From Lactobacillus sp. 0.1XD8-4 (lineage in GTDB: Bacteria > Bacillota > Bacilli > Lactobacillales > Lactobacillaceae): 34,317 nucleotides of DNA. The translations under genes and the position numbers were made by a program. Where the stretch lies: the NCBI RefSeq assembly GCF_009663775.1, contig NZ_RDBR01000027.1, positions 1 to 34,317 of the forward strand. Reading direction: 5' to 3'. Under the pieces are notes generated by a model, which saw only the letters and a list, made by a program, of their open reading frames with translations, did not search any database and was not told where the DNA came from. Below are positions 1 through 34,317 of the stretch, piece by piece; within the stretch, counting starts at the first letter, position 1; every line of letters begins with the position of its first letter.

Positions 1-75
1 TGGCATACACCAATCGAGATCTTCTTGCTTAATCTACGTCACTAAATTCGTTCAAGTTATTTCTTGCAATCTGCC
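1..75 (+). mobile_element. IS30-family element, right (3') end fragment
   Basis: The first 45 bases translate in frame 1 as WHTPIEIFLLNLRH followed by TAA, which fits the extreme C-terminus of an IS30-family transposase (family ends of the type LGW-TP-E-F). The stop is followed by about 30 bp of non-coding element end finishing in TTGCAATCTGCC at base 75. The same 74 bp recurs inverted at 34244-34317 and identity stops abruptly at base 76, which I take as the element boundary. The transposase reads into the window. The rest of the element lies outside. The family call rests on the short C-terminal peptide and is an inference from memory of IS30 transposases. Confidence 0.72.
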
Positions 76-508
76 GATTAATAAACTTTACTTGAAAGTC
101 TAACGGCGCTTGCGGGGGATAAATCCGGTCATCAATTTTAGAGTCAGTCGCTTGACCGTTACTTACTAACTCACCAGTACCTTTTTCAACCTGTTTGGTT
201 TGTGAATATCCTTGATTATCACTGGTCTCGGCTGCCTCATTATCAGGCTGATAATATTCACCATTAATCCCCTGATTAAACGAACTTGCATATTCGGCTG
301 TATCCTGTTCATATTCAGTTAAATATGCATCAATATATTCATCATCGTGATTTGCTAAAGCATCCTCATCAATTGGCTGCAAATTTTTAACTGCTTCGCG
401 AGCCTCATATCGCGCAGCTTGTTGCGAGCTATCTGCTTTGACTGCCGGTCCGCCTAAACTGACTAACATAATCAGTGTTCCAGTAATTAATTGTCGCTTC
501 ATCATCAT
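29..508 (-). pseudogene. Secreted protein of unknown function, 3' end truncated by IS30
   Basis: The product starts with a positively charged segment (MMMKRQ) and a hydrophobic stretch (LITGTLIMLVSLGGPAV) ending near A-D, a typical Sec signal peptide without a lipobox Cys. The rest is acidic and rich in Q, D, E and Y, with no domain I recognise. An ATG at 508 follows AAGGAG (515-520) by 6 nt. The in-frame GTG at 523 overlaps that ribosome binding site and is rejected. From base 75 down, the reading frame runs into the IS30 end, so the last 14 residues (QIARNNLNEFSDVD) and the stop codon come from the insertion sequence. The native C-terminus is missing. It could still be expressed as a chimeric protein. 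Confidence 0.6.
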
Positions 509-569
509 AAAACACTCCTTCACAACGTTCTATTAATATATATACGTAAAAATTGTGAATTTGCATTTT

Positions 570-609
570 TTAAATTAAAAACGACCGCATTCGCCATTGA
601 ATGAGGTCG
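570..609 (-). terminator. Rho-independent terminator after the universal stress gene
   Basis: An 11-bp stem with one mismatch (CGACCGCATTC at 582-592 and GAATGAGGTCG at 599-609, 6-nt loop) is followed on the minus strand by a T-rich run (TTTTTAATTTAAAAA). It lies 33 bp beyond the stop of the stress protein gene. Confidence 0.7.
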
Positions 610-642
610 CTGTAATAACTAGGGCAGTTGCCGGTAGCCTTT

Positions 643-1140
643 TTACATTTCTGGATACGTTGATTCTTTTATATCCAGCTTTTGATTGTTCAAGTTTGTC
701 TTAACTACTGTTACGTCACAAGGAGCTTCACGAATAGTATATGCAGCCGTCGATCCGACAAGAAGCCGACCCACAACATTTAATCCGGTTGCGCCAATAA
801 TGATCAAATCAATCCCATTCTTCTGGGGATAATGTTCGGCAAGCTCAACCTTCGCATTACCAATTTCGACAGTTGTTTCGATTTCTTTAACCCCTGCCGC
901 AGCAGCTTTTTTCTTGTAAACCGCTAATTTCTTTTGCATCGTCTCAACAGCTGAATCATAGATGCTGTGACTAACAAAGCCATAACCGCCAGGACCAGTT
1001 GTTGGGTAGCGCTCACCATTAATGATACTTAACAAATATAATTTTGCATCGTTTGTCTTTGCAATATCGACTGCTTTTTCAAATGCCATATCAGATTGCT
1101 TAGATCCATCGATACCAACTAGAATCTTTTGATAACTCAT
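643..1140 (-). CDS. Universal stress protein, UspA family, ATP-binding type
   Basis: A 165-aa single-domain Usp protein of normal family length. It begins with YQKILVGIDGS, the usual first beta strand plus conserved Asp, and ends with the ATP-binding signature G-x2-G-x9-G-S (GATG...VGSTA, about residues 115-129), which points to the nucleotide-binding subclass. Usp proteins are cytosolic and associated with stress and starvation survival; the exact role here is unknown. The ATG at 1140 is chosen because GGAGGTG lies 6-7 nt upstream; an in-frame ATG at 1155 sits before that Shine-Dalgarno and is rejected. It lies 40 bp downstream of pepV on the same strand, and an extended -10 (TGTGCTAAAAT) in the gap suggests it may also have its own promoter. 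Confidence 0.93.
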   Translation of the reverse strand: MSYQKILVGIDGSKQSDMAFEKAVDIAKTNDAKLYLLSIINGERYPTTGPGGYGFVSHSIYDSAVETMQKKLAVYKKKAAAAGVKEIETTVEIGNAKVELAEHYPQKNGIDLIIIGATGLNVVGRLLVGSTAAYTIREAPCDVTVVKTNLNNQKLDIKESTYPEM

Positions 1141-1180
1141 TTTTGACACCTCCATGCTCTATTCCTATTTTAGCACATTC

Positions 1181-2584
1181 TTAGTCTGTGACGAGGTTAT
1201 TAATCGCTTCCATGTAAATAGCCATTGACGTGATTAAATCATTTACCGGCTGATATTCGTTTGCTTGGTGCATCGTATTTGGAGTATGAGGCATTAATGC
1301 GCCAAATGCAACACCACGCTTCATAAGACGACCATAAGTACCTCCACCGACAACTTCTGGCTTAGCGTTAGTATCACCAGTCTGGTCAATATAAGCTTGC
1401 ATAAGGGTCTTAACAATTGGATCATCAGGATCAACATAGTGCGGTTCTTGTGATGGCCCTTGCTTTACATCGATAGCTAGCTTATTAGCAACTTTCTTGA
1501 CTGTATTTTCCAATTTGTCTGGAGTCATACCTTTCGGGAAGCGGAAATTCATATCAATATGACCACCTTTATCCGCATCAAAGTTTAAGATTCCCGCATT
1601 CATTGTTAAATCACCCATTACCAAATCAGTAAAGGCACCATCAAAACCATCCATACGGGTGTCAAGGTGGAGGTAGTCAGCCAGGAATTCAACAAAACTC
1701 TTCGCCCCACCAGCAAAGTCATATTGATTTAAGAACTTAGCAAGATAGGTTCCGGCATTAATTCCCTTTTCTGGTTCCATTCCATGAGCAGCCTTACCAA
1801 TAACCGTGATTTTAAGTCCCTTATCAGTGGATTCGATATTACCGTCAACTGGGTTTTCTTCAATAAAGCGTCCAAAATCAGTAGTGACCGCTTGTGGATT
1901 ATCAGTTCGCATAATTGCAACAGCTTCTCGTGGAACCATGTTAAACCGTAAGCCAGATTCAAAACTAATAAGCTGCGTTGATGCATCCCCATTACCAGCA
2001 GGAACATCAAGTAAAAGGGAAACTTGTCCTTTTTCACCATTGATTACTGGGAACTCAGCATCGGGAGAGAAACCAAATGTTGGGGCTGGCTCAACTTCAA
2101 AATACCGGTGCATCCCAGTCCAGTTGCTTTCTTCATCGGTACCAACAATAAAGCGGACTTTTTTATTAAATTTTACTCCTTGATCCTTGAGATACTTTAG
2201 GGCATAGTAAGCAGCCATCCCTGGACCCTTATCGTCGGAAGCACCACGACCATACAAGTTGCCGTCTTTAATCACTGGATCAAACGGATCAGTATCCCAG
2301 CCCTTACCTGCTGGCATCACATCGAGATGGGCTAAAATAGCTAACGTTTCATCACCTTCACCCCATTCCGCATAGCCAACGAGGTTATCAATGTTCTTTA
2401 CTTTAAAGCCGTCTTGCTCAGCCATTTCCAAAAATGCTTTCAATGCTTGGGCGGGGCGAGGGCCAAGCGGGTATTCATCAGTAGCAGCTGCATCATCACG
2501 CACACTAGGAATCTTCATTAATGCCACGAGGTCATTTAAATAGTTTTCTTTTTGCGCTTCGGCAGCTTTCATCCATTCAGTCAT
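1181..2584 (-). CDS. pepV: Dipeptidase PepV, M20 family metallopeptidase
   Basis: A 467-aa zinc dipeptidase that cleaves dipeptides in the cytosol after oligopeptide uptake, part of lactic acid bacterial proteolysis. The two-zinc centre is recognisable: H-x-D in LAILAHLDVMPAG (about residues 81-93), the Asp of YGRGASDDKG (about 111-120), the paired acids of GTDEES (about 148-153), the Asp of SPDAEFP, and the late His of MPHTPNTMHQANE. Length and motif order match PepV. The ATG at 2584 is preceded by GGAGGG at 7 nt. An upstream in-frame start at 2632 lies within the promoter region and has no ribosome binding site. It is divergent from nnrD. Confidence 0.95.
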   Translation of the reverse strand: MTEWMKAAEAQKENYLNDLVALMKIPSVRDDAAATDEYPLGPRPAQALKAFLEMAEQDGFKVKNIDNLVGYAEWGEGDETLAILAHLDVMPAGKGWDTDPFDPVIKDGNLYGRGASDDKGPGMAAYYALKYLKDQGVKFNKKVRFIVGTDEESNWTGMHRYFEVEPAPTFGFSPDAEFPVINGEKGQVSLLLDVPAGNGDASTQLISFESGLRFNMVPREAVAIMRTDNPQAVTTDFGRFIEENPVDGNIESTDKGLKITVIGKAAHGMEPEKGINAGTYLAKFLNQYDFAGGAKSFVEFLADYLHLDTRMDGFDGAFTDLVMGDLTMNAGILNFDADKGGHIDMNFRFPKGMTPDKLENTVKKVANKLAIDVKQGPSQEPHYVDPDDPIVKTLMQAYIDQTGDTNAKPEVVGGGTYGRLMKRGVAFGALMPHTPNTMHQANEYQPVNDLITSMAIYMEAINNLVTD

Positions 2585-2609
2585 TATAATCCCTCCAAAA
2601 TATTCTACT

Positions 2610-2638
2610 TTGACTAAATTTAATGATACCATTAAACT
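2610..2638 (+). promoter_or_regulatory. Sigma-A type promoter for nnrD
   Basis: TTGACT (2610-2615), a 17-bp spacer, then TAAACT (2633-2638), leaving a short leader to the GTG at 2672. It sits in the 87-bp divergent gap between pepV and nnrD. Confidence 0.55.
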
Positions 2639-2671
2639 GTCTATTAAATAAAATAATAAGGAGTCTTAAAC

Positions 2672-3532
2672 GTGGAAAAGCTTACTGACCAAATCCTCAA
2701 AGAAGTCATTACACCGCGTCCTGAAAATAGTTTTAAAGGGACTTTTGGTAAAGTAACCCTTGTAGGAGGCAATCGCAACTTTGGCGGGGCTATCATCATG
2801 GCATCAATGGCAGCAGTATGTGCGGGAGCTGGATTAGTGACAACTGCGACCGACGAAAGTAATTCCAGTGCCTTGCATTCACAACTACCAGAAGCAATGT
2901 TTGCTGATTTTACTAATAGCGAGCAAGTTGCCAGCCTTATTCACGCAGCGACCAGTGTTGTTGTCGGGCCGGGCCTTGGGGATGATGAGATAAGTCTACA
3001 GATATTAAAGAATGTATTTGCTAATACTAGCGACCAACAAAACGTGATTATTGACGGTTCCGCAATTACGTTAATGGCAAGAGAAGGCATCGATCAACCA
3101 CTTGGTAATATTATCTATACGCCGCATGAAATGGAATGGCAACGCCTGTCGGGAATTAAGATTGGTGAACAGACAGCAGAAAAAAATAAGGCCGTCCAAG
3201 AAAAGCTTGGTGCTACCGTTGTCTTAAAGAAACACCATACTGAAATCTATACTAACGACCAAATATATCAACTACCAATTGGCACGCCCGCCCAAGCAGT
3301 TGGCGGAATGGGTGATACCCTTGCCGGAATGGTTGGTGGCTTTACCGCGGAATTTAATGATAAAGCAGATAAGGCCGTCCTTGCTGCCGTTTATGCGCAT
3401 AGTGCGATTGCCGAAAAGATTGCCGAAAGTCAATATATTGTCCTTCCCCATCAAATCAGCCGTGCCCTGCCGACCTTCATGAAGAAGATGGAAAAGCTTG
3501 ACGATGACCATCATATTGGTTTTTTGAATTAA
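2672..3532 (+). CDS. nnrD: ADP-dependent NAD(P)H-hydrate dehydratase
   Basis: A 286-aa YjeF_C/carbohydrate-kinase-like protein that repairs hydrated NADH and NADPH. Seen directly: the glycine-rich start GKVTLVGGNRNFGGA (about 27-40), the AGAGLVT segment (51-57) and the signature GGMGDTLAG (211-219) whose Asp is the family's catalytic base. Only the dehydratase domain is present; the epimerase domain fused to it in some bacteria is absent, so an epimerase would have to be encoded elsewhere. Start codon is GTG at 2672, placed 8 nt after AAGGAG (2658-2663). It is a single gene between its own promoter and a bidirectional terminator shared with the convergent flippase gene. Confidence 0.92.
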   Translation: MEKLTDQILKEVITPRPENSFKGTFGKVTLVGGNRNFGGAIIMASMAAVCAGAGLVTTATDESNSSALHSQLPEAMFADFTNSEQVASLIHAATSVVVGPGLGDDEISLQILKNVFANTSDQQNVIIDGSAITLMAREGIDQPLGNIIYTPHEMEWQRLSGIKIGEQTAEKNKAVQEKLGATVVLKKHHTEIYTNDQIYQLPIGTPAQAVGGMGDTLAGMVGGFTAEFNDKADKAVLAAVYAHSAIAEKIAESQYIVLPHQISRALPTFMKKMEKLDDDHHIGFLN

Positions 3533-3535
3533 AAA

Positions 3536-3590
3536 TAAAAGGAGTTGAGATTTAGCTACTTAGCGTAACTAATCTTAACTCCTTATTTTA
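3536..3590. terminator. Bidirectional terminator between nnrD and the flippase gene
   Basis: A 14-bp stem (AAGGAGTTGAGATT at 3539-3552 and AATCTTAACTCCTT at 3571-3584, one G-U type mismatch), with A-rich and T-rich flanks giving a U-tract on either strand. Its right arm overlaps the stop codon of the flippase gene. Confidence 0.75.
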
Positions 3591-5232
3591 TATGCAATAG
3601 TGTCCGTAATCTCGCTACCCGTGGTCCTAATAGCTGGTCTGCTAAGCGTGACTTGAGAATCAGGTACAGGTAGATCCCGACTCCCACTAATACTCCTGGA
3701 ATCAAGGAGAAGAACGCCGTATAACGGCCGTATGGACTGACAAAGTGGCTAATAATTAACATGACAATCTTAGTCCCCGCAAACATTACCAATGAATAGG
3801 CTAAAATCTGGTTTGTCGGTACTGCCATCTTATCAAAGCGGAGATTAAATTCCATATTAAATGAGTGGAGGATCAAGTAGTTCACGACAAACATCGAAAT
3901 GCCCGTTGCTACTAATGGTCCAACCCCCTCAAAAATCCAAATGCATGGGAATTGAACAACAAATTTGACGATGACCCCAATACCTAAGTAGGTCATCATT
4001 CGTTTGTTTTCTGAAATTCCCTGCATCATGGCTGCTCCCACCGTATAAAGGCCTAGCAAGATAGAAACATAAGCTGATACTTGAAGGACAACTACCCCTG
4101 CCGCATCATAACGGTAAAAAACGGTATATATCTGCTGCGATACAGCTGATAACCCGAGGGCTGCCGGAATCATGACAAAGTAGAACAACAGGAGGACATT
4201 TTGAATTTGCTTCCGCATCCCCTCATGGTCATTTTGTGCGCGGGCAGTCGCTAAGAGCGGAATAACCGTTGCTGCCATTGCCGATGCCAACGAAATCACA
4301 ATCATGTATAACTTATTAGCATTAAACGAGAATAATGCATATAGCACTGTAACTTGATAATGTGAAAAGTGACCAACCATTGACATCATCCTGGGGAACG
4401 TATATTGATCAATCAGTTGGTAAAGGTTGATCCCACCCTCAATAATAATGAACGGGATTGACTGGTAAACAATCTTAAAAATCAGACTAGTAGTTGAAAC
4501 TTCGGCATTAGAAACACTATGGCGCACAAGGTCGTTCATCTCATTGAGGTGTCGCAGCCATGCAATGGATAGAACAATGATTGCCCCAATTGCCCCAATA
4601 AAGGCGGCAAAGGTTGACTGGGTAACAGCACTAACCCAACTTCCATGCTTAATTTTCATAATATAATATGTCGCTAGCAGCATATAAACAACCCGAAAAA
4701 CTTGTTCAACAAACTGCGACATTGCTGATGGCGCCATCCAATTATAACCTTGTAAAAAGCCCCGCGTAATCGACATCGCTGGGATAATCAAAACGGCCCA
4801 GGCGAGGGACTGGATAACGGGAATGACGTTTGGATCACCATTATCCATTAGCGAAGCCCCGAAGAGCATGATAATAGCACAAATCATTCCCATCGCCATT
4901 GAAACGTACATTCCTGAGTGATATAGGCGCCTACTAACACCATATTCATTAAGGCCGTTGTAATGCGCAACTAATTTTGAGATTGCTGATGGAATCCCTG
5001 CCGTTGCAATTACCAAGAAATACGAATAGATGTTATAACCTTGAGCAAATAATGCATTTGCTTCATTACTATAGGCCCCAAACCATGTTACCCATGGAAT
5101 AACATAAATTGCTCCTAATATTCGTGAAGTAATACTCCCCGCAGTCATCCAAGCAGATCCGCTCAACATCTTTTCACGCGCATCTTTTTTAACCGGGGTA
5201 CTGCTCAAATCATTTATTTTATTTTCCTCCAT
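3583..5232 (-). CDS. MOP-superfamily flippase, MurJ/YtgP-like
   Basis: About 549 aa with some 14 hydrophobic segments, a charged cytoplasmic N-terminus, then SAWMTAGSITSRILGAIYVIPW, the first helix of the oligosaccharide/lipid flippase family. Length and the early conserved segment (AGIPSAISKLVAHYN) resemble B. subtilis and streptococcal YtgP/MurJ proteins, which move lipid II outward across the membrane for peptidoglycan synthesis. An O-antigen-type (Wzx) exporter is less likely because no polysaccharide genes are nearby. Start is uncertain: ATG at 5232 is used, while a TTG at 5244 just after AAGGTAGGA is also possible. The gene has its own promoter upstream. Confidence 0.85.
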   Translation of the reverse strand: MEENKINDLSSTPVKKDAREKMLSGSAWMTAGSITSRILGAIYVIPWVTWFGAYSNEANALFAQGYNIYSYFLVIATAGIPSAISKLVAHYNGLNEYGVSRRLYHSGMYVSMAMGMICAIIMLFGASLMDNGDPNVIPVIQSLAWAVLIIPAMSITRGFLQGYNWMAPSAMSQFVEQVFRVVYMLLATYYIMKIKHGSWVSAVTQSTFAAFIGAIGAIIVLSIAWLRHLNEMNDLVRHSVSNAEVSTTSLIFKIVYQSIPFIIIEGGINLYQLIDQYTFPRMMSMVGHFSHYQVTVLYALFSFNANKLYMIVISLASAMAATVIPLLATARAQNDHEGMRKQIQNVLLLFYFVMIPAALGLSAVSQQIYTVFYRYDAAGVVVLQVSAYVSILLGLYTVGAAMMQGISENKRMMTYLGIGVIVKFVVQFPCIWIFEGVGPLVATGISMFVVNYLILHSFNMEFNLRFDKMAVPTNQILAYSLVMFAGTKIVMLIISHFVSPYGRYTAFFSLIPGVLVGVGIYLYLILKSRLADQLLGPRVARLRTLLHIK

Positions 5233-5286
5233 GATTTGTTGCAATCCTACCTTTTTTATTTTAATCGAATAAAAACAATCTTAATT

Positions 5287-5315
5287 ATTTTATCGTGAAT
5301 ATAAGACTGACGCAA
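5287..5315 (-). promoter_or_regulatory. Promoter for the flippase gene
   Basis: On the minus strand TTGCGT (5310-5315), a 17-bp spacer and TAAAAT (5287-5292), about 55 bp upstream of the flippase start and just downstream of the HicB-like gene. Confidence 0.5.
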
Positions 5316-5346
5316 TTCGATTTATGCTTTTTAATATTTCTTTAAT

Positions 5347-5610
5347 CTAGTACTGGTCTAAATCAACCGTGACCATCTTAATAATTTTTTGGGGGTCCTT
5401 TGCTTGAAGCGTTGATATATTGCTCGGCTGGGGAGCTTCTTCAAAATGCCCAAGTTTATCATTTATCGTAATCGCAAGCCCCAACTTAGCAAATTCCATT
5501 GCCTCGTCCATCGTTTTCCCCTGCGTAAATGCCTCTGGTAAGTCCGGAAAATCAACTTGAATTTCATCTTCTACGGGGGTAAAAAAAGCAGGATATTTTA
5601 CTATTTCCAT
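5347..5610 (-). CDS. HicB-like antitoxin family protein, orphan
   Basis: An 87-aa protein with the HicB N-terminal RNase-H-like partial fold: YPAFFTPVEDEIQVDFPDLPEAFTQG then a helix with DEAMEFAKLGLAITIND. HicB proteins bind and neutralise HicA mRNA interferases. No HicA-like reading frame (a short basic double-stranded-RNA-binding-like protein with a conserved His) is seen on either side: upstream is the leuS terminator, downstream about 110 bp of AT-rich non-coding DNA. No C-terminal DNA-binding domain is evident. The ATG at 5610 follows AAAGGAGA by about 5 nt; the in-frame TTG at 5628 precedes that site and is rejected. It may be a solitary regulator or the remnant of a toxin-antitoxin pair. 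Confidence 0.8.
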   Translation of the reverse strand: MEIVKYPAFFTPVEDEIQVDFPDLPEAFTQGKTMDEAMEFAKLGLAITINDKLGHFEEAPQPSNISTLQAKDPQKIIKMVTVDLDQY

Positions 5611-5621
5611 TAAATTCTCCT

Positions 5622-5662
5622 TTAACAAAAAAGGCCTGACAAAATGTCACAGCCTCTTTTTA
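5622..5662 (-). terminator. leuS terminator
   Basis: On the minus strand AGGCTGTGAC, a short loop and GTCAGGCCT form a stem with one bulge, followed by TTTTTTG. It ends 5 bp after the leuS stop and just before the HicB-like gene's ribosome binding site. Confidence 0.65.
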
Positions 5663-5667
5663 TTTAA

Positions 5668-8088
5668 TTATTTAGCAACAATGTTAACAATCTTGTTTGG
5701 TACAACAATGACTTTCTTGATGTCTTTACCATCAGTAAACTTCTTAACATGTTCGTTAGCCAAAGCTTGCTTTTGTGCTTCATCACGGTCGGTATCCTTG
5801 GCCATCTTGATCTTAGCCCGAACCTTGCCGTTAACTTGCACAATCATTTCAACTTCATCTTCAACCAATGCCTTGGGATCATAAGTTGGCCATGGCTGGT
5901 AAGTAATTGTATCACTAACATCGAAGTGACTCCATAATTCTTCAGCCATGTGAGGCATAATCGGTGCGATCATCTTGACAAATCCCTGCATATATTCAAC
6001 CGGAAGATCATCGGCCTTGTATGCTTCATTAACGAAGACCATTAATTGTGAAATTGCAGTATTAAAGTGCATCCGTTCGTAGTCTTCGGTAACTTTTTTA
6101 ACAGTTTGGTTGTAAATCTTAGTTAACTTACCATCGTTAAAGGTGGAAACCCGGTCACGAAGATGGTTATTATCATCCATCAATAACCGCCATACACGTT
6201 GAACCCACTTGTTAGCACCATGCAATCCTTTTTCATCCCATGGCACTGACTCTTCAAGAGGTCCCATGAACATTTCGTAAAGGCGTAAGGTATCAGCACC
6301 ATATTGGTCAACAATGTCATCTGGATTAACAACATTGCCCTTAGACTTAGACATCTTTTCATGGTTTGAGCCCAAAATCATCCCTTGGTTAACAAGTTTC
6401 ATAAATGGTTCCTTCGTTGGCACAAGACCAAGGTCATAAAGAACTTTATGCCAGAATCGAGCGTATAGCAAGTGAAGGACAGCGTGTTCTGCACCACCGA
6501 CGTAGAGATCAACTGGTGACCAGTAATCAAGGGCTTCTTTGGAGGCAAATTCCTTGTCATTGTGAGGGTCGGTGTACCGAAGCCAGTACCAAGATGAACC
6601 AGCCCATTGTGGCATCGTATTAGTTTCACGTAAACCATGCCGCCCGTTTTCATCGTATACGTTAACCCAATCTTCAACATTTGCCAATGGACTTTCACCA
6701 GTTCCAGAAGGCTCAATGTTATCGGTATTTGGCAATTTAAGCGGAAGTTCATCTTCAGGAACTAATGAAGTTGTTCCATCATCCCAGTGGATGACCGGAA
6801 TTGGTTCACCCCAGTAGCGTTGACGACTGAAGATCCAGTCACGAAGGCGGTAATTAACCTTCTTATGACCGGCATCATGTTCTTCTAGCCAGTCAATCAT
6901 CTTTTGCTTAGCGTCAGCATTATTTAGACCATCGAGGAAGCCGGAGTTAATATGTTTGCCATCACCACTAAAGGCACCTTCTGAAATGTCAGCACCTTCA
7001 ATAATCGGCTTAATCGGCAAATCAAATTTTTTCGCAAAGTCATAGTCACGTTGGTCACCTGATGGGACAGCCATTACAGCACCTGTCCCATATGACGCGA
7101 GAACATAATCACTAATCCAGATTGGTAATTTTTCACCATTAACTGGATTAATAACGTAAGAACCAGTAAATACCCCTGTTTTATCCTTATTTAAATCAGT
7201 CCGTTCAAGATCAGACCGCCGGGAAGCTTCTTCCTTGTACTTTTCAACTTCTACTTGATGCTCAGGTGTTGTTAATTGGTCAACCAACTCTTGTTCTGGC
7301 GCAAGAACAACATAAGAAGCACCAAACAACGTATCTGCACGAGTAGTAAAAACTTCAATCTTCGTATCTTCATCGCCGACAACAGGGAAGTAAACGGAAG
7401 CACCTTCTGAACGACCAATCCAGTTGCGTTGCATTTCCTTAACGCTTTCAGGCCAGTCAACAAGGTCAAGGTCATCAATCAAGCGGTCTGCGTAAGCTGT
7501 AATTTTCAATACCCATTGTCGCATTGGCTTACGGTATACTGGGTATCCGCCTCGCTTCGTCTTACCGTCTTCAACCTCTTCATTGGCTACCACTGTTCCC
7601 CCCATAAAGTCAGGTGCCCAGTTGACCATAATCTCACTTTCATAAGCCAGGCCCTTTTTATAAAGTTGTTCAAAGATCCATTGAGTCCACTTATAGAAGT
7701 TTGGATCAGTTGTATTAACTTCACGATCCCAATCATATGAAAAACCAAGTGATTGAATTTGATCCCGAAAATGATCAACATTCTTGTTAGTAAAGTCTTT
7801 AGGGTTGTGACCAGTTTTTAATGCATACTGTTCAGCAGGAAGACCAAATGCGTCCCAGCCCATTGGGTGGAGAACATTAAATCCTTGCATCCGTTTCATT
7901 CGTGACATTACATCAGTTGCGGTATATCCTTCTGGGTGACCAACGTGAAGTCCTTGACCAGATGGATAAGGGAACATGTCTAGGGCATAATATTTTTTCT
8001 GGTCTTTATTAAGGTCTACCTTAAACGTTTCGTTCTTTTTCCAGAATTTTTGCCATTTTTTCTCAATCGCTGTATGATCGTAAGCCAT
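5668..8088 (-). CDS. leuS: Leucyl-tRNA synthetase
   Basis: An 806-aa class I aminoacyl-tRNA synthetase that charges tRNA-Leu with leucine. The HIGH-type motif is HVGH (48-51, in [14 protein letters not shown]), the KMSKS loop is intact near residue 578 ([12 protein letters not shown]), and the editing domain and C-terminal anticodon and tRNA-binding regions are present at full length for bacterial LeuRS. ATG at 8088 follows GAGGAG by about 8 nt. Expression should depend on uncharged tRNA-Leu through the T-box leader directly upstream. Confidence 0.98.
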
Positions 8089-8127
8089 CTATCTCGCTCC
8101 TCATTTTTGTAGTTTAATAATCGTAAT

Positions 8128-8340
8128 AAAAAAGTCCCGTAGAAAAAATCTACGAGACGAAATCTATCCGCGGTACCACCCGTTTTCCATGGTAATCATG
8201 GCGCTTAGTACCTTAACGCGGTAAACGTCACTGCTTACTAACTTCGGCAGTAATCACCTAGATGAGTTCGTTAATGACAGGTCTCCTGTTCTCAGCACCA
8301 CAGGATCTCTGAAGGCCATATCAAAAACTAATATTTCTAT
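8128..8340 (-). promoter_or_regulatory. T-box leader of leuS, CUC (Leu) specifier
   Basis: The invariant T-box sequence GGGTGGTACCGCG is present on the minus strand at 8169-8181, followed by a terminator (8128-8158: GTCTCGTAGA, A/T loop, TCTACGGGAC, T6). Upstream are an AGAGA-type element and a Stem I whose 3' side contains GAA-CTC-ATC, with CTC at 8264-8266 as likely leucine specifier. Such leaders read through the terminator when uncharged tRNA-Leu pairs with the specifier and the T-box. Only leuS follows. Confidence 0.93.
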
Positions 8341-8362
8341 TACGATCAAATATTTAACGCTT

Positions 8363-8391
8363 ATTGTAACAACCACTATCAGTGATTGCAA
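8363..8391 (-). promoter_or_regulatory. Promoter of the leuS T-box transcript
   Basis: TTGCAA (8386-8391), 17-bp spacer, TACAAT (8363-8368) on the minus strand, a near-consensus vegetative promoter correctly placed just before Stem I of the T-box. Confidence 0.75.
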
Positions 8392-8405
8392 GTATAAGAT
8401 TTAAT

Positions 8406-9593
8406 TTAGCCTAAAATTGCCTTTAGTTCGTCAACCTTGTCAAGTTGTTCCCAAGGTAAATCAATATCAGTCCGGCCAAAGTGACCATAGGCAGCCGTTT
8501 GTTTGTAAATTGGCCGTTTTAAGTCAAGCATTTCAATAATTCCTGCTGGCCGTAAATCAAATACTTTCCGCACGGCCGCAATCAATTCTTCTTCAGTCCG
8601 TGTACCAGTACCGTAAGTGTTAATCATGATTGATACCGGTTCTGCTACCCCAATTGCATAGGCAACCTGGATTTCAGCTTTTTTAGCATAACCTGCTGCC
8701 ACAATATTCTTTGCAATATAGCGAGCAGCATAACTAGCAGAACGGTCAACCTTGGTCGCATCCTTACCAGAGAAAGCACCACCACCATGGTGAGCGGCTC
8801 CTCCATAAGTATCAACAATAATCTTACGACCAGTCAATCCCGCATCTCCTTGCGGACCACCGATTACAAAACGGCCAGTCGGATTAATAAAGTACTTTGT
8901 CTTATCGTCAAGGTATTTAGCAGGAATTACCGCTTTAATAACTTGTTCCTTAACGTCTTGCTTGATTTGATCAAGGGAAACTTCTGGGTCATGCTGGGTA
9001 CTTAACACAATAGTGTCAACACGAAGCGGCTTATCATTTTCGTCATATTCAACGGTAACTTCAGCCTTGGCATCTGGACGAAGGTATGAGATAACTCCGT
9101 CTTTACGTAATTGCGCAATCTTACGCATTAACTTATGGCTCAAGACTAATGTAAGCGGCATATATTCGGGTGTCTCATCAGTTGCGTAACCAAACATCAA
9201 TCCTTGGTCACCAGCACCAATCTGGTCAAGCGGATCAGCATCCCCTTCACGTGTCTCTAAGGAGTCATCAACCCCCTGCGCAATATCAGGTGACTGTTCA
9301 TCAATCGCTGTAATAACTGCACAGTTATCAGCATCAAACCCATACTTACCATCAGTATAGCCAATTTTTCTAATCGTATCACGCACGATCTTTTGGATAT
9401 TAACATAAGCCTTAGTTGAAACTTCACCAAAAACTAATACTAATCCGGTAGTAACTGACGTCTCAACAGCAACCCGTGAGTCTGGGTCCTTTTCGAGCAA
9501 TGCATCCAAAATTGCATCACTAATTTGGTCAGCAATCTTGTCTGGATGTCCTTCAGAAACTGATTCGGATGTAAATAAATGTCGTTCTGCCAT
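8406..9593 (-). CDS. metK: S-adenosylmethionine synthetase
   Basis: A 395-aa methionine adenosyltransferase that makes SAM from methionine and ATP. Hallmarks seen: [15 protein letters not shown] near the N-terminus (13-27), [12 protein letters not shown] (126-137) and the glycine-rich phosphate loop GGGAFSGKD (270-278). Length is normal. ATG at 9593 follows a GGGGGA Shine-Dalgarno, which is exactly the element that the upstream SMK box can sequester, so the start and the regulatory model support each other. Confidence 0.98.
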
Positions 9594-9596
9594 CTT

Positions 9597-9696
9597 ATAA
9601 TTCCCCCATATTCTATTGAAACTTTCAACAGTTTGTAGTTGCGGTTACAAGGCATCTTCACGTTCAGACGTGAATCCTATCGGGAATTGCTTCATA
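9597..9696 (-). promoter_or_regulatory. SMK box (SAM-III) riboswitch controlling metK
   Basis: On the minus strand the leader contains ATTCCCGATAGGATT (9673-9687), GATGCCTTGTAACCGC (9641-9656) and the Shine-Dalgarno GGGGGAA (9601-9607). This order and the GATGCCTTGTAACC core match the SMK box described for Lactobacillales metK genes. SAM binding pairs the Shine-Dalgarno with the anti-SD region and blocks translation. No terminator is needed and none is seen. Confidence 0.9.
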
Positions 9697-9705
9697 ACGA
9701 GAATA

Positions 9706-9735
9706 ATCTTAGCATAGTTTCCAGCCAACAATCAA
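9706..9735 (-). promoter_or_regulatory. Promoter of metK
   Basis: TTGATT (9730-9735), 18-bp spacer, then TAAGAT (9706-9711) with an extended TGC element, all on the minus strand between the tag stop codon and the SMK box. Confidence 0.5.
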
Positions 9736-9752
9736 TGATAATCCTAATATTC

Positions 9753-10289
9753 CTATTCCAAGCGAACATTTACCATCCCTACAGCTGTCATAAATGAATA
9801 AATAATTGTAGGACCAACAAATTTAAAACCATCGTTGCGCATTTGTTTTGATAACCGCTGCGATGCTGGCGTTTGGGCTGGCAAATCTTCGCTGGCACTT
9901 AAAATTAACCGTTCCGCTTTTCCATTCATGAACTGCCAAATGTAATCGTTAAAGGTGGTTCCATTTTCTCTCAGCTGGCAAATCACCCGTGCATTATTAA
10001 TTACTGCTAAAATTTTGCGACGGTTACGGATAATCTTAGCATTAGCACACAACCGCTCGACATCCTTCTCAGTCATAGCAGTGACCTTTTCAACATTAAA
10101 GCCTAAAAAAGCATCTTCAAATGCTAATCGCCGGTGCCAGATCGTTTGCCAAGTCAAACCTGCTTGAAATAATTCTAACGAAAGCATTTCAAAAAGAAGG
10201 TAATCATCATGAACTGGGAATCCCCAATAATTATCATAATAATTTTGCATTTCTGGCGTTTTTTCTGCCCATTGCGGTCGTTTTGTCAT
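9753..10289 (-). CDS. tag: DNA-3-methyladenine glycosylase I (Tag family), zinc-site variant
   Basis: A 178-aa base-excision enzyme of the helix-hairpin-helix Tag family that removes 3-methyladenine from DNA. Family landmarks: YYDNYWGFPVHDD (17-29), LFEMLSLELFQAGLTW with the conserved Glu and Trp, NAKIIRNRRKI and GFKFVGPTIIYSFM. Oddly, the residues that bind the zinc in E. coli Tag (Cys4, His17, His175, Cys179) are absent: the N-terminus is MTKRPQW, the YHDNEWG motif reads YYDNYWG, and the protein stops after GMVNVRLE. Start ATG at 10289 follows AAGGAATG. It precedes metK but is separated from it by the metK promoter. Confidence 0.88.
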   Translation of the reverse strand: MTKRPQWAEKTPEMQNYYDNYWGFPVHDDYLLFEMLSLELFQAGLTWQTIWHRRLAFEDAFLGFNVEKVTAMTEKDVERLCANAKIIRNRRKILAVINNARVICQLRENGTTFNDYIWQFMNGKAERLILSASEDLPAQTPASQRLSKQMRNDGFKFVGPTIIYSFMTAVGMVNVRLE

Positions 10290-10313
10290 TATTTTTCATT
10301 CCTTTGCTTTATA

Positions 10314-10342
10314 TAAAAAGAACCGAGGCTAGCTCAGTTCTT
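10314..10342 (-). terminator. Terminator of the MFS transporter gene
   Basis: A 10-bp stem (AAGAACCGAG 10318-10327 and CTCAGTTCTT 10333-10342) whose single mismatch becomes a G-U pair in the minus-strand transcript, followed by TTTTTATA. It lies 25 bp after the transporter stop. Confidence 0.75.
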
Positions 10343-10366
10343 CAGTTAAGAATATACATATTTTAC

Positions 10367-11803
10367 CTAATTTTCACTTTGTTTTTTTGTGTTTTTCAAA
10401 AGAAATGCTAATACTAAGCCGAATAATTCAACGATTATCATTCCGATAAATACTAACCGGTAACCATGTAAGGCTGCTAATTGAGCTGTCATTCCGCTTT
10501 GTAACGCATTTGCTGTCGCAACAGTAAGAATAAGCGTCGAAATTGTTACGCCTGCTGAACCCAGTACCTGTCGAACAGTCGTAATTACAGCAGTACCATG
10601 AGGCACGAGTTTGTCTGGTAAGGCATTTGCACCAAGGGTAACCGCTGGCATCATTACAAAGGCATTTCCCCCTTCAATAACCATCGCACAAAGGATCATC
10701 GCCCAAAGGCTCAAACGGTCCAGAACTAATAAACCGGCAGTCCATCCCGCGATAATCATAATCATTCCCACGAGCATTGTAGGTTTAAAGCCAATCTTAT
10801 CGGCTAACTTACCAGATAAAGGATTTAGGATACTAAGGAAAACCGCTCCTGGCACCAGTGCCATCCCTGATACAAATGGGCTAACTTTTAACACTCCTTG
10901 ATAATAAAGCGGAAAAATAATTGTTGTTACAATTAAGGCAATGTATGAAATGGACGTTAATAAGATAGCTAAATCATAATTAAAAGTCTTCATTACCCGT
11001 AATTCCAGCAAAGGATGCTGAAGATGAAGCTGGCGAATGCAGAACCAAATAACTGCTAACAAACTCACGATAAAGATTAAACTATTAGCTCCCCACGCAA
11101 AATTCTTCTTGCCAGCCTGGTCAACAACGTACATGATACCAATCAAGCCCACTAACAAAATAACTGACAGCCAGTCAAGATGTGTTTCATGGCGGACCAT
11201 TACATCTTGAATCAAGCCGCTAGCGGCCATCAAAATTATTACAGAAATCACAAGCATGAAAAGGATAAACAAACTTTTCCAGCTAAAGAACTTTAAGACA
11301 ATCCCAGAAATAATCGGACCACAAGCAAGTGCCGAGCCCATTACTAACCCCGCAATACCCATTGTCGTGCCCCGCTCATCTTTAGGGGTGATTTCTAGTA
11401 AGACAGTCTGATATGAAGGAAATAAAACGCCGACCGCAAATGCTTCCATCGCGCGCCCAATCATCATAAACCAAAAGCCACTGATTCCCCACGAAGCTGG
11501 CGTTAAGACAATCATCAGCGAACCAATGTCAAATAGAGCCAAAGCACTGATAAACATAGTCTTAAAACTCATATTATTCAACATCCATGGACTGATTGGC
11601 ATACTGACACACATTACTAACATAAATCCGGTCGTCAGCCACTGAACAGTGGAAGCCGAGATTCCAAATGCGTTCATTAACGTTGGATAAGCAGTTGATA
11701 GCGATGATTGACTAATTGACATCGTAAACGTACCAACTAATAATGTAAAAATAAACCAAAAACGACTATATTCTTTGCCATTCTTGGCAATACTTTGATC
11801 CAT
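10367..11803 (-). CDS. MFS drug/H+ antiporter, DHA2 (EmrB/QacA) family
   Basis: A 478-aa integral membrane protein with about 14 hydrophobic helices, the 14-TM DHA2 pattern of proton-driven drug exporters. Recognisable parts: the first helix region with SQSSLSTAYPTLMNAFGIS, the following WLTTGFMLVMCVSMPISPW (loop motif typical of DHA2), and GRAMEAFAVGVLFPSYQTVLLEITPKDERG. Substrate is unknown. The ATG at 11803 follows GAGAGGATT by a few nt; the in-frame ATG at 11836 lies before it and is rejected. It is divergent from perR across a 124-bp gap with face-to-face promoters, so peroxide- or metal-linked regulation is possible though not shown. Confidence 0.9.
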   Translation of the reverse strand: MDQSIAKNGKEYSRFWFIFTLLVGTFTMSISQSSLSTAYPTLMNAFGISASTVQWLTTGFMLVMCVSMPISPWMLNNMSFKTMFISALALFDIGSLMIVLTPASWGISGFWFMMIGRAMEAFAVGVLFPSYQTVLLEITPKDERGTTMGIAGLVMGSALACGPIISGIVLKFFSWKSLFILFMLVISVIILMAASGLIQDVMVRHETHLDWLSVILLVGLIGIMYVVDQAGKKNFAWGANSLIFIVSLLAVIWFCIRQLHLQHPLLELRVMKTFNYDLAILLTSISYIALIVTTIIFPLYYQGVLKVSPFVSGMALVPGAVFLSILNPLSGKLADKIGFKPTMLVGMIMIIAGWTAGLLVLDRLSLWAMILCAMVIEGGNAFVMMPAVTLGANALPDKLVPHGTAVITTVRQVLGSAGVTISTLILTVATANALQSGMTAQLAALHGYRLVFIGMIIVELFGLVLAFLLKNTKKQSEN

Positions 11804-11849
11804 AATAATCCTCTCCCTCTTTAGAACAATTATCATCTAATCATTTCCT

Positions 11850-11877
11850 ATTATATGTTTTGAATTAGTTAATGTAA
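11850..11877 (-). promoter_or_regulatory. Promoter of the MFS transporter gene
   Basis: Minus-strand TTACAT (11872-11877), 16-bp spacer, perfect TATAAT (11850-11855). Its -35 overlaps the -35/spacer of the divergent perR promoter. Confidence 0.5.
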
Positions 11878-11887
11878 ATGTTATAAT
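11860..11887 (+). promoter_or_regulatory. Promoter of perR
   Basis: TTGAAT (11860-11865), 16-bp spacer, perfect TATAAT (11882-11887) with an extended TGT element, giving a start around 11894 and a leader of about 35 nt. Confidence 0.65.
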
Positions 11888-11896
11888 CAAATTAGA

Positions 11897-11911
11897 TTAT
11901 AATTATTTTAA
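11897..11911 (+). promoter_or_regulatory. PerR box in the perR leader
   Basis: TTATAATTATTTTAA matches the PerR consensus TTATAATNATTATAA at all but one position. It begins 10 bp after the -10 of the perR promoter, where a bound repressor would block initiation or early elongation. This suggests negative autoregulation. Confidence 0.6.
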
Positions 11912-11927
11912 GGAAGGAGACGACATC

Positions 11928-12383
11928 ATGGCAGAAGCAGAATTTGATCGTGCTCTTGACCACTTACGGGAAAATAAAGTGCGCCTCACACCACAACGAA
12001 AAGTAATTCTTAACTACCTAATCAACCATCATACTCACCCCAGCGTCGAAATGATCTATGATGATCTAAAGGATAGCGTAGCTAATATTAGCATGGCAAC
12101 TGTATATAATACGCTTAAGCTATTAGTAGATTATAATCTTGTTATTGAATTAAAAAATGGCGATGGCAGCACCCATTTTGACTATTTCGGTCATCCCCAT
12201 TACCATGTCGTCTGTGACAATTGTGGAAAAATTTCCGATGTTTTTGATGATCACTTTACGGAAATAACAAAGGACATGGCAAACATAACCCGTGAAAAGA
12301 CGGGGTACCTAGTTACTGGTAATAATATTGAAGTTCATGGGCTTTGTCCTGATTGCCAACGCAAGCTACATTTAAATCGTTAA
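11928..12383 (+). CDS. perR: Peroxide-responsive repressor PerR (Fur family)
   Basis: A 151-aa Fur-family repressor: winged helix in the first 80 residues (LTPQRKVILNYL, SMATVYNTLKLL), then the metal-binding dimerisation domain. The five regulatory-metal ligands of B. subtilis PerR occur at the same numbers: His37, Asp85, His91, His93 and Asp104. Two CxxC pairs (C96/C99 and C140/C143) form the structural zinc site. Asp85 and Asp104 argue for PerR rather than Fur or Zur. Peroxide would oxidise the iron form at His37 or His91 and release the DNA. ATG at 11928 follows AAGGAAGGAG. It is monocistronic, with a PerR box in its own leader. Confidence 0.9.
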   Translation: MAEAEFDRALDHLRENKVRLTPQRKVILNYLINHHTHPSVEMIYDDLKDSVANISMATVYNTLKLLVDYNLVIELKNGDGSTHFDYFGHPHYHVVCDNCGKISDVFDDHFTEITKDMANITREKTGYLVTGNNIEVHGLCPDCQRKLHLNR

Positions 12384-12390
12384 TAAATAA

Positions 12391-12426
12391 GGGAGCAATC
12401 ATCCGTCATCTTGGATGTTTGCTCCC
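12391..12426. terminator. Bidirectional terminator between perR and the permease gene
   Basis: A 14-bp stem with one mismatch (GGGAGCAATCATCC 12391-12404, GGATGTTTGCTCCC 12413-12426) and an 8-nt loop between the convergent stop codons. Confidence 0.85.
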
Positions 12427-12431
12427 TATTG

Positions 12432-13778
12432 TTATTTATCTTTTTGTGCTAATGAAGCGAATGCTAACACGATAAACCACGCCATTGTTAGTAATAATGC
12501 GATCAGTGTTTGCTTTTCCATACATAAAACAACTACAACTCCTATCAGGAACGCTAAAATTAAATAATCAGTAAATGGCGCTCCCGGCATCCTAAATACC
12601 CTCGCCAAACGATGCGCTTTAAGATATTTAAGGTGCGCTAAGATGATTGTGGCCCAGACGAACAAGAAGCTAGTGGTGGCAATACTTGAAACAAGCGTAA
12701 AAACGCCATTAGGCATCACCAAGTTTAAAATTGCCGCAATGCCAATCACTAATGCCGAAATAATAACCGCAGTTGCTGGTACTGATTTTTTCGACAAGCG
12801 ACTAATTTTACGAATACTAGGTCGTCGCGCGTTTGCAGTTAATTCTGCTAACATTCGGCCGGTTGTATATAGTGAACTATTACATGCCGAAGCAGCAGCA
12901 GTGATTACTACAAAGTTAACAATACTTGCCGCTCCAGGCAACCCAATATCACGAAAGACTAAAACAAAGGGACTATTGCTTGGTGAAAGCTTATTCCAAG
13001 GATAGATACACATAATTACGGCTAAAGCACCGATGTAAAACAGCATAATCCTTACTGGAATACCATTAATCGCCTTAGGAATAACAACTTTAGGATTTTC
13101 TGCCTCTGCTGCAGTCACTCCCACCATTTCAATCCCAACAAAAGCAAATACAACCATTTGAAACGATAATAAAAAGCCCTTAAACCCCGTTGCAAAGAAG
13201 CCGCCATAATTTATCAAATTTGCAGGCGTTGACAAGTAACCTCCTGCCGAGTGAAAACGAATTGCAACTAATAAGACACCAACGGCGATCAAAATAATAA
13301 TTGCTAAAATCTTAATCAGTGCAAACCAAAATTCTAATTCACCAAATGCGCTTACTGTCATTAGGTTTAAACATAACAACACTAACAAGGTCAATAACCC
13401 TGGGACCCATTGCGGGACATGAGGCAGCCATAGCTGAAAATACAAACCAATTGCAGTGATTTCAGCCATTGCTAAGGCAAGCCAGCATACCCAATAAGCC
13501 CAGCCTATTATAAAACTAACCCGATTGCCTAAATAGTCCCGAATAGCATCCATAAACGAACGGTAATGCAGGTCAGATAATAGTAATTCGCCAAGAGCAC
13601 GCATAATCCCAAAACAAACAACTCCGGTAATTATGTATGCCAGAAGAATTGCTGGCCCTGCAGCATGGATTGCCTTTCCTGAGCCAAGAAAAAGTCCCGT
13701 TCCGATCGTTCCGCCAAGAGCCATTAATTGAATATGACGGCTTTTTAGCTTTCGTGTAAATTGTTGTTCTTCTGCCAT
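12432..13778 (-). CDS. Amino acid permease, AAT family (APC superfamily)
   Basis: A 448-aa transporter with 12 predicted membrane helices. The N-terminus RKLKSRHIQLMALGGTIGTG is the classic APC signature, with the unwound first helix GGTIGTGLFLGSG that binds the substrate backbone. Other family segments are AGPAILLAYIITGV, the ELEFWFALIKI helix and FVGIEMVGVTAAEAENP. It should import amino acids with protons. The exact substrate cannot be read from sequence: CycA-like (D-Ala, D-Ser, Gly) and aromatic or lysine-type permeases share these features. ATG at 13778, with a purine-rich GGGAG about 10 nt upstream. Single gene ending at a shared terminator. Confidence 0.9.
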   Translation of the reverse strand: MAEEQQFTRKLKSRHIQLMALGGTIGTGLFLGSGKAIHAAGPAILLAYIITGVVCFGIMRALGELLLSDLHYRSFMDAIRDYLGNRVSFIIGWAYWVCWLALAMAEITAIGLYFQLWLPHVPQWVPGLLTLLVLLCLNLMTVSAFGELEFWFALIKILAIIILIAVGVLLVAIRFHSAGGYLSTPANLINYGGFFATGFKGFLLSFQMVVFAFVGIEMVGVTAAEAENPKVVIPKAINGIPVRIMLFYIGALAVIMCIYPWNKLSPSNSPFVLVFRDIGLPGAASIVNFVVITAAASACNSSLYTTGRMLAELTANARRPSIRKISRLSKKSVPATAVIISALVIGIAAILNLVMPNGVFTLVSSIATTSFLFVWATIILAHLKYLKAHRLARVFRMPGAPFTDYLILAFLIGVVVVLCMEKQTLIALLLTMAWFIVLAFASLAQKDK

Positions 13779-13912
13779 AGTTCTCTTTCTCCCTAATAGT
13801 TGAAGATTTTTTAACAGCTGATGACATCACTAGCCATTAATCACAAAATCAACTATGATATATAACATTAAAAACCAATTGTACATCATTTTTCTTGTGA
13901 GGAGAACTAACA

Positions 13913-14479
13913 TTGCGAGCTTTAATTCATTGGATTCCATTTTTTATTTATTTCTTTGCGGGAACAATCCTAATTACCCACAATCGCTTATGGGAACGAT
14001 TTCCTGCAAGCGGTCAGCATTTTACCATTGCGACCCTTTTCGTGTATTTAACAGCAATTGACTGGCTATGCCTAACCCCTTCTATGTTTAATTTCAGTTC
14101 GGCTAATAAATTACTATTTTATTTTCATGGGGTTCCATTTAATATCATTCCACTGCAAGGATTAAGTCAGGAATTCTTTCTCAACGTTATCATGACAATC
14201 CCACTTGGTATTTATCTCTATTTAATAAATAATAAAATGCCTTGGGAACGCGCCATTTTATATGGATTCTTATTCAGCCTATTTATTGAAAGCAATCAGT
14301 TTGTCTGTGACCTGCTTTTTCACATTGGTCGCGTTGCCGATGTGGATGATTTGATTAGCAACACATTAGGAACTACAATTGGCTTTGCAGTAATGATTAT
14401 GCTTGATCAAACATTTTTTCACCATATCATCAAACAATTCATGCTGATTGGCGAAAAATCTGATAAACTGAATACTTGA
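13913..14479 (+). CDS. VanZ-like membrane protein
   Basis: A 188-aa protein with about five membrane helices and a clear VanZ-like domain in the second half: FNIIPLQ, then helices, FSLFIESNQ (about 117-125) and VADVDDLISNTLGTTIGF (about 143-160). In enterococci VanZ gives low-level teicoplanin resistance, but chromosomal homologues are widespread and of unknown function. The start is TTG at 13913, supported by GAGGAG (13899-13904) 8 nt upstream; no ATG is suitably placed. A 55-aa gene follows 11 bp after its stop, its Shine-Dalgarno overlapping the stop codon, which indicates coupled expression. Confidence 0.88.
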   Translation: MRALIHWIPFFIYFFAGTILITHNRLWERFPASGQHFTIATLFVYLTAIDWLCLTPSMFNFSSANKLLFYFHGVPFNIIPLQGLSQEFFLNVIMTIPLGIYLYLINNKMPWERAILYGFLFSLFIESNQFVCDLLFHIGRVADVDDLISNTLGTTIGFAVMIMLDQTFFHHIIKQFMLIGEKSDKLNT

Positions 14480-14490
14480 GGTGGTAGAAG

Positions 14491-14658
14491 ATGATTACTA
14501 ATGAACAACGAGCACACGATATTGCGTTAACTATACTTCAAACACGGGCAAAAGGTTTAAAGCCGATTGAAGCATATCATGAATATGTTAATTCATTATT
14601 ACCAATCTTAAAAGAGATTGATAAAGACTTCCCTAATGGAATTAAAGAACATCTTTAA
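14491..14658 (+). CDS. Small hypothetical protein, 55 aa, coupled to vanZ-like gene
   Basis: Translates as MITNEQRAHDIALTILQTRA followed by 35 more residues to a TAA at 14656-14658. The ATG at 14491 has the ribosome binding site GAGGTGG (14478-14484), which begins at the stop codon of the VanZ-like gene. The product is soluble and predicted mostly helical, with a central KGLKPIEAYHEYVNSLLPIL helix. I do not recognise a family. Coding potential is supported by the good ribosome site, spacing and a downstream terminator. Its stop codon lies inside a perfect palindrome. Confidence 0.7.
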   Translation: MITNEQRAHDIALTILQTRAKGLKPIEAYHEYVNSLLPILKEIDKDFPNGIKEHL

Positions 14659-14675
14659 TTTCCCGGGAAATTAAA
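14654..14675. repeat. Perfect 22-bp palindrome
   Basis: The half-site TTTAATTTCCC is followed directly by its exact complement, with no loop, centred between 14664 and 14665. It overlaps the stop codon of the 55-aa gene and lies about 50 bp before the next promoter. With no loop it is poorly suited as an RNA hairpin and is more like a protein-binding operator; function unknown. Confidence 0.6.
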
Positions 14676-14679
14676 TGAT

Positions 14680-14717
14680 CCATAGGTTAAGAAATAGTCT
14701 TAATCTGTGGTTTTTTT
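14680..14717 (+). terminator. Terminator of the vanZ-like operon
   Basis: CCATAGGTTAAG (14680-14691), a 7-nt loop and CTTAATCTGTGG (14699-14710) form a 12-bp RNA stem with two G-U pairs, followed by seven Ts. Confidence 0.8.
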
Positions 14718-14725
14718 GTCTTTAC

Positions 14726-14754
14726 TTGTGTTATCGTCTTAATTGAACTATGAT
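14726..14754 (+). promoter_or_regulatory. Promoter of the HdeD-like gene
   Basis: TTGTGT (14726-14731), 17-bp spacer, TATGAT (14749-14754), placed 33 bp before the ATG. Confidence 0.55.
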
Positions 14755-14787
14755 ATTAATGATTTTATATTAAAGGGAGGCTTTACG

Positions 14788-15312
14788 ATGTTTGAAGAAA
14801 CTAAAAAGGGTTTTGATTGGTTTAGCTTAATTGTCGGCATCCTATTTTTAATCGCTGGGATTGCTTCGTTCAATCGTCCCGATCGTACCCTTCGCTTCTT
14901 GGCAATCGTTGCCGGTGTTGCATTTATTTTCCGTGGAGTTTACGAATTATGGTTTCGCCAACGTATTAGCCAGTTACTTCAAGAAGCTTCTGGTTGGTTA
15001 ATTTTTTCAGCAATTTTAGATATTATTTTAGGGATTATCTTCCTTTTCCAACCAGATTTTGGTGTTTTATTTATTGCGATTATTTTTGCAATTTGGTTTA
15101 TTCTTGACTCCATCACAGAATTACTTAGCGCCAAGTTCTTTAAGGAATTTCATCGAGGATATTACTGGTTTATTATTATTCTGGCAATTGTCAGCTTGGT
15201 ATTAGGTGTTATCCTTCTCTTCAGTCCACTACTCTCAGCAATCACTGTTGTATGGCTGGTTTCAACATTCCTAATCGTTTTTGGTATTATGAAAATTATC
15301 CAAGCATTTTAA
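14788..15312 (+). CDS. HdeD family (DUF308) membrane protein
   Basis: A 174-aa protein with six predicted membrane helices arranged as three repeated two-helix units, each with G-I-x-F or G-I/V-I-L-L-F patterns (GILFLIAGIASFNRPD, GIIFLFQPDFG, GVILLFSP), as in HdeD. In E. coli HdeD is linked to acid resistance at high cell density; a role here is unproven. The ATG at 14788 is chosen because AAGGGAGG (14773-14780) sits 7 nt upstream; an in-frame start at 14743 has no ribosome site and lies in the promoter. It is a single gene between its own promoter and terminator. Confidence 0.88.
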   Translation: MFEETKKGFDWFSLIVGILFLIAGIASFNRPDRTLRFLAIVAGVAFIFRGVYELWFRQRISQLLQEASGWLIFSAILDIILGIIFLFQPDFGVLFIAIIFAIWFILDSITELLSAKFFKEFHRGYYWFIIILAIVSLVLGVILLFSPLLSAITVVWLVSTFLIVFGIMKIIQAF

Positions 15313-15327
15313 AATAAGAAACAAAAA

Positions 15328-15368
15328 GGTCGGTGAAAAATCAGCTTTTTCATCGGCCGTTATTTATT
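15328..15368 (+). terminator. Terminator of the HdeD-like gene
   Basis: A 13-bp stem (15328-15340 and 15346-15358, two G-U pairs, GGTCGGTGAAAAA on the left arm) followed by GTTATTTATTTT. Confidence 0.75.
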
Positions 15369-15423
15369 TTCAAGATATTTATAGTAGTTAATCACACCTA
15401 GCCAAGTTGCGTGCAAGAAAGGG

Positions 15424-15467
15424 AAGAGAGTAACTGGTAAAACCAGTTTGCCTTCTCTTTTTATTTT
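15424..15467. terminator. Terminator at the 3' end of the YolD-like gene
   Basis: A long hairpin: AAGAGA (15424-15429) with TCTCTT (15454-15459) and AACTGGT (15432-15438) with ACCAGTT (15442-15448). The T-rich tail (TTTTTATTTTT) is better on the plus strand; on the minus strand, just after the stop of the YolD-like gene, the tail is CCCTTTCTT. It probably works in both directions. Confidence 0.6.
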
Positions 15468-15889
15468 TCCTGAATTTTACGAATATTTTGAATAATGATT
15501 TTTACTCCATCGTTAAAGATTAGCTTATGCGTAGAACTATTAATGCGTTGCAACTGTCCCGTATACTCTTCATAATAGCCGGTTTGCCCATTGAAATATT
15601 CTACTTTTAATACTGGCCGCAACTTTAATCGCTTAATCTTAGCTAATTGTGCTTGTAATCGCCTTCCCGTGTTGATAGTTGAATAATCCTTATGCCGATA
15701 CCTGCTTCCTACTTCACTTAATAACTTATGGTATCCCGTTAAAGCAGCAAAGGGTGCAAATTGTGCCGCGCGGTCTTCACGAAGCATTGGTAAATGGGCT
15801 CGTGATTGGGGCCGCGGACAGTCCATAATATCCTGATATGCCGATGTATCACTAAATAACGCTTCTTCAATCTGCTCTTTATCTTTCAT
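15461..15889 (-). CDS. YolD-like protein, partner of the Y-family polymerase
   Basis: A 142-aa protein of the YolD-like group that usually sits next to UmuC-type polymerases in Firmicutes. The signature is LREDRAAQFAPFAALTGYHKLL (about 36-57). The rest is a small beta-rich region with basic residues. YolD-like proteins have been proposed to play the part of UmuD for the polymerase, but the biochemical role is not settled. Its ATG overlaps the polymerase stop (TAATG), so the two are translationally coupled and share the LexA-controlled promoter. Confidence 0.82.
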   Translation of the reverse strand: MKDKEQIEEALFSDTSAYQDIMDCPRPQSRAHLPMLREDRAAQFAPFAALTGYHKLLSEVGSRYRHKDYSTINTGRRLQAQLAKIKRLKLRPVLKVEYFNGQTGYYEEYTGQLQRINSSTHKLIFNDGVKIIIQNIRKIQEK

Positions 15890-17406
15890 TACGCGCGGTG
15901 TCCCCCAATTTGATTATTCCTTTCTAGTAAGGTTGCTCCCTTTTTTAAATCCGCTGCCCTAACAATTGCATTTTTACCAAAATCACTTTGCAAGTCAAGA
16001 ATCAATCTTTGTAATTGCTGGTCTTTTTTCTCTGTCTCTAATTTTCGATGATGTTTTTCTTCACGAACCCTTGTGTCTGTAAACAAGTCTAACTGCTCGC
16101 TATAAGATACTTGCTGTGCTGCAACAGAGGAAAGTAAGTGGTTTGCAATTACAGTTAGTTTTCGTGTTGTCAGTCGGCGGTTAACTCTTGTATCATAAAG
16201 GCGCATAAAATAAGTCATCAATTCTGTTGATGAAGCAGTTGGTAATGGAAGACCAATTGTCGCATGCATCGGTTTGGGAATCCGGCGTCCATAAAAATCA
16301 TTTACTAGCGTCCCTTGGTATTGTTCAGTAGTAGTATTAGAAATATCATACGCCACAGATAAACCAATCTGGTCCGTAACCATTCCCTGCTGTGTTAATT
16401 GAAGAGCTAAAGAATTAACCATTTCCTGAACAACTAACCGTGTCTCCGCAAAATTATAAGGACGGGCAAGGACCTGACTTGAGTAAATCCCATGGTCTGA
16501 AGAATGATATTTTTTTATGTCTGCTATCGTTGCCGATTCATAACCCCAGGCATGATCGATAATTATTTCAGCATTTTTACCAAATTCATGGTATAAGACC
16601 TCTTCATTCATTTCATCAGAGAGTTTACCAAGTGAACAACGCGCAATGTCTCCCATTGTATTTAAACCTAATTTTTGGAGTCGACGTGCATAACCAGGAC
16701 CAATCCGCCAAAAATCCGTAAGCGGTTGGTGTGCCCATAAGTAACGGCGAAATAAGTGTTCTGTCATTTGAGCAATCCGTACCCCGTCTTCATCCCCTGG
16801 AATCCGTTTGGCAACAATATCCATCGCTACTTTGGCTAAAAAAAGGTTAGTCCCAATCCCGGCAGTCGCTGTAATCTGGGTTTCAGCTTTGATGGTTTGG
16901 ATAATTTCTTTAGCAAGGACACGGGCTGTGACATGATGTTCTACTAAATAATCTGTTACATCCATTAACACCTCATCAATTGAATACACATGGATTTTTT
17001 CCGGTGGTAAATAGCGTAAGTAAATTTCATATATTTCCGCACTCTTTTTTAAGTAGAAACTCATCCGTGGTTTTACAATGCGGAACCCAATCCGAAATTC
17101 TGGTGTTTGCAATAATTCCTGACGATAGATGGACGTTACGGTTGACAAACGATGGTGCGGCATCCTAAGGGCACGTTTATGATTTAAACGGTCAACTCGC
17201 TGTACAACTTCATATAAACGGGCACGGCCAGAAACACCAAATTGCTTTAAGGCAGGCGAAACAGCGAGACAAATTGTCTTAGTAGTTCGTGATTCGTCCG
17301 CAACAACAAGGTTTGCATCTAGTGGATCAAGCCCATATTCTGCACACTCGACTGATGCGTAAAAGGACTTTAAGTCAATGGCCAGATATGTTGGTTGTGT
17401 TGACAT
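15889..17406 (-). CDS. Y-family DNA polymerase, UmuC type
   Basis: A 505-aa translesion polymerase that copies past damaged bases. Palm motifs: AIDLKSFYASVEC (first metal Asp, about 9-21) and YSIDEVLMDVT (catalytic Asp-Glu pair), then ATAGIGTNLFLAKVAMD, the helix-hairpin-helix region RRLQKLGLNTMGDIA, and a little-finger domain. The length exceeds DinB (about 350-370 aa) and fits the UmuC/YqjW group. ATG at 17406 follows GAGGAGTAGGA; an in-frame ATG at 17424 overlaps that site and is rejected. A LexA-type operator overlaps the -35, so damage-induced expression is expected. No UmuD-like gene is adjacent; a YolD-like gene is. Confidence 0.93.
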   Translation of the reverse strand: MSTQPTYLAIDLKSFYASVECAEYGLDPLDANLVVADESRTTKTICLAVSPALKQFGVSGRARLYEVVQRVDRLNHKRALRMPHHRLSTVTSIYRQELLQTPEFRIGFRIVKPRMSFYLKKSAEIYEIYLRYLPPEKIHVYSIDEVLMDVTDYLVEHHVTARVLAKEIIQTIKAETQITATAGIGTNLFLAKVAMDIVAKRIPGDEDGVRIAQMTEHLFRRYLWAHQPLTDFWRIGPGYARRLQKLGLNTMGDIARCSLGKLSDEMNEEVLYHEFGKNAEIIIDHAWGYESATIADIKKYHSSDHGIYSSQVLARPYNFAETRLVVQEMVNSLALQLTQQGMVTDQIGLSVAYDISNTTTEQYQGTLVNDFYGRRIPKPMHATIGLPLPTASSTELMTYFMRLYDTRVNRRLTTRKLTVIANHLLSSVAAQQVSYSEQLDLFTDTRVREEKHHRKLETEKKDQQLQRLILDLQSDFGKNAIVRAADLKKGATLLERNNQIGGHRA

Positions 17407-17442
17407 TGATATCCTACTCCTCATCCTGATTAGTTAATATTT

Positions 17443-17472
17443 ATTATACCGCACCTTCAAACATATGTTCAA
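17443..17472 (-). promoter_or_regulatory. SOS promoter with LexA (DinR) box
   Basis: Minus-strand TTGAAC (17467-17472), 18-bp spacer, perfect TATAAT (17443-17448). The sequence TGAACATATGTTTG (17458-17471) fits the Gram-positive LexA box CGAACRNRYGTTYC at 12 of 14 positions and overlaps the -35. Confidence 0.78.
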
Positions 17473-17480
17473 GTGAACCG

Positions 17481-17520
17481 AAAAAAGCGAGAACCCATAA
17501 CCACTGTTACAAGTTCTCGT
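17481..17520 (-). terminator. Terminator of hsp20
   Basis: On the minus strand ACGAGAAC and GTTCTCGC form the base of a hairpin with an inner GTAAC/GTTAT pairing, followed by TTTTTT. It lies 12 bp after the Hsp20 stop. Confidence 0.75.
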
Positions 17521-17531
17521 TAGGATTTTAA

Positions 17532-17963
17532 TTATTCAATTTCAATGTGACTTTCATCATCAAGTTCTTCATTCTTTTTTGGTAGGGTAATGGTCAAGAC
17601 GCCATCAGTGTATTGAGCCTTAATAGCTTTCCGATCAGCATCTGGGAGACGGTACTGCCGACTCATTTGACCATAGCGACGTTCGCTGTGTAAGATGTTC
17701 CCATCCTTATCGCTGTCATCATCAAAAGTATCACGACGACCAGTTACCGTTAAGATATTATTAGCGTAACTAATATGAATATCTTTCTTATCAAATCCTG
17801 GCATATCAATTTTAACTGTGTATGCCTTATCACTTTCTGCCACATCAGTCTTCATATGATTTGCAACTGGCGTTAAATCAGAGAAGAAATCATCGTTCAT
17901 CAAATTACGCATATTCATCAAATTATCAAAAAAATTATTACGGTTTTGTAGTTCGTTAGCCAT
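17532..17963 (-). CDS. Small heat shock protein, Hsp20/alpha-crystallin family
   Basis: A 143-aa ATP-independent holdase chaperone that keeps unfolded proteins from aggregating. The alpha-crystallin domain runs from about residue 37 to 133: TDVAESDKAYTVKIDMPGFDKKDI, then GRRD, SERRYGQMSRQYRLP, and the hallmark DGVLTITLPK (A-x-x-x-n-G-v-L family motif). The N-terminal arm is M- and N-rich, the C-terminal tail ends in IEIE. ATG at 17963 follows AAGGAAGAG. No CIRCE or CtsR operator is seen upstream; instead a 13-bp inverted repeat overlaps the -35. Confidence 0.95.
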   Translation of the reverse strand: MANELQNRNNFFDNLMNMRNLMNDDFFSDLTPVANHMKTDVAESDKAYTVKIDMPGFDKKDIHISYANNILTVTGRRDTFDDDSDKDGNILHSERRYGQMSRQYRLPDADRKAIKAQYTDGVLTITLPKKNEELDDESHIEIE

Positions 17964-18000
17964 AAAGAACTCTTCCTTTCTTACTCATGATTCACTTTCT

Positions 18001-18037
18001 ATCTTAACCGCTTTCACTAGAAATGCAAATCATTTGC
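18001..18037 (-). promoter_or_regulatory. hsp20 promoter with 13-bp inverted repeat
   Basis: Minus-strand TTGCAT (18023-18028), 16-bp spacer, TAAGAT (18001-18006). The inverted repeat GCAAAT-C-ATTTGC (18025-18037) overlaps the -35. A weak cre-like match (TGAAAGCGGTTAAG, 18003-18016) overlaps the -10. The operator assignments are speculative. Confidence 0.5.
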
Positions 18038-18109
18038 TAGAGTACCCCCACCGAAAAAGAATATAATAAGATTAGATGAGTAGCTTATCCTGAAAGGAGT
18101 TGTATTTTG

Positions 18110-18958
18110 ATGAAAAACGTTGTAATTAATACCGTTTCAATGCCCGCAATTGGAATTGGTACCTGGCATATGGGTGATTCTCTTACCAATCGCTCCACAG
18201 AAATTAAGGCAATTCAAGCCGCTATCGATGCTGGCGCACGGGCCATTGATACTGCTGAAATGTATGGTGATGGACGCGCCGAAAATTTGGTTGGCGCTGC
18301 AATCAAGTCATATAATCGTGATAACTTATTTCTCATTGATAAGGTTCTGCCATCCAATGCAAGTAAAATCAAATTAGAGCATAGTCTTGACCGGAGTCTT
18401 GCAGCTGTTGGTACAGATTATTTCGACCTGTACCTATTACATTGGCGAGGCGGTATTCCTCTTGCTGAAACAATTAACGAGCTGGAAAGAGTAAAAAAAG
18501 CAGGCAAAATCAAGGCCTGGGGAGTTTCTAATTTTGACGTCAATGACCTTGAAGAATTATGGCGGCTCAAAAACGGTTATGACTGTGCAGCAAATGAAGA
18601 CCTTTATAATCTTGATAAACGCGGAATTGAATTTGAACTTTTACCACTGATGAAAAAGCAAGATCTACCACTAATTGCCTATTCTCCCCTTTCGCAAGGA
18701 GACCATCTTTCTGGCAAGCTCTCAAACAACCCCGTCTTAAAAGAAATCGCTGCGAGCCACCACGCAACAGTCAGTCAAATTATGTTAGCCTGGGTCCTAC
18801 GGGTTGGTAACGTCCTCGCTATCCCCCAAAGCGCTAACCCACAACATGCCCGTGAAAATGTTGAAGCCGGAAAGATTGAACTTAGTGATGATGAATTATT
18901 AGCCTTGCAAAAAGAATTTCCATCACCAACAACAAAGGAGCCATTAGCAGTTATCTAA
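18110..18958 (+). CDS. Aldo/keto reductase
   Basis: A 282-aa NAD(P)H-dependent TIM-barrel oxidoreductase. Catalytic tetrad segments are visible: Asp and Tyr in AIDTAEMYGDGRAE (about 46-59), Lys in FLIDKVLP, and His in YLLHWRGG. Cofactor-binding sequences follow (IAYSPLSQG, and IPQSANPQHARENV near 240-253). The natural substrate cannot be told; relatives reduce a range of aldehydes and ketones such as methylglyoxal. ATG at 18110 is 10 nt after AAGGAG; a TTG at 18107 in the same frame at 7 nt is an alternative. It is divergent from hsp20 and ends at a perfect bidirectional terminator. Confidence 0.92.
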   Translation: MKNVVINTVSMPAIGIGTWHMGDSLTNRSTEIKAIQAAIDAGARAIDTAEMYGDGRAENLVGAAIKSYNRDNLFLIDKVLPSNASKIKLEHSLDRSLAAVGTDYFDLYLLHWRGGIPLAETINELERVKKAGKIKAWGVSNFDVNDLEELWRLKNGYDCAANEDLYNLDKRGIEFELLPLMKKQDLPLIAYSPLSQGDHLSGKLSNNPVLKEIAASHHATVSQIMLAWVLRVGNVLAIPQSANPQHARENVEAGKIELSDDELLALQKEFPSPTTKEPLAVI

Positions 18959-18993
18959 AAAGAAGAGGTCAATTTTGCAGACCTCTTCTTTTT
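18957..18993. terminator. Bidirectional terminator between the reductase gene and preA
   Basis: A perfect 14-bp stem (AAAAAGAAGAGGTC 18957-18970, exact complement 18980-18993) with a 9-nt loop, giving a T-run in both directions. Confidence 0.9.
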
Positions 18994-19006
18994 GATTTAA
19001 ATTAAT

Positions 19007-20305
19007 TTAATTTTCTTGACTTGCCTCTACTGGATGGTAGCGATGAAGGCGCTGTGATCCAACATCAATCTCATCCGGATTACCTTTCCGACCAGGCTTC
19101 ATTTCAACAACACCAAGCTTAATTGCTCCTACCGGACATACTAATGCACAAAGTTGGCAACCAACACACTTGCTCTTATCAAAGACAGGTAGCCGTTTGT
19201 CGTCATCCCAAGTTAATGCTTGGTGGGCGCCATCTTGGCAAGATACAAAACATCTTCCACAACCAATACATTTATCCCAGTCGATCTTAGGATAAACCTT
19301 ATAATCCCGATCAAGTTCATTGGTTGGAATAATATTCTTATTAGCTAAGCCAACTAAATCCTGCAGGTGATCGACATGTTGTTCTTCCATGTAATGCATC
19401 AAACCATTAGTTAAATCATCAATAATTCGGTAACCATATTGCATGATTGCTGTGGTAACTTGTAAGGTAGTTGCCCCTAGAAGAATAAACTCAGCAGCAT
19501 CTTCCCATGTTTCAATTCCACCAATTCCAGAAATTGGTAATTGTTCTAATCCAGAAGCCGTCCGCAATTGTTGTAAGAAACGAAGGGCAATTGGCTTGAC
19601 AGCCTTACCAGAAAGTCCTGATACTGATGATTTACCATTGATATTTGGTAGACCTACTTTCTTTTCAAGATCAACGTCAACAATTGACTTCACAGTATTA
19701 ATTGACGAGAAACCATCGGCGCCACCTTCAAGACATGCTTTAACAACCGGAACCATCGTTGTAATGTTGGGCGTCATCTTAGCGAGAACTGGTAAGCTGG
19801 TTCCGCGTTTAACCGCTTCACAATTCTTTTTACATAATTCAGGGTTAGTTCCCACGTCAGATCCCATCGTGTGTGAAGTCATCTGTGGACATGAGAAGTT
19901 AAGCTCAATCATATCTGCTCCCGCTTCAGTTACGAGCTTAGCAAGGTTAGTCCAGTCTTCAGGAGTTTCTCCCATGATGGACGCAATCAAAACCTTATTA
20001 GGGTACTCTTCTTTTAACCGTCGCATATCAGCTAAATCTTGATCTAACGGGTGCTCTGACAACTGCTCCATGTTCTTGAACCCCACAAACGGAGTGTCTT
20101 CCTTTGTTAATTCATCAAACCGTGGAGATACTTCATCAATCTTAAAGTGTGTTGGTGAAAGCGTCTTGTAGACAATGCCGCCCCATCCAGCATCATACGC
20201 ATTTTTACACATCTCATAACAGTTGCCAACCGGTGACGATGACAAGCAGAACGGATTTTCAAAATGAACTCCTAAAAAGTCAACTGATAAATCTTTTTTA
20301 ATCAT
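19007..20305 (-). CDS. preA: NAD-dependent dihydropyrimidine dehydrogenase subunit PreA
   Basis: A 432-aa FMN-binding catalytic subunit that reduces uracil and thymine to dihydropyrimidines. The N-terminal two thirds form a dihydroorotate-dehydrogenase-like TIM barrel ([51 protein letters not shown]). The C-terminus carries two 4Fe-4S motifs, CIGCGRC near 347 and CVGCQLC near 380. Layout and key segments match E. coli PreA as I recall it. ATG at 20305 follows AGGAGG and overlaps the end of preT by 8 bp, so the two subunits are coupled. Electrons pass from NADH through PreT to PreA. Confidence 0.95.
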
Positions 20306-21539
20306 TTTCTTGTCCTCCTAACAACCGATCGATCTCTTCGGCAACTTCTTTTCCCTTTTGAACAGCAACGACAACTGTCTTGTCACCCTCGACAATATCA
20401 CCTGTTGCGAATACTTTAGGGTCTTTTGTCCGGTAACGCGCTTCTCTAAATGGGATTTCGTTATGTTGCAAATCAATATCAAGTCCCGTGGCATCAGCCT
20501 TTTGACCAACTGCTAGAATAATCTTATCAGCAGTGATGGTTATTTCACTATCAATTTTACGGTGCGTAAAGGTTGCCCGATTTTGGTGAACTTCTTTGGG
20601 AACATAACCATCAATAATTGTAACTCCCGCATGTTGGGCGTAAGCAAGTTCCTTTTTAGAAGCCTTAAATTCACTGAATTGTTCATAAACGACATCAGTA
20701 ACATATGGCACATCAAGCTTCTTTAAGGTGGTTACAACATCCATTGCAACGTCTCCACCACCGATAACTAAAACGTTTTTTGGCAAATCATCAAGTTTAC
20801 CCTTATTTTCCTTTGCCCGAGCAAGGAATGAAATGGCAGATTCTGTACAAATGTTATGTTCAAACATGGGGAGCATCTTAGCCTTACTAGTTCCGATAGC
20901 CACGATGACTGCATCATGGTTATCCTTTAGTTGGTCAATTGAAATATCCTCGCCAACCGTCGTGTTATAAATAATATGTGCTCCTAAATCAACAATGCGT
21001 TGAACCTCATAATCCACAATTTCTTCGGGCAAGCGGTATTCAGGAATCCCATATGTAAGATATCCACCAGCTTTTGCATTCTTTTCATAAATATCAACAG
21101 CGTATCCCTTTTCCAAAAGGGTCGTTGCTGCTTGCAGGGCGGATGGGCCACTTCCAATAATCGCAACACTCATTCCATTTGGCGTTCCAGCCTTAAGGAT
21201 TTTCATATTAAGTTTACGTTCCATATCAGTTACATAACGCTGGATCCCAGAAATATCAATCGGACCATCAATCTTTGCACGCGTACAAGCCTTCTCACAA
21301 TACCGTTCAGTAGGACAAACTCGGGCACAAATTGAACCCAAAGCATTATTTTCACGAATGGTTTCCGCTGCACCTTTTACATTACGGAAACGGACACTAC
21401 GGATAAATTTAGCAGGATTTGTATGTGCTGGACATGCCTGCGAACATGGTGCATCATGACACAATAAACAACGGGCAGCCTCTTGCATTACCGTTGTCAT
21501 TGTATAACCCTTTGGCTCTGTTTCATACTTTGAAGTCAT
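20298..21539 (-). CDS. preT: NAD-dependent dihydropyrimidine dehydrogenase subunit PreT
   Basis: A 413-aa flavoprotein subunit that takes electrons from NADH for PreA. The N-terminus has eight cysteines in two clusters (C24, C27, C32, C36 and C71, C75, C81, C85), as in the Fe-S domain of glutamate synthase small-subunit relatives. Next come an FAD-binding GSGPSA (129-134) with a downstream [14 protein letters not shown], and an NAD-binding GGGDVAMD (260-267). The adjacent preA makes PreT far more likely than GltD. ATG at 21539 with AGGAGG at 7 nt. A GTGA-N6-TCAC palindrome sits in the leader. Confidence 0.93.
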
Positions 21540-21786
21540 TAGACAACCTCCTCTAACCTAAGTCCCTGTTTTACAACTTAGTGATAAACGTCACTTTCTA
21601 TATATTAATAGTACAATTTAAACGGTTACATCATAATTAGGTAATTCCCTATGTATAAAGGGCCTATTATTATTAACCTTTATATTTAGTTATATATAAT
21701 ATGAATATTTTAATTTTATAATCAATATCATCATTGTGTAAAACAGCACATAGTCAGTCATATTATTTAAGGAACGAGTCAAATCC
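21540..21786. promoter_or_regulatory. Divergent regulatory region between preT and the ExoIII-like gene
   Basis: Gene-free, very AT-rich. It holds three palindromic elements: AGTGA-N6-TCACT (21580-21595), shaped like a CRP/FNR-family site; TATAAAGG-N15-CCTTTATA (21654-21661 and 21677-21684), a perfect 8-bp inverted repeat; and TGTG-N8-CACA (21735-21750), again CRP-like. No protein-coding frame or terminator is convincing here. Confidence 0.45.
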
Positions 21787-21815
21787 TTGTACAATGAATA
21801 ATAAAAGGATACTTT
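21787..21815 (+). promoter_or_regulatory. Promoter of the ExoIII-like gene
   Basis: TTGTAC (21787-21792), 17-bp spacer, TACTTT (21810-21815), 28 bp before the ATG. Confidence 0.45.
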
Positions 21816-21843
21816 GTATTATGAGTGGAAGAAGGACCTTATC

Positions 21844-22599
21844 ATGAATTTTATTTCTTGGAGCGTAAACGGCCTAAAAGCAGCGATTAGCCATGGTTTT
21901 GTCGATGATTTCAAGCAACTTGATGCTGACTGTTTTTGTCTGCAACGAACCAGATTAGCCAAGGGTGAACAGCCCCTAAACTTTCCTAACTACTATCAAT
22001 ATTGGAACTACGCTGAGAAAAAAGGCTACGCTGGAACCGCTATTTTCACTAAATATAAGCCAGAAAATATTATATACGGAATGAATAATTCAAAATTTGA
22101 CACAGAAGGACGGATAATCACTTTAGAATATCCACAATTTTACTTAGTAGACGTTTATGTCCCCGTTGCGGGCGAAAAACTACAACATTTAGATTATCGT
22201 TTAGCATGGGATCACGCTTTCCTTACCTATCTTTTGCACCTGCAAAGTCATAAACCTGTAATTATTGCTGGCGATATGAGCGTTGCCGATCAGCCAATTG
22301 ACTTAGCTGAACCAGCTAAAAATCATCATCACGCTGGCTTTACTAAAGATGAACGAGTCGATTTTGACAAAATTTTAAATGCCGGTTTTACTGATAGTTT
22401 TCGTTATCTCCACCCTAATCAGTCAGGAGCATATACATGGTGGAGCTACCGCTATAATGCCCGTGCCCGAAATATCGGCTGGCGCCTTGATTATTTTTTG
22501 GTTGCTGACGTCCTTGCGAATAAAATCAATAGCGCGCAGATTCTAGCTAATATTAAAGGATCAAGTCATTGCCCGATTGAACTTGACCTAAAAATTTAA
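21844..22599 (+). CDS. Exonuclease III/AP endonuclease homologue with degenerate active site
   Basis: A 251-aa endonuclease/exonuclease/phosphatase-fold protein, of the same length as ExoA. The scaffold is strongly conserved (YWNYAEKKGYAGTAIFT, SGAYTWWSYRYNARARNIGW, RLDYFLV). Active-site motifs differ: ISWNVNG reads ISWSVNG (Asn7 to Ser), LQET reads LQRT (metal-binding Glu to Arg35), Y-x-PN reads YVPV (Asn to Val108), GDLN reads GDMS (Asn to Ser146) and SDH reads SSH (Asp to Ser241). Tyr105, Asp144, Asp216 and His242 remain. Canonical ExoIII needs the Glu for metal and the Asn and Asp for catalysis, so AP endonuclease activity is probably lost. ATG at 21844 follows AAGGA; a TTG at 21814 is rejected. 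Intact frame, own promoter and terminator. Confidence 0.88.
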   Translation: MNFISWSVNGLKAAISHGFVDDFKQLDADCFCLQRTRLAKGEQPLNFPNYYQYWNYAEKKGYAGTAIFTKYKPENIIYGMNNSKFDTEGRIITLEYPQFYLVDVYVPVAGEKLQHLDYRLAWDHAFLTYLLHLQSHKPVIIAGDMSVADQPIDLAEPAKNHHHAGFTKDERVDFDKILNAGFTDSFRYLHPNQSGAYTWWSYRYNARARNIGWRLDYFLVADVLANKINSAQILANIKGSSHCPIELDLKI

Positions 22600-22643
22600 A
22601 ATAATTAAGCACCTAGTTAAAATACAAATAAGTACAATACACA

Positions 22644-22690
22644 AATAAGGCTCCAAAGCTCGGAAATCCCGAACTCTGGAGCCTTATTTT
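22644..22690. terminator. Bidirectional terminator between the ExoIII-like gene and apf
   Basis: AATAAGGCTCCA (22644-22655) pairs with TGGAGCCTTATT (22677-22688), with an inner TCGG/CCGA pairing; a T-run follows on either strand. A second, bulged hairpin (GCGTGAAAAAGAAG with CCTCTTTTACGC, about 22703-22741) lies between it and the apf stop. Confidence 0.85.
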
Positions 22691-22791
22691 CGCTTACAAG
22701 AGCGTGAAAAAGAAGTTATAAATACCCTCCTCTTTTACGCCCCTGATTGCATGTTTGAAGTATTGTTGATTATCTCTGTTTTAATTAAATT

Positions 22792-23475
22792 TTAGTACCA
22801 ACCGTGTGATTGCCAGAATGATTGAGCAGCACTCCATGAACCGTAGCGGCTTGCTACGTATTGGTCGGCTACTCGTTCTTGGTTAGCTTCTGAGTAATCA
22901 CCATTTAAGTATGATGCCGATAATTGGTACTTACCAATGTATTGACCATTACGGGCACTGTAACTACCACCAGATTCGCGAGCAGCAATCCAAGCTTTGG
23001 CTGCCGCATCATTACCACCAACATTTGAATTGTAGTTAGCTGGGGCAGTTTGTTGTTGACTTGTTGCTTGTTGTGGAGCAGCCTGATTTTGAACAGGTGC
23101 TTGTGCTTGTTGTTGGTTTGCCACCGATGCCTCACTTGCTGCTTGTGTTTGTGCATCTGCTTGTGAGGCAACATTAGCAGCTGGTAAGGTAGCAACTTGT
23201 TCTTGAGTTGCGGGAGCCACTTCGCCATCATCCTTGATAACTAATTGTTGACCAACATAAATCAAGTTCTTATCAGCGATATTATTGTGACTTGCTAACG
23301 TATCTACAAAAGTTAGATCGTGACCTAATTTGTAAGAAATCCCAGAAAGGGTGTCACCTGCTTGTACCGTGTAAATAGTATCGGCATTTGCAGTAGTTGC
23401 AGTAGCAACTGTACCTAATGCTACGGCACCAGTAATCGCTGCTGTAATCTTGGCTACTTTCTTAGATAACTTCAT
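22792..23475 (-). CDS. apf: Apf-like secreted LysM protein (aggregation-promoting factor)
   Basis: A 227-aa exported protein. It has a Sec signal peptide ([20 protein letters not shown], cleavage likely after ...TANA near 31), one LysM domain (about 34-80: [17 protein letters not shown]...YVGQQLVI) for peptidoglycan binding, a low-complexity Q/A-rich linker (about 85-150), and a C-terminal domain of about 75 residues ([51 protein letters not shown]) related to transglycosylase-like domains. This layout is that of lactobacillus Apf proteins, linked to aggregation, cell shape and surface adhesion. The short ESGG-containing domain suggests lysozyme-like ancestry; hydrolase activity is unproven. 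ATG at 23475. Confidence 0.88.
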
Positions 23476-23738
23476 TATAAATTCAATCCATCCTTTTCTC
23501 TTAATTAATCAAATAACTCATTTCAACGATATCTACTATACAGGATTAGCGTTACGGGCGGGTTACCAGCGTTTATCAATTTTCGTTACTTATGTAATTT
23601 TTTGTAACAAACGTTCGGCCACTTTGCCAACCTCTTCAAAGCGCTGATATACCAAGCTTCTTACCAATGATCTGTTTTACTCAAGATAAAAGACAAACTA
23701 AATTTTTGCAAATTTTTTTCTTCTTCTAGCTTGACGAC
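23476..23738 (-). promoter_or_regulatory. Gene-free region upstream of apf
   Basis: No credible gene. On the minus strand a TATAGT (-10-like) lies about 70 bp before the apf start with a poor -35, so an activator may be needed. Further up are TGTAAT-TTTT-TGTAAC (23593-23608), which resembles a WalR (YycF) box TGTWAH-N5-TGTWAH but is one base short in its spacer, and repeated GTAAC words. Confidence 0.3.
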
Positions 23739-23779
23739 AAAAAAATCGCCCCATAACAAGGAGTTTGTTACAGAGCGAT
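23739..23779 (-). terminator. Terminator of the PEPCK/HprK-like gene
   Basis: On the minus strand ATCGC...TGTAACAA pairs with TTGTTA...GCGAT around a short loop, followed by seven Ts. Confidence 0.8.
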
Positions 23780-23803
23780 GACAAAATTGTCTTAATCGTA
23801 ATG

Positions 23804-25504
23804 TTAGTTATTCATTAAAACGTCAAGCAATTCTTGGGCAGATTCCTTAAGAGCATCCTTTGATTTGTCATTACCAAGATGGGTAAAGATTTCACCAACA
23901 TAAACACCCTTACTAAAGAGCTTAGTAAAGACCTTATCGATAATTGGCTTAGTCAATTCAGGTTCTTGGACGGGACCAAATGGGTTAGCAAAGAATGTCT
24001 TACTCATGCCGACTTCATCGGTTGTTCCCAATGCTTTCCGTTGACCTGCAATGAATACTTTCTCGGCTTCTTCTTTAGTGTCAAAACGGTGGATCCCAAC
24101 TTCATCACTATAGTTATTAGCATAAAGCCACATATCGATGTGGTGGTGCTTGATAACATTTTGGTAAGTATCTGCAGGAATAATTACTCGAGCATTCTTT
24201 TGTTCAGGGTTAAGGTAAACACCACGGTCCATGTTATTAAATGCAACCGCACTACTTAAATCGTCAAGACGAACAAAAGCTCCCGTCTCAGTACCTTGAG
24301 CATATACTCCTGGTTCACCATCGGTTAAAGTAAAACTTCCCATGTCATCAAAGATTGTTTCCATGCTGACAATCTTGTCATCAGCTAATTCTTGCAATGC
24401 TTCAATTGACTCTGACTTACCGGCACCGGAATCACCAAAGAAGACAACGTTCTTTTCCTTACCATTAGTAAACTTGATTTTCAGCATTGAACCATGAATT
24501 GGTAACCGGCCATTATAGATTTGGTGAAGGTTATGCAATGTTAAGCACATTTTCTTCATATAGCCAAAGTAAGTCGTTTTATCTGTATATGGAACCTCGC
24601 CAATCCACATATCATTCTTTTCATCACGATAATAATGAGAAACCATGCCTTCAGTTTTTTCCAAGCCAAAGAGGAGAATCATATCAGGCTTTTGACCTTC
24701 AACTTCATCAGGAGAAGCTAATTCAAAGAGATTAGAAAGAGCAATCCCATTTACTAAATAATCAACATTAAAGTAAATAAAGGCCAAACTTTCACCAATC
24801 TTAGCAGGATAGCAATACCACTTGCCTCGTTGACCGTGGAAACGTTTGATTGGGTTTTCTTTAACTTCTGAGAATACCCCTTCCCGCTTATTACTCTTAG
24901 TATGCATCATCATTGGCGGACGAAGCATCACAGTATTGATAAAGTCAATATCCTGTAATTCATCATAGCCTTCTGGAATTTTCCAGTTATGTTGTTGAAC
25001 TAAGACAGTCGCATTAGTAGCCGCATTAACTTGCCGATACGTCCGGTTTTCAAAACCTTGGAGCTTTTCTTCAAGAATCCGGTATGCTTTCCGTACTAAA
25101 TCGTTGAATTGTGTATCAACAGTTCGAAACTCATTACCTAAAATCTTGTTATCATTAAAGTTAATTACCGATACTCGTAAAAATGACCGGTAGTATGAGT
25201 ATAATTCTTCAACACTTTCAAGAATATCTTTAGGATCATATTCATCAAAAGCACTATCATCATTAAATAATACTTTCTTTAAAATATCGATGAACTTATT
25301 AGCACTGGCATTATCAAAAGCATCATCATCATGATCAGGGTTACGAGAAGCAAGATATAGCTTAACAATCGCCTTTAATTCGTCACTATTGATTAAAGTT
25401 GGAATATCGGTGAAGTAGTTCTGACTATAATTTAATGTTGCTACTCCGCGATCAGGATTTACATATAATGATTTTGTATCAATAATCTGACTCTCTCTTG
25501 ACAT
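23804..25504 (-). CDS. PEPCK/HPr-kinase-fold P-loop ATPase, substrate uncertain
   Basis: A 566-aa protein whose C-terminal half holds a nucleotide-binding domain like that of PEP carboxykinase and HPr kinase. The order IHGSMLKI, then FFGDSGAGKSES (Walker A, about 356-367), then ETIFDDMGS (acidic metal-binding Asp pair) closely parallels HPr kinase (HGVLVDI, GDSGxGKSE, ADD). It is much longer than HPr kinase (about 310 aa), and the N-terminal 250 residues match no domain I know. Such proteins are often annotated as PEP carboxykinase in lactobacilli, but the GLSGTGKTT-type P-loop and other classical motifs are not seen. ATG at 25504 follows AAAGGATGAG; an ATG at 25513 overlaps that site. A TATAAT at 25537-25542 is the likely -10. 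Confidence 0.75.
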   Translation of the reverse strand: MSRESQIIDTKSLYVNPDRGVATLNYSQNYFTDIPTLINSDELKAIVKLYLASRNPDHDDDAFDNASANKFIDILKKVLFNDDSAFDEYDPKDILESVEELYSYYRSFLRVSVINFNDNKILGNEFRTVDTQFNDLVRKAYRILEEKLQGFENRTYRQVNAATNATVLVQQHNWKIPEGYDELQDIDFINTVMLRPPMMMHTKSNKREGVFSEVKENPIKRFHGQRGKWYCYPAKIGESLAFIYFNVDYLVNGIALSNLFELASPDEVEGQKPDMILLFGLEKTEGMVSHYYRDEKNDMWIGEVPYTDKTTYFGYMKKMCLTLHNLHQIYNGRLPIHGSMLKIKFTNGKEKNVVFFGDSGAGKSESIEALQELADDKIVSMETIFDDMGSFTLTDGEPGVYAQGTETGAFVRLDDLSSAVAFNNMDRGVYLNPEQKNARVIIPADTYQNVIKHHHIDMWLYANNYSDEVGIHRFDTKEEAEKVFIAGQRKALGTTDEVGMSKTFFANPFGPVQEPELTKPIIDKVFTKLFSKGVYVGEIFTHLGNDKSKDALKESAQELLDVLMNN

Positions 25505-25610
25505 GGATCTCATCCTTTCATCACTTGAATAGTTCTATTATAGTATACTTTTAGATTAAGATGAAAATAAAATTAACTTTTTTTCATTTGTTTTCACTAA
25601 ATATGACGTA

Positions 25611-26375
25611 CTAAAAGAATACCTTGACCACTTCACCACTTACTAGGGTATATTCTTGCTTCGTACCAGGGTCATATACCACTAATGAACCATTATCATC
25701 GATCTGCTTAGCAATTCCATGAATAAAACCGCCATTTACTTTGATAGTAATTGTTTTACCAAGCAAAAGTGACCGTTGACGATATCGTAACATAAACTGT
25801 CCACTTTGATAGTAAGGTGCATCAGAAATAATTTGGTTAATAATTGCAGCAACCAGTTCTGTGCGATCAATTTTAGCAGTATGTCCATTATCAATAGAAG
25901 TAGCAATATTATGTAAATTTTGAGGAAAGTTGTTGCTCGTCAAATTTATTCCTATACCACAAACAATCATTCCATTAACACGTTCAACTAAAAGTCCGCC
26001 AATTTTTTTATTCTGATAGTAGAGATCATTCACCCATTTTAATTTAATTTCCTTATAAGGGTAGAAAGCGGTTAGAACATCAGCAAGCGTTACTGCTAAG
26101 CCAGTCGTAAATAGTCCCCCATTTTCGACAGTCATTGGAATGTTAATACTTAAGTATATTCCTGTTTTTGCTGGAGAAAAAAAGGGCCGACCAAAACGTC
26201 CATGCCCCGCTTTTTGTTCATCAGCTAAAAAGACACACAAGCTGTGATTACCTTCTATAATATTCTTTTTTGCTAGTATTTGTGTTGAAGATACCCTTTT
26301 AAAGAAATGAATTTGACATTTAGACGAAACTAATTGCGATAATTTAGATAAATCGTATATAAAATTGTCCATCAT
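25611..26375 (-). CDS. Biotin-protein ligase, monofunctional (BirA catalytic type)
   Basis: A 254-aa ligase that attaches biotin, via biotinyl-AMP, to AccB. Present: SSTQILAKK (substrate loop start), the AGHGRFGRPFFSP nucleotide loop (family GRGRxGR), TGIYLSINIP, KWVNDLYYQNKKIGGLLVE (family KWPND) and GIGINL, then a small C-terminal SH3-like domain. There is no N-terminal helix-turn-helix, so it cannot be the biotin-operon repressor. The loop has His where E. coli BirA has Arg116, while the following Arg118 equivalent is kept. Its ATG overlaps the fabI stop (TAATG), with no separate ribosome site, so it is translationally coupled as the last gene of the operon. Confidence 0.87.
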   Translation of the reverse strand: MMDNFIYDLSKLSQLVSSKCQIHFFKRVSSTQILAKKNIIEGNHSLCVFLADEQKAGHGRFGRPFFSPAKTGIYLSINIPMTVENGGLFTTGLAVTLADVLTAFYPYKEIKLKWVNDLYYQNKKIGGLLVERVNGMIVCGIGINLTSNNFPQNLHNIATSIDNGHTAKIDRTELVAAIINQIISDAPYYQSGQFMLRYRQRSLLLGKTITIKVNGGFIHGIAKQIDDNGSLVVYDPGTKQEYTLVSGEVVKVFF

Positions 26376-27139
26376 TAAATTAAGTGAACACCCTTATCAA
26401 CATAGACGGTATCGCCAACAATACCAGTAGATAAGTCACTCATTAAAAATGCGCAAGTCCCACCAATCTCATCAATTGTTACATCATTCCCATCAACAGT
26501 TCGTGATTGGGATTCCTTTAGCAATTCCGTATGACCCTTAATTCCGGTAACAGCCAAAGTCTTCACTGCGCCTGCAGAAATAGCATTTACACGAATATGC
26601 TGATTACCAAGATCACGTGCTAAGTAACGGACATTGGCTTCTAGAGCTGCTTTAGCCACCCCCATCACATTGTAATTTGGGATCGCACGCTCAGAACCAA
26701 AATAAGTTAAGGTAACAATACTTGCAGGAACAGTTAGTAAGTCATGTTTTTGTGCTTCTTTAGCTACCGCAATAAGCGAGTAAGACGAAATATCTTGAGC
26801 TAACGCATAACCTTCTCGACTAGCGTTTAAAATTGTTCCATCTAATTCTTCTTTCTTCGCATAAGCAATTGCATGAACAATTCCGTTAACTTGACCAAAA
26901 CGCTCTTTAATTAACGAAAAAGCAGTTGCAATACTTTTATCCCTAGCAACATCACACTCTATTAAGTGACTCTCATCGTCAACTAACCGCTTAATTCCCT
27001 TCTTTAACCGTTCATTTTGATAAGTATAAATAATCTCCGCACCTTGGGCCGCCATGACCTTAGCACATCCCCATGCAATTGAGCGCCTATTAGCAACCCC
27101 CATTACAACAATTTTCTTGCCTGATAACAAATTTTCCAT
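26375..27139 (-). CDS. fabI: Enoyl-ACP reductase (NADH) FabI
   Basis: A 254-aa short-chain dehydrogenase that reduces enoyl-ACP in the last step of each elongation round. FabI features: GVANRRSIAWG (cofactor turn in place of the usual TGxxxGIG), ECDVARD, and the catalytic Tyr-x6-Lys YNVMGVAK preceded by the second conserved Tyr (LTYFGSERAIPN). It is the target of triclosan-type inhibitors in other bacteria. ATG at 27139 after GAGAGGATT. Lies 16 bp after accA. Confidence 0.96.
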   Translation of the reverse strand: MENLLSGKKIVVMGVANRRSIAWGCAKVMAAQGAEIIYTYQNERLKKGIKRLVDDESHLIECDVARDKSIATAFSLIKERFGQVNGIVHAIAYAKKEELDGTILNASREGYALAQDISSYSLIAVAKEAQKHDLLTVPASIVTLTYFGSERAIPNYNVMGVAKAALEANVRYLARDLGNQHIRVNAISAGAVKTLAVTGIKGHTELLKESQSRTVDGNDVTIDEIGGTCAFLMSDLSTGIVGDTVYVDKGVHLI

Positions 27140-27155
27140 CTCAATCCTCTCTCTC

Positions 27156-27932
27156 TTAAAATTTTCGATACCGCATTTGACGCTTTGCGATTAGTTCTTC
27201 TGATGTCAGCTTTTGTAATTTAGATAATCGTGACCATAAAACCCGGTCAATATTTTGACATGTGACCTGATATTCTTCTTCATTTTCATCAATAATTCCC
27301 TCAATTATCTGTCTTTTTAATAATGCGGCGGGGGTCATTTGCATAACCTTGGCTGCTTCATCTGCCTTAGACGCATCTTTCCATAAAATAGATGCAAAAC
27401 CTTCTGGCGAAAGGATTGAATAAGTAGAATAGTTAAGCATCCAAACTTCATCCCCACATGCCAGGGCTAACGCGCCGCCACTGCCGCCTTCACCATAAAT
27501 CACCGTTATAATTGGAACCGGAATTTGACCTATTTTAAATATACTTTGGGCAATTGCTTCTCCTTGGCCACCCTCTTCAGCATCTTTACTCGGAAAAGCA
27601 CCGGCAGTATTAACAAAACAAAGAATCGGTCGTTTAAATTTACCTGCTTGTTCAGCTAAGCGAACCGCTTTTCGATATCCACCAGGCATCGGGCAGCCAA
27701 AATGTTTAGCAATTTTATCTGGCAATGTCGATCCCCGCTCCGTCGTAATAACCGTTACTGCTCGACCATGAAATGTTGCAAGACCACCAATAATTGCTCC
27801 ATCATCGCTGCCTAAACGGTCACCATGGAGCTCAGTAAAATCATCAAATAGATAATTAATGATTTGCTTTCCAGTTATTTTTTTACCGTTACGAGCTTTT
27901 TCAACAACCTGGATTGGACTAAGCGCAGTCAT
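27156..27932 (-). CDS. accA: Acetyl-CoA carboxylase carboxyltransferase subunit alpha
   Basis: A 258-aa half of the carboxyltransferase that moves the carboxyl group from biotin to acetyl-CoA to form malonyl-CoA. Crotonase-fold landmarks: NYLFDDFTELHGDRLGSDD, FGCPMPGGYRKAVRLAEQA, PILCFVNTAGAFPSKDAEEGGQGEAIA and YGEGGSGGALALACGD. It is shorter than E. coli AccA (about 319), as is usual in lactic acid bacteria. ATG at 27932 follows GGAGGTGG by 5 nt; a TTG at 27947 is in front of that site and is rejected. It overlaps accD by 14 bp. Confidence 0.96.
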   Translation of the reverse strand: MTALSPIQVVEKARNGKKITGKQIINYLFDDFTELHGDRLGSDDGAIIGGLATFHGRAVTVITTERGSTLPDKIAKHFGCPMPGGYRKAVRLAEQAGKFKRPILCFVNTAGAFPSKDAEEGGQGEAIAQSIFKIGQIPVPIITVIYGEGGSGGALALACGDEVWMLNYSTYSILSPEGFASILWKDASKADEAAKVMQMTPAALLKRQIIEGIIDENEEEYQVTCQNIDRVLWSRLSKLQKLTSEELIAKRQMRYRKF

Positions 27933-28773
27933 TGCGACCACCTCCAACTTTGATTAGCCACTCTAATTTTTCTTTTTCTTCTTGTCTTTTAATAATTGCA
28001 TCAATAAAGCCGTGTTTAAGTAGATTTTCTGATGATTGTGTATCCTTAGGCAATTTTTCATGGATAGTCTGCTCAATTACTCGTCTTCCTGCAAAACCAA
28101 TTAACGCATGTGGCTCCGCAAGAATAATGTCACCATCCATAGCAAAACTAGCAGTAACACCACCAGTCGTTGGATCCGTCAAAACAACAATATAAAGCAA
28201 TCCAGCAGTATTATGATTAGCAATAGCTTGCGATATCTTGGCCATTTGCATCAAAGATAAGATTCCTTCTTGCATCCGTGCGCCACCAGAGGCAGTATAC
28301 ATAACAACCGTCTCATCTTGGGCAGTGGCATATTCAAATAAGCGAGTGATCTTTTCTCCCGCAACGGTACCTAATGACCCCATGATGAATGTCGGATCCA
28401 TAATCCCGAGAGCAAATTTAGTTGTATTAATTGTCGCTTCACCAGTTAAAACCGCATCATTTAAGTTCGTCACTGCTTGAAGATTATTAATCTTTTCTTG
28501 ATAACCAGGAAAATTAAGCGGGTCTTTGGTTTGAAGGTCACTATCAAATTCCACAAAATCATCGGTTAACCAACTCACCCGCTGCCGTGCAGTAATTCGG
28601 AAACCGTAATCACAATTAGGACAAACAGCATATTCAGTTAGTTGTTTTGCAAATAACGTATCACAACAATAAGGACACTTTATCCACATACGATCAGGAA
28701 TCTTAGCATCGGCGCGCTTGTCGGCTTTTACATGACGCTCACTCAATGTATTATTTTGCTCATATAATTTCAT
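27919..28773 (-). CDS. accD: Acetyl-CoA carboxylase carboxyltransferase subunit beta
   Basis: A 284-aa subunit carrying the four-Cys zinc ribbon (CPYC...CPNC, about 34-56) that is special to bacterial and plastid AccD, followed by the crotonase-type domain with MYTASGGARMQEG and PTTGGVTASFAM. It pairs with AccA. Its ATG overlaps the accC stop by 4 bp (ATGA), so it is coupled to accC; a GGGAGA lies about 13 nt upstream. Confidence 0.96.
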   Translation of the reverse strand: MKLYEQNNTLSERHVKADKRADAKIPDRMWIKCPYCCDTLFAKQLTEYAVCPNCDYGFRITARQRVSWLTDDFVEFDSDLQTKDPLNFPGYQEKINNLQAVTNLNDAVLTGEATINTTKFALGIMDPTFIMGSLGTVAGEKITRLFEYATAQDETVVMYTASGGARMQEGILSLMQMAKISQAIANHNTAGLLYIVVLTDPTTGGVTASFAMDGDIILAEPHALIGFAGRRVIEQTIHEKLPKDTQSSENLLKHGFIDAIIKRQEEKEKLEWLIKVGGGRNDCA

Positions 28774-30143
28774 GACGTCGTTTCATCTCCCTTCCAACGC
28801 GGTAAAAATGAATTTTCAAGAAAAGTGGTCGTTGCTTTTCCTTTTAAAAAGGTTAAATCATTAAGAATAGCCAAGTGGAAATTTTGGTTGGTCGTAATGC
28901 CCATGATAACCATCTCACTTAAAAGTCGCTTAATTTTTTCAATTGCTTCCATACGATCATGACCAAGGGCAATTACTTTTGCAATCATTGAATCATAAAA
29001 GGGAGTAACTTGGGCGCCAGGGTATAGGGCTGTGTCAATCCTCATTCCTAGATTACCAACTGGTAAATATAAATAGTTAATCGTACCAGTCATCGGCATA
29101 AAGTTTCGTTTGGGATCCTCTGCGTTGATTCGACATTCAATTGCATGTCCACGAATTTGAATATCATTTTGAGTAAACGGCAATGATTCACCAGCCGCGA
29201 CAAGTACTTGAGCTTTTACAAGATCAATTCCAGTTACCATTTCTGTAACAGTATGCTCAACTTGGATCCGAGTATTCATTTCCATAAAATAGAATTTATG
29301 GTGATGATCCATTAAAAATTCAATTGTTCCGGTATTGTGATAATCAATTGAGTTGATGGCCCGTAAAGCAATCTGTCCTAATTCTTTACGCTGGGTATTA
29401 GTAATTAATTGGCACGGACTTTCCTCAATAACCTTTTGCTTATTGCGTTGCAAGGAACAGTCACGCTCTGGAAAATAAACCGCATTGCCAAAATCATCAC
29501 GAAAAACTTGTACTTCAATATGTTTAACATTTTCCATGATCTTCTCTAAATACATTCGATCATCATCAAACGAAAGCTTAGCCTCGCTTTGTGCTGCTTC
29601 AAAGGATCGCTTCATCTGACGAGCATTTTCAATTCGGCGAATTCCCTTACCACCGCCACCTGCAGCAGCCTTTAAGAGGACAGGATACCCAATTTGATTA
29701 GCAACCCGTTCTGCTTCTGCCGAGTCGACAATATAGCTTTCACTACCAGGAATAACGGGCACACCCGATTTTTTCATTTGTTCACGAGCGTGTTCCTTAT
29801 TTCCCATTAAATCAATTACAGATGCCTGGGGCCCGATAAAAGTTATTCCGCAATCAGCACACATAGTTGCAAACTCAGCATTCTCTGATAAAAAGCCAAA
29901 TCCAGGGTGAATTGCCGTTGCTCCAGTACCGATAGCAGCTTCTAGAATATTTTTCTCATTTAGGTACGAATCTTGTGCCCGGGCAGTTCCTACACAGACG
30001 GCTTCATCAGCTAATTGGACATGGAGGCTTTCACGGTCAGCCGTAGAATAGATAGCAACCGTCTTAATTCCCAATTCCCGTAATGACCTAATAATACGAA
30101 CCGCAATCTCACCGCGATTAGCAACCAAAACCTTTGAAAACAT
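28770..30143 (-). CDS. accC: Acetyl-CoA carboxylase biotin carboxylase subunit
   Basis: A 457-aa ATP-grasp enzyme that carboxylates biotin on AccB using bicarbonate and ATP. Seen: the N-terminal VANRGEIAVRIIRSLRELG, the glycine-rich ATP loop LLKAAAGGGGKGIRRI (about 155-170), the EKIMENVKHIEVQV strand, the ERDCSLQRN(K)QK segment and FMEMNTRIQVEHTVTE with catalytic Glu and Arg residues. Normal length. ATG at 30143, 8 bp after fabZ, with a TTAGGTG ribosome site. Confidence 0.97.
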   Translation of the reverse strand: MFSKVLVANRGEIAVRIIRSLRELGIKTVAIYSTADRESLHVQLADEAVCVGTARAQDSYLNEKNILEAAIGTGATAIHPGFGFLSENAEFATMCADCGITFIGPQASVIDLMGNKEHAREQMKKSGVPVIPGSESYIVDSAEAERVANQIGYPVLLKAAAGGGGKGIRRIENARQMKRSFEAAQSEAKLSFDDDRMYLEKIMENVKHIEVQVFRDDFGNAVYFPERDCSLQRNKQKVIEESPCQLITNTQRKELGQIALRAINSIDYHNTGTIEFLMDHHHKFYFMEMNTRIQVEHTVTEMVTGIDLVKAQVLVAAGESLPFTQNDIQIRGHAIECRINAEDPKRNFMPMTGTINYLYLPVGNLGMRIDTALYPGAQVTPFYDSMIAKVIALGHDRMEAIEKIKRLLSEMVIMGITTNQNFHLAILNDLTFLKGKATTTFLENSFLPRWKGDETTS

Positions 30144-30151
30144 CTAAACAC

Positions 30152-30586
30152 CTAACCAATCATAAAAGTTAATTCTGCTGTACATGCTCGCTCGCCATCA
30201 ACAGTTGCAATTCCTTTTCCACCCCCAATGTGACCACGAATTTTCTCTAAATGAACCTCGAGCCTCATTGAATCTCCAGGACGAACTACCTTGCGAAATT
30301 CCGCCGAACGGATTCCACCAAAATAGGCAGTTTTTCCCTTAAATCTTGGTTCAGAAAGTAACGCTACTGCACCAGTTTGCGCTAATGACTCAACGATTAA
30401 CGCACCGGGTAAAACAGGGTTGTCTGGAAAATGACCATTAAAAACTTCTTCATTAATAGTAACGTTACGTCGAGCAACTGCCATTTCACCAGGAACTAAT
30501 TCTTCTACATAATCAATCAAAAGCATTGGATAACGGTGAGGGATAATTTTTTGAATTGCATTAATATCTAATACTTGATCAGCCAT
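30152..30586 (-). CDS. fabZ: 3-hydroxyacyl-ACP dehydratase FabZ
   Basis: A 144-aa hot-dog-fold enzyme that removes water from 3-hydroxyacyl-ACP. The catalytic His and Glu lie in FNGHFPDNPVLPGALIVESLAQTGA (about 48-72). Length fits FabZ rather than FabA. ATG at 30586 follows GGAGG, 2 bp after the accB stop. In many lactobacilli a second fabZ copy heads the fab locus; only this one is in the window. Confidence 0.95.
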   Translation of the reverse strand: MADQVLDINAIQKIIPHRYPMLLIDYVEELVPGEMAVARRNVTINEEVFNGHFPDNPVLPGALIVESLAQTGAVALLSEPRFKGKTAYFGGIRSAEFRKVVRPGDSMRLEVHLEKIRGHIGGGKGIATVDGERACTAELTFMIG

Positions 30587-30588
30587 AT

Positions 30589-31032
30589 TTAATCCTCCGA
30601 AACCGTAAATAACGGTTGTTCTACCTCAACTAGTTCTTCATTAGTAACATTAATGCCAGTTACTACACCAGTAAATTCACTTTTAATTTCAGTCATCATT
30701 TTCATTGCCTCAATTACACAAACAATATCACCCTTTTGAACATGGTCGCCGACATTAACATAAGCCGGTTCATTAGGTTTAGGTTGTAAATACACTGTTC
30801 CGACTAACGGTGCTTTGATTGTCTTATTAGTAGAAATGGCTGTATCATTGCTATCCGGTAGTACAGGATCACTTTCCTTTGTAGATTGTTGCTTAACAAT
30901 CGTTTGCGGATCATAATGGGACTGTTTGTTCTTGCTTAAGTACAGGTGAAAGTCACCATCTTGAATATTGAGCTCCCGCATATCGGAATCTTCAAAATTT
31001 TGCATCAAAGTTTGAATTTCTTTAAGCTCCAA
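30589..31032 (-). CDS. accB: Biotin carboxyl carrier protein of acetyl-CoA carboxylase
   Basis: A 147-aa carrier. The N-terminal 30 residues and a P/T/S-rich linker (about 45-70) precede a biotinyl domain with the target lysine in VIEAMKMMTEIKSE (about 110-123). The start is TTG at 31032: GGGAG lies 10 nt upstream and overlaps the end of fabF, and no ATG is near. It would be biotinylated by the ligase at the end of the same operon. Confidence 0.94.
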   Translation of the reverse strand: MELKEIQTLMQNFEDSDMRELNIQDGDFHLYLSKNKQSHYDPQTIVKQQSTKESDPVLPDSNDTAISTNKTIKAPLVGTVYLQPKPNEPAYVNVGDHVQKGDIVCVIEAMKMMTEIKSEFTGVVTGINVTNEELVEVEQPLFTVSED

Positions 31033-31039
31033 TTAAAAA

Positions 31040-32272
31040 TCACTCCCATTTACGAAAAGCTAAAACCGCATTGTGACCACCAAAGCCAAAAGAGTTACTA
31101 ATTGCATACGTTGCATCATGAATATCTTGATTTTCCTTAGTAACAAGATTAATTTGACATTCTGGATCCTGTTCATAACAACCGACATTTACGGGCAACT
31201 TCCCTTTGGCTAAAGCGGCAACAGTTATAACCGCTTCAATCGCACCAGCGGCACCTAATAAGTGACCTGTCATTCCCTTAGTTGAACTAACACGTACCGC
31301 ACTGTCTTTACCAAATACTTGATTAATAGCTTTAGCTTCACCAGAATCATTAGCGTGAGTTGCCGTTCCATGGGCATTGATATATGTAACATCAGCAGGC
31401 TTAATTCCCGCTTCATTAATAGCTGCTTCCATTGCCCGAGCGGCTCCAGTTCCATTTGGGTCTGGGGATGTAATATGATAGGCATCCGAAGTAGCACCAT
31501 AGCCAACTATCTCACCTAGAATATTAGCTCCACGTTCCTGTGCATGTTCCAGTTCTTCAAGGACTAATGTTGCACCACCTTCACCAAGTACAAAACCATT
31601 TCGATTGACGTCAAACGGCAAAGAAGCTTTGGTGGGATCAGTCGTTTCACTGAGTGCCGTCAATGCGGCAAACCCAGCAATTCCAATCTCATTAACTGAT
31701 GCTTCTGATCCACCAGCAATCATTACCTTAGCTCGCCTTTCTTTAATTTGACGAAAGGCCTCCCCAATTGAATTAGTTCCTGTCGCGCAGGCTGTTACGA
31801 TTGCGGTACAAATATTTTGAGCATTAAAGCGAATCGCTATATTTCCCGCTGCCATATTAGCAATCGACATTGGAACAAACATTGGTGAAATCCGCTTAGG
31901 ACCCTTATCATGCATTTTGATAATCTGGTCTTGAATCGTTGTTAAACCACCAATTCCAGAACCATAAATTACTCCAAGGTCATAGGGATTGGTATTTTCA
32001 TTATTAACCCCAGCCATCTCCATTGCTTCTACTGCACTTTGAATAGCATATTGAGAATACAAGTCCATTCGGCGGGCTGCTTTTTTCCCAACTACTGCTG
32101 CAGGGTCAAAATCATCAATTTCACCAGCAACAGTAATACCTGTTGCAGCTGCATCAAATTTACTAATTTTCTTAATACCAGTTTTCCCAGCAAGTGAGTT
32201 AGCAACAAATGCTTCAACACCGTTACCATTAGGAGCGACTGCACCCATTCCTGTAATTACTACTCTTGGCAT
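31040..32272 (-). CDS. fabF: 3-oxoacyl-ACP synthase II (FabF)
   Basis: A 410-aa condensing enzyme with the full Cys-His-His triad: VTACATGTNS (Cys near 163), INAHGTATHANDSGE (His near 302) and KGMTGHLLGAAGA (His near 338). Glycine-rich end NSFGFGGHN is intact. Extends acyl-ACP with malonyl-ACP. ATG at 32272 after AGGAGG. The absence of fabH next to acpP makes this the only condensing enzyme in the window. Confidence 0.97.
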   Translation of the reverse strand: MPRVVITGMGAVAPNGNGVEAFVANSLAGKTGIKKISKFDAAATGITVAGEIDDFDPAAVVGKKAARRMDLYSQYAIQSAVEAMEMAGVNNENTNPYDLGVIYGSGIGGLTTIQDQIIKMHDKGPKRISPMFVPMSIANMAAGNIAIRFNAQNICTAIVTACATGTNSIGEAFRQIKERRAKVMIAGGSEASVNEIGIAGFAALTALSETTDPTKASLPFDVNRNGFVLGEGGATLVLEELEHAQERGANILGEIVGYGATSDAYHITSPDPNGTGAARAMEAAINEAGIKPADVTYINAHGTATHANDSGEAKAINQVFGKDSAVRVSSTKGMTGHLLGAAGAIEAVITVAALAKGKLPVNVGCYEQDPECQINLVTKENQDIHDATYAISNSFGFGGHNAVLAFRKWE

Positions 32273-32301
32273 CCTATTCCTCCTAACTAATTACCACATA
32301 A

Positions 32302-33036
32302 CTATATTGTCATCCCACCGTCCACGATAAGTGTTTGGCCGGTGATATATTCATTTTGTGCAAGAAATTTAATTGTACTGGCAACTTCCTGTGGAGAGCC
32401 TAACCGTTTTAGTGGGATTTTCTCTAAAATTTGTTTTTGAATGTGTTCTGAAAGGGTGGCAGTCATATCACTTTTAATCATTCCGGGCGCAACAGCATTA
32501 CACCTTATTCCACGAAGGGCACCCTCTTGCGCAATAGTCTTCGTTAACCCAATGATGCCAGCTTTACTGGCGGCATAATTTGCTTGACCAGCATTACCAT
32601 GAATTCCGATAATACTTGCTAAATTAATAATGCTTCCTGAACGTTGCTTAAACATTTTTTTGAGAAGTTGTTGCGTAAGCATAAAAGTTCCACGAAGGTT
32701 AACATTAAGAACATCATCAAATTCAGTAATTTTCATTCCAATTAATAACTTATCATGGGTAATCCCTGCATTATTCACTAAAATATCGATCTGGTTATAT
32801 ATTGACCATGCCGTTTTTGCTAGGCGTTTAACCGCTTCTTCATCAGCAATATCACCTTGAAGATAAGTATACTCAGCGCCGCTTGCTTTAAGTCGATCTT
32901 CTAATTTACTTGGTAAAGTTTCATGGCGACCATTAAGGATTACGCGACAACCACTATTAGCAAATAGTAAAGCTGTGGCTGCACCGATGCCACGGCTGCT
33001 ACCCGTTATGAAAACAACTTTATCTTTGAGATCCAT
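32302..33036 (-). CDS. fabG: 3-oxoacyl-ACP reductase FabG
   Basis: A 244-aa short-chain dehydrogenase that reduces 3-oxoacyl-ACP with NADPH. Motifs: TGSSRGIGAATALLF (cofactor), LVNNAGI, the catalytic Ser in NLASIIG and YAASKAG (Tyr-x3-Lys). ATG at 33036 follows AAGGAG and lies inside the end of fabD (17-bp overlap). Confidence 0.96.
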   Translation of the reverse strand: MDLKDKVVFITGSSRGIGAATALLFANSGCRVILNGRHETLPSKLEDRLKASGAEYTYLQGDIADEEAVKRLAKTAWSIYNQIDILVNNAGITHDKLLIGMKITEFDDVLNVNLRGTFMLTQQLLKKMFKQRSGSIINLASIIGIHGNAGQANYAASKAGIIGLTKTIAQEGALRGIRCNAVAPGMIKSDMTATLSEHIQKQILEKIPLKRLGSPQEVASTIKFLAQNEYITGQTLIVDGGMTI

Positions 33037-33970
33037 ACCGATACTCCTTTATAAATTTTTGGTAACTATCAAGGTCAGAGATATGACTCGTCTTTAATTG
33101 CGGACTTATTTGTTTAGCGAACCGCGTTAACGTTTTCCCAGGGCCAATCTCCAAAGTGGTATCTATTTGTTGGTGTTCAATTAAGTATTGAAGTCCCGCA
33201 CCATAATGTGTCGGAACAGCTAACTGCCGCTCTAAAACCAAATTAATTGTCGCCTTTTCAAATGGCATAACTGTCGTATTACTAATAACCGGCAGCGTTG
33301 GGGTTATAAAGTTAACATTTTGAAGTTGCTGGTGCATTTTTTCCTGTGCTCCATTAAATAAGGGAGTATGAAAAGCACCGTTAACCTTCAAAACAACAGT
33401 GCGCTTTGCCAAGCCTTTTTGTTCAATCTGAGTAACTGCTTCTTGAACATCAGAAATAATTCCACCAATAACTAACTGTGCGGGGGAATTATAGTTAGCA
33501 ACATAAATTTGTTTGCCTTTACTTCTAAGTTCATGACAAAGGTCTTCAATCTTATGAATCTCAGGATTTAGGATTGCTGCCAATGTACTATCAACCTTAT
33601 CAGCGTCAGCTTGCATAAACTCAGCACGAGCAGTTAATAGTTGCATTCCGGCACTAAAAGAAATAGCTTTACTAGCAAATAAAGCCGCATACTCGCCAAG
33701 CGATAACCCGATCATTCCCTTTATTGGTAAGTTTGGTAAATCTCTTTCTAACATTCGGTAAATTCCATAACTAACAGCCACCAATGCTGGTTGAACATAT
33801 TCTGTTTTATTTAACTCACCATGTTCATTCTTCATAATAGCGAGGAGATCAAGATTAATTAATTCGCTAGCCTCAGTAATAATCTTTGAAAAAAGAGAGT
33901 CGGCCATTAGCTCGACTCCCATTCCCGATCGTTGTGCACCTTGACCACTAAATAAAATTCCGTAACGCAT
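33020..33970 (-). CDS. fabD: Malonyl-CoA:ACP transacylase FabD
   Basis: A 316-aa acyltransferase that loads malonate on ACP. N-terminal GILFSGQGAQRSGMG, nucleophile Ser in GLSLGEYAAL (about 90), and catalytic His in NGAFHTPLF (about 199). ATG at 33970, one base after the acpP stop, is preferred over an in-frame upstream start at 34000, which lies inside acpP and would add a non-homologous leader. Confidence 0.95.
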   Translation of the reverse strand: MRYGILFSGQGAQRSGMGVELMADSLFSKIITEASELINLDLLAIMKNEHGELNKTEYVQPALVAVSYGIYRMLERDLPNLPIKGMIGLSLGEYAALFASKAISFSAGMQLLTARAEFMQADADKVDSTLAAILNPEIHKIEDLCHELRSKGKQIYVANYNSPAQLVIGGIISDVQEAVTQIEQKGLAKRTVVLKVNGAFHTPLFNGAQEKMHQQLQNVNFITPTLPVISNTTVMPFEKATINLVLERQLAVPTHYGAGLQYLIEHQQIDTTLEIGPGKTLTRFAKQISPQLKTSHISDLDSYQKFIKEYRYGSQR

Positions 33971-33971
33971 A

Positions 33972-34214
33972 TTATTTCTCGTCGAGTTGCTTTTTAACAA
34001 AGTTCACTACATCACCAATAGTCTGGATTCCTTCGTCAGCATCCAATTCAATATCGAATTTGTCTTCCAATTCATTCATAATTTCAAAGACATCTAAACT
34101 ATCCGCATCAAGGTCATCCTTAATATTCGTGTCCATTGTAACTTTATCTTTATCTACATCTAGTTCATCAATAGTAATATTCTTTACAGTATCAAAAATT
34201 TCTTCTTCAGTCAT
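33972..34214 (-). CDS. acpP: Acyl carrier protein
   Basis: An 80-aa acidic four-helix protein; the phosphopantetheine Ser is in LDADSLDVFEIM (Ser near 39). Central carrier of the pathway. ATG at 34214 follows AAGGAAG (34223-34229). Only 29 bp separate the start codon from the IS30 end. In related lactobacilli fabH usually precedes it; here the operon is interrupted at this point. Confidence 0.96.
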   Translation of the reverse strand: MTEEEIFDTVKNITIDELDVDKDKVTMDTNIKDDLDADSLDVFEIMNELEDKFDIELDADEGIQTIGDVVNFVKKQLDEK

Positions 34215-34226
34215 AATAAAATCTTC

Positions 34227-34255
34227 CTTATATTTAATATTTTGGCAGATTGCAA
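34227..34255 (-). promoter_or_regulatory. Possible IS30-borne hybrid promoter in front of acpP
   Basis: Minus-strand TTGCAA (34250-34255, inside the IS30 end), 17-bp spacer across the junction, and TATAAG (34227-34232) in native DNA. The spacing is ideal, but the -10 overlaps the acpP Shine-Dalgarno, so a transcript from here would start too late to carry it. Readthrough from the transposase gene is an alternative source of expression. Confidence 0.25.
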
Positions 34256-34317
34256 GAAATAACTTGAACGAATTTAGTGACGTAGATTAAGCAAGAAGAT
34301 CTCGATTGGTGTATGCC
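34244..34317 (-). mobile_element. IS30-family element, right (3') end fragment, second copy
   Basis: The exact reverse complement of bases 2-75. The minus strand from 34317 reads the transposase C-terminus (HTPIEIFLLNLRH, stop at 34274-34276) and then the terminal sequence up to 34244. Identity with the left copy ends at the next base (A versus G), marking the element boundary. The transposase reads towards acpP. Confidence 0.72.

Follow-up and report, generated by a model that had tools for sequence, protein, structure and literature searches.

The window, that is the whole stretch of 34,317 nucleotides analyzed here, contains an undamaged open reading frame that runs from an ATG start to a TAA stop codon and encodes a member of the ExoIII/ExoA family (Table 1). 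ExoIII/APE1 is a textbook catalytic family. The encoded protein was found to match the family over its full length, with 274 bits to TIGR00633 (cut-off 99), 256 bits to TIGR00195 (cut-off 182.55) and 65 bits to Pfam PF03372 (cut-off 24.5). It aligned end to end with both Bacillus subtilis ExoA (5cfe) and human APE1, the identity to B. subtilis ExoA being 46% over 249 residues. An AlphaFold model, for which the input alignment comprised 27 sequences, had a mean pLDDT of 85. Its top match was ExoA 5cfe (Z 36.1, rmsd 2.0, 249 residues). ExoA, XthA and APE1 were the best structural matches of the model, with Z between 34 and 36, and the protein is predicted to have the alpha/beta-sandwich fold of the family. 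The preliminary description stated that the protein follows ExoA over its full length, and this is in agreement with the scores above cut-off and the Z-score of 36.1 against 5cfe.

Table 1. Features of the gene for the ExoA homologue and of its upstream region
Feature	Position	Strand	Basis
Gene for predicted inactive ExoA homologue, 251 aa	21844..22599 (stop codon included)	+	ORF, translation, family models, fold match
Ribosome site GAAGGA, 7 bases before ATG	21831..21836	+	Sequence; retained in five reuteri-like relatives aligned
Probable -10 region TTGTACAAT	21787..21795	+	Present in 7/7 aligned upstream regions, window included; function predicted
Codon 7: Ser for Asn (APE1 N68)	21862..21864	+	
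Codon 35: Arg for metal-binding Glu (APE1 E96)	21946..21948	+	
Codon 108: Val for Asn (APE1 N174)	22165..22167	+	
Codon 146: Ser for Asn (APE1 N212)	22279..22281	+	
Codon 241: Ser for Asp (APE1 D308)	22564..22566	+	

Ser7, Arg35, Val108, Ser146 and Ser241, the five active-site substitutions already named in that description, were all read from the alignments to 5cfe and human APE1; the APE1 numbers are those that we take to match the chain positions. The Glu that serves as metal ligand (APE1 E96) is absent, with Arg35 in its place, and the Asp-Asn pair that positions the nucleophile (APE1 D210 and N212) is incomplete, Asp144 being retained while Ser146 replaces the Asn. Also retained are D216 (APE1 D283), H242 (H309) and Y105 (Y171). 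H242 and D216 were invariant across 17 alignment rows, consisting of the window protein and 16 relatives.

The changes were compared with a set of 99 canonical ExoA proteins, from which a fragment (L067) and all proteins of the 275-aa type, of the inactive type and of genus g26 were excluded. In this set 45 columns were at least 97% constant; 12 of them were classified as catalytic according to the APE1 literature, using a list that is in part our assumption, and 33 were other columns. The window protein was changed at 5 of the 12 catalytic columns vs. 3 of the 33 others (Fisher p = 0.022), and its catalytic changes therefore exceed chance; the scaffold retained 30 of the 33 non-catalytic invariant columns. 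Among the canonical proteins 96/99 had no change in any catalytic column and three had one. The same test gave values below 0.05 for 11 of 17 inactive relatives. The other six, with values above 0.05, had fewer catalytic changes or more changes elsewhere, and all three g26 proteins also gave values above 0.05.

The gene was previously described as having an intact frame, a promoter, a ribosome site and a terminator. The frame was indeed found intact, and both GAAGGA and the -10-like element were conserved. TACAAT (21790-21795, within TTGTACAAT) was retained in all six relatives aligned, and TTGTACAAT is also present upstream of the gene in G012, presumably Limosilactobacillus fastidiosus, though this gene is situated at another locus. 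A consensus scan marks a sigma-70-like site at 21673-21700 instead (10 of 12). However, the scan identified 15 sites per 1.3 kb vs. 5.1 expected and is therefore not specific. The terminator was only weakly supported: the hairpin at 22643-22689 scores on the minus strand only, where it lies past a convergent LysM gene, and it was not seen after the gene in the relatives aligned.

No RNA element of Rfam was found in 21400-22900. The gene has no conserved neighbor or operon, as neighbors differ among the window group, L. fastidiosus and the Lactobacillus groups; a gene for a small membrane protein adjoins the inactive gene in 13 Lactobacillus genomes (a broken copy in G295 included) but not in the window group. 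Viral contigs were searched with one protein as query, an approach limited to close relatives, and no relative carried by phage was confirmed. SOS control of the inactive gene was rejected, since its upstream region contains no LexA-type box. Elsewhere in the window, a LexA-type box, CAAACATATGTTCA, is located at 17458-17471, just upstream of a gene for a UmuC/DinB-like polymerase (15889-17424, minus strand). It has two mismatches on the plus strand and one on the minus strand to what we take to be the Gram-positive LexA consensus, suggesting that the polymerase gene may be under SOS control; the window holds five LexA-type matches vs. 6.3 expected, which is not above chance. A putative fatty-acid synthesis cluster of the fab and acc type, as judged from translations, occupies 25611-34214 on the minus strand.

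We found an ExoIII-family match in 49 of the 50 Limosilactobacillus genomes searched, and an intact gene of the inactive type in eight, the window genome counted. Seven of the eight, the window group (G000, G002, G036, G034, G037, G035, and G004), have identical N7S, E35R, N108V, N146S and D241S changes; of these, G002, G036, G034, G037, and G004 are here labeled reuteri-like. The six other proteins of the group are 76-78% identical to the window protein. The five substitutions are thus fixed in six other genomes, and sequencing error or strain-specific decay is thereby ruled out; the preliminary description had named fixation of Ser7, Arg35, Ser146 and Ser241 across Limosilactobacillus as a check. 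Canonical residues in sister strains, named there as evidence to the contrary, were not found in these six. The ExoA encoded by three other Limosilactobacillus genomes (G003, G033, and G027) is canonical, about 252 aa long, and belongs to a different lineage. The eighth holder, G012, which we take to be L. fastidiosus as its residues are those of a record of that species (L032), has E35R, N108F, D144S, N146G and D241E and retains N7.

In Lactobacillus the inactive type was identified in 17 of 75 genomes searched and was intact in 16. All 16 intact copies carry E35D or N (mostly the conservative D), N108F or Y, and N146S or G, while N7 and D241 are retained. The Asn matching APE1 N212 is gone from all 24 intact copies of the inactive type. 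All eight intact Limosilactobacillus copies have Arg in place of the metal ligand, and one of them has also lost D144. An internal stop codon was found in the Lactobacillus copy of G295, a frameshift in the Limosilactobacillus copy of G001 and a short remnant in G038, also Limosilactobacillus; from these three genomes it is evident that the gene can be lost. The copy in G004 has a two-residue deletion within a strand. When a profile was run against 397 genomes of the family, 14 genomes scored 458-492 bits and the next one 402; all 14 are Limosilactobacillus or Lactobacillus. Eleven of them had contributed to the model, and one is G295.

Some single genomes deviated in other ways. The inactive ExoA of G425 (L191, 9655-10404) is further changed by Y105F, N108Y and W213E, W213 being the position of APE1 W280. 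Limosilactobacillus G009 (94% complete) lacked an ExoIII-family match and gave an Nfo match in two overlapping pieces. In the stretch of G035 that was read (L167), genes abut without intergenic DNA and all lie on one strand, so that this assembly looks like concatenated coding sequences and not like a real chromosome.

A search for a second, canonical ExoA in the same genome had been suggested as a check on the pseudoenzyme reading. The window genome was found to encode one (L002, contig C101), a protein of 275 aa with 45% identity to the window protein and with intact catalytic residues. The canonical catalytic residues were present in all 20 Limosilactobacillus proteins of the 275-aa type inspected. 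This type accompanies the inactive gene in 8/8 intact Limosilactobacillus and 15/16 intact Lactobacillus holders, and the lone holder without it is a genome that is 79% complete (G472). Two Lactobacillus genomes, G281 (L207) and G334 (L208), carry two tandem genes of the 275-aa type beside the inactive type. Both tandem genes of G281 retain the catalytic residues. In G334 the match of one copy begins at residue 80, in an open frame of 216 aa; this copy is probably broken, but the stretch examined ended there.

Nfo (endonuclease IV) was found in none of 20 holders examined, i.e., 8/8 Limosilactobacillus, including the window genome, and 12 of 16 Lactobacillus, and was not found in G001, G038 or G295 either. 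It was present in G003, G033, and G027 and in three g26 genomes (G140, G165, and G110). Since only 4 of 50 Limosilactobacillus genomes have Nfo, its absence is almost general in the genus and no peculiarity of the holders. The 275-aa enzyme has probably taken over the repair of AP sites, in which case the ancestral ExoA lineage would then have been redundant and free to change. Redundancy after such a takeover is probable, with the order of events as we presume it here.

The phylogeny was based on 47 proteins with six active-site columns removed; it included 18 intact inactive proteins, the remaining six of the 24 being near-copies that were omitted. The 18 inactive proteins and the proteins of genus g26 formed one clade with support of 99/99, while the inactive proteins as a clade apart from g26 had support of just 34/23. 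A tree uniting the Limosilactobacillus inactive proteins with the canonical ExoA of G003, G033, and G027 was rejected (AU p = 1e-6), and with it a descent from that canonical ExoA. A single clade of Limosilactobacillus inactive proteins including L. fastidiosus was absent from the tree but was not rejected (p-AU 0.29).

Only 3 of 10 g26 genomes (G140, G165, and G110) had any ExoIII-family match, and no further match was found in these three at E 1e-5. Their proteins retain E35, N7 and D241. N146S is found in G140 and N108A or V in G165 and G110, and N160 is changed in each of the three as well. The genes flanking the G140 gene are those that flank the canonical exoA in G003, G033, and G027, and the G140 gene is therefore probably at the old exoA locus. 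The inactive-type genes are situated at several loci other than this one.

Selection was assessed from dN/dS ratios by the Nei-Gojobori method. For the inactive type the ratio was 0.022-0.099 in the 10 pairs of the five reuteri-like genomes and 0.034-0.068 in 15 pairs of six Lactobacillus genomes, while G281-G334 gave 0.068 and G471-G373 gave 0.025. The 275-aa paralogue, used as control in the same pairs, gave 0.021-0.063. In pairs with the window genome or G012 synonymous sites were saturated (dS at least 2) and the ratio is not usable; the largest ratio among them was 0.145 for G002-G012, against 0.064 for the paralogue. In the reuteri-like group dN of the inactive type reached about 2.6 times the value of the paralogue. 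The low dN/dS indicates that the inactive type is strongly constrained, though less than the paralogue in most reuteri-like pairs. A dN/dS below 1 had been proposed as a test, and the unsaturated pairs, at 0.02-0.10, are close to the values of the paralogue.

The cost of comparable changes is known from APE1 mutants. Loss of N212 costs 10^4-10^5-fold, E96Q 2300-fold, N68A 600-fold and D308A fivefold (PMC3852660, in the excerpts available), whereas in the excerpts of a later preprint the factors are 7000 for N212, about 100 for N68A and about 20 for E96A (PMC13192912). Combined, the five changes would make useful cleavage by the window protein very unlikely, and we infer that it is unable to cut DNA. 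N146S would remove the residue holding the nucleophilic water, E35R would place a positive charge at the Mg2+ site, and N7S and D241S would remove residues holding water ligands of the metal. The active-site charge of the Limosilactobacillus versions changes from -4 to -1 (7/7 computed; G035, outside the computation, has the same residues). A residual weak activity is conceivable, since D144, D216, H242 and Y105 remain, and would be likeliest in the Lactobacillus versions with N7 and D241.

The window protein and all 17 relatives counted retain R90, R119 and R207, and among these 18 proteins only that of G425 lacks W213. These four residues would fit continued nucleic-acid binding. Over 22 positions that we, in part by assumption, regard as DNA-facing, the net charge was +3 to +7 in the 18 inactive proteins (+6 in the window protein) vs. 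+7 to +12 in 25 canonical lactobacillar proteins, and acids were present at positions 42, 111, and 156 in 18, 18, and 17 of the 18 inactive proteins, respectively. The lowered charge and the acids speak against strong DNA binding. The g26 proteins had even lower net charges of +4, +3 and +1 despite retaining most catalytic residues, and the loss of charge is therefore not tied to inactivation.

On balance, we consider it probable that the window protein is a maintained pseudoenzyme of the ExoIII/ExoA family that binds nucleic acid without cutting it. That the protein is a maintained pseudoenzyme was the main claim of the preliminary description, and it is supported by the loss of catalytic residues, the kept fold and frame, the purifying selection across species and the intact paralogue. 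The dead copy very probably has a different job. The ExoA groove may still bind nucleic acid, be it abasic sites, nicks, ends or RNA, which is the less sure part of the proposal. Arg35 could fill the vacated metal site and take on part of the task of the metal in meeting the phosphate, and the bound target might be shielded, marked, or passed to the active paralogue. With modest confidence we rank non-cutting nucleic-acid binding first among the possible roles and a Crc-like protein interaction second.

The latter is the main alternative, given the loss of positive charge on the DNA-facing surface. The fold would here have become a protein-interaction module that is off DNA and acts on a partner, e.g., the active paralogue or an RNA-binding protein. 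Crc of Pseudomonas offers a precedent, as it does not cut, has the same fold, carries a Ser at the position of APE1 D210 and has a weakened positive surface (PMC3662782, in the excerpts available); this D-to-S change also occurs in the L. fastidiosus version, and the lowered charge of the DNA-facing surface and the acids at three of its positions in almost every one of the 18 inactive proteins point in the same direction. However, Hfq, the RNA-chaperone partner of Crc, was not found in 7/7 genomes searched, by a search for which the control was positive in 5 of 14 genomes, Escherichia coli and B. subtilis among them. In addition, the window protein retains a positive residue at three of six DNA-attracting positions (K12, R37, and R209), whereas Crc does so at one (PMC3662782, same excerpts). 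We find such a role rather unlikely.

A changed chemistry, i.e., a slow or metal-independent nuclease or phosphatase using D144, D216 and H242, appears improbable. It would draw on the retention of these residues and Y105, on the invariance of H242 and D216 in the 17 rows and on the milder changes in the Lactobacillus versions (mostly E35D, with N7 and D241 retained), but the Asn equivalent to N212 is lost from every intact copy, at a cost of thousands-fold in APE1 (PMC3852660 and PMC13192912, as excerpted), and in Limosilactobacillus Arg replaces the metal ligand throughout, with D144 lost as well in one copy. Still less credible is a slow decay, in which the gene would be a fading relic of a redundant ExoA without present function. 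The low dN/dS across separate lineages argues against it, as do the retained frame, ribosome site and -10-like element and the fixation of the same five substitutions while 30 of 33 other invariant columns hold; what would agree with decay are the broken copies of G001 and G295, the remnant in G038, the absence of the inactive type from most genomes searched (intact in 8/50 Limosilactobacillus and 16/75 Lactobacillus) and the raised dN of the reuteri-like group.

Returning to the maintained, non-cutting binder, a more specific reading is less likely than not. In host-associated lactobacilli the ExoA lineage may have been dismantled stepwise and become a sensor or shield that works without metal on RNA or on damaged DNA, with Arg replacing Mg2+. 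The Asn of GDLN, the Asn of PN and the metal Glu would have been the first to change, and Asn7 and the Asp of SDH would have followed later. If this is true, the stages by which a functional repair enzyme turned into a pseudoenzyme are still present in living species. The graded active-site loss in gut-type lactobacilli provides a way to test how a DNA-repair nuclease turns into a binder or regulator. It is also a warning that passing the exodeoxyribonuclease III models does not guarantee that a gene in these species encodes the repair enzyme.

To our knowledge, Crc alone among the non-cutting bacterial members of the ExoIII/APE1 family is well described. The lineage described here is a second ExoIII-family pseudoenzyme lineage besides Crc, with intermediate states preserved. 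The searches of open-licence PMC papers gave no description of an inactive lactobacillar ExoA lineage, an absence that is weak evidence. Compared to B. subtilis ExoA (5cfe), the window protein has the length, the fold and most scaffold residues in common, but differs by the five replaced catalytic residues and by acids at three DNA-facing positions. The 275-aa paralogue L002 is from the same family and differs by its intact catalytic residues and its separate branch. The ExoA of g26 falls in the same clade as the window protein, yet retains most catalytic residues. Crc (PDB 4jg3) resembles the window protein in being a nuclease-inactive ExoIII-family protein with a replaced active-site Asn and a weaker positive surface, and both residues corresponding to APE1 D210 and N212 are replaced in it (PMC3662782, in the excerpts available), whereas the window protein retains the former. 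By sequence, the ExoA and APE1 chains are the closest kin and rank far above Crc, which is a distant match (2e-23 vs. 1e-83 for ExoA), and we infer that the window lineage arose independently of Crc.
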